Shown here one piece after another: positions 1-64,000 of a DNA stretch of 64,000 bases. Location: positions 1,348,175-1,412,174 of the forward strand of contig NZ_CP036425.1 in assembly GCF_007747445.1 (NCBI RefSeq). Reading direction: 5' to 3'. The stretch is from Poriferisphaera corsica (lineage in GTDB: Bacteria; Planctomycetota; Phycisphaerae; Phycisphaerales; Phycisphaeraceae). The position numbers and the translations under genes were made by a program. The notes under the pieces were generated by a model. That model saw only the letters and a program-made list of their open reading frames with translations, was not told where the DNA came from and searched no databases. How positions within the stretch are numbered: the stretch's first letter is position 1; each line of letters opens with the position of its first letter.

Positions 1-1
1 A

Positions 2-1237
2 CAGTGTCCGCATGATTTTGACCTTGAGGGTTTTTGGCGGCGTTGTTTATATTCGGCTGTTGCTGCGAAATTGATGGCTGAACGGATTGGCAGTGATATA
101 GAGGAAGAAGCGTTTACCGCAGCACTTGTGCAAGATATCGGTTTGGCTGCGATGGTGCAGGTGATTGGGCGTGATTATCAGGAACTGATGAAGTCGACAG
201 GCTCCAATCATTCAGTTTTAAATCGGATCGAACAAAATCAATTGTCGACAGACCATGCTCAGGTCGGCGCATCACTAGCAGATCGATGGGGCTTGCCGGA
301 GATACTGATTGATGCGATCAGATATCACCATAATCCAGAAGATTATAAAGGCGAGAATCAGCAGGTCGTTCAGATTGTGAATTTAAGTAGTTTGGTCGCA
401 GATGCTTTATCGCCGGAGCAGATTGCAGTCGCGACTATTTCTACCTTTTCAAGTCAACTCGAAGAATGGCTTGGTATTCCTGAAGAGCAAGCCCACGATT
501 TGCTGAATGATGTTGAAGAGAAAAGCCGCAAGTTGGGTGGATCGTTTAAGATCAAGCCAAGGCCGCAGCGAGATATTAATAAGCTGCTTATACAAGCGAA
601 TGATCGCCTGATTAAGATGGCAATTGAGAGTAATCAGCGCTTAGTTGAGCTAGAAAAGAAGAATTACCAGTTAAAGGCAGCGGCGCAACGTGATCCACTG
701 ACAGGGCTGGCGAATCGTCGAATGTTTGATAGTTCATTGCGAGAAGGATACCTCAAGAGTAGTGAGGCTGATTTCCCATTAAGTTTGATCTTATTTGATA
801 TTGATCACTTTAAGAAGATCAATGATGAGTATGGGCATCTAGCAGGTGATCGTGTTTTGATCATGATTGCAAGATTGTTGCAGGAGCATGAACCTGATGG
901 GGGATGCATTGCGAGGTTTGGTGGCGAGGAATTCACACTTGTACTGCCACGACTGGGTGTCGCTTCAGCAGCTCAGATTGCAGAACATATGCGATCACGT
1001 ATTGAACAGTTACGATTCGACATTGGAGGCGGTAAACGTATTCACGCTACTGTGAGTGCAGGCGTTGCCGGTCGTGATCATCTTCGTCAGTTAAGTAGTG
1101 AGATTGAATTGTTGGATTGCGCGGATAAGGCGTTGTATGCTGCTAAATCATCAGGTCGAAATTGTGTTCGTGTTTTGAGGCCGATGATGATGCCGAGAGT
1201 TACACCAGATAAACCATGCGATCAGGCTGTTGATTGA
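2..1237 (+). CDS. HDOD-GGDEF signalling protein, 5' end outside window
   Basis: Partial gene. The reading frame is open to the window edge, and the residues before the first possible start (FDLEGFWRRCLYSAVAAK) align with the middle of the next gene's HDOD domain (FDHIQYWKRSIYAASAAK), so the true start lies upstream. The visible 411 residues hold the end of an HDOD domain (HD-like helical domain without the metal-binding HD pair), a linker helix, and a C-terminal GGDEF domain with an intact GGEEF signature (RFGGEEF). GGDEF domains make cyclic di-GMP from two GTP. The RxxD inhibitory site expected five residues before the signature is absent (the stretch reads PDGG), so product feedback is probably lost. 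A cytoplasmic signalling enzyme is inferred. It is a tandem paralogue of the next gene. Confidence 0.85.
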   Translation, partial: QCPHDFDLEGFWRRCLYSAVAAKLMAERIGSDIEEEAFTAALVQDIGLAAMVQVIGRDYQELMKSTGSNHSVLNRIEQNQLSTDHAQVGASLADRWGLPEILIDAIRYHHNPEDYKGENQQVVQIVNLSSLVADALSPEQIAVATISTFSSQLEEWLGIPEEQAHDLLNDVEEKSRKLGGSFKIKPRPQRDINKLLIQANDRLIKMAIESNQRLVELEKKNYQLKAAAQRDPLTGLANRRMFDSSLREGYLKSSEADFPLSLILFDIDHFKKINDEYGHLAGDRVLIMIARLLQEHEPDGGCIARFGGEEFTLVLPRLGVASAAQIAEHMRSRIEQLRFDIGGGKRIHATVSAGVAGRDHLRQLSSEIELLDCADKALYAAKSSGRNCVRVLRPMMMPRVTPDKPCDQAVD

Positions 1238-1437
1238 AGTTAATGCAGTGAATCGTTTAAGTGAAGGTGATTATTCGACGATATTTTTTCAACTTAGGGG
1301 AACAATCTTACATGAGGGGGGGATTGACTGCAGTTATTTCGCAGTAGATTCATGTCAGATTCAGCACGTTGTTGTTATACCGGATTTTGAGATTTTTATT
1401 TAATAATTCTTTACCGGACGTGAGGGGATTTACGTTA

Positions 1438-2955
1438 ATGAATCAAACGCTTCTAGATCAAGTTATAGAATCACCACGACTGCCGAGTTTGCCATCGATT
1501 GCGTTGGAGGTGATTGATCTGGTTCAACAGCCGGATGTCGATATCGCGCAGATTGCAGATACGATCCAGAACGACCCAGCCCTTTCGTCAAAAATTCTGA
1601 AAACAGTCAATTCAAGTTTCTATGGCCAAGCCTATACCGTTAGTACGATTAGTCATGCGTTAGTTGTACTTGGATTGAATAGTGTAAAAACGCTTGCCCT
1701 TGGGTTTAGTCTGGTGAGTAATCTTCAGAACAGTGGTGGCGATGGATTTGATCACATTCAATACTGGAAACGTAGTATTTACGCTGCGTCAGCTGCGAAG
1801 GAATTTGCAAAACAACAACGACTTGTGCAGCAAGAAGAAGCGTTTTTAGGTGCACTTCTACAGGATCTAGGTGTTCTTGCTCTGAACCAAGTATTGGGTG
1901 ATCAGTATACAGATCTATTAAATCAGACGGATGGATGTCACCGTAAACTCATTGAGCTTGAAACCAGTCAGTTGAAAATGAATCACGCGCAGGTCGGCGC
2001 GGAGTTGGCGAATGCATGGAAGTTGCCACCACTTTTGATCGCGCCGATTCGATATCATGAATCGCCCGATGAAGCTCAGCCAGAACTACAATCGTTTGTA
2101 CGATGTGTTTCGATTGGTTCTGTAGTTGCGGATTTATTTATTAATGAAGCTGATGGCGAATCATTGGAGCGGTATTATGATTTGGCCTCTGAGTGGTTTG
2201 GATTGTGCCAGGAGCAATCAGAGCCACTACTTCACGAAATACACAAGCAAACCAAAGAACTACAACGTTTATTCGATTTGCCTGCAAGTGATTATGGAAA
2301 TGTAGATGATATTTTAGCAAAAGCGAATGAGGCGTTGATGAATATCACGCTGCAGACCCAGAAGCAGCAACACGAATTAACACAGCATGCGAATGAATTG
2401 CGTGAGCAAAATGAACATTTAGTGAATCAAGCGAATACAGACTCGTTGACGGGTGTTGCAAATCGCCGCCGTTTTAATGAGTATATCGCTGATGCTTTTG
2501 AGTGCACCAAACAAAATGCTGCTGGGCATCTGAGCGTTTTGTTTTTAGATACAGATCACTTTAAGCAATTTAACGATACGTATGGCCATCCTGTCGGGGA
2601 CCGTGTGCTTGTGGCTTTGTCACAGACGCTGCAAAATATAGTCGGGGATCGAGGTTTGGTATCGCGTTACGGTGGCGAAGAATTTGCAATCGTATTGCCA
2701 AACACTGACCGACGTACTGCAGCATTAATTGCCGAGCAGCTTAGATCGGAAATTGAGAAGACGATTGTGCAATCTGATGAAGGTAAAGATTTACACATTA
2801 CAGCTAGTATCGGTGTCGCTACCTATGAAGGGATGTTCTTTGATCGCGTCGAGATTCTTGTGAAAGCAGCTGATCAGGGTGTTTATGCAGCTAAAAATTC
2901 TGGGCGTAACTGTGTGAGGATTTTTGCACCAAAGAATCAACCGGTTGCTGCCTGA
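1438..2955 (+). CDS. HDOD-GGDEF diguanylate cyclase-like protein
   Basis: A 505-residue cytoplasmic protein. The start is the ATG at 1438 because it follows a TGAGGGG ribosome binding site; the frame is open further upstream but has no such site. Residues 1-290 form an HDOD domain (IALEVIDLVQQPD, DPALSSKILKTVNSS, GALLQDLGVLALNQ). A short coiled region (about 305-345) leads to a GGDEF domain with signature RYGGEEF and the upstream metal/GTP motif FLDTDHFKQFNDTYGH. GGDEF domains with GGEEF are usually active cyclic di-GMP synthases. The RxxD inhibitory site is missing (GDRG at that place). It lies 200 bases after a close paralogue and ends at a strong terminator. HDOD domains often sense or relay stress or chemotaxis signals; the input here is unknown. 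Confidence 0.88.
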   Translation: MNQTLLDQVIESPRLPSLPSIALEVIDLVQQPDVDIAQIADTIQNDPALSSKILKTVNSSFYGQAYTVSTISHALVVLGLNSVKTLALGFSLVSNLQNSGGDGFDHIQYWKRSIYAASAAKEFAKQQRLVQQEEAFLGALLQDLGVLALNQVLGDQYTDLLNQTDGCHRKLIELETSQLKMNHAQVGAELANAWKLPPLLIAPIRYHESPDEAQPELQSFVRCVSIGSVVADLFINEADGESLERYYDLASEWFGLCQEQSEPLLHEIHKQTKELQRLFDLPASDYGNVDDILAKANEALMNITLQTQKQQHELTQHANELREQNEHLVNQANTDSLTGVANRRRFNEYIADAFECTKQNAAGHLSVLFLDTDHFKQFNDTYGHPVGDRVLVALSQTLQNIVGDRGLVSRYGGEEFAIVLPNTDRRTAALIAEQLRSEIEKTIVQSDEGKDLHITASIGVATYEGMFFDRVEILVKAADQGVYAAKNSGRNCVRIFAPKNQPVAA

Positions 2956-2977
2956 TCAAGGTATAATTGAGGTATTA

Positions 2978-3011
2978 AAAAAACGCATGCGATTGAAGCA
3001 TGCGTTTTTTG
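2978..3011. terminator. Bidirectional terminator between convergent genes
   Basis: A perfect hairpin, AAAAAACGCATGC / GCATGCGTTTTTT with a 7-base loop, has T-runs on both strands. It can end the HDOD-GGDEF gene on the + strand and the DUF4139-like gene on the - strand. Confidence 0.9.
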
Positions 3012-3033
3012 TTGTATACAGATATCAGATTTA

Positions 3034-4842
3034 TCAATAGATAGATTGGATCTGATTTCTTAGCATAGATGCTTTTGTGCGCTGGCCGTTGGTTAGGAAT
3101 TTGTATTTATACTTGATCTGCAGAGCATTCTTCATGCCCGGTTCAAGATGAATCTTCCATTTCAAGGTCGTTTGTGAGTTTGCGCGACCAAGGCCAAGCG
3201 GTGTTCTAATTGCTTCCGGTTGTTCATCGGCAGAGACAAGTTCGCCTGAAACGAGCTTTGTGATCTCAAGATTTACAGCATCATTTTTCATGTTCGTGAG
3301 TGCCAGTGTACCTTCCATTGTGACCACATCATAGACCATCTGATCAATTTTTTGAGCTCCACGTTGGCGAGAAATTTCTTGCTCTTGAATTTCAGCTTTG
3401 ACCGAAAGTGCCTGTGTGATTTTAAGCCGTGTTTTGCTGTTAACGGGCGTGTACTTGATTGAATCCTGCCCAAGAATGCGACCATCCTTGATGGTCATGG
3501 CAGGTGCGGTTGTCCAAGGTTGATCTGTTTTGTTTGTTAACTCAAGTGAATGCCAAACGATTTGCGGCTCTTCAGGTGATGGCTGACGATAGTTATCGTA
3601 TGCATCAATGAAATCGGGGATATTCCATGTGTAAATTGAGTTGGCTGGTATATCATTTGTAAAAAGTGGATAGTAGCCACGTTCGCCCTTTTTGAGATCA
3701 ATCTTGTCGAGCTGATAGAAGTATAGATCTTCAATGGTTTCACCTTTAACCGGTGATTGAGGGGCCGCAGCCATTTCCATGTCCATTGCCATGCCCGCAT
3801 AGCCACGAGCCTGATTCATCATTGCTGAGCGAGGTATACGTTTACGCATCTCGCGGTTAGACATGATGCTTTGAAGATATTGATTTAGTGGCTGCAGCGT
3901 CATTGCGGATTCGGAATCTTGAAATTGAATATGGGGATAGCCTGAAATTAATTCGGTTTCGACTTTTTCAAGATCAATCAAGTCATTCACAACAACAGCT
4001 TTGGCTGTAATCGAACCTTGTTGGTTTTCTTCTGTCATACCGGTGATATCAACAACATACGAAGGGCTCCAGGCAATGCCTTTTGCTAAGTAAGTCGTTT
4101 GGACTGTTGGTGAGACTCCAGCAATACGGCCCGGCAATATCGTATCAAATTGCAGAACCGGTTTATTTTCAACTTTTTCGATCATCGGCAACGTATCTGA
4201 TTGCTTGATACGTACAGACTGGATCTGATGCATGTAAATAGCACTAACGCCATTGTCATTGTGTAAATAAACAATATTGGCGTACTGAGGAGGTGGCTGG
4301 ATTAATGGACGAGGTTCATTTGGGTTTTCGTTTTTAACAACTGGAACGTCAAGAATCGTAGCTTCAATCCATTTTGTTTTATCATCATTACTTCTGAGTT
4401 CAATGGCGACCATATTGCCAATATTGGCCCGAATAACTTCATTAATATCTGTCGCGACTGATTGTGTTTTATTGGCTGCATAGGTCGATTTGATATTGCT
4501 TAATGCGAGGTTGTTCGTCCATGACATCCAGAACGAACCGAGTTTTGCATTGGGGAATAATGATGTCTGGAATGTGATTGGCTTGCCGTAGTGATCAGGT
4601 GTGATTTTTTCGGCTTGCAGCAGATCTGCTTGTGAAACCACAACACCAAAGCCATTTTTGAAAAGCATCACTTTGGTCGGTTTGGATTCTACCTGTATTT
4701 GCGGATTCGTCGCTGAATCAGATGTGTCAGGCTCAATCAATGAGTCTTGTGCTTGTAAAGCGGGTGTCGTAATTGTCATCATGCAGAAGGCTGCGAGTAA
4801 ACAGCCAGTCTGGAATTGTCGTTTGTTACTCGTCAAAGGCAT
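3034..4842 (-). CDS. Exported DUF4139-like protein
   Basis: A 602-residue protein with a signal peptide (KRQF, then a hydrophobic stretch ending near ALQAQDS). The second in-frame ATG, at 4842, is chosen because AAGGAG lies 6 bases before it and runs directly into the first. The opening VMLFKNGFGVVV and the later YLAKGIAWSPSYVVDI followed by a conserved N-D-L block resemble the N-terminal and DUF4139 beta-sandwich parts of MuiA-like proteins. A low-complexity Met/Ala-rich stretch sits near residues 340-365. DUF4139 proteins are extracytoplasmic and mostly uncharacterised, so no reaction is assigned. It stands alone, convergent with the signalling gene. The family assignment rests on motif pattern only. 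Confidence 0.7.
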   Translation of the reverse strand: MPLTSNKRQFQTGCLLAAFCMMTITTPALQAQDSLIEPDTSDSATNPQIQVESKPTKVMLFKNGFGVVVSQADLLQAEKITPDHYGKPITFQTSLFPNAKLGSFWMSWTNNLALSNIKSTYAANKTQSVATDINEVIRANIGNMVAIELRSNDDKTKWIEATILDVPVVKNENPNEPRPLIQPPPQYANIVYLHNDNGVSAIYMHQIQSVRIKQSDTLPMIEKVENKPVLQFDTILPGRIAGVSPTVQTTYLAKGIAWSPSYVVDITGMTEENQQGSITAKAVVVNDLIDLEKVETELISGYPHIQFQDSESAMTLQPLNQYLQSIMSNREMRKRIPRSAMMNQARGYAGMAMDMEMAAAPQSPVKGETIEDLYFYQLDKIDLKKGERGYYPLFTNDIPANSIYTWNIPDFIDAYDNYRQPSPEEPQIVWHSLELTNKTDQPWTTAPAMTIKDGRILGQDSIKYTPVNSKTRLKITQALSVKAEIQEQEISRQRGAQKIDQMVYDVVTMEGTLALTNMKNDAVNLEITKLVSGELVSADEQPEAIRTPLGLGRANSQTTLKWKIHLEPGMKNALQIKYKYKFLTNGQRTKASMLRNQIQSIY

Positions 4843-4988
4843 CGTCATCTCCTTGAATGCACTGGGTAACGATAATCAGGTTATATTCTTTGGACGACCC
4901 ATACGCCCAGAAGTTCCGCCGAGCTTAAGGTTTTTTTAACCCTATCGTTGAACGCATAGTGTGATTCATTCACTGCGGTCTGTCCATG

Positions 4989-5018
4989 AAAAAAGCCCCA
5001 CGTACATTGTGAGGCTTT
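4989..5018 (-). terminator. Terminator of asd
   Basis: On the minus strand the hairpin AAAGCC(T)CAC / GTG(G)GGCTTT is followed by a run of six T. It lies just after the asd stop codon. Confidence 0.75.
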
Positions 5019-5046
5019 GTGATTCAATAATTTATAGGGTAGCTCA

Positions 5047-6090
5047 TCAGACAAGCAGTTCAGCGATCTGAACTGCATTGAGAGCAGCGCCTTTACGGAT
5101 CTGGTCGCCACAGACGAAGAGGTCGAGCCCCTTGTTATCAGAACGTGATATATCGCGACGAACACGGCCAACATAGCAGTCATCTTTAAACGAAGCATCA
5201 AGCGGTGTTGGGAAGCGGTTCGCTTCACGATCGTTGATAAGCGAAACACCCGCAGCACCTTCGAGAGCCGCAATGGCTTCTTCTTCGGTGATGGATTTCT
5301 CGAATTCCAAGTTGATAGATTCGGCATGAGCACGCATGACTGGCACGCGGACGCAGGTTGTGGTGATGGCGGTCTGGTCTCCATTGACCTGATTCCAAAT
5401 CTTGTGAGTTTCGTGAACCATCTTGAGTTCTTCTTGGTTATAACCATTCGGCTTCATATCCGAGTTGTGGCTAAACAGGTTGAATGCGTATTGGAATGGG
5501 AAGATATCCATGGTGACTGGTTTACCTTCGAGTACTTCGCGAGATTGCTGCTCAAGCTCAGCCATTGCAGCAGCACCAGCGCCGGAAGCGGCCTGGTAAG
5601 TCGAGACAACCATACGCTTCACACCAGCCACTTTGTGTAGTGGGTTGACAGCCATGAGCATGATGATGGTTGAGCAGTTGGGGTTGGCGATGATACCAAC
5701 GCCGGGGTTGCCGATCTTGATACCCGCTTCCTTCACGGCTTCAGGATTGACTTCAGGCACGACCAGTGGGATACCGTCCGCCATGCGGAAGGCAGAGGAG
5801 TTGTCGACAACAACTGCGCCTGATTCGACAGCGATCGGTGCAAACTTTTTGCTGATAGATCCGCCTGCAGAGAAGAGCGCGAGATCGACGTTTTTAAAGC
5901 TATCCTTGGTCAGTTCCTCAACTGTATAGGTTTTGCCTTTGAAGGTGGTGGTTTTGCCTGCGCTGCGTGCTGAAGCTAGAAGCTTAAGCTCAGCAATAGG
6001 AAATTGACGTTCATCGAGAACTTGAAGAAATTCCTGACCGACGGCGCCAGTCGCACCAACGATCGCAACGTTAAGAGCTTGTGAACTCAT
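5047..6090 (-). CDS. asd: Aspartate-semialdehyde dehydrogenase
   Basis: A 347-residue cytosolic enzyme that reduces aspartyl phosphate to aspartate semialdehyde with NADPH, the branch point to lysine/diaminopimelate, threonine and methionine. The N-terminal GATGAVGQEF loop binds NADP. The catalytic cysteine is in NPNCSTI (about residue 135), and the later QAASGAGAAAM and CVRVPVMRAHAE segments match the dimerisation and substrate-binding region. Length fits the bacterial family. The start is supported by GAAGGT about 9 bases before ATG. It stands alone with its own terminator and is divergent from the large propeller gene. A 188-residue overlapping frame on the same strand is a shadow. Confidence 0.96.
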   Translation of the reverse strand: MSSQALNVAIVGATGAVGQEFLQVLDERQFPIAELKLLASARSAGKTTTFKGKTYTVEELTKDSFKNVDLALFSAGGSISKKFAPIAVESGAVVVDNSSAFRMADGIPLVVPEVNPEAVKEAGIKIGNPGVGIIANPNCSTIIMLMAVNPLHKVAGVKRMVVSTYQAASGAGAAAMAELEQQSREVLEGKPVTMDIFPFQYAFNLFSHNSDMKPNGYNQEELKMVHETHKIWNQVNGDQTAITTTCVRVPVMRAHAESINLEFEKSITEEEAIAALEGAAGVSLINDREANRFPTPLDASFKDDCYVGRVRRDISRSDNKGLDLFVCGDQIRKGAALNAVQIAELLV

Positions 6091-6262
6091 GTTTTGATAC
6101 CTTCAAAAAGGCTGATTAATAGAAAGTCAATAAAAACAACAGTTTGAGGAAATTGGGCGGGCATTATATCAAGGCTTACTTCGGGAAGCGATCAGCCCCT
6201 ACCCGTCAATTGCGGAGAATACGGAGATTTACACATCTTGTGACTGACCGATCAATTTAGTT

Positions 6263-9200
6263 ATGAGGCATATTGCTCCCAGATTGTCACGTTCTAAACG
6301 ATGTAAGTCATTTATTAAAAGTGTTTTATGTTATTTTATGCGATTCCGGTATGAGAGGCGTCTGGTAACTGTGGTATGGATTCTGGGACTTAAGCCCCGC
6401 ATTTTTTTTTCAATAATTATTCTGACTGCGATCTTAATTTATGCCCAATTTCTCAATGCGGCGCCAATTCGGCCTGTTTATGTCGAAGATTCTCCCGCAG
6501 CTATGGAGCTGGTTCAACAGTTTCAAGATGATCTCAATGCAGACCATTTCACTCGCGCTGCTCAATCATTGCAAAAATTGATTGAAGATTATCCAAGCAA
6601 GCTAATGACGACAGATACAGATGCGTATCGTGATAGTATTTTCTACGCTTACAAACAGCTGCGCCAAACACCTGAATTATATGAAACGTATATTCGTCTG
6701 TATGAACCTGACGCGCAAAAAGCATATGAGGAAGTGAATCGACAGCAGCAAATCAAAGCATACGAACAGCTTCTATCTCGTTTTGGATTTACGCAGGCGG
6801 GGCTGGAATCCGCGCTGGATGTTACCGCGATGCATCTTGAGCGAGCTGAGATACAAAGAGCTGTTCGAATTCTTGAGTTCGCCAAGTCGCATCCATTAGT
6901 TCAGCAATCTCAAAACCGAGTAATGCAGATGCAGGCTGCCGTGAGTGCGTTGCCCGAAATCTACTCATCAGACGGAAGTGAAATAGCTAAAACGATAGCT
7001 CCCGCAATGATCAAGCAGCTTATCGGTGATGGACAAACCCCGCTCTGGGAAACAAACATCAACGATAAGCAGCACGCACTCAGTAATCATGAAGTACAGC
7101 AATCACAATGGGCCGTGAACCGCATTGCATTACAACAAGCACTGCCACATCGTGGTGTTCTTGTCGGTAATCAAATTATCGTAAATTTCGGTCAAAGCAT
7201 TGTCTCGCTTGATCGCTACTCTGGTCGGCGGCAATGGTCATTTCACTACACGCCAGAGCTTAGTGAAGCAACCAAATTTACACTTAAACGCGGTCGTGTC
7301 CTGCTCGATACACGAGATATTATTTATAACCAATCTCACATCTTTGGCGTGGTTGGTCGTGCACCAGCATGGGCGAGTAGACGGCAAGATGAAGGTCACG
7401 TTACCTCACTTGTTTCAATTAATATTGCTGATGGACAACTCGCTTGGCAGCTTAAACCGTCTGATTTGGCTGACATCGGTCTTGATCGTGCATATCTACA
7501 CAGCACGCCAATCCTTCAGGACAATATTCTGTATCAGATTGCTGAACGGCGCCCTGCAACAGGATTTCAAGATACTTACGTTCTCGCAATCAATGCCACT
7601 ACCGGCCAGCTGCTGTGGAAGCGACATATCGCAAGCACTGCTCGAATTAATCGTAATAGTATAGATCTTGTTTCACGCATGAGTTTATCCAATGGCTACC
7701 TATACGTTTCCGACTACGCTGGTGTCGTTGCATCACTCAATATTCGTAACGGCAGTGTTCAATGGTTACGCATACTAGATCGTAAAAATGCGATGACAAG
7801 AAGGCTCGGTGGAAACTCAGGGACGAGCATTATTAAAATGCCTCCCCCAATTGTAGTTGGCGATAAACTTTTTGTTTTGCCCGACCGCCGTGTTTCATCC
7901 GGCCTTATTCTTGATCGTAAAACTGGTAAAGTGTCTCAAAAACTCCCCGATGAGCGTTGGCGTAATATTAGACAAATCTTTCAGTATAAGCAAAATCTAA
8001 TTCTTGTCAGTCAACAGAATATCTACAGTTATAACGTTAATTCAAATGAGTTTGATTGGGATGTGAGCATTACCGAATCAGGTGTAAATGTTCTTTTAGG
8101 AGGATTTGTTCATATCCAAGATCAATTGTTAGTCAGTTTGTCTAATCAAATGATAGTTGTCAATCTCGATGACGGCCAATTGGTTTCAAGATATCATCCG
8201 ATCAATACCGGGCAAATTATGATCGATAAATCACAGATCATCATTAATGATGCTGATAGTGTACGTAGCTATATGCGTTGGTCTGATGCAGAATCCCGAT
8301 TGGTACAAGCTCTCAGTGATTCCGGCGTCGAGCCTGGACTGGCTATGGCACATATTGGCATCAATCACAATAAGGCATATTTGATCAACCGTGGTTTGGA
8401 CCATGTGATGAAATACATGGAATCATTGCTGAAACAACAAAAAATAGAGCAATACTCGCAGAATCAAGCAATCGTATTTAATGAACTATTTCAAATGGCT
8501 ACGGATAGTTTTGTTAAATCAAATAAAATAAAACAGACACTATTTGATAATATGTCCACAATCGTACAAGGCAGTAAGCAGGAAATGAGATATCATTTTG
8601 CTGCCGGACAGTATATGGCTCAGCAAAAAAATTACTTGAAAGCTGTAGAACACTACCAATCAATCCTCATCAACAAAGAACTTTCAAGTGCCAGATATAT
8701 CAGCTCTTCACTTTCTCGGACAGCTTACATAGAAGCATCAATGCGTATTCAGCAAATTATTGATCAGGTCGGATTGCGAGTATATCAATCATACGATCAT
8801 ATCGCAGATCTACGATTGAAGGAACTGCTTAAGAGTGAGAATTGGCAATCAGAACAGATGCTCGATCTCGTACATCGCTATCCGTTTTCCAATGCTGCAA
8901 TTGTCTCACTGTATCATCTCGCTAAAAATCATAGACAAAATGGTGAGCAGATTTTAGCTCATGAATATTTTGAAGAAGCAATAGAATATTTACAACCAAC
9001 CCATAGCATACGCGGAAAACTAATCCCTCGTTTAATAGCTGATTATTACAGCAGTAGTCTTGTGGTTGGCAAATTATCGCAAGCAAAGATTCGCCTGGAG
9101 CAAATCTTACAACAGCGCCCAAAGCAAACAATTATGCGGAATAATAGCTTAATGCGCCTCGATGTTTTTGTGAGAAAAATAGCGCAATCATCGCATCAAA

Positions 9201-10480
9201 CACGAGATGGTCTCACTGTTCCGGTTTCGCATCTCGCAACCATGACGGGAACATACATACATGCTGTGAACAATCAACGATCTGAGTATTTTTACCTCCA
9301 AACGAACAGCAGTATTAGCAGGATTCATCAATCTTCAGAGAAGCCTGCATGGACAACAAAAATTAATAACGGGTATGTTAATAAAATTGTCGAGCAATCA
9401 AAAGTAGATCTGCTTCTGCAAAGTTCATCACACGGTAGGCTCTACATGCTAAGGCCCAACGACGGGCATATTCGTTGGACGTTTAATACTCAAGGTAAAC
9501 TTAAAAATCAAACTGAGCCTATTCAAGTTGATTTTGATCCCCGCGAAAAAGAATCGAGTTGGCATGATGCAGTTATGCTCAACAATATCATTATTCTTGC
9601 AGACAAAGTAAATCATGTTTATGCAATTGATGCAGGTAATGGCAAACTGATTTGGAATAAACAATTTCCTCTCGATCAAATACATCAAGTTCAGATGTTT
9701 GAACAAAAGATTCTCATTACTGGTCTACAGCGGAATGAAAATGGTAAAGATGTCGGCATCATCACGATTAACAATCAGAACGGTGATGTGATTAATACGC
9801 TTTACAACTTTAAATCACGATATCTTTGGCATCAATACACGCAGGATAAGCTAATCATTGTTTACCGGAACAGTATTGAGGTGCTTGAGCTTCAATCCAA
9901 ACAACCGATCTGGACAGCAATGCATGATGAAATAGATCTTACGAAAAACGCATGGTATCTGGATGGCCACCTTATCGTGTTAGATGATGATGGTATAATG
10001 CATGTGTACAACACGGATAACGGCGAAACACTAAGCCGTATTAGCATCGATTCGCTTGGATTTAATCGTCGCGTTGATGTGCAGTATCTTGAGGGGCGTT
10101 GGTACATTATGGCAGGCAGCCGTGCACTCGCGATTGATTGGCGAGGTAATATTGTCTGGCGAGATACTGTTGTAATGCCCGGTCGAAAAATCTTTGCATC
10201 CCAAGCGATTACCAATCGTTACATCGTCTATCTTTCCGCTCAATTAAACGCCAATGACTTCTGGGAACGAGATCCTTCACGTATCGATCTTGATCAAGAG
10301 CAAGGCTACAAATACCGCCTGTATTTCTTGGATAATAAAACTGGTAAGCTTCAATATATCTATCGTCTTCCTGCTCTTAACAAGCCACTAATCACAGAAC
10401 ACTTCACACTCATAGGGAACCGGATTCTCTTACGTAATAAGAATGAAACACTGGTTCTAGGCCCAGATATCTCACAATAA
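6263..10480 (+). CDS. Very large PQQ-type beta-propeller protein
   Basis: A 1405-residue exported protein. A hydrophobic segment (FFSIIILTAILIYAQF, about residues 49-64) followed by NAAP suggests a signal peptide or anchor; the upstream 45 residues are basic and the real start may be internal. Residues about 235-650 carry repeated PQQ/WD-like blades (VSLDRYSGRRQWSF, VVASLNIRNGSVQWLR). About 690-960 is helical and TPR-like. About 1000-1400 is a second propeller (MLRPNDGHIRWTF, VYAIDAGNGKLIWNK). This propeller-helix-propeller layout suggests a periplasmic or surface scaffold, or a quinoprotein-like protein; no catalytic residues were identified. It is a single-gene unit with its own terminator. 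A+T content is higher than in the 13-27 kb genes. Confidence 0.75.
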   Translation: MRHIAPRLSRSKRCKSFIKSVLCYFMRFRYERRLVTVVWILGLKPRIFFSIIILTAILIYAQFLNAAPIRPVYVEDSPAAMELVQQFQDDLNADHFTRAAQSLQKLIEDYPSKLMTTDTDAYRDSIFYAYKQLRQTPELYETYIRLYEPDAQKAYEEVNRQQQIKAYEQLLSRFGFTQAGLESALDVTAMHLERAEIQRAVRILEFAKSHPLVQQSQNRVMQMQAAVSALPEIYSSDGSEIAKTIAPAMIKQLIGDGQTPLWETNINDKQHALSNHEVQQSQWAVNRIALQQALPHRGVLVGNQIIVNFGQSIVSLDRYSGRRQWSFHYTPELSEATKFTLKRGRVLLDTRDIIYNQSHIFGVVGRAPAWASRRQDEGHVTSLVSINIADGQLAWQLKPSDLADIGLDRAYLHSTPILQDNILYQIAERRPATGFQDTYVLAINATTGQLLWKRHIASTARINRNSIDLVSRMSLSNGYLYVSDYAGVVASLNIRNGSVQWLRILDRKNAMTRRLGGNSGTSIIKMPPPIVVGDKLFVLPDRRVSSGLILDRKTGKVSQKLPDERWRNIRQIFQYKQNLILVSQQNIYSYNVNSNEFDWDVSITESGVNVLLGGFVHIQDQLLVSLSNQMIVVNLDDGQLVSRYHPINTGQIMIDKSQIIINDADSVRSYMRWSDAESRLVQALSDSGVEPGLAMAHIGINHNKAYLINRGLDHVMKYMESLLKQQKIEQYSQNQAIVFNELFQMATDSFVKSNKIKQTLFDNMSTIVQGSKQEMRYHFAAGQYMAQQKNYLKAVEHYQSILINKELSSARYISSSLSRTAYIEASMRIQQIIDQVGLRVYQSYDHIADLRLKELLKSENWQSEQMLDLVHRYPFSNAAIVSLYHLAKNHRQNGEQILAHEYFEEAIEYLQPTHSIRGKLIPRLIADYYSSSLVVGKLSQAKIRLEQILQQRPKQTIMRNNSLMRLDVFVRKIAQSSHQTRDGLTVPVSHLATMTGTYIHAVNNQRSEYFYLQTNSSISRIHQSSEKPAWTTKINNGYVNKIVEQSKVDLLLQSSSHGRLYMLRPNDGHIRWTFNTQGKLKNQTEPIQVDFDPREKESSWHDAVMLNNIIILADKVNHVYAIDAGNGKLIWNKQFPLDQIHQVQMFEQKILITGLQRNENGKDVGIITINNQNGDVINTLYNFKSRYLWHQYTQDKLIIVYRNSIEVLELQSKQPIWTAMHDEIDLTKNAWYLDGHLIVLDDDGIMHVYNTDNGETLSRISIDSLGFNRRVDVQYLEGRWYIMAGSRALAIDWRGNIVWRDTVVMPGRKIFASQAITNRYIVYLSAQLNANDFWERDPSRIDLDQEQGYKYRLYFLDNKTGKLQYIYRLPALNKPLITEHFTLIGNRILLRNKNETLVLGPDISQ

Positions 10481-10483
10481 AAA

Positions 10484-10511
10484 TACCCCGAGAGATCAAT
10501 CTCGGGGTATA
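10484..10511. terminator. Bidirectional terminator
   Basis: A perfect 11-bp stem, ATACCCCGAGA / TCTCGGGGTAT with loop GATCAA, lies between the convergent propeller and chemoreceptor genes. There are A/T-rich flanks on both sides but only a short T-run. Confidence 0.75.
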
Positions 10512-10537
10512 TGATGAACACAGGTCATACCTTCTGA

Positions 10538-12610
10538 TTAAGCTACTTCAGCCAACTCATGTTTTTCCATTGCCACTTCAGTTACCTGTAAATCATCATC
10601 GTCATCGGTTCGATTTTGATCAATTTTGAAGTAACTAATCAATGACTGCAGCATCTCTGCTTTAGATGCAAGTTGTGCTGCGGCAGATGCCGCTTGTTCG
10701 GTTGCCGCGCCAGCTTGCTGGGTGACACTTGATATCGATTCGATACTTTGTGCAACTTCCTCGCTAGCGGAAGACTGTTGTTCAGCCGCTGCTGCAATCG
10801 TTTGAATCATACTCGCAACTTGACGTGTTTGCGTGACAATATCATCAAGATTCTTACCCGCACCTTCAATCCGATTCGCACCCTGTTCAACTTCGTCAGT
10901 ACCCTTCTGCATACGTGTCACCGCTTCGCTGGTTTCACGCTGGATTGCTTCGATCGAGTCTGCAATTTCATCAGTTGCGTTCGTTGTTCTGTCTGCGAGT
11001 TTGCGAACTTCATCGGCGACCACTGCGAAGCCGCGACCATGTTCACCGGCACGAGCCGCTTCAATTGCCGCATTTAAGGCAAGCAAGTTCGTCTGATCTG
11101 CAATATCATTGATCACCTCAATAATCTTGCCAATTTCTTCGCCTCGTTGGCCTAGTTGTCTAACACTTTCAGCACTACTATTGACTGATTTGTGAATGTT
11201 ATTCATGACATCAATCGTTTGCGAGACCACAGCACCACCCTCTTCAGCAGATTCGCCAGATCGTTCCGCTTCTTGCGCAGCTGATGTTGATTTTGACGCG
11301 ACCTCATTGATAGATTGAGACATCTCTTCTACAGCAGTGGTAACCTGCATGATCTGCTGGCTTTGTTCATTCATACCTGTCGATAATTCTTCACTCGAAG
11401 ATGCAATTTGGGTAGACGCGCTCGCTACTTCATGGGTCGCGTCAGTAACTTCAACAATCACCTTATGTAGCCGCTTAATGAGCAGATTAAACCCGCCAGC
11501 CAATTCGCCGATTTCGTCTTTACTTCGGATCTTAATCTCGCGACGCATATCGCCTGCTGAGATGAATTTAAATTCATTCAAGAACACACGAATCGGCCGC
11601 ACAATACTCCGAGTAATTAATACGCAGATTGTAATAGCCATACCCACCGAAATACATGTCACAATAATGTTTGTAAGCCCCATCGTATTTAGGCTTGCAT
11701 TTAATGCGACGCACGCGCTTTCAACTTCCTCGGTCAGTTTCTCTTTCATGCTGCGAATGGAGTCTTGTGTCGCTGACAATGCACCGTTTGTCTTGCTGTT
11801 CAGAATATTCACTGCTTGAGCCTGTGCGACCTCTATCGAGTCTTCATACGCGAGCGCTTTTTCAAAATCTTGTTCAATTCGCATCAATTTTGGCAGCGTA
11901 ACTTCATTGTAAATAGAGTTAGCTTTTGCGTAATCGCCTTTACTTAAACAGTCATTAACAGTTTTAGCGGATTGATGTAGCTCGCGATGTGGTTCGGTCA
12001 TGCTCTCAAAAATGACCATCAATTCCGGATTTGTCGCGATATTATCTCTGAAGTAATCACTCTTTTTGAATGTTCCTAAAGCGCAGTCATGTGGCGATAT
12101 GCCAACGTGAATCGAATTGTTTTCTGCGAGTAAATCTTCAGCTAGACCTTGGGCCCAACGCATATGAGCTTGCTGGATGTCCCACAAATGCTCTCGCAGT
12201 TTCTCCGTGGATTGCACCCATACATCATTGATCTCGCCCGCGGAATCATGAACTTTAGCGTGCGACTGACGCAATTGATCCATCTCAGCTGCTAAGGTTG
12301 GATTAACCGCTGCGACACGCTTCGCATCCGCGCTATTCAACCATTTTCCAAGACCACATTTCGAGCCATCTAGTTGTACGGTCGTTTCTTCCTGATTTTC
12401 CAAGAATAGCTTGTGCAAGCTACTCAACCATTTGAAATGATCTGTTTCCTTTTCAGTCAACAGCTGATTCCAAGCCATATATTCTGTTGCATTGTCTTTG
12501 TAAAATTTGACTTGCGATTCTGTAAACAAGCTCACCGCCATTGTCAGAACGATCAAAACAATAATCGCGCTAAATCCCAATGCCAGCTTTCTACCGATAG
12601 TTAGTTTCAT
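10538..12610 (-). CDS. Methyl-accepting chemotaxis protein with two CZB-like sensor modules
   Basis: A 690-residue receptor. The ATG at 12610 is chosen because GGGAGG lies 6 bases upstream. TM1 is about residues 8-28. The sensor region follows, then TM2 (about 305-328), a HAMP linker and a signalling domain whose tip reads ADQTNLLALNAAIEAARAGE, the invariant CheA/CheW contact. The sensor holds two copies of a pattern typical of CZB zinc-binding domains: H58-x2-W61, CGLGKW at 85-90, H117/H121; and H149-x2-W152, CALGTF at 176-181, H208/H212. By topology these face outside the cytoplasm, whereas CZB modules are more often described inside it. No CheR-binding pentapeptide is seen at the C-terminus. 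No other chemotaxis genes are nearby. Confidence 0.92.
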   Translation of the reverse strand: MKLTIGRKLALGFSAIIVLIVLTMAVSLFTESQVKFYKDNATEYMAWNQLLTEKETDHFKWLSSLHKLFLENQEETTVQLDGSKCGLGKWLNSADAKRVAAVNPTLAAEMDQLRQSHAKVHDSAGEINDVWVQSTEKLREHLWDIQQAHMRWAQGLAEDLLAENNSIHVGISPHDCALGTFKKSDYFRDNIATNPELMVIFESMTEPHRELHQSAKTVNDCLSKGDYAKANSIYNEVTLPKLMRIEQDFEKALAYEDSIEVAQAQAVNILNSKTNGALSATQDSIRSMKEKLTEEVESACVALNASLNTMGLTNIIVTCISVGMAITICVLITRSIVRPIRVFLNEFKFISAGDMRREIKIRSKDEIGELAGGFNLLIKRLHKVIVEVTDATHEVASASTQIASSSEELSTGMNEQSQQIMQVTTAVEEMSQSINEVASKSTSAAQEAERSGESAEEGGAVVSQTIDVMNNIHKSVNSSAESVRQLGQRGEEIGKIIEVINDIADQTNLLALNAAIEAARAGEHGRGFAVVADEVRKLADRTTNATDEIADSIEAIQRETSEAVTRMQKGTDEVEQGANRIEGAGKNLDDIVTQTRQVASMIQTIAAAAEQQSSASEEVAQSIESISSVTQQAGAATEQAASAAAQLASKAEMLQSLISYFKIDQNRTDDDDDLQVTEVAMEKHELAEVA

Positions 12611-12979
12611 GTTGCCTCCCATGTTATGCACATGTAAAAATGTCAAATGTAGTATGCCAGTCTACGTATCGCCAGATGAGAGCCACTTTATAGTTCTTGC
12701 TCTAAACTGCAGAAGAATCATGACCCATTCGCTCCGCATAATCGTTACAGTTTGCCTCCCTTAACGCCCGTGCCTGCGTAATGTCTGATAAATATCCTGT
12801 TTTTCATCAACATCGCACCACCCTAAGTTGCCTATCACTCCTACCACTGTGCGAACACACATGAAAAGTCGTACAATTCGGCATATCCTTCATCTGTAGA
12901 AATGGCTACGCATGGTCGAACACCTCGCGATACCGCTATTTCACTCCTCAAACAGGCTTACGTACCGGAGATAACACCG
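12611..12979. other. Divergent intergenic region between chemoreceptor and glyA
   Basis: 369 bases without a convincing gene. It must hold promoters for both flanking genes. A TACAAT that could serve as a -10 for glyA lies near 12872, leaving a leader of about 100 bases. No strong hairpin or repeat was seen. Confidence 0.5.
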
Positions 12980-14248
12980 ATGTCGCAAACAACGCAAGTG
13001 ACTGATGCAGAAAGACTTATCAGTGATCAAGATCCCGCGGTCTGGCAGATCATCGCCGCCGAGCAGGATCGCCAAGAATACACGCTTGAAATGATCGCTT
13101 CTGAAAATCACGCCTCACCCGCTGTCATCTCAGCGATGGGCACCTGTCTCACAAACAAATACGCTGAAGGCTACCCCGGCGCACGTTATTACGGCGGTTG
13201 CAAGTTCCACGATCAGGTCGAAGATCTTGCACGTGATCGTGCTAAGGAACTCTTTGGCTGCAAATTTGCAAACGTTCAGCCTCATTCCGGCGCAAATGCT
13301 AATACCGCTGCGTTCATGGCCATTTGCAAGCCCGGCGACACGATCCTCTCACTTCCCATCTCCTCTGGCGGGCACCTCTCTCACGGCCTCAGAGTCAACT
13401 TCTCCGGCCAGTTCTATAACATCGTCGATTACCGCCTCGATCCCGATTCTGAACTTATCGATTTCGACTATGTTCGTGCTCAAGCCCTCGAACACAAACC
13501 CAAAATGATTATCTGTGGCTACTCCGCCTATCCACGCACAATCGATTTTGCGAAATTTCGTGAAATCGCTGACGAAGTCGGAGCCATCCTTATGGCCGAC
13601 ATCGCACACATCGCAGGCCTCGTCGCTGCAGGCGAACACCCCTCGCCATTCCCACATGCACACATCGCCACAACCACCACACACAAAACCCTTCGCGGTC
13701 CACGTGGCGGCCTCATCCTCACCAACGACGAAGACATCGCCAAGATGGTCGACCGTCGTGTCTTCCCAGGCACCCAGGGCGGCCCGCTCATGCACGTGAT
13801 CGCTGCAAAAGCCATCGCTTTTGGTGAAGCACTCAAACCAGAATTCAAAACCTATCAGCAGCAAGTCGTCAAAAACGCAGCCGCCCTAGCAGAAGCTCTC
13901 ACCAAGCACGGCTACCGCCTCTGCTCAGGTGGTACTGACAATCACCTCATGCTTGTCGACCTTCGTCCTAAGGATGACAGCCTAACAGGTGCTGAAGCTG
14001 AAGTTTGGCTCGAAGATGCCGGTATCATCACCAATAAAAATGGTATCCCCAACGATCCACGCCCACCAAAAGTGACCTCAGGCCTCCGCCTCGGTACACC
14101 AGCCCTCACAACTCGTGGTCTGAAAGAGGATGATATCCGTCAAGTCGCGGAAATGATCGACCGTGTCCTTGCCACCAATGGCCAGGCAGCTTCAGAAGTA
14201 GCCAAAGACGTTCGCGCAATGTGTGAACGCTTCCCAATGCCGCACTAA
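12980..14248 (+). CDS. glyA: Serine hydroxymethyltransferase
   Basis: A 422-residue PLP enzyme that interconverts serine and glycine and charges tetrahydrofolate to 5,10-methylene-THF. The start at 12980 has GGAG 9 bases upstream and gives normal family length; a frame open from 12902 would add 26 residues with no ribosome site. Recognisable motifs are the N-terminal [29 protein letters not shown] and the PLP lysine in [14 protein letters not shown]. It works with folD and gcvT, which lie separately in this window, in one-carbon supply. It is followed by a bidirectional terminator. Codons end strongly in C, as in most genes from 13 to 26 kb. Confidence 0.96.
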
Positions 14249-14270
14249 TCAAAGCATTAAGTAAACAGCG

Positions 14271-14304
14271 AAAAGGCAGAAGCATTCATGCTTCTGCCTT
14301 TTTT
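14271..14304. terminator. Bidirectional terminator glyA / SAM hydrolase-type gene
   Basis: A perfect stem, AAAAGGCAGAAGC / GCTTCTGCCTTTT with a 6-base loop, has T-runs on both strands and lies between two convergent genes. Confidence 0.92.
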
Positions 14305-14323
14305 AATGCATATGCTACCAGTT

Positions 14324-15121
14324 TTATAGCGTATTTCGTTTTACAGTAATCCGATCTCCCAGCCCTACCTCGAATCGTTTAGCCGCACTTCCTTCTCTAA
14401 CCGCAATCTCTAGCCGCATGCTCGATCCAATATAAACGATAGCCTCCCCAACCCACACATCCGAGAACGTCCGTTTGATACCGCGAATCATTTCGCCTCC
14501 ACATACTACTGCGACTTTATCGTCTAATTTTCCAATAGACTGATGCAAATCGTCTTCAGTAATATCACAAAGCAGATTTCCAAAATGATCGATCAAAACC
14601 ACATGCCCCTCAATGCCTTCATCTTCAATTTTCGGTTCTAATAGTTGAATAGTCTCGATATTGTCGAGTTTATCCCCCATCGCTTCCATCTTAACGCCAT
14701 TAAGCAAATGTCCCGCAATAGATGCGAAAATATCACGCCCGTGAAACGTGTTGCTATGCCCGTACCAATACTTACTTTTGTTCAACTCAACAGCCCCCTC
14801 AAAACCGTAACGCTTGATCGCTGCCGTAAACAATCCATTGTCCGGCCCTATCAGAATTCCTTTTTCTGTCTTGACCGCAATCTCTTTTCTTTTGCTTCCA
14901 ACACCCGGGTCAACGACAGCGATATGTACTGAAGTGTCGTTAAATACACCCATCGCATCGACCAGCAGATACCCCGCACTGTGGATATTCTGGGCTTCAA
15001 TATCATGCGTCAGATCTATTATATTTGCATCCTCACATACCCCTGATATTACCCCCTTCATCTGCCCGACATAGGTGTCTTTCAATCCGAAATCTGTCAG
15101 CAGTGTTACAATTTTCCCCAT
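14324..15121 (-). CDS. SAM hydrolase / hydroxide adenosyltransferase family protein (DUF62)
   Basis: A 265-residue protein of the family that cleaves S-adenosylmethionine to adenosine and methionine using an activated water. Conserved segments in order are LLTDFGLKDTYVGQMKG at the N-terminus, LTHDI, AVVDPGVGS, GPDNGLF, FHGRDIFA and DHFGNLLCDI. These match the DUF62 family, which also includes the halogenase-like members; nothing here specifically suggests halogenation. It is the last gene of a minus-strand run after a PHP phosphatase (32-base gap) and cinA, possibly one transcript. GAGGG about 8 bases before the ATG supports the start. Confidence 0.88.
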   Translation of the reverse strand: MGKIVTLLTDFGLKDTYVGQMKGVISGVCEDANIIDLTHDIEAQNIHSAGYLLVDAMGVFNDTSVHIAVVDPGVGSKRKEIAVKTEKGILIGPDNGLFTAAIKRYGFEGAVELNKSKYWYGHSNTFHGRDIFASIAGHLLNGVKMEAMGDKLDNIETIQLLEPKIEDEGIEGHVVLIDHFGNLLCDITEDDLHQSIGKLDDKVAVVCGGEMIRGIKRTFSDVWVGEAIVYIGSSMRLEIAVREGSAAKRFEVGLGDRITVKRNTL

Positions 15122-15153
15122 TCAAAATACCCTCAGACTATTTGATGGTTAGC

Positions 15154-15936
15154 CTACTGCTGATCTGCCGACGTAGGCTCAATCCCTAATATTAACTCTC
15201 GTGGCTTCGTGTCCGCCATCTCGCGTATTCGTTGCTGTGAATACGTTGCCATTGCGATGTCGATCCCATCAATCCGTGAAAAAATCGAATCCGGCCGATG
15301 AGCATCCGTCGCTAAGAACGTATAGTAACCAGCCTCCATCCACCGCCTAATGTTCACATCTGCCGTATATCCCGCTTCGCCTGTAAAACACTGGAAATTA
15401 CCTTGTAAAAGCACGCCTTCCGCCATAATCGTATCGAGATATTTATCGATTTTTCGCATCTCAGGTAGCCGCTCAGGATGTGCCAAAATCGGCACATACC
15501 CTTCTCCCAGCAAATACTCAAATGCCTTATTCACCCATCTCGACCATTTCCCTTCCCAGAAATCAACTAACACATACTTAGACCCCGCCAATGTCATCAC
15601 CCCGTCCTGTTGCCATTCTTCAATTACTTTCTTATGCAACCGAATCTCACCCCCCGCCCAAAGCTCGTACTGCACCCCTCTCGACGACAGCTCGCCCTTT
15701 AATTGCTCCACCCAACGCTCAATATGTCCCGGTCCGTTCATCGGGAACATCTCTCGCCAAATATGTGGCGTACATATCGAACCCACATAACCATGCAGCT
15801 TTAATTCTTCAATGATCGCCACGCTCTCATCAACATCCATACAGCCATCATCAACACCCGGAATCAGATGGCAATGGATATCAATCCGACCACGTGGTAC
15901 TTCCAAAGCTTCACCATTGTTTTGTTCTTCTGACAT
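15154..15936 (-). CDS. PHP-family tyrosine phosphatase-like protein (CpsB/YwqE type)
   Basis: A 260-residue metal-dependent hydrolase. The N-terminal RIDIHCHLIPGVDDG is the PHP metal site. Further metal ligands are expected in CTPHIW, GGEIRL, ILAHPER and FLATDAHRPDSI, the order seen in CpsB/YwqE-type polysaccharide-export tyrosine phosphatases. Those enzymes dephosphorylate the autokinase controlling capsule or exopolysaccharide assembly, but no kinase gene lies nearby, so the substrate is inferred from family only. It sits between cinA and the SAM hydrolase-type gene on the same strand. Confidence 0.85.
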   Translation of the reverse strand: MSEEQNNGEALEVPRGRIDIHCHLIPGVDDGCMDVDESVAIIEELKLHGYVGSICTPHIWREMFPMNGPGHIERWVEQLKGELSSRGVQYELWAGGEIRLHKKVIEEWQQDGVMTLAGSKYVLVDFWEGKWSRWVNKAFEYLLGEGYVPILAHPERLPEMRKIDKYLDTIMAEGVLLQGNFQCFTGEAGYTADVNIRRWMEAGYYTFLATDAHRPDSIFSRIDGIDIAMATYSQQRIREMADTKPRELILGIEPTSADQQ

Positions 15937-16024
15937 AGCTTATTCTCTCAAACCACGCGAATCTTCCATCCGTCCACCATGAACAACATTATATCCCCAT
16001 CATCCTCCCTGCCGTTTTCTTTAA

Positions 16025-17362
16025 CTATGTGCCACCGATAACCGCGACTTCTCTCACCCAGCTCATCTTTTCTATCGGCTCATCAAGCATCACAAAACGT
16101 AATGCCTGCAAACAACATTTTGCCGCCCGATCTCGGACCCGCGCCCGATCTCCCCATTGGTTCAATAACGCCGTATAACACCGTATTTCCCCATTTTTTG
16201 CTCTCGACGCAATACCGATCCATACCGTTCCCACCGGCTTCTCATCACTGCCACCTCCCGGCCCCGCAATCCCGGTCACGCCCACCCCATAATCCGAACC
16301 TGTCTGCTCGATCACACCTTTCGCCATCGCCCCCGCCACCTCTCGACTTACCGCCCCATAAGCTTCTAATACTTCCTTAGGCACTCCCAAACAGGTCATC
16401 TTCATCTCATTCGAGTACGTCACATATCCCCCTTTATAGACATCACTCGAACCCGACACATCCGTGATCATTTTCCCAATCAAGCCGCCCGTACAGCTTT
16501 CCGCTGTAGCAACAGTTCTATTCGTCCGCTGTAATGCTTGTACCACCGCATCTTGCAGCCGCTCATCATCACATCCAAATACAAACCGTCCCATTTTTTC
16601 TTCAATCAGACCAACCGTTTCAGCAATCGCTTTTTCCGCCCCATCCGCGTCCTCATATTCCGCACGGATCCGCACCCCACAAATCCCTTCGCTCACCGTT
16701 GTCCCAACGACAGGATTCCGATCTCGCCGCATCAGCTTACCCAATCGCTCGCCAACATCCGATTCACCAAGCCCAAACGTATTCACCTTCTTCGTCAGGA
16801 TCACACGCCGTAGCGTCCCCATTCCTTCTACCTCATCCTTCTTGCCTATCTCTTGGATAGCCGGCTCGACACAATGCTCATACATCCCCCGCATCTCACT
16901 CGGAACCCCCGGCATTACAAACACCGTTGCCCCATCCAACTCCGCCCGAATCCCCGGAGCCGTCCCCCAATCATTCTTAATCATTTCTGTTCCCACCGGC
17001 TTCATCGCCTGTACCCGATTCCGTGCCGGCATTTCTCGCCCAATCTTATCTCGAAAATACCCCTCCACACTCGCCAGCATCTCCTCGCTCTGCACAACAT
17101 CCACACCCATCGCTCTTGCCAATCCTGCTCGCGTCAAATCGTCCTCTGTTGGCCCAAGCCCGCCACTCACCAGAACCACGCACGACCGTTCGCACATCGC
17201 CTCAATCACCTCAGCCACAGCACCCAGCTCATCCTCAACCGTGATATGCATCCCGACCTTCACACCAATCGCCGCCAGCCGCTCGCTCAGCCAAGCACTA
17301 TTCGTATCCACCGTCTGACCGAGAACCAGTTCATCACCAATCGAAATAATTGCAGCATTCAT
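16025..17362 (-). CDS. cinA: CinA family protein (two-domain)
   Basis: A 445-residue protein. The N-terminal domain begins AIISIGDELVLGQTVDTNS and carries the molybdopterin-binding-like fold (COG1058), usually linked to ADP-ribose pyrophosphatase activity. The C-terminal domain contains TAESCTGGLIG and GVTGIAGPGGG, typical of the PncC nicotinamide-nucleotide amidohydrolase that recycles NMN to nicotinate mononucleotide. Length matches full-size CinA. There is no Shine-Dalgarno sequence; a TAAACT lies exactly 6 bases before the ATG, suggesting leaderless mRNA. It is divergent from folD across a 92-base gap. The + strand is extremely C-rich here although the gene is on the minus strand. Confidence 0.94.
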   Translation of the reverse strand: MNAAIISIGDELVLGQTVDTNSAWLSERLAAIGVKVGMHITVEDELGAVAEVIEAMCERSCVVLVSGGLGPTEDDLTRAGLARAMGVDVVQSEEMLASVEGYFRDKIGREMPARNRVQAMKPVGTEMIKNDWGTAPGIRAELDGATVFVMPGVPSEMRGMYEHCVEPAIQEIGKKDEVEGMGTLRRVILTKKVNTFGLGESDVGERLGKLMRRDRNPVVGTTVSEGICGVRIRAEYEDADGAEKAIAETVGLIEEKMGRFVFGCDDERLQDAVVQALQRTNRTVATAESCTGGLIGKMITDVSGSSDVYKGGYVTYSNEMKMTCLGVPKEVLEAYGAVSREVAGAMAKGVIEQTGSDYGVGVTGIAGPGGGSDEKPVGTVWIGIASRAKNGEIRCYTALLNQWGDRARVRDRAAKCCLQALRFVMLDEPIEKMSWVREVAVIGGT

Positions 17363-17368
17363 GACAAA

Positions 17369-17374
17369 AGTTTA
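17369..17374 (-). promoter_or_regulatory. Putative -10 of cinA, leaderless arrangement
   Basis: TAAACT lies 6 bases before the cinA ATG with no ribosome binding site between them. Transcription would begin at or next to the start codon. Confidence 0.5.
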
Positions 17375-17441
17375 CCGCCCATCCTCCTTTCCCTCCAATC
17401 CCCGCCCCTCCTTCCCACCTGCACAAAACCCCATTTCGCCC

Positions 17442-17447
17442 TATAAT
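17442..17447 (+). promoter_or_regulatory. Putative -10 of folD, leaderless arrangement
   Basis: A perfect TATAAT lies 7 bases before the folD ATG with no Shine-Dalgarno sequence. No good -35 match is visible about 17 bases upstream. Confidence 0.6.
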
Positions 17448-17454
17448 CCACACC

Positions 17455-18318
17455 ATGAGCGATCCAACAATCATTGACGGCAAGAAAGTTTCCAAGCAAG
17501 TCCAAGAGCAGGCCGCCCAGCGCGTTGAGAAAATCAAGCAAGCCACAGGCGTCACCCCCTGTCTCGTCACCGTACTTGTCGGTAGCGACCCCGCTTCCAT
17601 CACCTACACGCAGATGAAGCGGAAACGTTGTGAGGCTGTCGGCATGAAGTCCATGAAAGTGGAACTCCCCACCGAAACCACCACCGATCAACTCCTCGCC
17701 AAGATCAAAGAGCTCGGCGACGACCCCGCCATCCACGGTATCCTCCTCCAGCACCCCGTCCCATCACAAATCGACGAGCGTGCTGCATTCGAAGCCATCC
17801 CAGCCTCCAAAGACGTTGACGGCGTCACCATCGCCTCATTCGGTGCAATGGCTTTCGACCTCCCAGGCTTCGGCTGTGCAACCCCCGCAGGCATCTGTGA
17901 CCTTATCGACGCCTACGATATCGACTGCACCGGCAAGCACGCCGTTGTCATCGGCCGCTCACCAATCCTCGGCAAGCCCATGGCCATGATGCTCCTCGCT
18001 CGCCACGCCACCGTCACTATCTGCCACTCCCGCACCGTTGATCTCCCCTCCGTTGTGAAGCAAGGCGACATCGTCGTTGCAGCAGTCGGCATCCCCAACT
18101 TCGTTAAAGGTGATTGGCTCAAAGAAGGCGCCATCGTCCTCGACGCCGGTTACAACCCCGGCAACGTCGGTGACTGTGATTACGAATCCTGCTTCCCCAA
18201 ATCCTCAATGATCACCCCTGTCCCCGGCGGCGTTGGCCCAACAACCATCGCAGCCCTGATCAACCAAACCTCCATCGGCGCCGCCCGCCAACTCGGCCTC
18301 GACCCCAACAACCTCTAA
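17455..18318 (+). CDS. folD: Methylene-THF dehydrogenase / methenyl-THF cyclohydrolase
   Basis: A 287-residue bifunctional enzyme that converts 5,10-methylene-THF to 10-formyl-THF through methenyl-THF, using NADP. The catalytic Y-x3-K motif is in YTQMKRK (about residues 44-50). GILLQHPVPSQID, the Rossmann-like VVIGRSPILGKP and the C-terminal PVPGGVGPTT are diagnostic. Length is normal. It uses the methylene-THF made by GlyA and by the glycine cleavage system (gcvT is also in the window). It is preceded directly by a TATAAT element and is likely leaderless. Confidence 0.97.
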   Translation: MSDPTIIDGKKVSKQVQEQAAQRVEKIKQATGVTPCLVTVLVGSDPASITYTQMKRKRCEAVGMKSMKVELPTETTTDQLLAKIKELGDDPAIHGILLQHPVPSQIDERAAFEAIPASKDVDGVTIASFGAMAFDLPGFGCATPAGICDLIDAYDIDCTGKHAVVIGRSPILGKPMAMMLLARHATVTICHSRTVDLPSVVKQGDIVVAAVGIPNFVKGDWLKEGAIVLDAGYNPGNVGDCDYESCFPKSSMITPVPGGVGPTTIAALINQTSIGAARQLGLDPNNL

Positions 18319-18345
18319 ACCACGCACTTCAGTCATCCAATACAT

Positions 18346-18374
18346 CAAGTCCACCACCGCCGGTGGTGGGGTGT
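18346..18374 (+). repeat. Palindrome family 1, copy R1 (forward)
   Basis: The lead CAAG is followed by a perfect 9-bp-arm palindrome, CCACCACCG / CGGTGGTGG with a single central C, then GGTGT. Seven copies with different but self-complementary arms occur in the window (R1 to R7). Confidence 0.8.
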
Positions 18375-18414
18375 ATTGCTAATATCAATCCCTATTTACA
18401 ACCATTGTTGAACC

Positions 18415-18449
18415 CGCAATTCAAATAGCTGCGAGCTTACAGCTCGCAG
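18415..18449 (+). repeat. Hairpin family 2, copy S1
   Basis: The lead GCAATTCAAATAG runs into hairpin CTGCGAGCT / AGCTCGCAG with loop TAC. The lead is shared with S2 to S6 while the stem sequence differs. Confidence 0.75.
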
Positions 18450-18487
18450 ACTCTTGATTGTCCGAACCAACGACACACTATAGTGAC

Positions 18488-18522
18488 ACAACTCAAAACT
18501 AGCCGCCGATCCAAGATCGGCG
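18488..18522 (+). repeat. Hairpin family 2, copy S2
   Basis: The lead ACAACTCAAAACTAGC is followed by hairpin CGCCGATC / GATCGGCG with loop CAA. Confidence 0.75.
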
Positions 18523-18573
18523 CGCCCTCAACCCTCACCACCTCACACCGTTTCTACAAACTGTCTTATATCC

Positions 18574-18609
18574 TGCAACTCAAAATAGCTGCGACCTGAC
18601 AGGTCGCAG
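18574..18609 (+). repeat. Hairpin family 2, copy S3
   Basis: The lead TGCAACTCAAAATAG is followed by hairpin CTGCGACCT / AGGTCGCAG with loop GAC. Together with R1, S1 and S2 it fills most of the 325-base gap after folD. Confidence 0.8.
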
Positions 18610-18643
18610 GAAGCATCAAACCTTAATACTCGCAACCTCATCA

Positions 18644-19147
18644 TCACCCATCCATCACCGCCAAAAACTCGTCCGTCTCATCCGGCGAAATCACATACTT
18701 CCGCTTATGCGTTTCGATCAAAATTAGATGCTCTCGATTGTTGCCGTAAGACGAAAAATTCTTAAGTGTCGGATTATAAAACCAACCAAAATATCCAAAC
18801 AATCCGCCGCATCCAAACGTGCGAATCGTCCTTCTCATATCCTTCTTTTCCAGCTCACGTACTTCTGAAATCTCATCCCGACCAATACGCACATTAGCCC
18901 CCCATCGACGGATCACCACCTCATTCGCATCAACCGTGTAATACCGCGGTGCAAACCATGCGCATATCGCCAAGAAAAACCCACCAATAAATAACGCGAT
19001 CCCAAAATATAACCACGCATTCCCCGACCCCTCATCCAAATGCTTCAACAGCACCAATACTGCGACGCCCAAAACCAGCAACACCACAAACGCCGTGATA
19101 CCCTTAGTCAGCTTGTCCCACGAACTCCGAAATATCTGCTTTTGCAT
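18644..19147 (-). CDS. Small membrane protein with bacterial PH-like domain
   Basis: A 167-residue protein. The ATG at 19147 is chosen because GAGGTTAG lies about 8 bases upstream; the frame is open for 39 more codons with no ribosome site. Two membrane segments lie at about residues 14-32 (ITAFVVLLVLGVAVLVLL) and 43-62. The remainder looks like a bacterial PH-domain protein: YYTVDANEVVIRRWG, EISEVRELE, a Gly/Phe-rich CGGLFGYFGWFY and YVISPDETDEFL at the end, a pattern shared with membrane proteins of the DUF304/bPH type. Function is unknown. It ends directly against the repeat cluster after folD. Confidence 0.7.
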   Translation of the reverse strand: MQKQIFRSSWDKLTKGITAFVVLLVLGVAVLVLLKHLDEGSGNAWLYFGIALFIGGFFLAICAWFAPRYYTVDANEVVIRRWGANVRIGRDEISEVRELEKKDMRRTIRTFGCGGLFGYFGWFYNPTLKNFSSYGNNREHLILIETHKRKYVISPDETDEFLAVMDG

Positions 19148-19377
19148 GCGTCTAACCTCGATAATCAGGATATCTGGTACAAAATCAGTATACCTCACAT
19201 CGGCGAAGCAATTCTGCGAAAAAGGTTGCCCCATTTCCCATCTGTCACGATATTCGCCCACCAATCCCCATTACCCAATAACCTCTCGGTTTGCCCAAGC
19301 AAAATCCGCCCAAATCCCCTAAAATAATGCATCAGGTTTTATTGACAGTTGGATCTGAAATCGCTGGATAATCTATT

Positions 19378-19437
19378 GACGCAAGCAGGTCGCTTGCGTC
19401 TTATCTAGCACTAGCACTAGCACTACTCACTAGCACG
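19378..19437 (+). repeat. Family 3 element: hairpin plus CTAGCA repeats, copy A
   Basis: A perfect hairpin GACGCAAGC / GCTTGCGTC (loop AGGTC) is followed by three tandem CTAGCA units, CTACTCA and another CTAGCA. It ends 5 bases before the next start codon. A related copy lies at 57199-57246. Confidence 0.7.
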
Positions 19438-19441
19438 AAAC

Positions 19442-20059
19442 ATGAGCCAGTTCAATACACAACAATACGACATCGAACGCCCCACCGGCCACTGCGCCTT
19501 CTCAAGCCGTCAACTCCAGCCCGGTGAATCCTACTACGCCACACTCGTTGAACTCACACCCGAGGAGATGGAGCAACTCGCCAAAACAGACAAAACCAAA
19601 TCCGCTCTCGGCCTCAAACGCCTCGACGTCTCCGCAGAAATCTGGGATGCAGGCAACCGTCCCAACAACCTCTTCGGCTACTGGAAAACCGTCGTCCCTG
19701 AACCCAACGCAAAGAAACGCCAATTCGTCGACGACACCGTCCTCATGGACATGCTCAAAAAACTCGCCCTTACCGATGACGCTGACAAGCTCGCCTTCCG
19801 CTACGTCCTCGCCCTCATCCTCATGCGCAAACGCCTTCTCCGCTACGACTCATCCACCAAACAGGAAATGGAATTCGAAGACGGCACCACCGAACTGCAA
19901 GAAGTCTGGACACTCACCCCAAAGCTCAACGTCAAGAAAGGCCCCATGTCCAAATGGGACGAAGACAGCAAACTCGAACTTTTCGATCCCAAACTCGATG
20001 CCGAGAAAATCGAGCAAGTCACCATCCAACTCGGCGACATCCTCAACGCTGATTTTTAG
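19442..20059 (+). CDS. Conserved hypothetical protein, probably planctomycete-specific
   Basis: A 205-residue soluble protein. Visible features are an N-terminal GHCAFSSRQLQPGESYYATLVE segment with one Cys, a central YWKTVVPEPNAKKRQFVDDTVL stretch, and the basic helix FRYVLALILMRKRLLRYD. The general layout (C-x4-R-x-L-x-PGE, VPEPNAKK, ILMRKRLLRYE-like helix) recalls an uncharacterised family I associate with planctomycetes; that is recollection, not a search. No membrane segment or catalytic motif is present. There is no Shine-Dalgarno sequence, and the CTAGCA repeat element lies immediately upstream, so it may carry the 5' control region. Codons end strongly in C. Confidence 0.75.
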   Translation: MSQFNTQQYDIERPTGHCAFSSRQLQPGESYYATLVELTPEEMEQLAKTDKTKSALGLKRLDVSAEIWDAGNRPNNLFGYWKTVVPEPNAKKRQFVDDTVLMDMLKKLALTDDADKLAFRYVLALILMRKRLLRYDSSTKQEMEFEDGTTELQEVWTLTPKLNVKKGPMSKWDEDSKLELFDPKLDAEKIEQVTIQLGDILNADF

Positions 20060-20123
20060 GTCGTCTTATCCAGCTTCCATACCCACCCCTTCCGGGGTGA
20101 GTTGCGGCGCATTTAAATAGCTT

Positions 20124-20160
20124 GGAACTCAAAATAGCCGCCGCGACACTTCGCGGCGCG
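20124..20160 (+). repeat. Hairpin family 2, copy S4
   Basis: The lead GGAACTCAAAATAGC is followed by hairpin CGCCGCGA / TCGCGGCG with loop CACT. Confidence 0.78.
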
Positions 20161-20191
20161 ACCGCAAGCCCTCACGACCTCATTTGCTCAT

Positions 20192-20220
20192 CAAGCCCAC
20201 GACCGCCGGTCGTGGGGTGT
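20192..20220 (+). repeat. Palindrome family 1, copy R2 (forward)
   Basis: The lead CAAG is followed by 10-bp arms CCCACGACCG / CGGTCGTGGG around a central C, then GTGT. The arms are perfect. It sits between family 2 copies S4 and S5. Confidence 0.85.
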
Positions 20221-20240
20221 ATGCAAGAAAAACAAAATTC

Positions 20241-20276
20241 CTGCAACTCAAAATAGCCGGCGAGCGACACTCGCCG
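20241..20276 (+). repeat. Hairpin family 2, copy S5
   Basis: The lead CTGCAACTCAAAATAGC is followed by hairpin CGGCGAG / CTCGCCG with loop CGACA. Confidence 0.78.
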
Positions 20277-20298
20277 TACCCACCACCTCACTCCTCAC

Positions 20299-20628
20299 TC
20301 AAGCTTCGCTTGTCTCACGATTGAATTGAGATTGCTCGACATTAGTACGTGTATACCAACTGTTGATCGCCGTATCGCAGATAGCACGAAATGCATAACT
20401 CAAGCCATACGTAATTAAACCACCAACCAACATGGTTATGCTAAACATAATAATTAACGTTTCGGTATTAGTTATTGTCGGAGTCCGTTCGCCTGAATAA
20501 ACGCCTGCATACGGTGGGGCAAACAGAGTTACAATGCCGCTAATAATCATAGCTGACCCAAGTAACTTGCTGAGGTAAATCAAGATAATAAGACGTAAGT
20601 AACGTGGAATTCGGTATGCAGTGGGCAT
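20299..20628 (-). CDS. Small two-helix membrane protein, unknown function
   Basis: A 109-residue protein. The ATG at 20628 follows AAGGATTAATTCA and is preferred over an upstream GTG. Two hydrophobic segments (about residues 12-35, LRLIILIYLSKLLGSAMIISGIV, and about 58-80, LIIMFSITMLVGGLITYGLSYA) predict a membrane hairpin with a short charged C-terminal tail. No family recognised. It is divergent from the metallo-hydrolase gene (59-base gap) and is flanked downstream by repeats R2 and S5. A+T content is higher than that of its neighbours, which may mean a different origin. Confidence 0.6.
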   Translation of the reverse strand: MPTAYRIPRYLRLIILIYLSKLLGSAMIISGIVTLFAPPYAGVYSGERTPTITNTETLIIMFSITMLVGGLITYGLSYAFRAICDTAINSWYTRTNVEQSQFNRETSEA

Positions 20629-20687
20629 TGAATTAATCCTTTTGACCCAAAAAGAAGACGCATTCATTGTAATGCACACTTAAATAT

Positions 20688-21464
20688 ATGAAAGTAATCT
20701 CTCTCCAATCCGGATCTAACGGCAATTGCATCTTCGTCGAAGCAGACGGCCTTCGTCTACTCTTCGACGCCGGTATCTCAGGCAAGCAAGCCCAACTCCG
20801 TCTCGCCGAACATAACATCGACATCAACACCGTCGACGCACTCATCATCTCCCATGAACACATCGACCACGTCAAATCCGCAGGCATCTTTCAACGCAAA
20901 TTCAATCTCCCCATCTACATCACCCCAAAAACATGGGCCACTGCATACAAACAACACAACCTCGGCCCTATCCACACGATCAATCACTTCGCTCCTGACT
21001 CCACCTTCTATCTTCCTAATAGACCCGATGTCGCCATCACCGCCATCCCCACCCACCATGACTGCATCGACGGCTCATGCTTCGTCGTTCAGCACAACCA
21101 AAAAAGACTCGGCCTCTGCACCGACCTCGGCCACGCATTCCCTGAACTAACCACCCTCATCCCAACCCTTGACGCGCTCATTATCGAATCAAATTTTGAC
21201 CCCGACATGCTCTCATTTTCCTCATACCCCATCCACACGCAGCGCCGCATCGCCGGCCCGCATGGCCACCTCTCAAACCACGAAGCCGCATCCTCGCTTC
21301 AATCCTACGCCGACCACACCAGCCTCCAATGGGTCCTCCTCGCCCACCTCTCAGAAAACAACAACACCCCCGATGTTGCCGCCAACACTCACCTCGACCA
21401 CCATACCCTCACCACCCACATCGCCTCCCGCCATCAGGTTTCCCCTGCCTATCACATCGACTAA
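20688..21464 (+). CDS. MBL-fold metallo-hydrolase (YycJ/WalJ-like)
   Basis: A 258-residue protein. LQSGSNGNCIFVEADG and LLFDAGIS start the fold, the metal motif is ISHEHIDHV (HxHxDH), and further histidines follow (PTHHDCIDGSC, DLGH, HGHLSNHEAA). The order and the opening SGSNGN motif match YycJ/WalJ-type exonuclease-like hydrolases, described as DNA-processing enzymes in Firmicutes. Here the role is inferred from fold only. No Shine-Dalgarno sequence is evident. It is probably independent of the lipoprotein gene 113 bases downstream. Confidence 0.85.
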   Translation: MKVISLQSGSNGNCIFVEADGLRLLFDAGISGKQAQLRLAEHNIDINTVDALIISHEHIDHVKSAGIFQRKFNLPIYITPKTWATAYKQHNLGPIHTINHFAPDSTFYLPNRPDVAITAIPTHHDCIDGSCFVVQHNQKRLGLCTDLGHAFPELTTLIPTLDALIIESNFDPDMLSFSSYPIHTQRRIAGPHGHLSNHEAASSLQSYADHTSLQWVLLAHLSENNNTPDVAANTHLDHHTLTTHIASRHQVSPAYHID

Positions 21465-21577
21465 TCTCACACCTCATAAACCCCATCCTTCGACCCAAGC
21501 GTCTATACCTATACTTACTTCGCTGCCTCAGCCGATATACCCATACATAAAGCCTCCTCGTCATACGGAACATCAGC

Positions 21578-22459
21578 ATGCAACGATCCAAACCCCACAT
21601 CCTCCCACTCCTTCTCTTCTGCCTCCTCACCCTCTCCGCATGCCAACAAACCACCATCATTCCCCAGCAGGACAAGCTTCTCCCGCCACCCATTAACACC
21701 ACCTCTTCCCTCTCCACCTTGGAACTCGTCAACAAGTACAACACCAACCTTCGAGAGCTCGATTACCTTCGTTCTAACGTCACTTTCGATCTCAAATACC
21801 TCGACGAGGACGGCGACGCCAATCACGAAAACGGCTCCGGTAACTTCTATTTTCAGCCTCCTCGCGACATAACCCTCGTCCTTAAAAAAGCAGGCATCGA
21901 AATCTTCTGGGCCGGTGCTAACCCCGAATACTATTGGCTTTTCGATCTCCACAGCGACAAACTCTTCTATGGCCAGCACAAGTTCGCATCCAACCCGCAA
22001 ACCCTTCAACTCGCCATCCCCATTCAGCCCCAAGACGTCGCCCAACTCCTCGGCCTCCAGCCCCTCGAACCCACAAACGGCGCAAACGTCGACACTATCC
22101 GCGGCTACACCGTCCTGCAATTCGTCAACACCAACTTCCGCTACTTCATCAACCCCGACACTGGCCTCCCCGCACGCATCGACTACCTCGACCCTATCAC
22201 CAGCACGCCCCTCATCACCACGCTCCTCACGCACGACAAAGCCTACACAGATCATTCCCCTTCACCCAACTTCCCCGCTGTCGCCGATATCTACGCCATC
22301 GATTCCGACGCCTACCTCAAGCTCCGTCTTCACGACTACACCCATCGCAAACCTAATCCACGTCTCTTTGATCTAAACGCCATGATCAAAGTCCATAAAC
22401 CCAAAGAAATTCTTCAGCTCGATGCTGATGTCCCCGGCTCTGATCCTATAACTAACTAA
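21578..22459 (+). CDS. Lipoprotein, LolA/DUF4292-like
   Basis: A 293-residue protein with a lipoprotein signal peptide: HILPLLLFCLLTLSAC, with the lipobox LSAC and modified Cys near residue 21. The body contains beta-rich segments (NVTFDLKYLDEDGD, GNFYFQPPRDITLVLKKAG, TGLPARIDYLD) similar in style to LolA/LolB-fold lipid carriers such as DUF4292 proteins. The fold assignment is tentative. It is presumably anchored in a membrane facing the periplasm. It ends at a clear terminator convergent with ispH. Confidence 0.7.
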   Translation: MQRSKPHILPLLLFCLLTLSACQQTTIIPQQDKLLPPPINTTSSLSTLELVNKYNTNLRELDYLRSNVTFDLKYLDEDGDANHENGSGNFYFQPPRDITLVLKKAGIEIFWAGANPEYYWLFDLHSDKLFYGQHKFASNPQTLQLAIPIQPQDVAQLLGLQPLEPTNGANVDTIRGYTVLQFVNTNFRYFINPDTGLPARIDYLDPITSTPLITTLLTHDKAYTDHSPSPNFPAVADIYAIDSDAYLKLRLHDYTHRKPNPRLFDLNAMIKVHKPKEILQLDADVPGSDPITN

Positions 22460-22487
22460 TAGTTAGTCCGACCACCTCCAAAAATAA

Positions 22488-22522
22488 AACCCCGCAGATT
22501 AAATCGACGGGGTTCTGTTTTT
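22488..22522. terminator. Terminator between lipoprotein gene and ispH
   Basis: Stem AACCCCG / CGGGGTT with a 13-base loop is followed by CTGTTTTTT on the + strand and preceded by an A-run, so it may serve both convergent genes. Confidence 0.8.
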
Positions 22523-22543
22523 TATTGTCGGGCACGTCAACGA

Positions 22544-23524
22544 TCACCCACAACCACACCCATTATTACCGTTACCTTTACCGCACGATTCCTGCAATAC
22601 CCTCAAACTCCGCGGCAAGTTGAAATGCACATCCTCTTCCACAATATGCGATTCATCCACAAGCCCTTCATACTTTTCAATCAATTCTTTAACGATCTCT
22701 TCAACCAGATGCTCCGGTGCACTCGCACCCGCTGTGATTAACACACTCTCCACCCCATTAAACCACACATGATCAATCTCTGAAACATCATCCACCAGAT
22801 AGGCTCGCGTCCCCGCATTCTCACTAATCTCCGTCAGTCGTACGCTATTCGACGAGTTTTTCGATCCCACCACCAACACCAAATCCGACTCCTCAGCCAG
22901 TGCTCTGACAGCTAACTGACGGTTAGTCGTTGCATAACAAATATCCTCACTTGGTGGCTGCTTAATCCCCGGATACCTTCGTTTGATCGCATCAATAATC
23001 ACATTCGCATCATCCATGCTCAGCGTCGTCTGCGTCAGGTAAACCAACTGTCCCTGTTCTTCTTCCGAGAATGGCAACTTCTCAACATCTTCCGGACTCT
23101 CAACGATTGAAAACGCATCCGGCGCCTCGCCCACCGTACCCACCACCTCATCATGCCCCGCATGCCCTACCAATAGCAACTTATACCCCTGCTTCGCATA
23201 CCGAATCGCTTCCATATGCACCTTCGTCACCAGCGGGCACGTCGCATCAATCATCGTGCAGTTACGCGCCTTGGCCGCACCCCGCACCTCAGGCGACACG
23301 CCATGCGCACTGAAGATCACCGTCGAATCGTTTGGCACCTCTTCTATCGAATCGACAAACACGACACCCTGCTTCTTAAAGCTCTCAACGACATGCCTGT
23401 TATGCACGATCTCGTGATACACATAAAGCGGTGTACCCACAATCTTAAGCGCCTCGTCGACCGTCTCGATCGCCATGTTTACGCCCGCACAAAACCCTCT
23501 TGGATTCGCTAGTATGATCTTCAT
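22544..23524 (-). CDS. ispH: 4-hydroxy-3-methylbut-2-enyl diphosphate reductase
   Basis: A 326-residue iron-sulfur enzyme for the last step of the methylerythritol phosphate pathway, giving IPP and DMAPP. The ATG at 23524 gives MKIILANPRGFCAGV, the conserved N-terminus; the frame is open for 130 further codons, but those are not IspH-like. The three cluster cysteines are in GFCAGV, ATCPLVTKVH and DICYATTNRQ. An odd C-terminal tail is rich in Cys, Gly and Asn (GKGNGNNGCGCG). It is divergent from the sigma factor gene. No clear Shine-Dalgarno sequence is seen. Confidence 0.95.
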   Translation of the reverse strand: MKIILANPRGFCAGVNMAIETVDEALKIVGTPLYVYHEIVHNRHVVESFKKQGVVFVDSIEEVPNDSTVIFSAHGVSPEVRGAAKARNCTMIDATCPLVTKVHMEAIRYAKQGYKLLLVGHAGHDEVVGTVGEAPDAFSIVESPEDVEKLPFSEEEQGQLVYLTQTTLSMDDANVIIDAIKRRYPGIKQPPSEDICYATTNRQLAVRALAEESDLVLVVGSKNSSNSVRLTEISENAGTRAYLVDDVSEIDHVWFNGVESVLITAGASAPEHLVEEIVKELIEKYEGLVDESHIVEEDVHFNLPRSLRVLQESCGKGNGNNGCGCG

Positions 23525-23913
23525 AGACAACATCTTACATCCCATCACCCTCACCAGCCACTCCTGCATTTTCCCCATAAAACCCTTACAAACCTCACAC
23601 AAGACACCACCCACCTCTGTTCCCCTTGTGCGCTCTATAACGATCCCATACGCCCCTTTTTCCCCCCCATCCCGACCATCCCGCACAATCCTCGCCCCCG
23701 ATAAGCAACTTTCCCCTAACACTGCAAAGCCCATTAAGCACGCAACACAACTTCCCGATCCATTACCCAGATACAAACGCCCATGCTCGTATGCAGGGCG
23801 ACAAAGTGGAGCAGGAACCGATCCAGGCCGCGCATCAACGTCTTTCCCGATGTCGCGCCTCTCGCTCATGTTCATACAACAACATGCGCAATCGGTGACG
23901 ATGGGAAAATACA

Positions 23914-24795
23914 ATGGCTAAAGGTCAATTGAAAAGCGATCTCGCCCTATATCTCAAGCAAATCGATGAGTCACCTCTCCTAACCGCCGATCAGGAGAAA
24001 GATCTCTGTCGTAAAATCATCCATCAAAACTGCCCCGCAGCACGCGAGCACATGATCCGCTCCAACCTGCGCCTCGTCGTCTCAGTTGCCAAAAAATACA
24101 ATCGGCGAGGACTCCCACTTCAAGACCTCATCGAAGAAGGTAACCTCGGCCTACTCCGCGCCGTCGAAGGCTTTGACCCTGAAATGGGCGCGCGATTCTC
24201 AACCTATGCCTGCTGGTGGATCAAGCAAGCCATCAAACGCGCACTCATCAACGCCGTTCAGCCCATCCACATCCCAGCCTACATGGTTGAACTCATCGCC
24301 AAGTGGAAACGCGCCTCACGCGATCTCGAAGAAACCCTCGGCCGCCAACCCAACGTCAACGAGCTCGCTGAACACATGGAACTCCCAGCCAAGAAAATTA
24401 AAATCATTCACAAAGCCGTCCGTGCCGCTCAACGCCCCTCACAAAACGGCTCAGGCGATGATGGCGAAGCGCCAACACTCTCCGAACTCATCTCTGATAC
24501 CCGCACACTCGCACCAGACCAACAACTCGCACTCAATGACGATCTGGACACAATCTCGCAGCTTCTCGAAGTCATCGACGATCGCGAAGCAACCATCCTC
24601 CGTCTCCGCTACGGCCTCGATGACCACGAGCCTATGACGCTCAAAGAAATCGGCCAGCACATCGGCCTCACCCGTGAACGCGTTCGTCAAATCGAAATCG
24701 AAGCTCTCAAAAAACTCAACGCCCGCATGTCCTCCAATCGCCCCCTCGCCGCCATCAAGGCTCGGCAACAATACCTCCAAAAACAAACCGCCTAA
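23914..24795 (+). CDS. RpoD-like sigma-70 factor
   Basis: A 293-residue sigma factor. Region 1.2 is [19 protein letters not shown]. Region 2 is [20 protein letters not shown] through [20 protein letters not shown], with the -10-melting aromatic residues intact. Region 3 follows, and region 4 carries the helix-turn-helix [19 protein letters not shown] for -35 contact. It lacks the long N-terminal region 1.1, so it is either a compact primary sigma or a group 2 paralogue; size favours group 2, or the short primary type found in some phyla. It is monocistronic, divergent from ispH, and ends at a strong terminator. Confidence 0.92.
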
Positions 24796-24866
24796 TCCCC
24801 CCCCCTCATCCCCTCCTCATCAACCCCACACACCTCAGAAATACTATAAAAACGAATCGTACTCCG

Positions 24867-24905
24867 CAGCACGTCTAATCATGACATAGACGTGCTGTTT
24901 TTTTA
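24867..24905 (+). terminator. Terminator after sigma factor gene
   Basis: A perfect 11-bp stem, CAGCACGTCTA / TAGACGTGCTG, is followed by eight T. The rest of the 340-base gap up to the nitrilase gene holds repeats R3 and S6. The stem core recurs in the hairpin at 29709-29747. Confidence 0.92.
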
Positions 24906-24953
24906 TCGCAACTATCCTCCTCCCACACATACCATTCTCTACAACATCCATCC

Positions 24954-24983
24954 ACAAGCCCCGCACCGCCGGTGCGGGGGTGT
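24954..24983 (+). repeat. Palindrome family 1, copy R3 (forward)
   Basis: The lead ACAAG is followed by arms CCCCGCACCG / CGGTGCGGGG around a central C, then GTGT. The arms are perfect but differ from the other copies. Confidence 0.82.
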
Positions 24984-25011
24984 CGCCCCAACCGCGTTTA
25001 TAAAAACAATT

Positions 25012-25044
25012 CGCAACTAGCCGCCGCGACACTTCGCTGCGCGT
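25012..25044 (+). repeat. Hairpin family 2, copy S6 (degenerate)
   Basis: The lead TTCGCAACTAGC is followed by a stem matching S4 except for one G to T change in the right arm (TCGCTGCG). Confidence 0.65.
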
Positions 25045-25135
25045 TCTTCGCCCGCCACCCCTCGCATTCTTCCTAGCATCCCCACACTTTAAAACAGCAA
25101 CATCTCGCTCCGCCTATCTGAGAAGGTACACCCAT

Positions 25136-25966
25136 TCACTCATCAAGCCCCAAAAAATCCTCACGCATATCCCTTAGCGCCGGAAACCTCCCCCGATACT
25201 CATCCAAAACATCCAGATCAATATCCCACATCACTAACCCCTCATCTTCGCCGCCGTCCGCCCGGATTTCGCCCAGCGCATCAATCACGAGACTCCGCCC
25301 GTTGTACGCCAAAAACGGGTCATCACCCACCCGATTCACCGCCACCACAATCGCCTGATTCTCAATCGCCCGCGCCTGATTCAGTGTCACCCAATGCGCA
25401 ATCCGCTTCTCAGGAAAATTCGCAATTACCGTGATCACCTCCGCACCCTTCGCCGCTCCATGCCTGAATATTTCCGGGAACCTGACGTCATAACAAACAA
25501 ACGGAGCCACCGTCAGCTCACCCCATTTAAACGTCACCACCTCATCACCACTGTTATAAAAATCCGTCTCCTGCCCATACGAAAACGGATGGATCTTTGT
25601 ATACCTGCAAACTTCTTCCCCCTCAGGATTCATTACCACACACAAATTAAGCCCCTTCCGATTACCATTCGGCCTAGGATCCCGCTCCACCAACCCACCC
25701 ATCATGTAGACCTCATACTTCCTCGCCAGCCGTTTCATAAACTTTTCAGTCACGACCTCATCACCCTCTGCCGTCTTATTCACCTTCAGCGAAAACCCCG
25801 TACTAAACATCTCAGGCAAGCACACCATTGCACCCTTCTTGATCTCCCCACACCGTTCATCCAGCAGCGCCTCCACCCTCTCATAATTCATCTCACGATC
25901 TTCCCACGCGATATCAAACTGCACCCCAATAACCTGCTGCGTACGATGTTCTTTGGTCTTACTCAT
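25136..25966 (-). CDS. Nitrilase-superfamily amidohydrolase (omega-amidase-like)
   Basis: A 276-residue carbon-nitrogen hydrolase. The Glu-Lys-Cys triad is visible: LPEMFSTGF (Glu), YTKIHPFS (Lys) and VCYDVRFPE (Cys). The FSTGFS and FSYGQE elements resemble omega-amidases of the YafV/NIT2 type, which hydrolyse alpha-ketoglutaramate or ketosuccinamate from glutamine transamination and may belong to methionine salvage. The substrate is inferred. The second of two in-frame ATGs (25966) is preferred because TAGAAT lies exactly 6 bases before it; the first ATG abuts the TAGAAT. It is a single gene. Confidence 0.9.
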   Translation of the reverse strand: MSKTKEHRTQQVIGVQFDIAWEDREMNYERVEALLDERCGEIKKGAMVCLPEMFSTGFSLKVNKTAEGDEVVTEKFMKRLARKYEVYMMGGLVERDPRPNGNRKGLNLCVVMNPEGEEVCRYTKIHPFSYGQETDFYNSGDEVVTFKWGELTVAPFVCYDVRFPEIFRHGAAKGAEVITVIANFPEKRIAHWVTLNQARAIENQAIVVAVNRVGDDPFLAYNGRSLVIDALGEIRADGGEDEGLVMWDIDLDVLDEYRGRFPALRDMREDFLGLDE

Positions 25967-25972
25967 TCCCAT

Positions 25973-25978
25973 ATTCTA
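25973..25978 (-). promoter_or_regulatory. Putative -10 of nitrilase-family gene, leaderless arrangement
   Basis: TAGAAT lies 6 bases before the preferred ATG, with no Shine-Dalgarno sequence. Confidence 0.5.
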
Positions 25979-26035
25979 CAGCCATCCCCCCCCATCCAGC
26001 CACCTTTCCACTGACTTCAATCAACCTCCCTATCC

Positions 26036-26066
26036 CTCAAGCCCGCCACCGCTGGTGGCGGGGTGT
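26036..26066 (+). repeat. Palindrome family 1, copy R4 (forward)
   Basis: The lead TCAAG is followed by arms CCCGCCACCG / TGGTGGCGGG around a central C, then GTGT. One G-T pair lies next to the centre; the rest match. Confidence 0.8.
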
Positions 26067-26464
26067 CTATCCAACTCACTTTCAAATCGCCAATTCGAGT
26101 CCCGCGCATACGTCCTCTACGCAAACCCCATACCAAACCACCAACAAAAAATTCTGTGCGCAAAATCGCAAAAATACCCTTTAAAACAACTCCAAAACAG
26201 ATTCATTTCTCGCAATAGCTTCTCAGAATCGCACTGTTTCTAACCAGAACACACACAAATCAACACCAAACCGATAAGGGTAAATCACGAAAAATCAAAA
26301 CCTGTGCGCACAAACGCGCCGCGCATTTCCCGGCAGTATTCATAACCTCATATTTTTCACTTCAATTTCACATTTTCAATCTCATTCGCCCCAATCCCGC
26401 TCATCTCAAATCCCATATTTCAAGCACACACAAAACCACTCATTCAACATTTCATGCGCACAAA
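26067..26464. other. Non-coding stretch upstream of gcvT terminator
   Basis: About 400 A/C-rich bases with no supported gene. It contains three copies of a TGCGCA-centred word followed by A-runs (near 26155, 26303 and 26454). Similar words recur near 59174 and 59390. Confidence 0.4.
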
Positions 26465-26495
26465 CAAAAAAAGCGGTAACTTACGTCACCGCTTT
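26465..26495 (-). terminator. Terminator of gcvT
   Basis: Stem AAAGCGGT / ACCGCTTT with a 10-base loop; on the minus strand it is followed by a T-run. It lies 24 bases after the gcvT stop. Confidence 0.85.
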
Positions 26496-26518
26496 CTCAA
26501 TCTTGATTTCAATTAAGC

Positions 26519-27628
26519 TTACTTTTTCACAGTTTTATAAAACGGCAAGCTCACAACTTCTGCTTCAATCTCCGCACTCCCCAAATCAACCGTCACCTTA
26601 TCGCCCACATTCACACTTCCCGGCTTCACATACGCCATCGCGATCGGACAACCCAGCGTTGGCGACGAACAACCGCTCGTCACAATTCCCAAATCCCCAA
26701 CACCATTCTTCACAACCATCCCCTGACGTGGTGTGCGTTTGCCATCAACCTTCAACCCGATCAACGTTTTCTGTAATCCCGCTTCCTTAACCTTTTTCAA
26801 TGCATCCTGACCGATGAACTTTTCGCCCATCTCGTCTTCGTCTTTGTCCAAACTCACCGCGAAATCCAAACCCGCCTCAAACGGATTCGTGTCTTCATCC
26901 AATTCATGCCCATATAACGGCATGCCCGCTTCCATACGCAGTGTATCACGCGCACCCAAGCCGCAAGGTTTTACATCAGCATCTGCGCTCTTGTCTTTTA
27001 GCAACAGCTTCACCGCCATGCTGGCCATGTTTGCACCGAGAATCACTTCGACCCCGTCTTCGCCCGTATACCCTGTGCGGCTAATTGTCATTTTCAAAAT
27101 CAATAAATTTTTCTGACAAAAACCGTATTTTTTGAGGCTTGGAACCTCTTTTGAAAATTGTCCGATCATATCCATGACCTTCGGGCCTTGCACCGCAACC
27201 ATCGCGGTTGATTCGGTCTGGTCATCGATCTTAACCACAAAATCACCCTTCACATCTTCAAAATGCTTGAGCAGTTTTTCGCGGTTGGATGCGTTCACAA
27301 CCAGCATCCAATGATCTTCGAATTTATAAATGATCACATCGTCAAGCACGCCGCCGTCTTCGTTGCAAACCATCGCATATCGGCATTGCCCTTCTTGCAT
27401 GTTCGACACGCGGCGCGTGAGGATGCGTTCGAGGAATCGTCGGGCGTGCCTGCCGCTGAATTTGATGCGGCCCATGTGCGAGACATCAAAGAGTCCGCCA
27501 CTGTTTCGCACTTGGTTGTGCTCTTCGATGATGGAACCAAAACTAATCGGCATTTCCCACCCTGCGAAGTCGACAAACTTCGCGCCATTGTCCTGCATGA
27601 ACTTATAAAATGGTGTTTTCTTCAACAC
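26519..27628 (-). CDS. gcvT: Aminomethyltransferase, glycine cleavage T protein
   Basis: A 369-residue enzyme that moves the methylamine-derived one-carbon unit from the H protein to tetrahydrofolate, releasing ammonia. FVDFAGWEMPISFG at the N-terminus, FDVSHMGRI, MVVNASN, SRTGYTGEDG and RMEAGMPLYGHELD are typical. The GTG at 27628 follows AAGGAAATTC, a good ribosome site. gcvH and gcvP are not adjacent. With glyA and folD in the same window it fits one-carbon metabolism. The 510 bases upstream are non-coding and include a candidate structured RNA. Confidence 0.95.
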   Translation of the reverse strand: MLKKTPFYKFMQDNGAKFVDFAGWEMPISFGSIIEEHNQVRNSGGLFDVSHMGRIKFSGRHARRFLERILTRRVSNMQEGQCRYAMVCNEDGGVLDDVIIYKFEDHWMLVVNASNREKLLKHFEDVKGDFVVKIDDQTESTAMVAVQGPKVMDMIGQFSKEVPSLKKYGFCQKNLLILKMTISRTGYTGEDGVEVILGANMASMAVKLLLKDKSADADVKPCGLGARDTLRMEAGMPLYGHELDEDTNPFEAGLDFAVSLDKDEDEMGEKFIGQDALKKVKEAGLQKTLIGLKVDGKRTPRQGMVVKNGVGDLGIVTSGCSSPTLGCPIAMAYVKPGSVNVGDKVTVDLGSAEIEAEVVSLPFYKTVKK

Positions 27629-27802
27629 GAATTTCCTTAATGGTTACAGGCGTATTCACTACATATTTGCCGACTGCGTCACTTGCACCTGATTCGGTTG
27701 ATTCGAGCGGTGAACTAAAAAATGCGGATCGATACGTGTTCGCTCGACAATCTCATCGTAGGGCGCATGCATGCGCGGCTATCTTTTCAAAACACACTCC
27801 TT

Positions 27803-27908
27803 GCCTTATCTCGCATCTGGTTAACATTCTCAACAGGCGAGTAAGGCATAGCATATCTTACCCGCTTTCGAGCGGGCAGGGGGTAAAAACCATGAATTTA
27901 CCTTGCCC
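27803..27908. other. Candidate structured RNA or leader between flavodoxin and gcvT
   Basis: Within the 510-base gap 27629-28138 three stems occur in 106 bases. Stem 1 is GCCTTA(T)CTCGC / GCGAGTAAGGC with a 22-base loop (27803-27847). Stem 2 is CCCGCT-TTCG-AGCGGG (27861-27876). Stem 3 is GGTAAA / TTTACC (27882-27902), which can be extended by GGGCA / TGCCC at the expense of stem 2. The TTCG loop favours a + strand RNA. No known riboswitch consensus was matched. A perfect GCGCATGCATGCGC palindrome lies at 27763-27776. Confidence 0.4.
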
Positions 27909-28027
27909 AGGCGCTTTAGTTTGGGTTGTCATCTATAGATAACATCGTGTGACGAATTGTTTAAACCTGTGCGGAGATGTGGGTAGATGCCGGGGCGATT
28001 GGATGTTGTGGCGGCAGGGTTGAGATG

Positions 28028-28068
28028 TAAAAACACCCCTCTGCTAGCGCCCATGAAGCAGAGAGGTG
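28028..28068 (-). terminator. Probable terminator after flavodoxin gene
   Basis: On the minus strand, CACCTCTCTGC / GCAGAGGGGTG (one G-T pair, loop of 13) is followed by TTTTTAC. It lies about 70 bases after the stop codon. Confidence 0.7.
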
Positions 28069-28138
28069 CACGATGTAAATAAGAAGGACTGACTTCTATT
28101 TATGCTGTTTGCTTGATCACGCTGGGGTGATCTTTATG

Positions 28139-28717
28139 TCACGCGAGCTTGTTGCGTAGCGATGTGGTTAATGAGGACGCGTCTGCGTGTTGCTTAACGA
28201 GTTCGAGCTCTTTTGAAACCTGTTTGACCCATTCGATGATACGCTCTTCGGTTTTATCGCTTTCACCTTCTTCATCGAGGGCGAGGCCGCAGAATTTGTT
28301 GCCATCAATGACGGCGCGGCTGTCGTCGTAGATGTAGTTTTCGGTGGGCCAATAGCCGATGGCTTTGGCGCCGCGTTCAAGTAATTTGTCGTGGAGGATG
28401 CCCATCGCGTCCTGATAGGTGTCTGAGTAGGCTCCCGCATCTCCAAGGCCAAAAAGTGCGAAGGTTGAGCCGGAGAGATCGGTATCGTCCAATTGCTCGT
28501 ATGCATCGAACCAATCGCATTGGAGCTCGCCGATGTCCCAGGTCGAGATGCCTGCGATGAGCAGGTTGGGTTGGTTGAATTGTTCGGGGGTTGCGTCACA
28601 CACGTCGAGGACTTCCACTTGGTAATCTGCGTTTAGGTTGGTGAGTTCATCGGCAATGATTTCGGCTGCATTCTGGGTATTTCCGGTGCTGCTGCCGTAG
28701 ATGATGGTGATTTTCAT
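28139..28717 (-). CDS. Long-chain flavodoxin
   Basis: A 192-residue FMN electron carrier. The phosphate-binding loop is YGSSTGNTQNAA at the N-terminus. STWDIGELQCDWF and FGLGDAGAYSDTY flank the isoalloxazine ring, and an insertion typical of long-chain flavodoxins (ENYIYDDSRAVID, FCGLALDEE) is present. It would donate low-potential electrons to reductive enzymes such as IspH or biotin/methionine synthases; the partner is inferred. AAGGAT lies about 10 bases before the ATG. It is a single gene with its own terminator. Confidence 0.94.
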   Translation of the reverse strand: MKITIIYGSSTGNTQNAAEIIADELTNLNADYQVEVLDVCDATPEQFNQPNLLIAGISTWDIGELQCDWFDAYEQLDDTDLSGSTFALFGLGDAGAYSDTYQDAMGILHDKLLERGAKAIGYWPTENYIYDDSRAVIDGNKFCGLALDEEGESDKTEERIIEWVKQVSKELELVKQHADASSLTTSLRNKLA

Positions 28718-28813
28718 AGTGTGTTGATCCTTGGTGGTACGGATGATGAAAACGTTGTGGGCGTGGTGTGATGAGCGGTGATGAGGGGGGGAGAGATTGT
28801 GGGGGGATGGGAT

Positions 28814-29041
28814 TTAGTTGCGGCCGAATGGGTCGTTGAGTGATGCGGGGTGTGGTTCGTTCATCGCATCGGCGGCGAGTTGCTCGGTGTAGTCTAGGGC
28901 AGCCTGATTGACGAGCTTCTGGAGCTTTTTGACTTCGCCGGGCCCGAGTTCGAGGCTGGCGCAGCCGATTTTTAGCTCATATTTACCCATCCCGCGGCGG
29001 GAAAACTGCATGAGTTTCGAGGTTTCAGGCGTAAAGAACAT
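28814..29041 (-). CDS. Small hypothetical protein
   Basis: A 75-residue protein. The ATG at 29041 has AGGA about 9 bases upstream; a longer frame upstream has no site. It starts FFTPETSKLMQFSRRGMG, then ELKIGCASLELGPGEVKKLQKLVNQAALDYTEQ, a beta-like strand followed by an amphipathic helix, and ends with a polar Pro/Asn tail. It is probably soluble. No family recognised. It lies 96 bases upstream of flavodoxin on the same strand and could be co-transcribed. Confidence 0.6.
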   Translation of the reverse strand: MFFTPETSKLMQFSRRGMGKYELKIGCASLELGPGEVKKLQKLVNQAALDYTEQLAADAMNEPHPASLNDPFGRN

Positions 29042-29395
29042 GATTTTGATCCTGTAAATAATATTGAGAATCAGTTTCAATAACGTTGAGGCATAGTTTA
29101 CCGCGCCGATTTGGATCGTCAAGGGTAGGTGTGGAAAAGTTGGAAATCGTTAGAGAGAGTCGGATAAGGAGAGGAAGCAGGGGGAAGTGGAGTGGGGAAG
29201 GGTTGAGGGTGGAAGTGGGGGGATAGCGTTAGAAACGCTGATGATCTGCAATGTGAGAGTGTGGTGGTTGGTCGCTCGTGAGCATGGCTTAGATTTGGGT
29301 TTTTCTTGAGTGTCGTTGAAGAGCTGCAGTCTGTCAGGACGCTGCTGCCGTAGTTGGTGGTATAGGTATTGGTTATGAATATTGATTGTGGGTTG
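29042..29395. other. Non-coding G-rich stretch
   Basis: About 350 bases with no supported gene or strong hairpin before repeat R5. The whole gap to 29783 contains only R5, R6 and a long hairpin. Confidence 0.45.
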
Positions 29396-29432
29396 TAGCA
29401 CACCCCACGACCGGCGGTCGTGGGCTTGATGG
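29396..29432 (-). repeat. Palindrome family 1, copy R5 (reverse)
   Basis: Read on the minus strand: lead CATCAAG, arms CCCACGACCG / CGGTCGTGGG around a central C, then GTGT. It is nearly identical to R2 but in the opposite orientation. The flank ATATTGATTGTG is shared with R6. Confidence 0.85.
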
Positions 29433-29602
29433 AATCATGAGATGAATTGGCGTGAGAGGTAATTGCGGCAATCATTGATTGATCGTGTGAATGGCTTTTG
29501 TTGTTTGTTTAAGCATGTCGTGAATGGTTGGGGTATGTAGATGGGAAAATATCGGGAGTGGGTTGGCGGTTTGGATGTTGGCTATCGATATTGATTGTGA
29601 TT

Positions 29603-29640
29603 TGTAACATAACCCACGATCGGTGGTCGTGGGTTTGATG
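29603..29640 (-). repeat. Palindrome family 1, copy R6 (reverse)
   Basis: Read on the minus strand: lead CATCAAA, arms CCCACGACCA / CGATCGTGGG. Two positions no longer match perfectly. It shares flanking sequence with R5, so the two may be a local duplication. Confidence 0.78.
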
Positions 29641-29708
29641 GCGTGTTGAGATGATTGATACGAGGGATCGATGGCTGGTTAGGTTGGTTGAAAATGCGTG
29701 TCAATAAT

Positions 29709-29747
29709 AATACTGCACGTCTATTAGTTAGATAGACGTGCAGTATT
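29709..29747. other. Long perfect hairpin after PEP-CTERM gene
   Basis: A perfect 16-bp inverted repeat, AATACTGCACGTCTAT / ATAGACGTGCAGTATT with a 7-base loop. No long T-run follows on either strand, so it is not a textbook terminator, although its place just after the minus-strand PEP-CTERM gene suggests 3'-end formation or mRNA protection. Confidence 0.7.
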
Positions 29748-29783
29748 CGTTTGTTGGATTGTATTTAGTAAGGGGGGGATGGG

Positions 29784-30515
29784 TTATGCGTGTTTGCGGC
29801 GAAGGAGTGCGAGGGAGCCGAGTGCGAGGAATGAGAGTGATGCGGGCTCTGGTACGAAGTTGTACTGGATGGCGGAGCCATCGGTTAGCTCAACGGTAAG
29901 GCCAGAGATAGAGCCGTCGTATGCCCAGCCTGCACCGGTGTCGCCAGCGTTGATGGAAAGGGCGAGAATGGATTCGGAGCCATAGGAGGATTTGAGAGCG
30001 GCAAGGTCATTGCCGGCGGCGTTGAATGTGTTGTTGGTGCTTTGGAAGATGAGTTTGGTGTTGGCATCGGTGCTGCTCGTGTCCCAATGAGTCCAAGTGT
30101 TGTCGACGGCGGAGCCGTTGGCTTGTGAGATGTAACCAACTTCAGCGGTGAAGCGGTTGCGGTACCATGAGAAGTCGCCGCCATCATCTTGCTTGGCGGT
30201 GTAGATCTGGATATACCAATCGAGTGCATCGGAGACGTTGGCGTCTTTGGTGTTGTAGGTGATGCGAGCGATGTCGTTGATGGTTTTGCTTGCGAGTGGG
30301 CCACCGTCAGGTGTCCACGCGAGGTATTGCTTGATGTTGTTGTTGCCTGCGGGGATAGAGGCATTCCAAGTGTTTGAGGCTGGGCCGTCGGTTGTGTGTG
30401 TGACGGAGAGGGTGCCGGTATAGGTTGGGAGTGGTACGTTGATTTCAGTGGTTGCAGCAGAAGCTGTCGCGGTGAGGCCGAGTGCGATAGTGGCTGAATA
30501 GAATAGTGATCTCAT
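29784..30515 (-). CDS. PEP-CTERM surface protein
   Basis: A 243-residue exported protein. The signal peptide MRSLFYSATIALGLTATASA is cleaved near residue 20. The body is Thr/Asn/Asp-rich and beta-like, with no recognised domain. The C-terminus has the sorting signal FVPEPASLSFLALGSLALLRRKHA: PEP motif, hydrophobic helix, basic tail. Such proteins are processed by an exosortase and often travel with exopolysaccharide; no exosortase gene lies in this window. AAGGAG supports the start. An inverted repeat lies about 67 bases upstream. Confidence 0.9.
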   Translation of the reverse strand: MRSLFYSATIALGLTATASAATTEINVPLPTYTGTLSVTHTTDGPASNTWNASIPAGNNNIKQYLAWTPDGGPLASKTINDIARITYNTKDANVSDALDWYIQIYTAKQDDGGDFSWYRNRFTAEVGYISQANGSAVDNTWTHWDTSSTDANTKLIFQSTNNTFNAAGNDLAALKSSYGSESILALSINAGDTGAGWAYDGSISGLTVELTDGSAIQYNFVPEPASLSFLALGSLALLRRKHA

Positions 30516-30581
30516 CTTTCTTCTCCTTGATAAAAATGGTTATGAGCCAGCGTAAAGAGCCGAAGCAAATAATCGCAGTAA

Positions 30582-30601
30582 CTGTTAGCAATTACTAACA
30601 G
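30582..30601. promoter_or_regulatory. Inverted repeat upstream of PEP-CTERM gene
   Basis: CTGTTAG / CTAACAG with a 6-base spacer, in the region between the PEP-CTERM gene and the divergent serine hydrolase. It could be an operator. A second perfect hairpin, AGAAGAG / CTCTTCT with loop GGGGG, lies at 30636-30654. Confidence 0.4.
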
Positions 30602-30827
30602 CGCAGGCGATATTCACATTGTGTCAATTAAAACTAGAAGAGGGGGGCTCTTCTCTCATTCCTACAATTGTTAATATATAATTAAGTGTGTTCAGATTGC
30701 AAGTGTTATTGTACAGATATGCAATAAACACTTGTTTTGTGGTTTATTTGTTAATGTAGGTAATAATAGATGTCTCGAATAACAATCTAATCAGAAGATA
30801 GTTTTGTTTTCTAGAAGGGTGTTTGTG

Positions 30828-31760
30828 ATGGCTTGTGCGTTGATATTGAGTGAGTTTGTTGAAGAAATTGGGCGGCGTGGGCTTGGGGTGAAGCATGTGA
30901 ATGTGAGGGTTAAGGGTGAGATGGTGGGGGAGTATGATTTTGAGGAGGTGAAGCCACGACTTTTGTGGTCGGTGAGTAAAGCGGTGACGGCATTGGGAGT
31001 TGGGATAGCGATCGATGAGGGGCTGTTTGGGTTGAAGGATTGTGTGGTTGAGTTTTTTGAGGGGTATGAGATTGTGGACGAGCGGAAAAAGCGGGTGACG
31101 GTTCGAGATCTTTTGGTGATGGCGACAGGGCATCGAAAGTGTGGGCTGTCAACGGTGCCATGGGAAGAGGGTGTGGATGTTGATTTTGCAGAATACTTTT
31201 TTGATATGCCTATGGTGATAGAGCCGGGTGAGAAATTTGTGTATGACAACTCGGCAACGTATATGTTGTCGCGGATTATGGAAGTGGTGACGGGTGAGTT
31301 GTTGGAGGATTTTGTGTATGAGCGCATTTTGAGGAAGTTGGGGATCGAGAAGCCGTATTGGGAAAGATGTCCGAAGGGGCATACGTTTGGATTCTCGGGG
31401 TTGCACTTAACGGCGCGTGATTTATCGAAGGTTGGGCAATTGATGTTAGATGGGGGAGCGTGGGAAGGTGAAGAGGTTGTGCCAAGTTGGTTTATCGAGG
31501 AGATGGGGAAATGCCAGATTGATAACACGACGCATGAGAAAGAGAAGGGAATCGTGGAGCATCATGCGGGGTATGGGTATCAGGTTTGGTTGAATTCTCG
31601 TGTGCCAGGTTCGTATCGGATGGATGGGGCGCGGGGGCAGTATTGTATTGTGTTGCCTGATGAGGAAGCGGTGGTGACGGTGTTGTCGGATCAGGAGGAT
31701 GAGCCGCTGGATATTTTGGTTGTTGTGTGGGAGACATTACTCGATAAGATTCGAGAGTAG
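30828..31760 (+). CDS. Serine hydrolase, class C beta-lactamase-like
   Basis: A 310-residue protein of the beta-lactamase/DD-peptidase superfamily. The nucleophile motif SVSK (S-x-x-K) is near residue 56, the second motif is YDNSATYML (Y-x-N), and the third-strand region is HHAGYGYQVW near residue 245. The start at 30828 has AGAAGG about 9 bases upstream; a TTG at 30804 is less likely. No signal peptide is evident, so it is probably cytoplasmic. Family members include esterases, amidases and D-aminopeptidases; the substrate cannot be told from sequence. It is convergent with the glycosyltransferase gene. Confidence 0.85.
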   Translation: MACALILSEFVEEIGRRGLGVKHVNVRVKGEMVGEYDFEEVKPRLLWSVSKAVTALGVGIAIDEGLFGLKDCVVEFFEGYEIVDERKKRVTVRDLLVMATGHRKCGLSTVPWEEGVDVDFAEYFFDMPMVIEPGEKFVYDNSATYMLSRIMEVVTGELLEDFVYERILRKLGIEKPYWERCPKGHTFGFSGLHLTARDLSKVGQLMLDGGAWEGEEVVPSWFIEEMGKCQIDNTTHEKEKGIVEHHAGYGYQVWLNSRVPGSYRMDGARGQYCIVLPDEEAVVTVLSDQEDEPLDILVVVWETLLDKIRE

Positions 31761-31794
31761 ATAGGGGGGGGTAACTAAGCGATAGATCGGCTGG

Positions 31795-32943
31795 CTAGTT
31801 GGTTGTATAGAGATCGATACATGTTTGTGCGATATGTCGCCATTGGTATTGAGCGTTGACGAGATTATAGGCATTTGCTTGAAGTGTTTGCGCTAGTTGT
31901 GGGTCATTGAAGAAATTGACGAGGGCTTGAGCGATGATGTCGGTATCAAGGGGTACACAGATGCCGGCGTTATGTTGTTCGAGTTCGGGGAAGTGGCAGT
32001 CGTGGGAGACGATGACAGGTGTTTTGCAGGTTAAAGCTTCGAGGATTGCTACGGAGAAACCTTCTTGGCGCGAGGTGAGGGCGAAGCATGAGGCTTTGCG
32101 GATGAGTTCGAACTTAGCTGAGCCATAGACAGGGCCTATGAGGTGTATGTGCGGTTTGGCGTTTAGTGAATTGATGATTGTGTTGAGTTCGTTGAGGTAG
32201 TTGCTACCCGGTCCGGCGATAATGAGATTGGTGCCTGAAGGTAGGTTGGGTAGTGCTTTGTCGAAACTATTGACGAGGTAGTCGAGACCTTTCTTGTAGT
32301 GTATGCGTGAAAGAAAGAGGATGGTGGGGCCTGAATTGAGTAGGTGGCTGATGCTTTGGTCGAGTGTGCCAGTAATGTTCTCGATTTCGTCGTATGTGAG
32401 GTCGATGCCATTGGGAATGGTTTTGAGTGGTGCGGTGATTTGGTTTTTGGCTACCTCGATGGTTTCGTGTTTGTTAAGGCAATGGATAAACGCTGATTTA
32501 TTGAGTATGTTGCGAAGGCCTAGTTTGAGTGAGATAGATTTTTTGAGTTTCTTTTGTTGCATGCACCAATGATCAAGCATGCCGTGTGGGGCGATGGTGT
32601 AGGGGATGTTGGCTTTACGGGCGGAGCGACACGTAGCGATGACGAGTGGGTACCAGTTGCCGTGGCCGTGGATGAACTCGGTGTTGGATGGGAAATATTT
32701 ATGGAGATCAGAAGTGAAGAAGAGGTCGATGGGAGCTTTGCGGGTTTGTGGGACGTCGATGAACTGAAGTTTGTCCGAGCCTTTGATGTGCGCGTATTTA
32801 GGGAGGAACTGGACGGGGTTATTGAAGGACATGATATGTACACGATGGCCAAGGAGTGCTTGTGCGGAAGCGAGTTGGACAACAACTGAGGGGGGGCCGC
32901 CGTCGGCTGGATTGAGGCTATCGATGACGTGGAGGATGTTCAC
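31795..32943 (-). CDS. Glycosyltransferase family 4
   Basis: A 382-residue GT-B enzyme. The N-terminal domain begins NILHVIDSLNPADGGPPSVV, with the Gly-rich acceptor-side loop. The C-terminal nucleotide-sugar domain has ILFLSRIHYKKGLD and the E-x7-E motif in REGFSVAILEALTCKTPVIVS. The start is GTG. It probably adds a sugar to a cell-surface polysaccharide or lipid carrier on the cytoplasmic side. It follows ftsI on the same strand after 122 bases, the place where many bacteria have murE, but there is no sign of a Mur ligase here. Confidence 0.88.
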   Translation of the reverse strand: MNILHVIDSLNPADGGPPSVVVQLASAQALLGHRVHIMSFNNPVQFLPKYAHIKGSDKLQFIDVPQTRKAPIDLFFTSDLHKYFPSNTEFIHGHGNWYPLVIATCRSARKANIPYTIAPHGMLDHWCMQQKKLKKSISLKLGLRNILNKSAFIHCLNKHETIEVAKNQITAPLKTIPNGIDLTYDEIENITGTLDQSISHLLNSGPTILFLSRIHYKKGLDYLVNSFDKALPNLPSGTNLIIAGPGSNYLNELNTIINSLNAKPHIHLIGPVYGSAKFELIRKASCFALTSRQEGFSVAILEALTCKTPVIVSHDCHFPELEQHNAGICVPLDTDIIAQALVNFFNDPQLAQTLQANAYNLVNAQYQWRHIAQTCIDLYTTN

Positions 32944-33065
32944 TGTGGATCTCTGTGAGGTTTTAATGTGGGGTAGAGGTTATAGTTTACCTAAAGGGTA
33001 GAGGGGAGGCTACGTTAAGAAGAGATGTGATTGCCGTTGGGTGGGGTTTGCGAGGGTTGTAATGA

Positions 33066-35078
33066 TTATTCTTGAGGCTGTGCTTTGGGCCAATCTTTTT
33101 CGGCTTTGTAGATTTCATCAGTCGTTTTAGGGGGGATGCCGAGGTATTGGAGCGAGGCTTCCATGACTTCACGGACGGCTGGGGTGGCGACTTGGCCGCC
33201 GTAGTGTGCGACGGATTTGTCTGGATCTTTGACGAAGCAGCCGATGACGAGTTGTGGGTCGTCGAGCGGGGCGCCAGCGACGAAGGAGGAGAAGTATCTA
33301 TCTTGGAAATAGCCTTTGCCGGGGTTGACGAGTTGTGCGGTGCCTGTTTTGCCGAAGAATTCGTATTTGTTTGAGATGGCGTTGCGGCCGCCGCCTTCGA
33401 GGATTTGTCGTCGCATGACTTCGCGTGTGAACTGGGCAACGGGCGTTGAGAGGACACGTTTTTCGACGTACATGGGTGCGAAGGGGTCGCGGGCTTCAAT
33501 GGTGGGTTGGATGAGGATGCCGTCGTTTGCGATGGCGGCAATGGCGGTGGTGATTTGTAAGGCGGTGACGGATATTTGCTGGCCAAATGGGATGGAGTGT
33601 TTGGTGTAGTTTTTCCAGCCTTTTTCGGTGGATCTACGGTTCCATACTTGCCAAGATGGGAAGAGTCCGGAGACTTCGCCGGGGAGATTGGAGCCGGTTT
33701 TTTTGCCGAAGCCGAAGGCGGAGACGATTTCGTGTAGTTGCTGGAGTGTGATGCGATTGGTGGCTTTGCCCATGCCGATGTTTGAGGAGTTGACAAGGAC
33801 TTCTTCCCAAGTGTATTTCGATTTTTTGGGTGTTGTGGCGTCACGGATAAGGCGGCCATAGGAGGTTGTCCAACGGCCTTGTTCGGTGGTGAATGTTTCG
33901 CCGGGTTTGACTTTACCGAGCTGTGTGATGCCGGACCAGATGATGGGTTTGAAGATTGATCCGGGTTCGAAAACGTCGGTCACGCAACGGTTTTTTTGGA
34001 GTTCGAGGTTTGCGGTACGAAAGGTTCGCGGGTCGAAGCTGGGGGTTGAGGCCATGGCGAGGATTTCGCCTGTGCGTGGGTTGATGACGACCATCATGGC
34101 GAGTGGTGAGTTGAAGTGTTTGGTGAGGCGGTCGAGGACGTCTTCAGCCATGCTTTGAATGACTGAGTCGATGGAGAGCCGGATGTTTTCGCCGTTTTGG
34201 TTGGGTTGGAAGCGTTCGGAGTCGATGCCGATGGCGCGGCCGCGTGAGTCACGCATGTAAACGAATTTACCTTTTTGGCCGGTGAGTCGTTTGTCGAGGG
34301 CGAGTTCCAGGCCGGAGAGGCCGACACCTTCGTCGCCGACAAAGCCGATGATCGCGCCGGCGGTTTTACCTTGCGGGTAATCTCGGACTGGCGCGTCGTC
34401 GAGAGCGAGGCCGGAGAGTTTGAGACGTTTGAAGGTTTCGAGCCGCTCATCTGTGAGGGCTTTGTCGATGACGACGTAGCGAGATTTGGGGTTGCGCGAC
34501 ATGAGCTTGTCGATCCAGAGCGGGTCGTATCCGAACTCGTGTGTAATGATGTCGGTGAAGATGCCGCGATCGGCGATGAGTTTGGGGTCGATGAAGAGTT
34601 TCTTTTTGATGCGAGAGACGGCGAGCGGTCGGCCTTTTCGGTCGGTGATGGTGCCGCGACGTTCGAGAAGTGGGACTTTGGCGTAGTTGCGGCCGAGCTG
34701 TTTAACGAGCCGTTCTTCGGGGTTGGTTTGGAGTTGAGCAACGCGGTAGATGAGTACTGAGAAGAGTAGTGTGATGATGATGGCCATGAAGATGCCGAAG
34801 CGGAGGACGCGGTTGGCGCCTGCGGTTTCGTCGCCTTTTTCGAAGGCTTTCATGGGGGGAGCGCTAATGTGTCGCATATTTTTGCCGGCGCCGCCGCGGA
34901 TGGAGAAGAGACCGCCTTCGCCTAACTCACGGTTAGGCAATTCGTTTGGGTCTGTTGTGTCAGTTGCGCCTGATGTGGGTTGGTTTTGTGCGGGATCATT
35001 GTGGTCAGCAGAAGAGGGTGTGGGGGAGGGTGTGCTGCCATGGTCATCGGGGAGATGATCGAACAATCCGTCTTGCAT
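33066..35078 (-). CDS. ftsI: Class B penicillin-binding protein, FtsI-like
   Basis: A 670-residue septal transpeptidase. A long Pro/Asp-rich cytoplasmic tail (about 1-90) is followed by a single TM (about 93-112), the pedestal domain beginning RGTITDRKGRPLA (141-153), and the transpeptidase with motifs S374-x-x-K377 (GSIFKPI), S431-S-N (NSSNIG) and K577-T-G-T. It crosslinks peptidoglycan during division, so its presence implies a peptidoglycan wall. The cytoplasmic tail is longer than in most FtsI. Neighbours are FtsL-like, LysM and rsmH genes on the same strand. The gene is very C-rich on its coding strand. Confidence 0.95.
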   Translation of the reverse strand: MQDGLFDHLPDDHGSTPSPTPSSADHNDPAQNQPTSGATDTTDPNELPNRELGEGGLFSIRGGAGKNMRHISAPPMKAFEKGDETAGANRVLRFGIFMAIIITLLFSVLIYRVAQLQTNPEERLVKQLGRNYAKVPLLERRGTITDRKGRPLAVSRIKKKLFIDPKLIADRGIFTDIITHEFGYDPLWIDKLMSRNPKSRYVVIDKALTDERLETFKRLKLSGLALDDAPVRDYPQGKTAGAIIGFVGDEGVGLSGLELALDKRLTGQKGKFVYMRDSRGRAIGIDSERFQPNQNGENIRLSIDSVIQSMAEDVLDRLTKHFNSPLAMMVVINPRTGEILAMASTPSFDPRTFRTANLELQKNRCVTDVFEPGSIFKPIIWSGITQLGKVKPGETFTTEQGRWTTSYGRLIRDATTPKKSKYTWEEVLVNSSNIGMGKATNRITLQQLHEIVSAFGFGKKTGSNLPGEVSGLFPSWQVWNRRSTEKGWKNYTKHSIPFGQQISVTALQITTAIAAIANDGILIQPTIEARDPFAPMYVEKRVLSTPVAQFTREVMRRQILEGGGRNAISNKYEFFGKTGTAQLVNPGKGYFQDRYFSSFVAGAPLDDPQLVIGCFVKDPDKSVAHYGGQVATPAVREVMEASLQYLGIPPKTTDEIYKAEKDWPKAQPQE

Positions 35079-35158
35079 GATGGGGAACCAACTCTTTCAA
35101 TCGCGTGATGGTTTTAGGTGTGTGAGTCTGGAGAGGCAGGCGGGGAGATCGGGCGAAG

Positions 35159-35449
35159 TTATGGGCTTATGGGTTGTGGAGGTTCGGCTTGTGCGGTGCG
35201 TTGATCTTGGGGTTGAGCGATAGGCTCGAGAACGAGCTTGGCGTTGCTTGTGACGCGTTGCACTTCCTGGGGTTTGGTTCGTTCGGCGATGCGGACTTGG
35301 ATGTCCCAGATTTCTTTGCGTGTGCGGTCGACTTTACGGTGTTCGGCTGTGATCTCGTTCATGATTTCGAGACGTTGCTGGCGGAGGGAGAGTAGGCCGA
35401 CCCCGATACCGGCTGCGAGGATGATCGCTACGAGTATTTTTGGAAACAT
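35159..35449 (-). CDS. FtsL-like division protein
   Basis: A 96-residue bitopic protein. The ATG at 35449 is chosen because a longer frame would overlap the LysM gene and because AAAAGG lies upstream. It has one TM (FPKILVAIILAAGIGVGLLSL, about residues 2-22), then a coiled-coil-like segment (LRQQRLEIMNEITAEHRKVDRTRKEIWDIQ, given by its ends) and a Pro/Gln-rich tail. Size, topology and place directly before ftsI match FtsL/DivIC, which link FtsI and FtsW to the divisome. Sequence identity is too low to be certain. Confidence 0.65.
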   Translation of the reverse strand: MFPKILVAIILAAGIGVGLLSLRQQRLEIMNEITAEHRKVDRTRKEIWDIQVRIAERTKPQEVQRVTSNAKLVLEPIAQPQDQRTAQAEPPQPISP

Positions 35450-35489
35450 GTTGGGGGGCCTTTTCTGGTGTGCTTGGAGGGTGTGGCGG

Positions 35490-36755
35490 TTAGGGGAGTT
35501 TGAGTGTTTGTCCGACCTTGATGGCATCGGGTGATTTGAGTGTGGCTTTGTTGAGGTCAAAGATTTCCTGCCAACGTGAGCCGTCACCTAACTCGCGCTT
35601 AGCGATGCGGATGAGGCTGTCGCCAGATCTGACGGTGTAGGTTTTTGATGAGGAAGTGGGTTGTGTGTTGCGGGGTGTGGTTGCCCTTGTGGCGGAAGAT
35701 GTTTGTTGGGTTGAAGGAGCGGGGGTGTTGTCGAGGGTTGGGAGTTTGAGTTTCATGCCTGCGCGGAGTTCGGAGGCATCTTTCATGTTGTTGTGGGCGA
35801 GGATTTTCTTCCAGTGCTTTGAGGAGCCGAGGTATCTGAGTGAGAGTTCGGAGAGAGTGTCGCCGGGCTTGACGGTGATTTCGTTTGAAGATTGTGTGGG
35901 TGTGCGGGTTGCTGAGGCAGTGGATGTTTGGGTGTTTGTTTCGAGTTCTTTGAGGAGTTTGGGGTCGAATGGGATGGTGAGTTTGGCGCCAGCGATGATT
36001 GAGCCGTTGTCGGAGACGCGGGTTGGGTTGGCGTTTTTGATGAGATTCCATTTGTCGCCGTTGCCGTAGTACTTGAGGGCGATGCCGTAGAGTGATTCGT
36101 TGGGTTTGACGATGTGGATGCGAGCGTCGCGGTTGCCGGGGGTGATGGATGTGGAAGGAGTTGTGGGGATGGCGGTGCCGATGATGCGGTTTGCGGGTGG
36201 GCGGTTTGTGGTTGAGGTTGGCCGATCAAAGATCGATGGGCGGCGTGCTGCAGGTGTCGTTGGTTGTTGAGCGGCTGTGCGGTCTTGGTCGTTTTGAACC
36301 GAGCGTTCGTAACTGGTGAGTGGGCGCGTGGGCGATTGGTTTTGCGGAGTCGTGTTTTGAGCTGCTCGGTTGAGGAGCGCAGCGGCTCGTGATGAGGTGT
36401 TGTTACGGCGCGTCGCGGGTGGTGTTGTATTATTTTGATCGGTGTTGGTGTCGGTGGCCATGGCGCGAACGAATTGTGGTCGTTGCGGTGTGGTTGTGCG
36501 AGGGGGGAGTGTGTTGGGGGAGGGGAGTGCGCGTCGGAGTGGTTGCGGGGCGGGGTTGGTGTTGGGGTTGTTGAGGGAGGGGGCTTGTCGACGGGACATG
36601 CGCGACTCGTCGGCGGCGCGGTCGACGTATTCGAGAACGTTTGCGTCGGCGCTTGGGGTGTTCTTGGTGCTTGCGAGATGATCGGCGGCGATGATGCCGA
36701 TGAGCATCACGACGGCAACACCGAAGAGTAGACCTACTTTTGTTTCACGTGTCAT
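35490..36755 (-). CDS. Membrane-anchored protein with three LysM domains
   Basis: A 421-residue protein. The N-terminal anchor TKVGLLFGVAVVMLIGIIAA is followed by a long disordered stretch rich in Asn, Thr, Pro and Arg (about 35-205). Three LysM modules begin IHIVKPNESLYGIALKYYG, ITVKPGDTLSELSLRYLG and YTVRSGDSLIRIAKRELG. LysM binds N-acetylglucosamine chains, so it is probably a peptidoglycan-binding periplasmic protein. It stands between rsmH and the FtsL-like gene, an unusual insertion into a division cluster, which suggests a role at the septum. AGGG before ATG supports the start. Confidence 0.9.
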   Translation of the reverse strand: MTRETKVGLLFGVAVVMLIGIIAADHLASTKNTPSADANVLEYVDRAADESRMSRRQAPSLNNPNTNPAPQPLRRALPSPNTLPPRTTTPQRPQFVRAMATDTNTDQNNTTPPATRRNNTSSRAAALLNRAAQNTTPQNQSPTRPLTSYERSVQNDQDRTAAQQPTTPAARRPSIFDRPTSTTNRPPANRIIGTAIPTTPSTSITPGNRDARIHIVKPNESLYGIALKYYGNGDKWNLIKNANPTRVSDNGSIIAGAKLTIPFDPKLLKELETNTQTSTASATRTPTQSSNEITVKPGDTLSELSLRYLGSSKHWKKILAHNNMKDASELRAGMKLKLPTLDNTPAPSTQQTSSATRATTPRNTQPTSSSKTYTVRSGDSLIRIAKRELGDGSRWQEIFDLNKATLKSPDAIKVGQTLKLP

Positions 36756-37042
36756 AACGCCCTGCCATCCGTGTCAGAGGTTTTAACTGAACTGCTGTTA
36801 CAAAGTGGCTGCTGGTGGTTGGGTTAGCGGCCAGTGTGTCATCATCCTGATGACGAATTTGAAGGTTTTCTCGCCTCTTGGTGCGTGTGCCTTTGTTAAA
36901 AGGCTGTGGTATTCAAGCATAACAAAAAGTGCTTGGTTTTGCCTTGAAAAAGATGTTTCAGGGCGTTGAAATCAGTCTGCTAACAGGCTTTACACAAGTT
37001 GTGTGTGCTTGTGAGTTTTTGAGGAGGAAATGGGAATGCGTG

Positions 37043-38149
37043 TTATGTGAGTTTTTGGATGACACGCATTTTTGCACTGCGTGATCGAGGGTTGCGGTCG
37101 GCTTCGTCGAGTTGGGCAGTGAGGACGCGGCGTGTAATGCGTTTGTATATTGGTGAGTCGCCTGAGGAGTGGTCGCGGAAGTTAAATTTCACGCGGCGGT
37201 CTTCGAGTGAGTGGAAGCTAATGATTCCGGCTCGGCCGTTGGGTTGTAAAAGCCTTGGCAACTCATTTAAGAGATGGTCCAACGCATCGAGTTCACCATT
37301 GACGGCGATACGCAAAGCCATGAAGGTGCGTGTCGCGGGGTCAATCATCCCACCACCCCCCCTATTTTTTCCACCCTTTTTGCCTTTGGCTCGACCCTTG
37401 TTGCCAAATCTAAGAGCGGGGCGTTTGCCACCGATCCAAGCTTTGCCGCCGGGATAGCAGCCTCGGATGAGATCGGCGAGTTCTTCAGTATTTTCTATCG
37501 GACGTTCGGTACGAGTTTCGATAATTTTTCGTGCAATTCGGCGTGAGAGGCGTTCTTCGCCGAGCTGATAGATGAGATCGGCGAGTTCTCGCTCGGGGAG
37601 TTGATGGATGAGTTCGTGGGCGGTGATGCCTTGCGAGGGGTCGAGTCGCATGTCGAGTGGGCCTGCGCCTTTGAAAGAGAGACCTCGGGAAGGGTCATCC
37701 ATTTGGTTTGAGGCGAAGCCGAGGTCGGCGAGGAGGACGTCGACGGCGGGGATGGGGGGCTTGAGGCTGTTGATCGCGTCGTGTGCTGCGGTGAAGTTGG
37801 TGTGGATGATGTCGAGTTTGACGTTGTGTTTTTCGGCGATGGGTGTGAGGCGCTGGCGGGCGAAGTTGGCGTTTTGGGCGTCGGTGTCGAGGCCGATGTA
37901 GTGTCCGCCGGTGAGCTGTGGGATGATGAGGGTGGCGTGTCCGCCGCGGCCGATGGTGCAGTCGAGCACGGTTTTGTTGGGCTGAACGTCGAGTAGTTCG
38001 AGGATTTCACGCCAAAGCACGGGGATGTGGCCGACGGTGTGCTCGACCTGACCCCAGGTGTAGATTTCGTTGGCGAGATCATCGGGGGATGGTTGGGGGG
38101 AGGTCTTTGGGGGGATCTGGGGGGGGATGTTGTCGGGTGTGGAATCCAT
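37043..38149 (-). CDS. rsmH: 16S rRNA m4C1402 methyltransferase
   Basis: A 368-residue SAM-dependent enzyme (formerly MraW) that methylates cytidine 1402 in the 16S rRNA decoding centre. HIPVLWREILELL opens the conserved domain, with the SAM-binding DCTIGRGGHA, VLLADLGFASNQMDDPSRGLSFK and the C-terminal SFHSLEDRRVKF. A Gly/Lys-rich insertion (KGKKGGKNRGGGG) near residue 285 is unusual. The start at 38149 has TATCAT 6 bases before it; a frame open far upstream would overlap hslV and is rejected. It is first in a minus-strand run with LysM, FtsL-like and ftsI genes. Confidence 0.95.
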   Translation of the reverse strand: MDSTPDNIPPQIPPKTSPQPSPDDLANEIYTWGQVEHTVGHIPVLWREILELLDVQPNKTVLDCTIGRGGHATLIIPQLTGGHYIGLDTDAQNANFARQRLTPIAEKHNVKLDIIHTNFTAAHDAINSLKPPIPAVDVLLADLGFASNQMDDPSRGLSFKGAGPLDMRLDPSQGITAHELIHQLPERELADLIYQLGEERLSRRIARKIIETRTERPIENTEELADLIRGCYPGGKAWIGGKRPALRFGNKGRAKGKKGGKNRGGGGMIDPATRTFMALRIAVNGELDALDHLLNELPRLLQPNGRAGIISFHSLEDRRVKFNFRDHSSGDSPIYKRITRRVLTAQLDEADRNPRSRSAKMRVIQKLT

Positions 38150-38155
38150 GTGATT

Positions 38156-38161
38156 ATGATA
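38156..38161 (-). promoter_or_regulatory. Putative -10 of rsmH, leaderless arrangement
   Basis: TATCAT lies 6 bases before the ATG with no Shine-Dalgarno sequence. Confidence 0.5.
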
Positions 38162-38243
38162 CTGAGATTGTGTGGATGCGTCCTGATAATAGATTGTCGG
38201 TGCTAAGGCATAAATTAGATGTGATGGATTGGGAGATGGGTCG

Positions 38244-38249
38244 TACAAT
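38244..38249 (+). promoter_or_regulatory. Putative -10 of hslV, leaderless arrangement
   Basis: TACAAT lies 6 bases before the ATG with no Shine-Dalgarno sequence. The divergent rsmH -10 lies about 85 bases away. Confidence 0.55.
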
Positions 38250-38255
38250 AGGTGT

Positions 38256-38810
38256 ATGAGCAAATTGAAGATCAGATCAACGACGGTGCTGTCAGTGCGG
38301 CGTGGCCAAGAGGTTGCGATCGCAGGTGATGGGCAGGTAACGATGGGGAATACGGTGGCGAAGGCGGACGCGACGAAAGTGCGTAAGCTCAAGGGTGTCG
38401 GTGCGGAAAAGGCAGGGGTGTTGGTTGGGTTTGCAGGATCTGCCGCGGATGCATTTGCGCTGATGGAAAGATTTGAGGAGCATTTGAAGGATTCGCCTGC
38501 GAATATCAAACGGGCGAGCGTGGAGTTGGCGAAGCAGTGGCGAACAGATCGAGCGATGCGCAAGTTGGAAGCATTATTGTCTGTGGCTGATCGAGAGTGC
38601 TCGCTGTTGGTTTCGGGGACGGGTGATGTGATCGAGCCTTCGGATGGTGTGTTGGGGATTGGGTCGGGTGGAGATTACGCAAGGTCTGCGGCTCGGGCAT
38701 TGCTGACGCACACGGATCAATCAGCTGAGGAGATCGTGAAAAATTCGATGGCGATTGCTGGCGACTTGTGTATTTACTCGAACACGAATGTGACGGTTGA
38801 GGTGCTTTAG
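38256..38810 (+). CDS. hslV: HslV protease subunit
   Basis: A 184-residue threonine protease of the HslUV complex, a proteasome-like barrel fed by the HslU ATPase. [11 protein letters not shown] near residues 7-17 gives the active-site threonine after a short propeptide. [13 protein letters not shown] and [12 protein letters not shown] are conserved, and the C-terminal [11 protein letters not shown] is typical. The ATG at 38256 is chosen from the -10 spacing and from family length. No hslU lies nearby, which is unusual because the two are generally adjacent. A terminator follows. Confidence 0.94.
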
Positions 38811-38838
38811 GGCTTATTGTTTAACATGTATATATTTG

Positions 38839-38869
38839 AAAAGCTTGCTGGTACTCAGTGAGCTTTTTT
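38839..38869 (+). terminator. Terminator of hslV
   Basis: An 11-bp stem AAAGCTTGCTG / CAGTGAGCTTT, two of the pairs G-T, loop GTACT, followed by six T. The rest of the 300-base gap to the tRNA gene shows only the tRNA promoter. Confidence 0.85.
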
Positions 38870-39061
38870 GTTGAGATATGCGTGGTTATTATGAGAGTCG
38901 ACGGCGGCGTTGAAGGTATGCGAGTGAGGCGAAAATCTGTCGCAATAGACATTTTCTTAATGGGTGTGTTTGACTTTGATATGGCATAAGCGGTGTGGAT
39001 ATGTTGATTGTATGAGGTTTATCCACAGGTTGGAATGGGTGTGCGAAGTGGCTGAGCCGGT

Positions 39062-39089
39062 TTGAATGGGTGGGTTTTTAGGCTACAAT
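39062..39089 (+). promoter_or_regulatory. Promoter of tRNA-Leu(CAG)
   Basis: TTGAAT, a 16-base spacer and TACAAT lie 21 bases before the tRNA 5' end: a good sigma-70-type match. Confidence 0.7.
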
Positions 39090-39110
39090 GCCCCTTCGCA
39101 ATTGAAAAGA

Positions 39111-39194
39111 GCCCGTGTGGCGGAATTGGCAGACGCGCCGTCTTCAGGTGGCGGTCCCGGCAACGGGGTAGAGGTTCGAGTCCTCTCACGGGCA
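39111..39194 (+). tRNA. tRNA-Leu (anticodon CAG)
   Basis: 84 bases. Acceptor arms GCCCGTG / CACGGGC with discriminator A. Anticodon stem CCGTC / GGCGG around loop TTCAGGT (anticodon CAG). A long variable arm with stem CCCG / CGGG fits a class II tRNA. T arm GAGGTTCGAGTCCTC. The CCA end is not encoded. Confidence 0.96.
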
Positions 39195-39202
39195 TTTTTG
39201 TG

Positions 39203-39235
39203 ACAACGCTTTACGATGTAGAGCGTTGTTTTTTT
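39203..39235 (+). terminator. Terminator of tRNA-Leu(CAG)
   Basis: Stem ACAACGCT / AGCGTTGT followed by seven T. Confidence 0.85.
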
Positions 39236-39274
39236 ATGCGCTTATTGGAGAGAAAAGAGCTGGGGCGTGGAGGG

Positions 39275-40252
39275 TTATGAGGATGGGATGGTGATGGCGA
39301 CGGCACCCTTGGTGTGGCCTTGCTCGACATAGGTGTGGGCGTCGGCGATTCGACCCAGTGTGAAGGTTTGGTCGATGAAGGGCGAGATGTGCCCAGCTTC
39401 GATGTGAGTGCGGAGAGTGATGAGGTCTTGTTGGCGATCGGGATTGATGGCGCAGATGACGCGCTGTTTGGATGTGAGTTTGGTGAGAAGCATGTGGAGG
39501 AGTTCACGTGAGCCGAAGGTTGTGGTGAGGTAGGTGCCGGTTGGTGTGAGGATGTGTTTGATGGCTGGGTAAGAAGATTTGCCGACGGTGTCGAAGATGA
39601 CGTCGTAGGTTTGGTTGAGCGTGTCGAGTGATTGGGATTGATAGTCGATGGTATGAGTTGCGCCGAGTGATTTTGCAAATGGGTGATTGGATTGGGAGCA
39701 GACTGCGGTAACAGTTGCGCCGCTGTGTTTGGCGAGTTGGGTCGCGAAGGAACCAACGGCTCCCGTAGCGCCGATGATGAGGATGTTTTGATTGGGTTTG
39801 AGGTTTGCAAGTGAGAGGAAGTAGAGTGCGGTGATGCCGCCGAACGGGACGATGGCGGCTTGTTCGTGCGTGAGGTTGCTGGGTTTGATGGCGATATTTT
39901 TTTCGGGGAGACAAATATATTGTGCGTTTGCGCCGAAGCCTGTGCCGGTGAAGCCGAAGACATGATCGCCGGTTTTGAATTGCGATGTGTTGTTGCCAGC
40001 GGATTCGATGATGCCAGAAAATTGGTTACCGAGGATTTGTTTGCGGGGTTTGGTGATGCCGAACATGAAGCGGGCAGGGATGTAGAAGAGCAGGGGGATT
40101 TTTTTGAAGGCGCGGATGGTGGTATCGCCGGTGGTGACAGAGGAGGCGATGATGCGTATGAGGCATTGATTGGGTTTAGGTGTTGGTTGTGGTACGTCCT
40201 GAACGGAGAGAACGCTGGGCGGGCCGTAGGATTTGTAGATAGCAGCTTTCAA
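39275..40252 (-). CDS. Medium-chain reductase, quinone oxidoreductase-like
   Basis: A 325-residue NAD(P)H-dependent oxidoreductase of the zinc-type alcohol dehydrogenase superfamily. The start is TTG at 40252, giving MKAAIYKSYGPPSVL, because GGGAGGGATC lies about 8 bases upstream; an ATG eight codons earlier precedes that ribosome site. There is a GroES-like N-terminal domain and a Rossmann motif ILIIGATGAVGSFATQLAK near residue 145. The structural-zinc cysteines are absent, which points to the quinone reductase/enoyl reductase branch. The true substrate is unknown. It is convergent with tRNA-Leu. Confidence 0.88.
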   Translation of the reverse strand: MKAAIYKSYGPPSVLSVQDVPQPTPKPNQCLIRIIASSVTTGDTTIRAFKKIPLLFYIPARFMFGITKPRKQILGNQFSGIIESAGNNTSQFKTGDHVFGFTGTGFGANAQYICLPEKNIAIKPSNLTHEQAAIVPFGGITALYFLSLANLKPNQNILIIGATGAVGSFATQLAKHSGATVTAVCSQSNHPFAKSLGATHTIDYQSQSLDTLNQTYDVIFDTVGKSSYPAIKHILTPTGTYLTTTFGSRELLHMLLTKLTSKQRVICAINPDRQQDLITLRTHIEAGHISPFIDQTFTLGRIADAHTYVEQGHTKGAVAITIPSS

Positions 40253-40359
40253 TTTTGATCCCTCCCTGTATGGCATACACGGGTGAAATAAGTAGGCAGA
40301 GTATCATGTGATCGCAATCGTATAAGTTATGGGAAGCACGTTGAATTGCAATGGTAGGG

Positions 40360-40395
40360 ACTAAAGAAAAAGCTCTTTGCGATGGCAAAGAGCTT
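40360..40395 (-). terminator. Terminator of the giant PEP-CTERM gene
   Basis: A perfect 11-bp stem, AAGCTCTTTGC / GCAAAGAGCTT with a 4-base loop; on the minus strand it is followed by TTTCTTTAG. Confidence 0.85.
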
Positions 40396-40420
40396 GTATC
40401 TGTTTTGAATGTTTGGATTG

Positions 40421-43400
40421 CTATGCGGTACGGCGGCGACGAGAGAGTGGGATGAGAAGTGAGCTCAGCAGGAAGAGTGAGGTTGGTTCTGGGATGGTGA
40501 TGAGCTCGAGTAGTTCGTCTGCGGTTTTGCCGAAGTTAATCGCGATAACGTTGAGGTCGAGCGCATCGACGATGTTGTCGCCATTGAAGTCGCCGGTATT
40601 CCATTGCTGATTAAAAGATTGAGGTGATTTATTGAAGTTGACTGCAATGATATTGAGGTCAGACGCGTCGACAAGGCCGTCGAGGTTAGCGTCACCGAGG
40701 AGGGCTACTTTGCCAAGAACGGCGGCGCCTTCTTGGTGAATGTTGAAGCCGAGTGATTCGTTGATGATTGTGTTTTCAACGGAAGTGAAGCCGGAGCCGG
40801 TGAATGGATCGGTCGTCCAGATGAGGGAAACGATGTCGCCTTCGTTGGCGGAGAAGTCTTCATCGAGGTTAAGGCGGAGTGTGCCGTTGAGAGATGCGCC
40901 TTCGGAGAGTGTGAGGATATATTCGGTTGTAGGTTCGGTGACGTTGAGGGTGAGGCCGGCATTGCCTGTGAGGGAGAGGTAGTCGGCGGAGAAGTTTTCG
41001 TTGATGTGGAGGAAGCCTTTATGGACGATGGCGCGGTCAACGTGGTTGCGTTGCGTATCATCAGTGAGTGCTTCAGAAGCGAGGTTGAGTTGCCATGTTT
41101 GGTCGGGGGTGTCAGCGACGACGAAGAGTGAGTCGACGCCGTAGAGATCGTGGTTGAATGAGCCAGCGCCGGTGAGTTTGAGGATGTCGCCGTATGTGTT
41201 TTCAACGAGATTTTCGCCAGCGAGTCGGATGTCGCCGATGATGTTTGCGCCAGTGTTGAGGTTGACGAAGTCGTTGCCGTCGAATTGTGATTCCCAATCG
41301 CCGTTGCCGTTGATGAATTGTGTCGTGATCGCGGCGGATTGACCGTTTTGGTCTATGCTGCTGGCTTTGATCGTGCCGGTGATGTTGTTTGCGTTAATTG
41401 TGCGAGCCATGACACCGTAGGCTCTGTTGTTGGCTGTGACGTCGATGGTGCCGTGCATCCCATCGGTGATGGTGAGGCCGATGCCACCTGAGATGCCCCA
41501 AGCGTATTGATCGCCGCTGACTTTGATGATCGCGGAATCGGTGAAGGTGTTGAATGCGGTGCCTTGGTACCCTGCGATGCCGCGAGCATAAAATGGTTGC
41601 ATGATGAGTTCGTTGCCGTTTTCGTCTTGCGTGACACCAACAAAGACTTTGCCTGCAAAATCATTGGTGATTGTGAGTTTACCGTGTGAGAGGATGCCGG
41701 TGTGGAGGTCACCGCCGATAGTTGCAGATTCATTAAAGGAGCCGATGTTGATATCACTCATGGCTTGGACTGCGGTGCCGTGAGGTCGGATGAAGTCAAG
41801 GTTTGGTACTTCGTCGATGGGTGTGAATCGGCCTTGTATATTGATGTCCCCAGAGAATTGATCGATATTGATTTGGTGGGCGGCGACGAGGCCGTAGATT
41901 CCGAGTTGAGAGCTGCCGTAGTCGGCGAATTCAGTGGTGACATTGATGCTGGCAGGCTCTGCGAAGTTGTTGATATCGATGTTGTTGGCAGATTTGATCG
42001 CGGCGATGTTACGTGTACCCGTGACGTTGATTTGGCCGGCGAATGTATCGGTGATCACGATGTTTTGATCGGGGGAGCCGGATGAATCGTCGGGTTCGCC
42101 GGTGATGAGGCCGTAGACATGGTTGCCGTAGATGTAAGGTTTCTCGTATTCGGGCTCATCGTTGTAGTCGGGGTTCACGCCGCGGCCTATGACGTTGATC
42201 TGAGCATCTTCACCGATGGATCCGATTTGGATGGTGCCTTGTTCAGCTTTCATGCCGTATGCGTTTGCATTGTAGCTGCTGTCGATCCCGCTGATGACGT
42301 TGATTTGGCTGTTGATTTGGGCGATCTGGATACTGTTGTCATTATTAACAGTGTCATCATCATGGATGTAGTTGTCGGCTTTGATTGCAGCGGTTTCGCT
42401 ATTGTTTGAGATAACATTGATGGCGCCGGTGATACCGTTGCCGCCGATCTTGATGCCACCGTTTTCGGTATACATCGCGTAGGTCTTGGTGCCGTTATTA
42501 TCTTTGTCGTAATTTTTTTGTTGAACAGAGATGTTACCGCTGATGCCTCCGCCGATTTGGATGCCAAAGCTGTCGTTGGCATATAGAGCGATCGTATTTC
42601 GGTCGTTGTATTCGTCTTCAATGTATCGTGCGTTTGCGATGATGTCGCCGGAGATGTCACCACCGATGTTGATGCTTTGGGAGTAGATACCGTAGGCAGA
42701 GTTGTTGCCGTTGTATATTTCAGCTTTGATGGTGCCGGTCACATCGCCATCAATCCTGACATTGTCAGTACTGTAAATACCGATTGCGTTCCCACTGAAG
42801 CTTGTCGCTTCGATATAGCTGGAAACATCACCTTTGACGTGAAATTTGTAGGGGCTGTAGTAGAGACCGTAAGCGATGCCGATGGCACCGTGTTCGAAAT
42901 TGTTGTAGCCCTTGACCAGTCGTTTGGCGATGATTTTACCACCCAAATTTTCATTGAATGCCAGATATGTGCTGCGAATACCAAGGGCCATACCATCGTC
43001 ATTGTCGCTGAGTGCGAAGATGTTGGCATCGAAGTCGATGTTTGAAATAACGGATCCCCAGATGCCGGTTGCATCACGTCCTTTGGCGGTGATTGAGCCA
43101 TTAAATTCACCAGCGTATGGGCCGACAGGATATCCATCGTCGTATTCGACTGCTTCACCCAAGACGATTCGCCCGTTCATGCCGATTGCTTTCGTACCTT
43201 CGACGGTGATGTTGCCGGTGAAATTGTCATACTGCGCGCGAGCGGCGCTGATGCCATATGCCTGATCTGCGATTACAGTGAGATCACCTGCCATATTTTT
43301 GAGTGTAGCAGTACCGCGTGTGTAGATACCGTGTGATGTGCCAGTACTGAAGATATTCAGCAGGCTGTTATCTGCAAATGTGAAGGTTAGGTTGTCATCG

Positions 43401-43792
43401 TGATTGAAGCTTTGGTTAGGGTTGCTGAATGCTTTGAGCGAGCCGCTAATATCGGTGAGGTTAATGCGGCTTGCGTAGTTGATAGTTGCTGTTCCACTTT
43501 CGATAGCCAACCAACTACCATCGTCTTCGTTTCCATTGCCATCAAGATTAGGGTACAAGACGACATCGTGTGCGTTGTTGTAGCCTGGGCCATCAATCGA
43601 TGCGTCAAAATTGATGGTAGGGTTATCCTCGGTCCCTAAATCTATGAACAGTCGTTCTGCGCCGCCTTCTTTTTGGAATAGGTAGACACCGTTGTCGTTT
43701 TCTGTGAAGCCTGCAAAGCTTGGGCTCACGAATGTTAATGTGCAAAATGCGCTGAGAAGTGTTGCAGTACGATAGCGATTTCGGATTGTCAT
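40421..43792 (-). CDS. Giant surface protein with dockerin-type repeats and PEP-CTERM tail
   Basis: A 1123-residue exported protein. The signal peptide ends near FVSPSFAG (about residue 28). Residues about 90-850 are rich in short G-x-I/V-x-V repeats of the GNITVEG, GDISGDI and GAINVIS type, the look of a parallel beta-helix. Near residues 1015-1080 two calcium-binding dockerin-like repeats occur: GDANLDGLVDASDLNIIAVNF and GDFNGDNIVDALDLNVIAINF (ends quoted; both are D-x-N/D-x-D-G type loops). The last 25 residues form a PEP-CTERM signal, IPEPTSLFLLSSLLIPLSRRRR. GAGGGA supports the start. It is probably surface-located. Function unknown; adhesin-like by architecture. Confidence 0.88.
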   Translation of the reverse strand: MTIRNRYRTATLLSAFCTLTFVSPSFAGFTENDNGVYLFQKEGGAERLFIDLGTEDNPTINFDASIDGPGYNNAHDVVLYPNLDGNGNEDDGSWLAIESGTATINYASRINLTDISGSLKAFSNPNQSFNHDDNLTFTFADNSLLNIFSTGTSHGIYTRGTATLKNMAGDLTVIADQAYGISAARAQYDNFTGNITVEGTKAIGMNGRIVLGEAVEYDDGYPVGPYAGEFNGSITAKGRDATGIWGSVISNIDFDANIFALSDNDDGMALGIRSTYLAFNENLGGKIIAKRLVKGYNNFEHGAIGIAYGLYYSPYKFHVKGDVSSYIEATSFSGNAIGIYSTDNVRIDGDVTGTIKAEIYNGNNSAYGIYSQSINIGGDISGDIIANARYIEDEYNDRNTIALYANDSFGIQIGGGISGNISVQQKNYDKDNNGTKTYAMYTENGGIKIGGNGITGAINVISNNSETAAIKADNYIHDDDTVNNDNSIQIAQINSQINVISGIDSSYNANAYGMKAEQGTIQIGSIGEDAQINVIGRGVNPDYNDEPEYEKPYIYGNHVYGLITGEPDDSSGSPDQNIVITDTFAGQINVTGTRNIAAIKSANNIDINNFAEPASINVTTEFADYGSSQLGIYGLVAAHQINIDQFSGDINIQGRFTPIDEVPNLDFIRPHGTAVQAMSDINIGSFNESATIGGDLHTGILSHGKLTITNDFAGKVFVGVTQDENGNELIMQPFYARGIAGYQGTAFNTFTDSAIIKVSGDQYAWGISGGIGLTITDGMHGTIDVTANNRAYGVMARTINANNITGTIKASSIDQNGQSAAITTQFINGNGDWESQFDGNDFVNLNTGANIIGDIRLAGENLVENTYGDILKLTGAGSFNHDLYGVDSLFVVADTPDQTWQLNLASEALTDDTQRNHVDRAIVHKGFLHINENFSADYLSLTGNAGLTLNVTEPTTEYILTLSEGASLNGTLRLNLDEDFSANEGDIVSLIWTTDPFTGSGFTSVENTIINESLGFNIHQEGAAVLGKVALLGDANLDGLVDASDLNIIAVNFNKSPQSFNQQWNTGDFNGDNIVDALDLNVIAINFGKTADELLELITIPEPTSLFLLSSLLIPLSRRRRTA

Positions 43793-44255
43793 CTCTTTGT
43801 CCCTCGGTATCCACTTGTCTACATATCGGCCTTGCCCAGCATGTTGGTTGGGTGAGAATTTTTTAGATATGTAACAAGCTTTGCCCTTAAATGGTAGTTT
43901 AATAGTCTTGATTCGCGGATGTCATTGGTTCGTTCAATCTTTGTATAGATATATGCCCATGCTATAGATTTTTTCATACGATTTCTACTGACATATTGCT
44001 AAAACATGGGTAATCTTCTTAATTGCGTGATATTTTGACTTAAGTACGCTTGGTTTAGGTTTGGAAAATTCGTGTTGAAATGACGTATTTTGCCTGTATT
44101 ACCTAATTTGGCGAAATGTATTTGCAATGTATTGACGTGATATTAACTGAAAATTTGAACGAAAGTGACCCGCGTGCAGACCTTTGTGCGATATAAATTG
44201 GCCTATTACATAACAGATCGCTCAAGATCTATAACCGTAGGAAGAGAGAGATAAT
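43793..44255. other. Divergent region between two PEP-CTERM genes
   Basis: 463 A/T-rich bases with no gene. It must hold promoters for both PEP-CTERM genes. No shared inverted repeat with the third PEP-CTERM gene's upstream region was seen. Confidence 0.5.
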
Positions 44256-45293
44256 ATGCATCACATCATGAAAGTTGCTGTCATTGCGCTTGTAACAATG
44301 CTTGGCTTGCAGGTTACTCTATTCGCACAAACAGACACGCTGCGTGTCGTTAATTACAACGTGCTTCATGGCCCGAGTGGTTCGCAAGAGATCAATGATT
44401 TCTCAAACATCATGCAGGCAATCGGTTCGCAGAATTACAATGGTATTACAAGAGCAGTCGATGTTTTATCCTTGCAGGAAACAAGTAATAGCTCGATTAC
44501 TGCAGCTCGGAACGCACTTAACAGTGTTTATGGGTCAGGAACATACGGTTCATACATCACGCCGCAGGGGAAGTCAGGCCTATGGAACGGCGTAATCTAT
44601 AATACGCAAACCTTAAACCTGCTTTCATCAACTCAAATAACTTCAAGTCAATTGACACGCAATGTGGCACGAGTTCATTTTGATCCGATCAACAGTGTTT
44701 CAAATGATGATTTTTATCTGTATTCGATGCACCTAAAAGCTGGAAATAGCTCTTCAGATAGAAGTCGCCGCAATGATGAAGTGAATGTTATCCGCAGCAA
44801 TGCAGATGCTCTTGGTAGTGATGCGAATGTCATCTTTTCGGGAGATTTTAACGTATATCGTTCTAGTGAGGCAGCCTATCAGCGTTTCCTTTCATCAGGC
44901 AATGCCAAGGCAAACGACCCAATCAATCGTCCCGGCAATTGGCACGATAATAACTCGTTCTCAGATATACACACGCAAGATCCATCCAATACCATGGATG
45001 ATCGTTTTGACTTCCAACTGCTGACCGATGAATTTTTTGATGGTGAAGGTATTGATTACATTCAGGATTCATACCGAGCGTTCGGCAACATTGATTCCCA
45101 TACCTTTAATAATACTATCCTCACAGGTTACTCTCCTTCTCATCCGTTTTACGATGTTGCAGAATCTCTTTTCAATTTTTCCGATCATTTGCCTGTGATT
45201 GCAGACTATTCAATAGAAATTCCAGAGCCAGGCACTATGCTAGCCTTGTTGCTGCCAAGCATTGGATTGGTCATTAGACGTCAACGTATCTAA
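44256..45293 (+). CDS. Secreted EEP-fold nuclease/phosphatase with PEP-CTERM tail
   Basis: A 345-residue protein of the endonuclease/exonuclease/phosphatase fold. A signal peptide (IMKVAVIALVTMLGLQVTLFAQ) precedes the catalytic segments VVNYNVLHGP (Asn), LSLQETS (Glu, metal), YSMHLKAGNS (His), FSGDFNVYRS (Asp/Asn) and FSDHLPVIADY (Asp-His). All key residues of a metal-dependent phosphodiesterase are present. The C-terminus is a PEP-CTERM signal, EIPEPGTMLALLLPSIGLVI followed by RRQR. It probably cleaves extracellular DNA or phosphodiesters at the cell surface; the substrate is inferred. GGAAGAGAG supports the start. Confidence 0.9.
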   Translation: MHHIMKVAVIALVTMLGLQVTLFAQTDTLRVVNYNVLHGPSGSQEINDFSNIMQAIGSQNYNGITRAVDVLSLQETSNSSITAARNALNSVYGSGTYGSYITPQGKSGLWNGVIYNTQTLNLLSSTQITSSQLTRNVARVHFDPINSVSNDDFYLYSMHLKAGNSSSDRSRRNDEVNVIRSNADALGSDANVIFSGDFNVYRSSEAAYQRFLSSGNAKANDPINRPGNWHDNNSFSDIHTQDPSNTMDDRFDFQLLTDEFFDGEGIDYIQDSYRAFGNIDSHTFNNTILTGYSPSHPFYDVAESLFNFSDHLPVIADYSIEIPEPGTMLALLLPSIGLVIRRQRI

Positions 45294-45323
45294 TACCTGA
45301 TCTAATAGTCTTTTGTTTTCACG

Positions 45324-45353
45324 AGGGCCGTTCTTTATGAGCGGCCTTCTTTA
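45324..45353 (+). terminator. Probable terminator after EEP nuclease gene
   Basis: Stem AGGGCCG / CGGCCTT with an 11-base loop, followed by CTTTATT; one G-T pair. Confidence 0.6.
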
Positions 45354-45467
45354 TTACCATGTACTTAATTAAGCGGGGTTTTAAAAAAAGATTATCTCTG
45401 TTAAGATAATTACTGAATTCTATTCAACGAATACATTAGAAATGTTTAGAAAGCGACGGGGCAACGA

Positions 45468-46040
45468 GTGTCGCAACAACTGACAAATTCTCTTCCGAAT
45501 ACTTGGTGGGTCGCGCCGGGCAGTGTTATAGCTGGTTGTCATGACCCATCAATTGATCGTAACCAATTGAACGAGCGTTTTAACGCGTTGTTTGATCACG
45601 ATATCACATTGGGTATCAATCTCGCACCAACCTCACATTACGCTTATAAGAATATTCTCCAGCAGATAGCGGGTCATCGCGAGCAGTGTATCCGTTATAT
45701 GGTTGTTGATCTTCCTCATCATTCAACTGCTTCAATAGGCGTTGTTAAACAAGCTTTAGATGTGATTGATGAGGAACGTCGTAACCGCGGCCGCGTCTAC
45801 ATACACGCAACACCGGAAATGAATTATGCCGGCCTGCTTGCTGCATGCTATCTGATTAGGCACGGGTATCCATCTGAACAAGCACTTCGTCACCTTGCAG
45901 AGATCCAAAAACACATTCCCGAACGTTATAAATCACTACCCACAACCTACACGCATATGAACTTTATCCGTAAATGGAAAAGTTACGACCCGCCGCGACA
46001 GCCATCGCCATTTCAAGACATCCCCGACGCAAGTATCTAG
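45468..46040 (+). CDS. Dual-specificity phosphatase-fold protein lacking catalytic Cys and Arg
   Basis: A 190-residue protein starting with GTG. WWVAPGSVIAGCHDPS near residue 13 resembles the entry strand of plant/bacterial dual-specificity phosphatases. Residues 111-130 (YIHATPEMNYAGLLAACYLI) align with the phosphate-binding loop and following helix of such enzymes, normally HC-x5-R-T/A-G: here the Cys is Ala114 and the Arg is Tyr120. It should therefore be inactive as a phosphatase and may bind phosphoproteins or another ligand. YPSEQALRHLAEIQKHIP continues the usual C-terminal helix. It is convergent with hscB with only 2 bases between them. Confidence 0.72.
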   Translation: MSQQLTNSLPNTWWVAPGSVIAGCHDPSIDRNQLNERFNALFDHDITLGINLAPTSHYAYKNILQQIAGHREQCIRYMVVDLPHHSTASIGVVKQALDVIDEERRNRGRVYIHATPEMNYAGLLAACYLIRHGYPSEQALRHLAEIQKHIPERYKSLPTTYTHMNFIRKWKSYDPPRQPSPFQDIPDASI

Positions 46041-46042
46041 TT

Positions 46043-46567
46043 TCAAACCTCTTCAGGTGTCTGTTCAAGCATACGCTCAATGTAACGCAGGGAATTCAGA
46101 TGCAGACGGATTTGCTTACCTTGTTCCTCAGTGACTTGATCTTTCCCGATCTTCGCAAACAGTTGACCTAGCATTCCCAAATATTCTTCCCGCTCTTCGA
46201 TCGCCCATTGCCGCAGCTTTTGCACCACGTCATTGTTCTTCTGTTCAACCGCTTCTTCCATCTCTTCTCGTACCTCCATCATTTCCATCAACAATGTCGG
46301 TGGCAGGCTTTTGTCCTGCTCCTTCGTCGGCCCACCCATCAGTTCAAGCAAGACATTCGCCCGTAATTCATCATCTTTCAGCGATTGAAATGCCGTATTG
46401 ATTGAAGAACTCATTTCTGCCGCATCCATCTGCTCGATCGGGTCCACAAACTTGTCCGGATGATGCTGCGCCGACAATGCCACATACCGCTTCTGTAGCA
46501 GATCTGGGTCAATCTCAAACGTTCGCTCAATGCCAAGTAGCTCATATGGGTCTTGCTTCATAGTCAT
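46043..46567 (-). CDS. hscB: HscB-like Fe-S cluster co-chaperone
   Basis: A 174-residue J-domain protein. DPYELLGIERTFEIDPDLLQ opens a J domain whose HPD motif is in SAQHHPDKF; a C-terminal helical domain (about 80-170) matches the HscB IscU-binding domain in size. HscB delivers the scaffold IscU to the Hsp70 HscA during iron-sulfur assembly; hscA and isc genes are not here. AGAGG about 8 bases before the ATG at 46567 supports the start; the ATG two codons later is possible. Confidence 0.88.
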   Translation of the reverse strand: MTMKQDPYELLGIERTFEIDPDLLQKRYVALSAQHHPDKFVDPIEQMDAAEMSSSINTAFQSLKDDELRANVLLELMGGPTKEQDKSLPPTLLMEMMEVREEMEEAVEQKNNDVVQKLRQWAIEEREEYLGMLGQLFAKIGKDQVTEEQGKQIRLHLNSLRYIERMLEQTPEEV

Positions 46568-46678
46568 CAATCTTACCTCTAATGTTCTTTCCTCTCATCT
46601 AACCCGTCAGGTTCGCGAATTCATCCCCAAATCTCACGTCCCAACCCTGATCGCGTGGCGACAACCAGATTCTTGCAG

Positions 46679-46684
46679 TATAAT
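46679..46684 (+). promoter_or_regulatory. Putative -10 of tRNA-Leu(TAG)
   Basis: A perfect TATAAT lies 37 bases before the tRNA 5' end. The -35 region (TGGCGA) is weak. Confidence 0.5.
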
Positions 46685-46721
46685 TGCCCGGCACAAAACT
46701 GCCTGTGCATACCAACACCAC

Positions 46722-46805
46722 GCGGGTGTGGCGAAACTGGCAGACGCGCCAGATTTAGGTTCTGGTGGTAGAAATACCGTGTAGGTTCGAGTCCTATCAC
46801 CCGCA
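46722..46805 (+). tRNA. tRNA-Leu (anticodon TAG)
   Basis: 84 bases. Acceptor arms GCGGGTG / CACCCGC with discriminator A; anticodon stem CCAGA / TCTGG around loop TTTAGGT; long variable arm; T arm TAGGTTCGAGTCCTA. CCA is not encoded. Confidence 0.96.
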
Positions 46806-46808
46806 TTC

Positions 46809-46839
46809 AACGACCCCGTCTCACGATCGGGTCGTTTTT
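46809..46839 (+). terminator. Terminator of tRNA-Leu(TAG)
   Basis: A perfect 8-bp stem, AACGACCC / GGGTCGTT, followed by a T-run. Confidence 0.85.
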
Positions 46840-46895
46840 CTTTCGTCTCTTCCCAGCCAGTCAATTCAGTCAGATATGACGGCCCCACACGCGCA

Positions 46896-46926
46896 CGAAA
46901 AAACGACGACCAAGCAGCCGTCGTTT
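46896..46926 (-). terminator. Terminator of tRNA-Ser
   Basis: On the minus strand, stem AAACGACG / CGTCGTTT is followed by further T residues. It is close to, but separate from, the convergent tRNA-Leu terminator. Confidence 0.75.
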
Positions 46927-46934
46927 CTTTCAAG

Positions 46935-47021
46935 CGGAGAGGGAGGGATTCGAACCCTCGAGGGGATTGCTCCCCCACACGAATTCCAATCGTGCGCCTT
47001 AAACCGCTCAGCCACCTCTCC
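46935..47021 (-). tRNA. tRNA-Ser (anticodon GGA)
   Basis: 87 bases. Acceptor arms GGAGAGG / CCTCTCC with discriminator G; anticodon stem CACGA / TCGTG around loop TTGGAAT; long variable arm with GGGG / CCCC; T arm GAGGGTTCGAATCCCTC. CCA is not encoded. Confidence 0.96.
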
Positions 47022-47055
47022 TGTGTGGATATCGCGAAGCGATTTCAGATCAGAT

Positions 47056-47083
47056 ATCCTATTGTTTTTACGTGATTTGTAAA
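47056..47083 (-). promoter_or_regulatory. Promoter of tRNA-Ser(GGA)
   Basis: TTTACA, a 16-base spacer and TAGGAT on the minus strand, 34 bases before the tRNA 5' end. Confidence 0.6.
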
Positions 47084-47108
47084 GGCTAGCCCCCAGGAAC
47101 CCCACGCT

Positions 47109-47861
47109 GTGAATAACCAAAACGGCATCAAAAGAGGTATTAGTGGCATCATTCTTGTCGACAAGCCACTCGGTCTCTCCTCCATGGACATCTGTCGCAA
47201 AGTCCGCCGCGCCGTCCCTCGCATCGTCGTCCAGGGCAAGAACGGCCGACTCAAAGAAAAATGGGCCCGCGTCGGTCACTGCGGCACCCTCGACCCCCTC
47301 GCCACCGGCCTTGTCATCGTCTGCATCGGCAAAGCCACCAAATCCGTCTCCCAAATCATGGGTCAGCCTAAAACCTACATCGCTGACATCGACCTATCTG
47401 CCTTCACCATCACCGACGACGCTGAAGGCGATCCCGAGCCTGTCATCATTACCCAGCCCCCCACGCAAGCCGATATCCAGTCGGCTCTCGACACCCACTT
47501 TGCTGGCATTATTCAGCAAACCCCACCCGCTTATTCCGCCATCCATATCAATGGCCAGCGCGCCTACAAGCTTGCCCGTTCTGGTCAAGATGTTGAACTC
47601 AAACCCCGCCCCGTTCAGATCTACAACATCACCATCAATCAGTATGCCTTCCCTCACCTTCAACTCACCATCGACTGTGGCAAAGGCACCTACATCCGCT
47701 CCATCGCCCGCGACCTCGGCAAACACTTAGGCACTGGCGGCTACCTTACCGCTCTCCGCCGCACACAAGTCGGCCCATACAACGTCCAAGACGCCGTCTC
47801 TATTCAGCGCTTCGATCAGCCGGTAGAGCAGAGAGATTTGATGGAAGCAATCAAAGAGTAA
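47109..47861 (+). CDS. truB: tRNA pseudouridine-55 synthase
   Basis: A 250-residue enzyme that makes pseudouridine 55 in the T loop of tRNAs. It opens GIILVDKPLGLSSMD; the catalytic aspartate is in GHCGTLDPLATG; FAGIIQQTPPAYSAIHINGQRAYKLAR (ends quoted) and GTYIRSIARDLGKHLGTG are diagnostic. The PUA domain is short or missing, as in compact bacterial forms. The start is GTG, with AGGA about 13 bases upstream. An insertion between the opening motif and the catalytic loop (residues about 35-55) is lysine/arginine-rich. It lies 23 bases before the next gene and may be co-transcribed with it. Confidence 0.95.
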   Translation: MNNQNGIKRGISGIILVDKPLGLSSMDICRKVRRAVPRIVVQGKNGRLKEKWARVGHCGTLDPLATGLVIVCIGKATKSVSQIMGQPKTYIADIDLSAFTITDDAEGDPEPVIITQPPTQADIQSALDTHFAGIIQQTPPAYSAIHINGQRAYKLARSGQDVELKPRPVQIYNITINQYAFPHLQLTIDCGKGTYIRSIARDLGKHLGTGGYLTALRRTQVGPYNVQDAVSIQRFDQPVEQRDLMEAIKE

Positions 47862-47884
47862 TCAGCATTTTTCGGAGAACGATT

Positions 47885-48958
47885 ATGAACAAGATCGATA
47901 CACAATGGCTTATTGATCAGATCCGACAAGAATTTAAGCACATCCTTCTAGGTGACGGCATTTCGCTTCATCAAACCGATGTTGTAGATGATTATTTACA
48001 AGATGACGAAGAATTAATGGCAAAAGCTAAGGCAAATGACACTGACACACGTTGGTGGGACGTGTCAATTGAAAATATCGAAAAGCAAAATTGGGGCTGG
48101 CCGTTTTTTGATATTAAAGGCTACCGCTATTATCTGCCAGCATTTATGACCTACTATCTCAAACATGCTCACCGTCATGATAGTGACAATGCAATAGATT
48201 CAATGATGTATATTCTAGATTCTGATGATTATTATCAATCATATCACGCCACGTTTAATGAACTACAATCTAGGTGTATTGCCATGTTTCTTTGGCAATA
48301 TTGTGAGTTGAATAATTGGCAAGATTGTGATCAGGCAAAAAACGCATTAGTCAATTATTGGGATCGATTTCTTAGCTGGTGTGATAATGAAACAGACTTT
48401 CAAGGGGATAAAGAATATGGTGATGGTGATACAAAAAATCACAAGTTTGCCGAGCCGTGGTTGTTAAAAGAAATCCGTGCTGCTTTTGATAAAGTTCGTC
48501 TAGAGGATGGTGAAACGATACATCAGGCTGATACTGAAGGTGGTGTCGGGCTGACGAAAGAGCAGTTTAAGACTCTACGAAAGAATGATCCGGAGGAATT
48601 TTGGTGGGATATCCCATTGGAAAGATTTCATGCTTTTTCAAGCATTTGGTCTTTTCTTGATCCAAAGGGTTTTAGGTTTTACTTGCCCGCGTGTATGTCA
48701 GCTATTATTACCGATCCTCATAGATGTATTCATGAAGAGTGGTTAATTTATGCGTTAGAAAATATTTCGCATTATAAACAGCACCCCAGTTTTTTAACAT
48801 CGGATCGAGTCGATATATTAGACGATAAACAAAAAAGAGTCGTTGCCCTATTCCTTTGGCAATATACTCTGGCCAACAATTGGCAGGGTGATATGCAAGA
48901 AGAAGTGAGTAACGCATTAGAGAATTATTGGTTTCAGTTTATTCAGAATGAAGTGTGA
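47885..48958 (+). CDS. Duplicated DUF6714-like protein
   Basis: A 357-residue protein made of two similar halves. Half 1 (about 8-175) and half 2 (about 195-350) each contain: an opening I-R-x-E/A-F-x-x-[IV] helix with a G-x-[ST]-[LI]-H-Q motif, a conserved RWWDV / FWWDI, then DIKGYRYYLPAFM versus DPKGFRFYLPACM, and a closing IAMFLWQYCELNNWQ versus VALFLWQYTLANNWQ. This pattern resembles DUF6714, a family of unknown function. It is soluble, acidic and rich in Trp and Tyr. GGAGA before ATG supports the start. A+T content is higher than that of truB. Confidence 0.75.
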   Translation: MNKIDTQWLIDQIRQEFKHILLGDGISLHQTDVVDDYLQDDEELMAKAKANDTDTRWWDVSIENIEKQNWGWPFFDIKGYRYYLPAFMTYYLKHAHRHDSDNAIDSMMYILDSDDYYQSYHATFNELQSRCIAMFLWQYCELNNWQDCDQAKNALVNYWDRFLSWCDNETDFQGDKEYGDGDTKNHKFAEPWLLKEIRAAFDKVRLEDGETIHQADTEGGVGLTKEQFKTLRKNDPEEFWWDIPLERFHAFSSIWSFLDPKGFRFYLPACMSAIITDPHRCIHEEWLIYALENISHYKQHPSFLTSDRVDILDDKQKRVVALFLWQYTLANNWQGDMQEEVSNALENYWFQFIQNEV

Positions 48959-48977
48959 ATGTCACTTGCATCTGTTT

Positions 48978-50051
48978 TCACTCCGGCAAATCCGCCTCGT
49001 TCTCAGGCGGCGAATCAACCATCTTCATCAGCAATAAACCAAACTCAAACAGCCCGTAAAGCGGAATCGCCAGCAGCAACATACTAAAAATATCTGCAGG
49101 CGTTAAAATCGCGCCCGCTGCGAAACAAGCGAAAAACGCATACTTTCGCACCGACGCAATCCGTGTCGGATCAACCAGATGTGTATACCCCACCAGCAGC
49201 ATCACCACCGGCAACTGGAACCCCACGCACGCACCAAACGTCAGCAAAGATGTAAACGAGATGTAATCATTCACGTCATAAAGCGGATTGATAATTCGAT
49301 CGTTTGAGAAATAGGTTGTCGCTTCAAGCCGCGATCCTGTCCACAATTTTCTTCGACGTTCGGTTGCGTTATACCACTCCGCACCAGTCGGCGGATTCTT
49401 TGGGTCTTCCAATACCACCGGGATCGTCGGGTACGTCACCGCATTCGTATCTAACTGAATATTAGACTCATCATTCCCAGATTGATCTGTCGATCCCGCA
49501 ACCGCTGTTGTCTTAATAAACACTGAGATCAGTGGGTTCGAGTAACTCGTATTGATCTTTGGATACGTACTCAAGAATGACAAAAAGAAAATCAAACACA
49601 CCGGCAGCAATATGAAATATGTAAACGCCAACCCCAGCGCCGTCATCACCGTCGAGAACGGCGCCAGAATATAAACAAACTTCTTCTCATTCTCATAGAG
49701 CCCCTCCGACGTGAATCGCCACAGCTGATACACAATCCAAGGCGAAGCAATAATCAATGCAGAAATAATCGATACCTTCAAATACGTCGAAACAAACCCG
49801 CCCGTCGGATCCGTCACAATCGCCTGCGGCGGATACCCCAGCGCCGCCTGCACCTGATTTAAAGGTGACGTCAACAACGCCACGATATCCTGCCCAAAGT
49901 ACAACGTCCCAATCAACGCCACTACCAAACCCAAAAGCGCACGAATAATACAGGATCGCAACTCTTCAAGATGCTCTCCAAATGTCATCCGCATATCTTC
50001 CGTTCGCTGTTCAATCGGTGACTTTGGCTCTGGATTTTGATCTAATGGCAT
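48978..50051 (-). CDS. tatC: Twin-arginine translocase TatC
   Basis: A 357-residue polytopic membrane protein, the receptor for twin-arginine signal peptides. MTFGEHLEELRSCIIRALLG is the conserved N-terminus, followed by TM segments and SPWIVYQLWRFTSEGLYENEKKF (ends quoted). An insertion of about 95 residues (about 162-258) lies between TM3 and TM4 on the periplasmic side, so the protein is about 100 residues longer than E. coli TatC. The ATG at 50051 is chosen because TACAAT lies exactly 6 bases upstream. No tatA or tatB gene is adjacent. Confidence 0.95.
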   Translation of the reverse strand: MPLDQNPEPKSPIEQRTEDMRMTFGEHLEELRSCIIRALLGLVVALIGTLYFGQDIVALLTSPLNQVQAALGYPPQAIVTDPTGGFVSTYLKVSIISALIIASPWIVYQLWRFTSEGLYENEKKFVYILAPFSTVMTALGLAFTYFILLPVCLIFFLSFLSTYPKINTSYSNPLISVFIKTTAVAGSTDQSGNDESNIQLDTNAVTYPTIPVVLEDPKNPPTGAEWYNATERRRKLWTGSRLEATTYFSNDRIINPLYDVNDYISFTSLLTFGACVGFQLPVVMLLVGYTHLVDPTRIASVRKYAFFACFAAGAILTPADIFSMLLLAIPLYGLFEFGLLLMKMVDSPPENEADLPE

Positions 50052-50057
50052 GAGCAA

Positions 50058-50063
50058 ATTGTA
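50058..50063 (-). promoter_or_regulatory. Putative -10 of tatC, leaderless arrangement
   Basis: TACAAT lies 6 bases before the ATG with no Shine-Dalgarno sequence. Confidence 0.55.
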
Positions 50064-50235
50064 ATCGCCTCGTCATAGAAGCGAAAGTAATACGCATCCC
50101 TTCCCCTCACCTCCCCCACCTCCGCATCCCCATACCTCTTCCTACATTCCCCAATGTGATTAAACATGAATACCATTTGCGCGCAGGCTCAAGGACGGGC
50201 ATGCAAGAAAATTGATACGACCTAAAAAATACGAC

Positions 50236-51366
50236 CTAAAAAATAAGCATCGCATCGCCATATGAATAAAACCGGTATCCCTTGCTGATCGCAATCGCAT
50301 ACCACTCCAGTAGCCGCTCCAGACCAACCCCCGGCAACGATGCCACCAATGCCAGCAACGTCGATGATGGTAAATGAAAATTCGTCATCAGCACATCCGT
50401 AAACCGAAACTCAAACCCGCTATCCGGCGTGATAAACAGCTTCGTCGCCGTCCTGTAAATCCCCCCCGCATCATCCCCCCTATCCCCCCCATTCCCCATC
50501 TCATCTAATCCCATCATCTGCATCGGGAATTCCGGGGGCAACGATTCAATCGCTCGCACCGTCGTCGTCCCCACCACAAAACATTTATTTCCCCGTGCCT
50601 TCGCATTCTTTATCGCCATCAACGTATCCTGATGGATCGAAAACGTCTCCGTGTGAATCTCATGATCCTTCAGATCGCCCACACGCACCGGCGCAAATGT
50701 CCCCAAACCAATATCCAGCGTCACCGCCTTCCGAATCATCCCCTGCTGCTCCAACTTCCCAAGCAATTCCGGCGTAAAATGCAGCCCAGCCGTCGGCGCA
50801 GCCACCGACGTTGCACGATCCGCATACACCGTGTTGTATCGCGTCTTATCGTAATCCGTCACTTCCGCCTCATCATGATGCTTCCGCGCTTTCCGAATAT
50901 ACGGCGGCAGCGGCGTCGAACCCAGCCGCTCCAGCACCTCCTCCGTCGATCTCGCCGACAGCAACTCCGCCTCCCATTCCCCCGCCATCGTCGTACGTTT
51001 CACTAATCTCAGCGACGCATCCTCTGCCAGCACGATCTCCTCGTTCGGCTGCAACTTCCCTCGCGTCTCAATCAAAGTCAGCCAATTCACACCATCCGCC
51101 GCAGGCTGCAAATACAGCCCTCTCACTTTCCCGCCCGTCCCTTTTCTCACGCCATGCCACCACGCCTGAATCACACGCGACTGATTCACCAGCATCAAAT
51201 CCCCTGCACCAAACACACCCAAATCGGCCAGATCACGCACCCGTAGATGCTCCACTTTTCCGCTCGCACGATCACACACCATCAGCTTCGCCGCATCCCG
51301 CGGCTCAGCCGCCTGCGTCGCAATCAATTCATCCGGCAAATCAAAATGCAAATCATCAGTACGCAT
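50236..51366 (-). CDS. queA: SAM:tRNA ribosyltransferase-isomerase
   Basis: A 376-residue enzyme that transfers the ribosyl part of SAM to preQ1-tRNA, making epoxyqueuosine. FDLPDELIATQAAEPRDAAKLM at the N-terminus (ends quoted), LMLVNQSRVIQA, YNTVYADRATSVAAPTAGLHFT (ends quoted), GLGTFAPVR and the C-terminal TNFHLPSSTLLALV are diagnostic. A Gly/Asp-rich insertion near residue 295 (MGNGGDRGDDAGG) is unusual. A likely queuosine-precursor transporter is encoded about 7 kb downstream, so the cell may salvage precursor. It lies upstream of tatC on the same strand. Confidence 0.95.
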   Translation of the reverse strand: MRTDDLHFDLPDELIATQAAEPRDAAKLMVCDRASGKVEHLRVRDLADLGVFGAGDLMLVNQSRVIQAWWHGVRKGTGGKVRGLYLQPAADGVNWLTLIETRGKLQPNEEIVLAEDASLRLVKRTTMAGEWEAELLSARSTEEVLERLGSTPLPPYIRKARKHHDEAEVTDYDKTRYNTVYADRATSVAAPTAGLHFTPELLGKLEQQGMIRKAVTLDIGLGTFAPVRVGDLKDHEIHTETFSIHQDTLMAIKNAKARGNKCFVVGTTTVRAIESLPPEFPMQMMGLDEMGNGGDRGDDAGGIYRTATKLFITPDSGFEFRFTDVLMTNFHLPSSTLLALVASLPGVGLERLLEWYAIAISKGYRFYSYGDAMLIF

Positions 51367-51633
51367 GCAAATTCCCGTCTTACTCTTCCCCCTTTTTCTA
51401 GTCTTACCGTATCTCGTCTCCCCACCTCACCGGGCGAATCATCATAGCGAATCGCCCATCTGTCAGCGAATAGCAACACCCCCGCTAACCACGTGTTGTT
51501 TCCAAGCAACATTCATTCTAATCCGCATCGTGTCGCATTCTTCGGGACTGTCTCAAACCATTATGAAGAAACAACTTAAACCAGATAATTTGTTGCCCCC
51601 AAGCTCGGCACACTTCCTGCATCTCCCCTTCAC

Positions 51634-51981
51634 ATGAAGATCGAACCAACGCCCCACAATCTCCCCTCATCCCCTGCATCCAGCAAATACAGCCCTGTCG
51701 CTAAATTTGATGACCGTGGCCAGCTCCATAATCTCAATCCCGATGAAAACTCGTGGGATGAAGGTTTTGTGCGCCATGACAGCGCTCAGCTCAGCGTCGT
51801 TCGCATCGAACTTGACGCGAGCACGCACCCCGCTTGCGGTACTGACAACAAAATCGGCCCCTCCGATGAAGGCTACCCAGTTATCCCCACCGATTCCGTC
51901 AAAGCCGGCGTCGCAAACATTCCCACCTCTCTCGGCGGCTACGGCGCAACACTCGGCAACCTCCTCGATATCTTCGCATAA
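51634..51981 (+). CDS. Hypothetical protein, low confidence
   Basis: A 115-residue frame with codon use like its neighbours (many C-ending codons). The protein is polar, with no membrane segment. It contains KFDDRGQLHNLNPDENSWDE and a Gly-rich end, NIPTSLGGYGATLGNLLDIF. There is no Shine-Dalgarno sequence and no recognised family. A 122-residue frame exists on the opposite strand but has a poorer composition. Confidence 0.45.
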   Translation: MKIEPTPHNLPSSPASSKYSPVAKFDDRGQLHNLNPDENSWDEGFVRHDSAQLSVVRIELDASTHPACGTDNKIGPSDEGYPVIPTDSVKAGVANIPTSLGGYGATLGNLLDIFA

Positions 51982-52087
51982 CCTTCTTATCTGACCGCTG
52001 TTCACCATCTGCCTCATAATCTTCATGTCTTTCAATGTAAGCTCACGTTAAAATGAGTCCTCAAATGACTCAAGCAGCATCATCACT

Positions 52088-52702
52088 ATGAAACGTGGGC
52101 AACCCAATACATCCAGCATCACCTTCAACGCCTATATGCGCAAACGCCGTTATCGCCGCAACCTTATCCTCATACTTTCGTTTGTCATCATTGCAGCGCT
52201 CTCATACCTCGATCACCAAGGTTATCTCCTCTACCAACCCGATCGATCATCCAAATGGGACGGCGCCACAGGCACCGTTATCAAAATCATTGACGGCGAC
52301 ACCATCGACATCCGTTTTGATCACATTAAAAACAAACAAAACCAGCCCGTCGTTGAACGCCTCCGCTTCTGGGGCATTGATACACCAGAAACTGAAAAAC
52401 GTCGCAACAATATCATCATCCAGCAAGCCGAGCCTTATGCAGATCAAGCCACACATCTCACCACTCAACTGTGTATGAACCAACCTATCACCATCCGTAC
52501 GCAACCTTTCCGTCTCCGCGGACGCTTTGGCCGTCTTCTCGCTTACGTCATCCTAAAAGACAAAACCGTACTAAATGAGCACCTCCTGTCTCAAGGCCTC
52601 GCCACTGCAGATGACCGGTGGGATCATGAGCATCTCCATCGCTACCAACAACTCCAGCTTGGCGCTCAAAAAGAAAAACGTGGTTTATGGTCCAGCGATT
52701 AA
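52088..52702 (+). CDS. Membrane-anchored thermonuclease-like nuclease
   Basis: A 204-residue protein with a basic N-terminus (RKRRYRRN), one TM or uncleaved signal (LILILSFVIIAALSYL, about residues 22-37), and a staphylococcal nuclease fold. GTVIKIIDGDTIDI carries the calcium Asp, LRFWGIDTPET the next catalytic residues (Arg, Asp) and GRFGRLLAYV the second Arg region. It should cut DNA or RNA outside the cytoplasm with calcium. No partner genes are nearby. The C-terminal LGAQKEKRGLW is typical of the family. Confidence 0.88.
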   Translation: MKRGQPNTSSITFNAYMRKRRYRRNLILILSFVIIAALSYLDHQGYLLYQPDRSSKWDGATGTVIKIIDGDTIDIRFDHIKNKQNQPVVERLRFWGIDTPETEKRRNNIIIQQAEPYADQATHLTTQLCMNQPITIRTQPFRLRGRFGRLLAYVILKDKTVLNEHLLSQGLATADDRWDHEHLHRYQQLQLGAQKEKRGLWSSD

Positions 52703-52939
52703 TCCTGTACACGCTATAAATCCATATCAGCCCGTGAAGATGGGCAACCAATACCTGTTAGCATCATTTTTGCGCAAATTTCCGCTCTTTCTCTGTTTGA
52801 ATCCGGGGCTCGCACTTGAAATTCTGTGCGTTGCGCAGACAATGCATAGGCATAACAATCGAAGAACATAGAAGTTATGGCCATTTGGCTTAGCCTACCA
52901 AGGTGCTGCCATGTTGCCGCTTAGCGAATAATCACAGTT

Positions 52940-52958
52940 GACGACATCTCTTGTCGTC
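52940..52958 (+). other. Hairpin upstream of the 52981 gene
   Basis: A perfect 7-bp stem, GACGACA / TGTCGTC with loop TCTCT, 22 bases before the start codon and just before its ribosome site. Confidence 0.45.
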
Positions 52959-52980
52959 TATGCATAAATTAGGAAATCCG

Positions 52981-53631
52981 ATGCCCGTTACCGCCAACAT
53001 CCGATCCAGTTACCGCACCCGCTATGGCATCATCGCCCTTGTCCTGCTCGGCTTCATGGCCTGGTGCCTAAACGACGGCTTCTTCTCATACCCACAACAA
53101 AAACGCATCTACGATACCTACATCCAAATCCGCTATCCCCAAGGGCAGGGCAACCTCGAAAACGAAAACTACCTCTCTGATTGGCGCAAGCGAATCGATC
53201 AGTTTAAAGCCGAAGACGGCATCGTCATCGACAGCGTTACCCAGCCCGAAGAAAAAACCCAGATGGACATCAACACGCAGTTCGTCATGGCAGGCATCAC
53301 AGGTCTCCTCGGCTTCGCCGCCGCAGCTTACTTCATCTCCATCGGCGGCGCATACGTCAAAGCCGACAAAGAGACAGGCCTTACAACTAAAAAATTCGAA
53401 AGTATTGCATGGGACAGCATTACTTCCGTCGATATCTCTCGTTGGGAATCCAAAGGCATTGCCGTCGTTCACTTCGACACACCTACAAGCAAGGGTGTGG
53501 TGACCCTCGACGATTGGAAATTCGATCGCGAAGAGACTGTGGAGATCTACGAACTCGTTAAGCAAAACACCAACCTGATCCCCGACAATGAATCAGGTGA
53601 TGACGATGAAGAAATGGATGAGATCGCCTAA
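52981..53631 (+). CDS. Two-TM membrane protein, unknown function
   Basis: A 216-residue protein. The ATG at 52981 has AGGAA 6 bases upstream. TM1 is about residues 17-33 (GIIALVLLGFMAWCL). An extracytoplasmic segment with charged residues follows, then TM2 at about 104-124 (GITGLLGFAAAAYFISIGG). A C-terminal domain with beta-strand pattern (WDSITSVDISRWESKGIAVVHF and EETVEIYELVKQN) resembles the PH-like soluble part of other small bacterial membrane proteins. It ends with an acidic tail. Probably planctomycete-specific; function unknown. Confidence 0.7.
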   Translation: MPVTANIRSSYRTRYGIIALVLLGFMAWCLNDGFFSYPQQKRIYDTYIQIRYPQGQGNLENENYLSDWRKRIDQFKAEDGIVIDSVTQPEEKTQMDINTQFVMAGITGLLGFAAAAYFISIGGAYVKADKETGLTTKKFESIAWDSITSVDISRWESKGIAVVHFDTPTSKGVVTLDDWKFDREETVEIYELVKQNTNLIPDNESGDDDEEMDEIA

Positions 53632-53650
53632 CAGCTAAATAGACATTAAC

Positions 53651-53678
53651 AAAAAGGCCGCAAATCGCGGCCTTTTTT
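53651..53678. terminator. Bidirectional terminator
   Basis: A perfect stem, AAAAAGGCCGC / GCGGCCTTTTT with loop AAATC, and T-runs on both strands. It lies between the convergent 52981 and 53703 genes. Confidence 0.93.
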
Positions 53679-53702
53679 CTTGCGCAATTATTCCATTCAA
53701 CA

Positions 53703-54668
53703 CTATTCCTTATTCACCGAACTCGTCTTCTCAATCGGCTTCTTCTCTACCCCGCTCACCTGCACCTTCCGCATCTTAACCCGTGTGTGCTTCACTCCGG
53801 ATGACATTGTCACACCTCGCCCGCCGCTTTTCCCAACTCGGCTCACCACAGGCCCGCGTGTCGACGCAATCCCAATTTGCTCATGCACATATGCTGGCGC
53901 ATTAACCACTAAATTCCCCTTGAAATATCGCACCGACGACTGTCCACCATTCGCATCCCATATCCCCGGCTCAACCGTTCTCATAATCAATTCGACAATT
54001 TCATTGCCACGTTCTGATTTGCTCTTCGCCCTTTCCCCCTCTCGATCATCATCAAATAATTTCCCACGATTCCCACCGCTTCCCCCGCTTGATGTATTAG
54101 ATAACGCATCATTCAAATCAAACGACGGCGCATTCTTAAACGATGGCACTGTCATCACTAACTCACCAATATGATACGTCCTCAGCACCCGCCGCTTATT
54201 CGCTTGTCGCTTCGTCAAGATCGCCACGTAATAATCCGTATCATTTCGGATCAACTTCTCTTCAGGCGAAATCTGCCGCAAAATAAAATCCAACAACTTC
54301 CCCGCCTTGATCGCTTTGAACCGCATCGTGATCCGCTGATCGCGATCCACCAAACCCACACCATCATCTTCAAGCCGATCCCATTTCATAATCAGCTTAA
54401 TACCTGTCTTCGCCGACCAATCACGCAGCACTTCCTCACCACGTACATCCTCATAAACCACATCTGTCAGCACCTGCTCCAACCTTGCTCGAACTGATGT
54501 ACTCACCTTCCCCTTTTTTGCTTTCGCACGCATTCGCTCTGAGCGCACCTTCTGTACCGCATCCCTAATATCCTGCCCCCCGCTCGTCCCCGGCCAAACC
54601 AAAAGCACACCCAACCCTAAACATCCAATCAAACATCCGCGCATAATATCTCTGGCAGGCTTCTTCAT
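53703..54668 (-). CDS. Exported secretin-like (STN/N-domain type) protein
   Basis: A 321-residue protein with a signal peptide (CLIGCLGLGVLLVWPGTSGGQ). Residues about 55-150 have the pattern of an STN/secretin N-domain (VYEDVRGEEVLRDWSAKTGIKL, ITMRFKAIKAGKLLDFILRQ). A second region with YHIGELVMTVPSF and LIMRTVEPGIWDANGGQSSV to LVVNAPAYVHEQI matches a domain common in planctomycete proteins annotated as secretion-pathway D-like. The membrane-pore domain is absent, so it is not a full secretin. The ATG at 54668 is chosen because TAGAAT lies 7 bases upstream. It follows the AI-2E-type gene. Confidence 0.7.
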   Translation of the reverse strand: MKKPARDIMRGCLIGCLGLGVLLVWPGTSGGQDIRDAVQKVRSERMRAKAKKGKVSTSVRARLEQVLTDVVYEDVRGEEVLRDWSAKTGIKLIMKWDRLEDDGVGLVDRDQRITMRFKAIKAGKLLDFILRQISPEEKLIRNDTDYYVAILTKRQANKRRVLRTYHIGELVMTVPSFKNAPSFDLNDALSNTSSGGSGGNRGKLFDDDREGERAKSKSERGNEIVELIMRTVEPGIWDANGGQSSVRYFKGNLVVNAPAYVHEQIGIASTRGPVVSRVGKSGGRGVTMSSGVKHTRVKMRKVQVSGVEKKPIEKTSSVNKE

Positions 54669-54675
54669 ACCCACC

Positions 54676-54681
54676 ATTCTA
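54676..54681 (-). promoter_or_regulatory. Putative -10 of the secretin-like gene, leaderless arrangement
   Basis: TAGAAT lies 7 bases before the preferred ATG, between the AI-2E-type stop and this gene, with no Shine-Dalgarno sequence. Confidence 0.45.
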
Positions 54682-54705
54682 ATCCCACCCGCTAAAATCC
54701 AAAGA

Positions 54706-56076
54706 TTAATTTTCCTTCGCGATCTCTCTCAGCTTCGGCAGCAAGATCTCCGATGACACAATTTTCACGCACGCCGCTACCGGGATTGCGATCAACATCC
54801 CCAAAATCCCCAAGATCGCCGCACCAAGCAATACTACAATCATCACCGTAAGCGGGTCCAGATTGGTTGCCTTCCCTTGTACCAAAGGTTCCACCACCCA
54901 ACCATCCAACGACTGTGCCACAAAATACACAACCGATGGCCACACAAACACCGCAACGTAATTCAACGTTCCCGCATCCGTCAATAACCCCGGTGCGTCA
55001 CCCGACAATGCCGTGATGTACGTCACCGAAATAACCGCCGGCCAGATCAATACCGGTGCATATGGAATCAAGTTCAAAACCCCGCCAATGATCGCCAACA
55101 ACAACCAGAACGGCACGCCGCTCACCGACCAGCCCACCGCCAACACGACTGTAATGACCGACATCTGAATCAAGCGCCCCCGGATAAATGCTGCAATCGA
55201 AGCGTCCATCTTCTTCAGCATCTCATACGTCTGCGCTTGATAACTCGCCGGGATAAACGGCTCAAACCATTCCAACATCGCCTGAAACTTCCAGGTGAAA
55301 AAGAAAAACGCAAAAGCAATAATACCCAAACTAAGCGCCAGATAGGATGCAAACCCCAGCGTCGACGCAATCGCACCAAACGAAGTCGTCAGAAATTTTG
55401 TCGCAGATTTTGTGATCGTGCTCAGCAAGTCAGAAGAAATTCCACCACCCTTCTTCTCACCCTTATCTCCAGCCGATGACGCCGTCCCTTCTCTCGCCGC
55501 CTGTTCGCCCTGTAATTCATCTTGCCCTGTTCCGCTTTGCCCATCCGTGATGACCGCTTGCCCGCCATCACCCTCACTTTCATCAGCCCCATCAAAATAT
55601 CCCAAGATCATCTCTCGTAAATCAAACGATCGATTCGACGAGATCTCATTGATTTTCTTCTCAACTGTCTCGTAGTAAGCTGGCGCTGAATTGATCAGCT
55701 TAACCGATTGCGAAACCAGCGGCGGAACCACATATACAACTAATGCCAAGATAGAGATTGCTACCAGCGACATCAGCCCCACCGCGCTAATCGGCCGCGA
55801 TATCTTCACTCGCCTTTCCAAAATCGTCACCAGCGGATTCACGATATACGCCAGCGTAAACGCGATCGCCAACGGAATCAGTACCCCGCTCACCAGATTC
55901 AATAACCCAAACAGCGGCGGCAGCACAATTGTCAGCACCGTCAAACCAACCAGTGTTCCAATCAAAACCTGAAACCATAACCGCCGCCACACCGCAATCC
56001 GCGGCGTCGAATGAATATTCTTGCTCTTACCCTCGCCCGACTTCTCATTCCCATGCCCAGATTTGTCTTCGCTCAT
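54706..56076 (-). CDS. AI-2E family transporter
   Basis: A 456-residue membrane protein. The ATG at 56076 has GGAG about 7 bases upstream. Several hydrophobic segments are seen: about 30-50, 55-75, 90-115 and five or so after residue 250, with conserved VLIPLAIAFTLAYIVNPLV, RGRLIQMSVI and LGAAILGILGMLIAIPVAA. The central loop (about 160-240) is unusually long and rich in Gly, Asp, Glu and Gln. The family includes sodium/proton antiporters and the proposed autoinducer-2 exporter TqsA, so substrate is not predictable. It may be read together with the secretin-like gene. Confidence 0.9.
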   Translation of the reverse strand: MSEDKSGHGNEKSGEGKSKNIHSTPRIAVWRRLWFQVLIGTLVGLTVLTIVLPPLFGLLNLVSGVLIPLAIAFTLAYIVNPLVTILERRVKISRPISAVGLMSLVAISILALVVYVVPPLVSQSVKLINSAPAYYETVEKKINEISSNRSFDLREMILGYFDGADESEGDGGQAVITDGQSGTGQDELQGEQAAREGTASSAGDKGEKKGGGISSDLLSTITKSATKFLTTSFGAIASTLGFASYLALSLGIIAFAFFFFTWKFQAMLEWFEPFIPASYQAQTYEMLKKMDASIAAFIRGRLIQMSVITVVLAVGWSVSGVPFWLLLAIIGGVLNLIPYAPVLIWPAVISVTYITALSGDAPGLLTDAGTLNYVAVFVWPSVVYFVAQSLDGWVVEPLVQGKATNLDPLTVMIVVLLGAAILGILGMLIAIPVAACVKIVSSEILLPKLREIAKEN

Positions 56077-56240
56077 CTTGCGCTCCAATGCCCTTCATGA
56101 AATGCATACCCATCCCCAACCCTTTCACCTCCCCCGAAACTGACCCGCCCATTGTATCAATTCCCCCTTATCATCGTGTCGCAACATTAACAATAACATC
56201 ACCACGAATCTCATCTTTGCACAGCACAATATCCGCGCAC

Positions 56241-56268
56241 AAAAAAAAGCTGCCCTGAAGAGCAGCCT
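56241..56268 (-). terminator. Probable terminator of the Minf_1886-type gene
   Basis: On the minus strand, GCTGC / GCAGC with an 8-base loop is followed by eight T. It lies about 90 bases after the gene's stop. Confidence 0.7.
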
Positions 56269-56357
56269 TGTCATTCATTATTTCATCCAACATTTACCCA
56301 TTAGCACCAACTGAGGCAAGAAGACATCATCGGCCTCATCACTTCACCACCAACTTC

Positions 56358-56756
56358 CTAGGAGAGTTGGAGTTCTGGGGTGAATGCATCACGGAAGTCG
56401 AAGGTATCGATAAAGTCTTCAAGACAATCTTCATCCGTCTTGTGCATGAGGCCCGCATCAATCATCTCAAAGACAATGTTCCCAAAATCTTCACAGGATG
56501 TGATGTACCAGTGTTTAAGCACTGTACGTGCCATCAGCCCATACTCCGCAATCGCGTAATCACGCAGCCCAAGACACAGATCTGAACCCGACACATGCCG
56601 AGACTCAATCTCTTCATGGGAAAGATCAGGTTCTTCCGCAGCAAGCGCACCATGGATCTCACGCACCGTGTGCTCCAGTCCTCGCTGAACGAAGACGAAC
56701 GCATCAAGGGCGTATCTTGACTCACGTGCTATGGCTAATAAATCTTTAGCTGCCAT
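56358..56756 (-). CDS. Minf_1886 family protein
   Basis: A 132-residue soluble protein. AFVFVQRGLEHTVREIHG, HVSGSDLCLGLRDYAIAEYGLMA (ends quoted), VLKHWYITSCEDFGNIVFEMI and the final TFDFRDAF are the pattern I associate with the uncharacterised Minf_1886 family of planctomycetes and verrucomicrobia. No catalytic motif is obvious. AGG about 9 bases before ATG supports the start. It is a single gene with its own terminator. Confidence 0.8.
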   Translation of the reverse strand: MAAKDLLAIARESRYALDAFVFVQRGLEHTVREIHGALAAEEPDLSHEEIESRHVSGSDLCLGLRDYAIAEYGLMARTVLKHWYITSCEDFGNIVFEMIDAGLMHKTDEDCLEDFIDTFDFRDAFTPELQLS

Positions 56757-57198
56757 CACATTTACCTACTTGAAGTAACCACTCATATCATGTTGCCCAG
56801 ACCACAGGCAATCACTGATCTACTAAGTATTATACCCTATGCTCGCGTAAGGCAAGCATCGTCTCGCTTTAATTATCACACCTGAATGTATTTAGTTCAG
56901 TTAGTGACAACTGCCATCTGCGCGACAGTATAACCCAAATTTTAAAAGTCACATGAGGGAATTTATAGGGAAAATAGTCTCCCGCCAAACATGTCCCTCA
57001 TCCTTTCCCCCGTCATTGCTCACAATCCGTAGCAAATACATGACTTGCGACTCATAACAAATTTTCGGTAATTCGGCCCTACGACCAATAAAAAAAGCAG
57101 CGAAACTCGCTGCTTCCCATTTATTGGCTAGTTATCGCCCCATCATCCCCCCCCTAATCTCTCCACCCCCTCCGATCCCCCCTCCCAGACCGAACTAA
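56757..57198. other. Non-coding stretch
   Basis: About 440 bases without a supported gene. A short hairpin with AAGCAGCGAAACTCGCTGCTT (arms AAGCAGCGA / TCGCTGCTT) lies near 57096-57116 and could act as a terminator of the minus-strand gene starting at 57947. Confidence 0.5.
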
Positions 57199-57246
57199 AA
57201 GCTATCGCTTGCGTCTTGCCTCACACTAGCACTAGCCACTAGCACT
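57199..57246 (+). repeat. Family 3 element: CGCTTGCGTC plus CTAGCA repeats, copy B
   Basis: CGCTTGCGTC followed by CTAGCA, CTAGCCA and CTAGCA, in the same orientation as copy A at 19378-19437, but without the left hairpin arm. The preceding GAACTAAAAGCTAT resembles the family 2 lead. It ends 3 bases from the stop codon of the next gene. Confidence 0.65.
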
Positions 57247-57248
57247 AT

Positions 57249-57947
57249 TTAAGATCCGCCCATCCGCATGTCATCCAGCGAATCTGGGAACGGATACGTC
57301 GGATAAACCGCCGTCGGCGCCGACTGCCACATCCAAGGCGACGGATAAACATCACCGCTGAATCCCGACTCATGCATGATTCGAAGCACCGTCTCAAAGG
57401 ACGGCTCTGAATTCGGATTATCAATATCAATCAACTTGTTCGCCTTCGCGCCAAGGAACGATACAGAAGCCACAGGTCGGCGAATCGGCTTTTGCTTGAT
57501 CATCTCTGAGACAAACCTGAAACCATACCGCAGATCCGACAGCGTCAGGTGTTCATGATTCTTCGGCCGCAGCAGTCCCAAAACCTCCACCGCATCCATA
57601 TCAAACTTAATCACCGACAGCGATTCGCGATGTGCAAACCAGCTCGCGTACTCCGTAATCGACTGTGCATCCCACTGCGAAGTCGGCAGCAAATGCGCCA
57701 ACTGCGCGATAATCCCATGCGAGTTATCTTCTGTATTCACCGCACAAACCAATGAGTGATACCGGCCCGACAGCAAATCATCCAGCAGATTCTGTCCCCA
57801 TAGCAACCGAATCTTCTGATTCTTCATCGCATTGGGTTCGGATTTCGTGTTCGGCAAAATGACCAGACGCTCATGCAGCTTCTGATCTTCCATGAGAATG
57901 TCGCCGTCGCCATCATATATACGTGATCGATTGGGATTCAATGACAT
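57249..57947 (-). CDS. Conserved hypothetical protein, probably planctomycete-specific
   Basis: A 232-residue soluble protein. The ATG at 57947 has AAGGA about 8 bases upstream; a longer frame has no such site. It begins SLNPNRSRIYDGDGDILMED, then a core with LWGQNLLDDLLSGRYHSLVCAVNTEDNSHG (ends quoted), VIKFDMDAVEVLGLLRP, RPVASVSFLGAKANKL and the end GDVYPSPWMWQSAPTAVYPT. The layout resembles an uncharacterised family I recall from planctomycetes; this is recollection, not a search. No membrane segment or known catalytic motif. Confidence 0.75.
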   Translation of the reverse strand: MSLNPNRSRIYDGDGDILMEDQKLHERLVILPNTKSEPNAMKNQKIRLLWGQNLLDDLLSGRYHSLVCAVNTEDNSHGIIAQLAHLLPTSQWDAQSITEYASWFAHRESLSVIKFDMDAVEVLGLLRPKNHEHLTLSDLRYGFRFVSEMIKQKPIRRPVASVSFLGAKANKLIDIDNPNSEPSFETVLRIMHESGFSGDVYPSPWMWQSAPTAVYPTYPFPDSLDDMRMGGS

Positions 57948-58146
57948 GTCGCTGTCCTTGCAGTAAAAAACAAATGAAACATGATTTGCTGAGATGATTG
58001 TATCAAAGGTTGCACCAGAGGTCTGCAATGCTAAGGTAGGATTTGTCAGGAAAATGCGACGTTGTTTGGGAGAGCAACAGCCTGGCACTTGGAGAAGAAC
58101 AGCGTTAATTGTCGCGTTTCCCGCATTGAATCATTAACAGTACGTT

Positions 58147-58171
58147 TATGCACAGTCTAACGCTGTGCATA
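58147..58171. promoter_or_regulatory. Inverted repeat upstream of transporter gene
   Basis: A perfect 9-bp inverted repeat, TATGCACAG / CTGTGCATA with a 7-base spacer, 66 bases before the start codon. It is followed by CACAC / GTGTG. It looks like an operator or a leader hairpin; no known riboswitch consensus was matched. Confidence 0.45.
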
Positions 58172-58237
58172 ACGACACACTGCTCAATGTGTGAAGCCAA
58201 CCCAAACGCTTTCAAACATAAACGCGAGAATCATCTC

Positions 58238-59059
58238 ATGAGCAATTTCGATCATCTACCCGCCATCGATCCAGCTGTATTGCGGGAACGACGCGAACGT
58301 GTTTTCCTCATCATGGCCGGCCTGTTCCTCGGCACGCTCACCATGCTGAATATCCTCGGCATCACACGCTTTATCAAATTCTATGAATTGAATCTCGGCG
58401 AGGGAGACGACACATGGTCGCTGGTTTTTGCTGTCGCAGTAGGTGTGCTTCCTTACCCCATGACTTTTATGTGCACCGACCTGATCAGCGAATTCTACGG
58501 AAAACGTCGCGCCAATTTTGTCGTTCTCATCGGCCTGCTCCTCAACGCTTGGGTCGTTTTCATTCTCTGGCTCGGCGGTGTTCTTCCCGGCTGGGAAGCC
58601 ATCGACGCCGAAACCGGCAGGCTTGTTGTTGACGCTGCCGGCCGCAAGCCGCTTTACTTTGAACTTAAAGCGCTCGCATTCGGCGCCGTGGGCGCATCCA
58701 TGATCGCCTACCTCGCAGCACAACTTTGCGATGTTTGGCTTTTTCACTTCTGGAAAAACCTCACCAAAGGCAAACACCTCTGGTTACGTAACAACGGGTC
58801 AACACTCATCAGTCAAATCGTTGACACGGTCGCGGTGATTCTCATCACGTATTACTTCACCGAACCGAGTTTGCCGATCCCTGACGGGACAAGCGTTTGG
58901 TTCCAATTGTTGGTGGGTTATATTGCTGCGGGTTATGTGTTCAAGATGGTGGCTGCGTTGGTGGATACGCCCATCATTTATGGAGCGGTTTATGTGCTGA
59001 AAGATTACCTGCGCATCGACCCGACCCACATGCACGAACACGGCGAACTTGATGATTAA
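58238..59059 (+). CDS. Queuosine precursor transporter (YhhQ/VUT family)
   Basis: A 273-residue inner-membrane protein with about six TM segments. Diagnostic blocks are VLPYPMTFMCTDLISEFYGKRRA (ends quoted), VGASMIAYLAAQLCDVWLFHF and NNGSTLISQIVDTVAVILI. YhhQ imports queuosine precursors such as preQ0/preQ1; the function fits queA in the same window. The start at 58238 begins MSNFDHLPAID; the frame is open for 30 more codons. The + strand base skew switches from C-rich to G-rich near 58.86 kb, inside this gene. Confidence 0.9.
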   Translation: MSNFDHLPAIDPAVLRERRERVFLIMAGLFLGTLTMLNILGITRFIKFYELNLGEGDDTWSLVFAVAVGVLPYPMTFMCTDLISEFYGKRRANFVVLIGLLLNAWVVFILWLGGVLPGWEAIDAETGRLVVDAAGRKPLYFELKALAFGAVGASMIAYLAAQLCDVWLFHFWKNLTKGKHLWLRNNGSTLISQIVDTVAVILITYYFTEPSLPIPDGTSVWFQLLVGYIAAGYVFKMVAALVDTPIIYGAVYVLKDYLRIDPTHMHEHGELDD

Positions 59060-59729
59060 TTTGAATCGGACGCGAGATGAATAAGACGGGCAATGTTTAG
59101 GTGAAGCAGGGGGTTTGCTTATGAAAATGAGGCAAATTGGCGCACAGATGTGAGATGTGTTTGAACATGGAAATGCGCACAAAATCGCTTCGATTTGCTG
59201 TAAGTGTATTGAATGTTGGAGATTAAGTTCTGATCTCGTGAGATGTGTCAATACTGAGAAAATGGTCTGTGATGTACAAACTTTGGTCAGTAGCCATCCA
59301 AGAATCTCAAATTTTGGTGAGAAAAGGGTCAACTTTTCGCGTTTTGAAAAGATTGTGTGCGCCGCGTTGCACGGTTACTGAGCAAAACATGCGCACATCG
59401 GTATGATGCATGCTGTCGACTGGGATTGTTCACGGCGATTGCTTTGGGGAGGTGGGCAATCGTATTGGGTGAGAAAAAACTTTTCAGGCAATCCAGATCG
59501 CGGATTGAAGCACGCTGAGCGATGTATTAGGTTTTCTGATATCTCATTGGGTTGGTTCTGTATGTCGATGAAATGCGTTACGAAGCAGGGCTGTGGGGCA
59601 AAATGTCGGTTACTGTGGGCTGAGGGGTGATGAGGCGAAACAGGAGTGGTTAGTTGGTTATTCTTCTAATGTTGTAAAGTTATAAAATTAAAAAAATTAA
59701 TACTAAAAACGTCGAAATCGGCGTTCACG
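59060..59729. other. Non-coding stretch before aminotransferase leader
   Basis: About 670 bases without a supported gene; short open frames look random. TGCGCA words occur near 59174 and 59388. Confidence 0.45.
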
Positions 59730-59749
59730 CCTTTGATTCAAAGGTTTTT
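59730..59749 (+). promoter_or_regulatory. Terminator-like hairpin in aminotransferase leader
   Basis: CCTTTG / CAAAGG with loop ATT, followed by TTTTTA. It overlaps GGCG / CGCC (59720-59731), so the two cannot form together, as in an attenuator. Further hairpins at 59823-59840 (CCGATGA / TCATCGG) and 59854-59870 (GCAGC / GCTGC) lie just before the start codon. Confidence 0.4.
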
Positions 59750-59886
59750 ACCTGATACGCTTTGGCGGTTGAGAGCGGATTGGTGGTATCAGTGTGTGTG
59801 AGGATTTAATTGGACAACAAGCCCGATGATGGTTCATCGGCTGCGTAAGATTAGCAGCAAGCATCGCTGCATAAGGATTTAAGAAC

Positions 59887-61098
59887 ATGTTTAAGTCAAT
59901 CGAAATGGCTCCAGCGGACCCGATTCTTGGTTTATCCGAAGCTTTTAAGGCTGACACCAATGCGGACAAGATCAATCTTGGCGTGGGTGTGTATAAGGAT
60001 GAAGCGGGCGCGACCCCGGTTTTGAAGTGCATCAAGTCAGCGGAAGCAAAGCTTGTCGACACGGAAACCACCAAGGGGTACCTGCCGATTGACGGCAATC
60101 CGGCTTATGGGCAGGCGGTACGTGAGTTGTTGTTTGGTTCTAATAGTGAGATAGTTGCATCTGCTCGTGCGGCCACGAGTCACACGCCGGGCGGTACTGG
60201 GGCGCTGCGTGTTGCGGGTGAGTTTATTAAAAACGTGCTGGGCGTGAAGTCGATTTGGTTGAGCGACCCGAGTTGGGCGAACCATGCGGCCGTGTTTGGC
60301 GCGGTCGGTCTTGAAGTGAAGAAGTATCCATACTTTGATAAGGCTTCGAACGGGCTAGACTTTCAAGGCATGATTGAGGGATTGAAAAGTGTTGGTAAAG
60401 GTGAAGTCGTTTTGCTTCACGGCTGTTGCCATAACCCGACGGGTGTTGATCCGACTGTCGAGCAGTGGGAGAAGATTGCCAGCGTTGTAGCTGAGCGTGG
60501 GGGATTGCCTTTGGTTGACTTTGCTTACCAAGGTTTTGGTGTCGGTCTTGAAGAAGACGCAGCGGGTCTTCGTGCGGTTGCTGCGAAGAATAAAGAACTT
60601 TTAGTGTGTTCAAGCTTCAGCAAGAACTTTGGTTTGTACAACGAACGTGTTGGCGCGTTTACCGTTGTGGCGGAAGATGCTGAAGCTGTGAAGAAAGCGC
60701 AGAGCCAGGTGAAGACGTTGATTAGACGTATTTACTCGAACCCGCCTGCTCATGGTGGTGCGGCAGTTGCGACGGTCTTGGCTGATGATGCTTTGACGAA
60801 GCAGTGGCATGACGAACTTGCTGAGATGCGTGAGCGTATTGCCAAGATGCGTCAGTTGTTTGTTGATGAGCTTAATCAGCGCGGCGTGAAGCTGAGTGAT
60901 GCGGGCAACCAGTTTATTGTTGATCAGTGCGGGATGTTTAGCTTCTCGGGCTTGACCAAAGAGCAGGTTGATGTGCTTAAGAAGGAACACTCGATTTACA
61001 TCGTGGGTTCGGGTCGCATTAACGTGGCTGGCATTAGTGAAAAGAATGTTGGCAAGCTTTGTGATGCGATCGCGGTGGTTGCAGGTGCGGCGGTGTAA
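59887..61098 (+). CDS. Aspartate/tyrosine-type aminotransferase (class I)
   Basis: A 403-residue PLP enzyme of the AspC/TyrB type. FKSIEMAPADPILGLSEAFK is the conserved start. GVGVYKDEAG, LLHGCCHNPTGVDPT, FAYQGFG and the PLP lysine in SSFSKNFGLYNERVG follow in order, with RRIYSNPPAHGG carrying a substrate-binding Arg. It transfers amino groups between aspartate or aromatic amino acids and 2-oxoglutarate. AAGGA about 9 bases before ATG supports the start. The leader of about 130 bases contains several hairpins. Confidence 0.94.
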   Translation: MFKSIEMAPADPILGLSEAFKADTNADKINLGVGVYKDEAGATPVLKCIKSAEAKLVDTETTKGYLPIDGNPAYGQAVRELLFGSNSEIVASARAATSHTPGGTGALRVAGEFIKNVLGVKSIWLSDPSWANHAAVFGAVGLEVKKYPYFDKASNGLDFQGMIEGLKSVGKGEVVLLHGCCHNPTGVDPTVEQWEKIASVVAERGGLPLVDFAYQGFGVGLEEDAAGLRAVAAKNKELLVCSSFSKNFGLYNERVGAFTVVAEDAEAVKKAQSQVKTLIRRIYSNPPAHGGAAVATVLADDALTKQWHDELAEMRERIAKMRQLFVDELNQRGVKLSDAGNQFIVDQCGMFSFSGLTKEQVDVLKKEHSIYIVGSGRINVAGISEKNVGKLCDAIAVVAGAAV

Positions 61099-61175
61099 TG
61101 TTTTTTACAGTGTTCATGCCAACACGCCATGGCCAGCTCCGGAAGGTCATAGTCTTATATAGAAAAATAAATAAT

Positions 61176-61204
61176 AAAAGCTCGGCTGTGAGGCTGAGCT
61201 TTTT
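61176..61204 (+). terminator. Terminator of the aminotransferase gene
   Basis: Stem AAAAGCTC / GAGCTTTT, extended by GC / GC pairs, is followed by a T-run. Confidence 0.85.
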
Positions 61205-61225
61205 TAATGGGTGTGTTTTTCGCTG

Positions 61226-62137
61226 CTATTGAATATCCCATAAGGAATCTTTAACAGATTTTGATCCGGCTTGTTTGGCTTCAAACCAATGGATGTACCA
61301 GTCGCCAACACCGTCTTCGGCGTAGATTGAATCGTTTAGGTTCGCGGGGATGCCGTCGGTTGCGAGGCGGACTGGGCCTGATACGGCTTCTGCGTGTGCG
61401 TCAGCAAAAGCGACGTTTACACTTGAACCATTATGCCTTGGGTGGAGTAGCCAGCGTTCACGGCTTTGCCGGCCGTTTAGCCATTCGTCACGTATGGTGC
61501 ATTGTCCTTGATCGATGCCTTTAATGCATTTGTTTGGGCTATAGGAATCGCCAAATGTTAAAGTAGCTGATGGATTTCGAACCATGCCCAGGCGATTTGT
61601 GATGGGTTCTTTGCCGCGGTTGCCGGAGGTCCAGAAGTCTGAGCCGTAGTATTCACCGATTGAGCTTTTGTGTTCCAAACCAAGTGCGCGGGCGCGGGTG
61701 CCGATGTTCATATAGTTGTAGCCATAGTCGGTGGTTTTCCATCGCCCGTCGAGGTCGTTTTTCATGTCTTGAATTTCTAAGAATTCACTGTTGTCAGAAT
61801 CAAAGCTGGGGCAGTCGAAGAACTTGGGAGCAGAAAGGGTACCGTGCTTCGCCAAAATTCCGGGCCAAAGGCGATGCGGTGTGTCTGTGCTGCCGCTGAC
61901 TCGCCAAGGGAATGCGCAGACAGGGATAAAAAACTGTTTGTAATCTTCAGAGTAAACTGCGGAAGCCAGTGAGATTTGACGTACATTGCTAAGGCAAACA
62001 GCAGAAAGAGCTGTTTTTCTGGCTGCCCCTAGAGCTGGCAAGAGAATACCAATTAATAAAGCAATAATAGAAATAACAACAAGTAATTCAATCAGCGTAA
62101 ACGCTTTTTGATAACGATTGCGGAAGAATAGAAGCAT
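61226..62137 (-). CDS. Prepilin-like protein with near-HX9DG motif
   Basis: A 303-residue protein. A prepilin signal ([26 protein letters not shown], ends quoted) with the cleavage Phe-Thr-Leu-x-Glu pattern starts near residue 12. The C-terminal region contains [18 protein letters not shown], the place of the H-x9-D-G motif common in planctomycete prepilin-like proteins, but here D-A replaces D-G. It is probably processed by a prepilin peptidase and exposed outside. These proteins occur in large planctomycete families of unknown function. AGGA about 10 bases before ATG supports the start. Confidence 0.88.
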
Positions 62138-62548
62138 GATCCAAAATTCCTAAATATTGTGTGTGGGATAAAACATCCTGCGGCAAGTGTAATGTTTTTC
62201 ATTTATGCAACAATTGGCAATAATAAGATAATTAACTCTTATATAACGATAGCTGTACGAAAACCATTTTTAAGATTTCACAAACGGTATTGAGTCCATT
62301 CGAATATTTTCGGAAATACTAAATACAAACAGAATCTGAATATTTGGCTGCAAGATATCCACAAGAATATTTTGTTGGGTTGAGGGATGTTGGTTGGTTT
62401 TTGTGAGTTGATAAATCACGATGCTGTAAAGGATAAATGTGAAAATGGGGAGGAGGGGAACGCTGCTAAGTTTATCGAGATGAAGTCAGGTGTCATGATC
62501 GTGGGTATTACAGTTGCTTTGGATGAAATTTTGGTTTTGGCGGTTATA
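62138..62548. other. Non-coding A/T-rich stretch
   Basis: About 410 bases with no supported gene and no strong hairpin, before repeat R7. Confidence 0.45.
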
Positions 62549-62580
62549 TACACCCCATAGCTGGCAGTCATGGTCTTGAT
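62549..62580 (-). repeat. Palindrome family 1, copy R7 (reverse, degraded)
   Basis: Read on the minus strand: lead TATCAAG, degenerate arms CCATGACTG / CAGCTATGG around a central C, then GGTGT. The flanks match the family better than the arms do. Confidence 0.55.
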
Positions 62581-62596
62581 ACCTTTAGAAATAGAC

Positions 62597-62622
62597 AAAG
62601 CTCGACGGCGGCGTCGAGCTTT
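62597..62622 (-). terminator. Terminator of the deacetylase gene
   Basis: A perfect 11-bp stem, AAAGCTCGACG / CGTCGAGCTTT with a 4-base loop; the minus-strand tail TTTGTCTATTTC is only moderately T-rich. Confidence 0.65.
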
Positions 62623-62652
62623 GTTAGTGGGTGATGCTGAGGGGGGATTGGG

Positions 62653-63522
62653 TTATTGAGCGGTTTTGATGAGTTCGTCGACTTTTGTGTAGCTGAAGAA
62701 GTCGAGGCGGGTGAGGTTGTATTTGTCGTAGTCACGCTCTGTGGAGAGGATGTTGGGGCGGGCGGTGGTGAAGGTGAAGCCACATTCTCGGGCGATTTGT
62801 TCGGCGGTGTCGTTGACGACGCCATTGGGGTATGCGAAGAGGTAGGGTTTGTTGCCTACGTTTTGGTAGATGAGGTCGTTGAGTTTGGTGAAGTCTGTGC
62901 GAAGGCGGGTTTTGTAATCTTCGAGAGATTCACCTTCAAATTGGCCGACGCCTGAGCCATCGATTTTGTGAAGGTCGTATGAGTGGTTTTGGATGGAGAT
63001 GAGGCCTGAGTCGACCATTTCGCGAGCTTGTTGCCACGAGAAGTGTGGGGTGATGTTTTCGTGGACACCGACGCTGACGCCAATGATGCAGATGGCGACT
63101 TTGGCGTTGTATTTTTTGATGATTGGGAAGGCGAGTGTGTAGTTGGAGAGGTAGCCGTCGTCGAAGCGGATGGCGTATGGTTTTTCGGGGAGCGGTGCGC
63201 CTTTGTCGAAGTGATCTATGATTTGTTTGTGTGTGACGTTGTTGTAGCCTTGAGCCTTGAGGTATTGCAGGTCGGCTTCGAATTTGTGTATGTCACGTGT
63301 TACGGCTGAGGCTTTGACGTTTTCGTTTTCTTTGAAGTGGTGGTATGTGAACTCGAAGATTTGTGGTTTTTCTTTTGTCGTGAGAGAAGAGTGTGATGGG
63401 GGAGAGGCTTGGGTTGATGCTTGTTTTGTGGTCATAGCTGGTGGTTGCTGCGTGCATGCGGTGATTAGGAGTATGGAGAGAAGTAGGCAAATCGTGTTAA
63501 GGATTGGATGGTGGTTGGACAT
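62653..63522 (-). CDS. Lipoprotein polysaccharide deacetylase
   Basis: A 289-residue exported protein. The lipobox is in LLLSILLITAC (Cys about 23). The deacetylase fold begins FEFTYHHFKENENV, with the catalytic Asp and metal region YAIRFDDGYLSN and the His-containing SIQNHSYDLH. Further on are LFAYPNGVVND and FTFTTARP. It is a metal-dependent NodB-type deacetylase, acting on N-acetyl sugars of cell-surface polysaccharide; the true substrate is unknown. It lies next to a close paralogue on the same strand. Confidence 0.88.
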   Translation of the reverse strand: MSNHHPILNTICLLLSILLITACTQQPPAMTTKQASTQASPPSHSSLTTKEKPQIFEFTYHHFKENENVKASAVTRDIHKFEADLQYLKAQGYNNVTHKQIIDHFDKGAPLPEKPYAIRFDDGYLSNYTLAFPIIKKYNAKVAICIIGVSVGVHENITPHFSWQQAREMVDSGLISIQNHSYDLHKIDGSGVGQFEGESLEDYKTRLRTDFTKLNDLIYQNVGNKPYLFAYPNGVVNDTAEQIARECGFTFTTARPNILSTERDYDKYNLTRLDFFSYTKVDELIKTAQ

Positions 63523-63624
63523 TGCTATGTATCCGTTTTATTTCTGATTCAGTTTGAATTCAAATCGGTTACGGCGAGGTGGTGAGAGAGCGATTCGCTT
63601 GTAAAGTAATTTTCATGTTTTGCT

Positions 63625-63999
63625 TTAATTAAGCAGGTCGCTGAGTTTTGAGTTGCTGTAGATCGAGTAGCGTTTGAGGTTGTATTTTTGGTTGGATGTT
63701 TGTTGCGGGATGGTTTCTGGGCGAGCGGTGGTGAAGGTGTAGCCACAGTCTTGGGCGACTTGTTGGGCGATGGGGTTGCAGACGCGATTTGGGAAGGCGA
63801 GGAGGTAAGGCTTGTAGCCGAGGTTATATTCGATGAGGGTATTGATTTTGAGGAAGTCTTTTCGGAGGCGAAATTTGTATTCTTGAGTTGATTCGTTTTC
63901 GAATCGAGTGACGCCTTGAGGGTCGGGTTTGTGTAGGTCGTAGGTGTGGCTTTGGATGGAGACGAGGCCGGTGTTGATCATTTCGCGGGCTTGGGCCCA
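63625..63999 (-). CDS. Polysaccharide deacetylase paralogue, 5' end outside window
   Basis: Partial gene. The visible 124 residues (WAQAREMINTGLVSIQSHTYDLH and on) align along their full length with the end of the neighbouring deacetylase (SWQQAREMVDSGLISIQNHSYDLH); the start is outside the window. SIQSHTYDLH keeps the metal-binding His, and LLAFPNRVCNP replaces LFAYPNGVVND. It is a likely tandem duplication. The C-terminus (YSIYSNSKLSDLLN) is similar in length to the paralogue. Confidence 0.85.
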   Translation of the reverse strand, partial: WAQAREMINTGLVSIQSHTYDLHKPDPQGVTRFENESTQEYKFRLRKDFLKINTLIEYNLGYKPYLLAFPNRVCNPIAQQVAQDCGYTFTTARPETIPQQTSNQKYNLKRYSIYSNSKLSDLLN

Positions 64000-64000
64000 G

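Follow-up and report, generated by a model that had tools for sequence, protein, structure and literature searches.

The window analysed here, a 64,000-nt stretch of the Poriferisphaera corsica genome (NZ_CP036425.1, positions 1,348,175 to 1,412,174), carries two families of short palindromic repeats, listed below with coordinates counted from the first base of the window.

18347-18374, + strand: family-1 REP (AAGTCCACCACCGCCGGTGGTGGGGTGT), absent in ZRK32
18416-18448, + strand: family-2 element 1, lead GCAATTCAAATAGC (18416-18429), hairpin TGCGAGCT-TAC-AGCTCGCA (18430-18448)
18489-18522, + strand: family-2 element 2, lead CAACTCAAAAC-TAGC, hairpin CGCCGATC-CAA-GATCGGCG (18504-18522)
18575-18608, + strand: family-2 element 3, lead GCAACTCAAAATAGC, hairpin TGCGACCT-GAC-AGGTCGCA (18590-18608)
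20124-20158, + strand: family-2 element 4, lead GGAACTCAAAATAGC, hairpin CGCCGCGA-CACT-TCGCGGCG (20139-20158)
20193-20220, + strand: family-1 REP
20243-20276, + strand: family-2 element 5, lead GCAACTCAAAATAGC, hairpin CGGCGAG-CGACA-CTCGCCG (20258-20276)
24956-24983, + strand: family-1 REP
25007-25041, + strand: family-2 element 6, lead CAATTCGCAACTAGC, hairpin CGCCGCGA-CACT-TCGCTGCG with one mismatch (25022-25041), the weakest fold
26039-26066, + strand: family-1 REP; the same intergenic region of ZRK32 has a family-2 element instead
29400-29427, - strand: family-1 REP

The initial annotation had described six plus-strand elements with a lead and a self-complementary stem that differs in each copy, and all six are present as described. 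In an unfiltered covariance-model scan they are the six best matches of the window, from 40.7 to 15.5 bits, under a model whose training included four of the six. When folded as single-stranded DNA, five of the hairpins outfold all 200 of their shuffles (z -3.56 to -6.07), and for that of element 6 the z value is -0.81, with 44 of 200 shuffles equally good. The six copies share one orientation and form three clusters, each between convergent ORFs; visual inspection of relatives turned up inverted pairs of the REPIN/BIME type (L142-L144, L153, L158, L213). Direct reading finds no T run after any of the six hairpins, as an intrinsic terminator would have, and Rfam recognises only two tRNAs in the window.

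The constant part of the lead is shorter than had been annotated, consisting of TAGC with a weaker AACTCAA before it, and the 15-nt lead marks the family poorly. Allowing up to three mismatches, the window holds six matches to it against 2.05 expected (six or more in 1 of 100 shuffles), just three of which are family-2 elements, and a genome search with up to two mismatches returns 35 + 28 matches against 39 + 29 for a reversed-pattern control, so that the long lead is uninformative as a search key. Occurrence of the lead genome-wide without a hairpin, which the initial annotation took as a sign of chance pairing, is thus true of the long lead and not of the real head, TAGC. The lead is itself part of the model, which makes its conservation among 40 copies from the congener ZRK32 a partly circular result, and a search by stem alone repeats the test: in stretches of the P. 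corsica genome TAGC precedes 8 of 9 copies found in this way, the ninth being element 3 on the other strand, and in ZRK32 stretches AG precedes 15 of 15 and TAGC 11 of 15. In a 464-kb sample, perfect hairpins are enriched for several heads, ATAG and TAGC included (21-24 per 10,000 against 1.5 overall). These two have four matches each; the sample takes in the window, and some of the matches are the window elements themselves. The foot is NTAG, its first base being A, C, G or T (A in 53% of the 40 ZRK32 copies). Read by eye, each common stem type among these 40 copies is usually followed by a 3' tail of its own, and leads cross stem types.

The stems vary as pairs. Among 78 two-mismatch matches to one family-2 pattern in relatives, which were not chosen for pairing and are not independent copies, 66 represent the exchange of a whole base pair, where about 1% would be expected from random mismatches. 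In 17 chosen hairpins, 7 of the 8 pairs change on both sides and the covariation score was reached in 0 of 500 shuffles; the choice fell on hairpins that fit an 8-3-8 layout and have few mismatches, and this inflates the paired percentage.

Family 2 is not limited to the 18.4-25.0 kb interval to which it had been assigned, since a single stem type has 19 copies in the P. corsica genome (4,291,168 bp) against 0 for the control. Together with 11 listed copies from the model, this gives at least 30 distinct sites, and the family is not abundant in this species. One family-2 model finds at least 126 copies in ZRK32, 102 in G071, 30 in G047, 9 in G056 and 16 in P. corsica, with G047 as the sole independent positive because the model was trained on sequences of G000, G001, G056, G071 and G014; in five genomes without the family-2 transposase gene described below it finds 0, 1, 0, 0 and 0. 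All 18 scored copies of the stem type (L067, with 3 mismatches, was dropped) lie outside ORFs of at least 100 aa, and 14 of them have a co-oriented ORF upstream. With respect to a terminus near 2.15 Mb, 17 of 19 stem-type copies share one orientation, a strand bias that we set aside because the position of the terminus comes from a visual reading of sparse GC skew and the bias is confounded with gene orientation.

Comparison with ZRK32 at orthologous sites shows both inheritance and turnover. The site of element 2 holds an orthologous copy with an identical stem and that of element 1 a stem with one base changed and the lead missing; the sharing of these two sites indicates that family 2 is older than the split between P. 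corsica and ZRK32. Element 3 is absent from the orthologous site, and no counterpart of element 5 was seen in the diverged ZRK32 region. At the site of element 4 (20124) the lead AACTCAAAATAGC is shared and the stem and tail are different, and at 25018 the stems differ between the two species. Beyond the folD and 20.1-kb regions the flanks are too diverged for empty sites to be read at base level. The content of family 2 is reciprocal to that of family 1, with few copies in P. corsica and many in ZRK32.

A clade of RAYTs (REP-associated tyrosine transposases) accompanies these repeats. ZRK32 has two such genes, both with family-2 units in their flanks, one of which differs little from window element 2, even in its lead; the P. 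corsica genome yielded none in a search with a 155-aa query (E <= 0.01), and PF01797 gave no further match. A TAG-headed hairpin lies within 250 nt on at least one side of 27 of 35 family-2 RAYT loci in relatives and on both sides of 22, compared with 3 of 107 distant segments, and among 16 loci outside that set 14 are flanked, 9 of them on both sides (distant segments 1 of 67). By the set criterion such a hairpin is missing at 8 of the 35, at least one of which (L247) has hairpins with another foot. The repeats flank the genes on both sides and in both orientations, and in one genome scan the clade was confined to Planctomycetota.

The proteins of this clade, like those of a second clade associated with family 1, exhibit a nearly invariant Y-x-x-x-H. 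In the family-2 clade Y143/H147 is found in 19 of 19 sequences and, in a wider set, the tyrosine in 35 and the aligned histidine in 36 of 36 loci; in the family-1 clade Y165/H169 is found in 19 of 19, or 20 of 21 in another alignment (L116 has K). In L232, of the family-2 clade, the histidine stands two residues further on. The tyrosine context of TnpAREP class 2, Y---NP, occurs in neither clade. An HUH motif and a Y1 fold place the proteins in the Y1/HUH superfamily, with a PF01797 match in 17 of 19 (E <= 1). The protein model of the ZRK32 family-2 RAYT (pLDDT 92.3) has 28 PDB matches at E <= 0.001, all of them Y1/IS200-type transposases, including 4er8, a RAYT bound to a REP hairpin.

Family 2 has three of the properties of RAYT-associated REPs: it is a short intergenic palindrome repeated many times, a conserved foot immediately precedes the hairpin on its 5' side and, in relatives and the congener, a cognate Y1 gene is flanked by the repeats. 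Its foot departs from the strict GTAG or GTGG of the GTAG REP super-family. We conclude, with a probability of roughly 0.87, that family 2 is a family of REPs (repetitive extragenic palindromes), that is, short non-autonomous single-strand DNA elements whose foot is TAGC and whose hairpin varies, recognised and moved by a RAYT/TnpAREP clade. The initial annotation was right in kind in suggesting a mobile element, and probably also in suggesting a binding site plus structure, as genes for single-strand transposases in relatives have these repeats at their flanks and the presence of the repeats differs between sister species; the notion of a templated element has no support.

The downstream placement of the stem-type copies and the convergent ORFs around the three window clusters would also suit a function in RNA for which the hairpins are retained at gene ends (as terminators, processing sites or stabilisers of mRNA 3' ends), with the link to a transposase secondary. 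We regard this as improbable, given the missing T runs, the congener gene ends that have no copy or another stem at orthologous sites, and the repeats on both sides of RAYT genes in both orientations, although an RNA role may have been gained after insertion. That family 2 derives from an insertion sequence of the IS200/IS605 type with a classical transposase, as its ends or as truncated copies, is extremely improbable. Fragments of this type do exist in these genomes: the second Y1 gene of P. corsica (L048; PF01797 39.9 bits) is what remains of a truncated IS200-type element, with HVR where HUH would stand, and ZRK32 has a better-scoring match of this type (97.2 bits). However, no family-2 unit was seen beside the two Y1 genes of P. 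corsica in stretches read by eye, or in the 500 nt to either side of the ZRK32 match, and the gene that family 2 does flank is a divergent RAYT.

Family 1 is a second REP family whose own RAYT is present in P. corsica; 5 of 44 copies lie inside ORFs called by the script used for the family-2 stem type. We read the alternation of the two families noted in the initial annotation as two REP families, with separate transposase clades, in common intergenic regions. Their linkage is partial: by eye, 7 of the 19 copies of one family-2 stem type have family 1 within 170 nt upstream and in the same orientation, and two of these copies (L058 and L066) align over 107 nt at 78.5%, as parts of one composite element moving as a unit might. 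We nevertheless give a composite very little credence, since 12 of the 19 have no family 1 in that interval, ZRK32 has many family-2 copies and only two of family 1 (152 in P. corsica), and each family has a separate RAYT clade. Integron attC, CRISPR and DGR readings were set aside on general knowledge because the RAYT link accounts for the pattern.

As a REP family, family 2 would move in a manner suggested by related enzymes studied in vitro. The RAYT would bind the folded single strand through foot, stem and loop, cut near the foot through its tyrosine and join the hairpin to single-stranded DNA elsewhere, mostly between genes. P. corsica probably lost its family-2 RAYT after the split from ZRK32, so that its family-2 copies would now be mostly relics, and family 1 with its RAYT appears to have expanded there. 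A more specific and rather doubtful proposal is that the lead is a fixed landing site on which the RAYT swaps hairpins, the enzymes forming a Y1 branch with HUH and Y-x3-H in which the histidine is presumed to be a third metal ligand. After a cut at the foot, the stem and tail present at the site would give way to those of a different subfamily, the lead staying in place as stems turn over. This proposal draws on the common lead with differing stem and tail at 20124, the stems at 25018 and the tails per stem type in ZRK32.

The two cultured congeners amount to a near-reciprocal natural experiment, with RAYT 1 and many family-1 REPs in one, RAYT 2 and many family-2 REPs in the other, and the older family 2 lingering, in the species that lacks its enzyme, as shared and scattered copies. 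This contrast bears on whether REPs need their RAYT for upkeep. The Y-x-x-x-H signature suggests a third metal ligand that is absent from the published Y1 class descriptions, as far as the portions consulted extend, in enzymes with clear candidate substrates.

Among known systems, the family-2 RAYT resembles the transposases of IS200/IS605 elements (IS608, ISDra2) in fold and presumably in single-strand chemistry, but the hairpins far outnumber the gene and no insertion sequence with family-2 ends occurs in the places examined. According to the portions consulted of PMC6006769, TnpAY1 classes 1-3 have the tyrosine contexts Y---Q, Y---NP and Y----Q, and class 3, with foot CnGA and Y----Q, is principally from Planctomycetes. 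Both RAYT clades share with these classes the HUH and Y1 core, the fold and a distance of ~60-66 residues from HUH to Y, and differ in having Y---H. Family 2 differs from GTAG REPs in its NTAG foot (often A or G) followed by C and in a longer lead around AACTCAA in Poriferisphaera, and the RAYTs differ in Y---H and in the 17.5 bits of the family-1 RAYT against the NCBIfam REP_Tyr_transpos cut-off of 80. Family 2 also resembles GTAG REPs with RAYT/TnpAREP (REPtrons), especially the perfect-palindrome type of Stenotrophomonas maltophilia, with which, in the portions consulted of PMC3733652 and PMC8266576, it has in common a short intergenic palindrome with a 5' foot and a variable stem, several stem subfamilies per genome, a repeat-flanked transposase gene, apparently some inverted pairs, and a position mainly downstream of genes.

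The F2 repeats of the window are six elements on the + strand, each with a lead and then a hairpin with a stem of 7-9 bp and a loop of 3-5 nt, at the places that the initial annotation had given, as the window sequence confirms:

18416-18448, + strand: F2 element 1, lead ending TAGC, then hairpin
18489-18522, + strand: F2 element 2, lead ending TAGC, then hairpin; reads ACAACTCAAAACTAGCCGCCGATCCAAGATCGGCGCGCCC
18575-18608, + strand: F2 element 3, lead ending TAGC, then hairpin
20124-20158, + strand: F2 element 4, lead ending TAGC, then hairpin
20243-20276, + strand: F2 element 5, lead ending TAGC, then hairpin
25007-25041, + strand: F2 element 6, lead ending TAGC, then hairpin

The same six head the list when the 64-kb window is scanned with a covariance model without filtering, four of them being in the training set of the model. 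Folded as single-stranded DNA, five of the six hairpins are better than 200/200 shuffles, and that of element 6 does not beat all 200. The lead, for which a genome-wide search had been proposed, is a poor marker: in the single contig of 4,291,168 bases its long form shows no enrichment, with 35+28 matches vs 39+29 for the reversed pattern. A single F2 stem type is present there in 19 copies vs 0 for the control. In 464 kb of the genome (20 spread 20-kb stretches and the window), the commonest heads before perfect hairpins include AAGC/CAAG and ACAC/CACC, the two strands of family 1 (F1), the A-rich AAAA, ACAA and AAAG, and ATAG/TAGC of F2, with 4 matches each, window elements included. For one F2 stem type, 18 copies were scored; all lie outside ORFs of at least 100 aa and 14 of them downstream of a co-oriented ORF, matching the usual location of REPs (PMC3733652). 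Provided that the terminus lies near 2.15 Mb (G000:C1), 17 of 19 copies of one stem type are co-oriented by replication arm, an orientation confounded by that of the genes.

The F2 stems covary. One stem pattern, run over 101 genomes with any two mismatches allowed, matched in 16, and 66 of the 78 two-mismatch matches, many of them copies of one another and so non-independent, exchange a complete base pair, an outcome expected of two random mismatches in about 1% of cases. Among 17 aligned hairpins from five genomes, pairing is found in 94.1% of cells, a figure raised by their hand selection for an 8-3-8 layout, and in only 23-38% when the partner is slid by 1-3 columns; there are 45 doubly changed cells, and the covariation score is reached by 0/500 shuffles. 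Two of the five measures in this test are unexceptional, namely pairs changed on both sides (90/500 shuffles as high) and further pair types (429/500). In the congener ZRK32, 40 F2 copies carry 12 different stems.

F2 hairpins are associated with a clade of REP-associated Y1 HUH transposase (RAYT) genes. At E <= 0.01, 39 of 101 relatives have a match, distant ones counted; ZRK32 has two strong ones, and P. corsica has none. The flank of one ZRK32 gene, read in the other orientation, is CCTACAACTCAAATAGCCGCCGATCCACGATCGGCGCGCTC, close to window element 2; the other gene has an F2 unit with a different stem, on the upstream side only. A further example comes from the relative G056:

L198:3654-4121, - strand: F2-RAYT gene, F2 hairpins on both sides in both orientations

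At 35 loci (the 36 strongest matches among relatives minus one partial), a TAG-headed hairpin lies within 250 nt of the gene in 27 and on both sides in 22, compared with 3/107 distant 250-nt segments. A GTDB scan, limited in reach because a single peptide pattern was used, gave 37 loci, all from Planctomycetota; 36 were scored, and at the 16 outside the first set the hairpin is found in 14 and on both sides in 9 (distant segments 1/67). One model built from G000 (P. corsica), G001 (ZRK32), G056, G071 and G014 sequences, with E <= 0.1 and scoring limited to 150 candidates in each genome, finds 16 F2 copies in P. corsica, at least 126 in ZRK32, 102 in G071, 30 in G047 (outside the training set) and 9 in G056, compared with 0, 1, 0, 0 and 0 in five genomes that lack the gene.

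F1 is distinct. When no more than 3 mismatches are allowed, its pattern AAGCC-N4-ACCGCCGGT-N4-GGGTGT occurs 5 times in the window vs 0.02 expected; in the genome F1 has 84+68 copies vs 0 for the control. P. corsica has a Y1 gene of its own:

L047:1509-2051: Y1 gene, followed by one direct and one inverted F1 repeat

Because F1 repeats follow this gene, and an AAGCCC...GGGCTT-type hairpin lies within 450 nt of 12 of the 29 homologue loci in relatives (by eye; the rest have either no hairpin or one of a different type), F1 is probably the REP of this RAYT clade. The gene has no match in ZRK32 at E <= 0.001, and ZRK32 has only two F1 copies.

The two species differ in their repeats at orthologous sites. 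The window from 14.7 to 29 kb and ZRK32 4.21-4.23 Mb are syntenic (folD protein 96% identical). Element 2 has lead and stem in both; at element 1 the ZRK32 stem has one base changed and no recognisable lead precedes it; the orthologous ZRK32 sites have neither element 3 nor the F1 copy that lies upstream of element 1. At element 4 the lead is the same (AACTCAAAATAGC) and stem and tail differ (CGCGGACCTACGGGCCACGG-AAGCC), at element 6 the stem differs, and none is seen for element 5, where the stretch has diverged. At 26.0 kb an F1 in P. corsica corresponds to an F2 in ZRK32, another syntenic interval has two F2 copies in ZRK32 and none in P. corsica, and over a larger stretch (124 kb and 115 kb, respectively) F1 counts are 10 vs 0. 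We infer that F2 is the older family, active in the common ancestor, and that P. corsica has since lost its enzyme; the F2 copies shared with ZRK32 suggest that the enzyme was lost, and not that it was never present.

Other sequences adjoin some copies. By eye, the two F2 copies at L062 and L063 (G000:C1 ~3425092 and ~3542536) are next to or within another repeat that appears to have terminal inverted repeats (GAGCNNTTTGCATCA...); in one case this repeat appears to have inserted at CTAG within an F2 head. At L053, L062, L063 and L058, 70-126 nt from the hairpin onward are common to some F2 copies (77-93% identical) and absent from others, possibly as a longer non-autonomous element. A weak palindrome ahead of element 4 (20082-20105, CACCCC-TTCC-GGGGTG, fold z -1.18) does not match the F1 pattern. 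By eye, a number of ZRK32 copies (e.g. L288, L302, L303 and L320) have a block resembling AACGATACGYTNNAGTGAAAC in front of the lead; the block is also found at window 18466-18489, and TTCCTGCAACTCAAG is a second ZRK32 lead type.

In both RAYT clades a histidine follows the tyrosine: H83, H85, Y143 and H147 are invariant in 19/19 F2-clade sequences, and H99, H101, Y165 and H169 in 19/19 of the F1 clade. Of 36 F2-clade loci, all have the HUH histidines and, in the alignment, the post-tyrosine histidine, and 35 have the tyrosine; in L232 the histidine is two residues further on. In a wider F1 set the histidine is found in 20/21, L116 having lysine. When the two profiles are aligned with each other (98.9% probability), their tyrosines and histidines are in register. 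The F1 clade aligns with E. coli TnpAREP (4er8, E 0.0023), its histidine on the asparagine of YIYIN, and N119 of that enzyme is named as a metal ligand in PMC6006769. The F2 profile reaches only the IS608 transposase in a sequence search (E 0.68). Compared with the PDB, the AlphaFold2 model of the ZRK32 F2 enzyme (pLDDT 92.3) gives 28 matches at E <= 0.001; every one is a Y1/IS200-type transposase, 4er8 included, and the TM-scores by query length are 0.50-0.56.

Y1 domains also occur in frame within class I aminoacyl-tRNA synthetase ORFs, in all three examined from G056, G049 and G005 (L198:4269-8252, - strand, in G056; L236; L109). tRNA-synt_1 is split, L198 has Val_tRNA-synt_C, and the domain is HUH with a class-3-like Y----Q (by eye) and apparent translated REP-like borders. 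In eight more genomes, other Y1 matches lie in open frames that are 988-1373 aa long.

By analogy with enzymes of E. coli, Stenotrophomonas and Marinomonas (PMC8266576), the F2 enzyme would recognise the folded hairpin strand-specifically through foot, loop and stem, and would cut through its tyrosine and then rejoin the ends. The loop-specific contacts reported for group 3 enzymes agree with the loop NAC in 14/17 aligned F2 copies (counted by eye). REPs and RAYTs were already known, Planctomycetes included, R. baltica being named in PMC3733652; among the literature matches listed (titles and abstract openings, few subscription journals), none concerned REPs of Poriferisphaera or Phycisphaerae, or Y---H RAYTs. 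Relatives also carry Y---NP enzymes (L173, L178, L185, L192, L194, L196) and Y---HN enzymes (L182, L186, L193). The tyrosine contexts given for the Y1 classes in PMC6006769 are Y---Q, Y---NP and Y----Q, whereas both the F1 and F2 clades have Y---H, a group that may also be described there.
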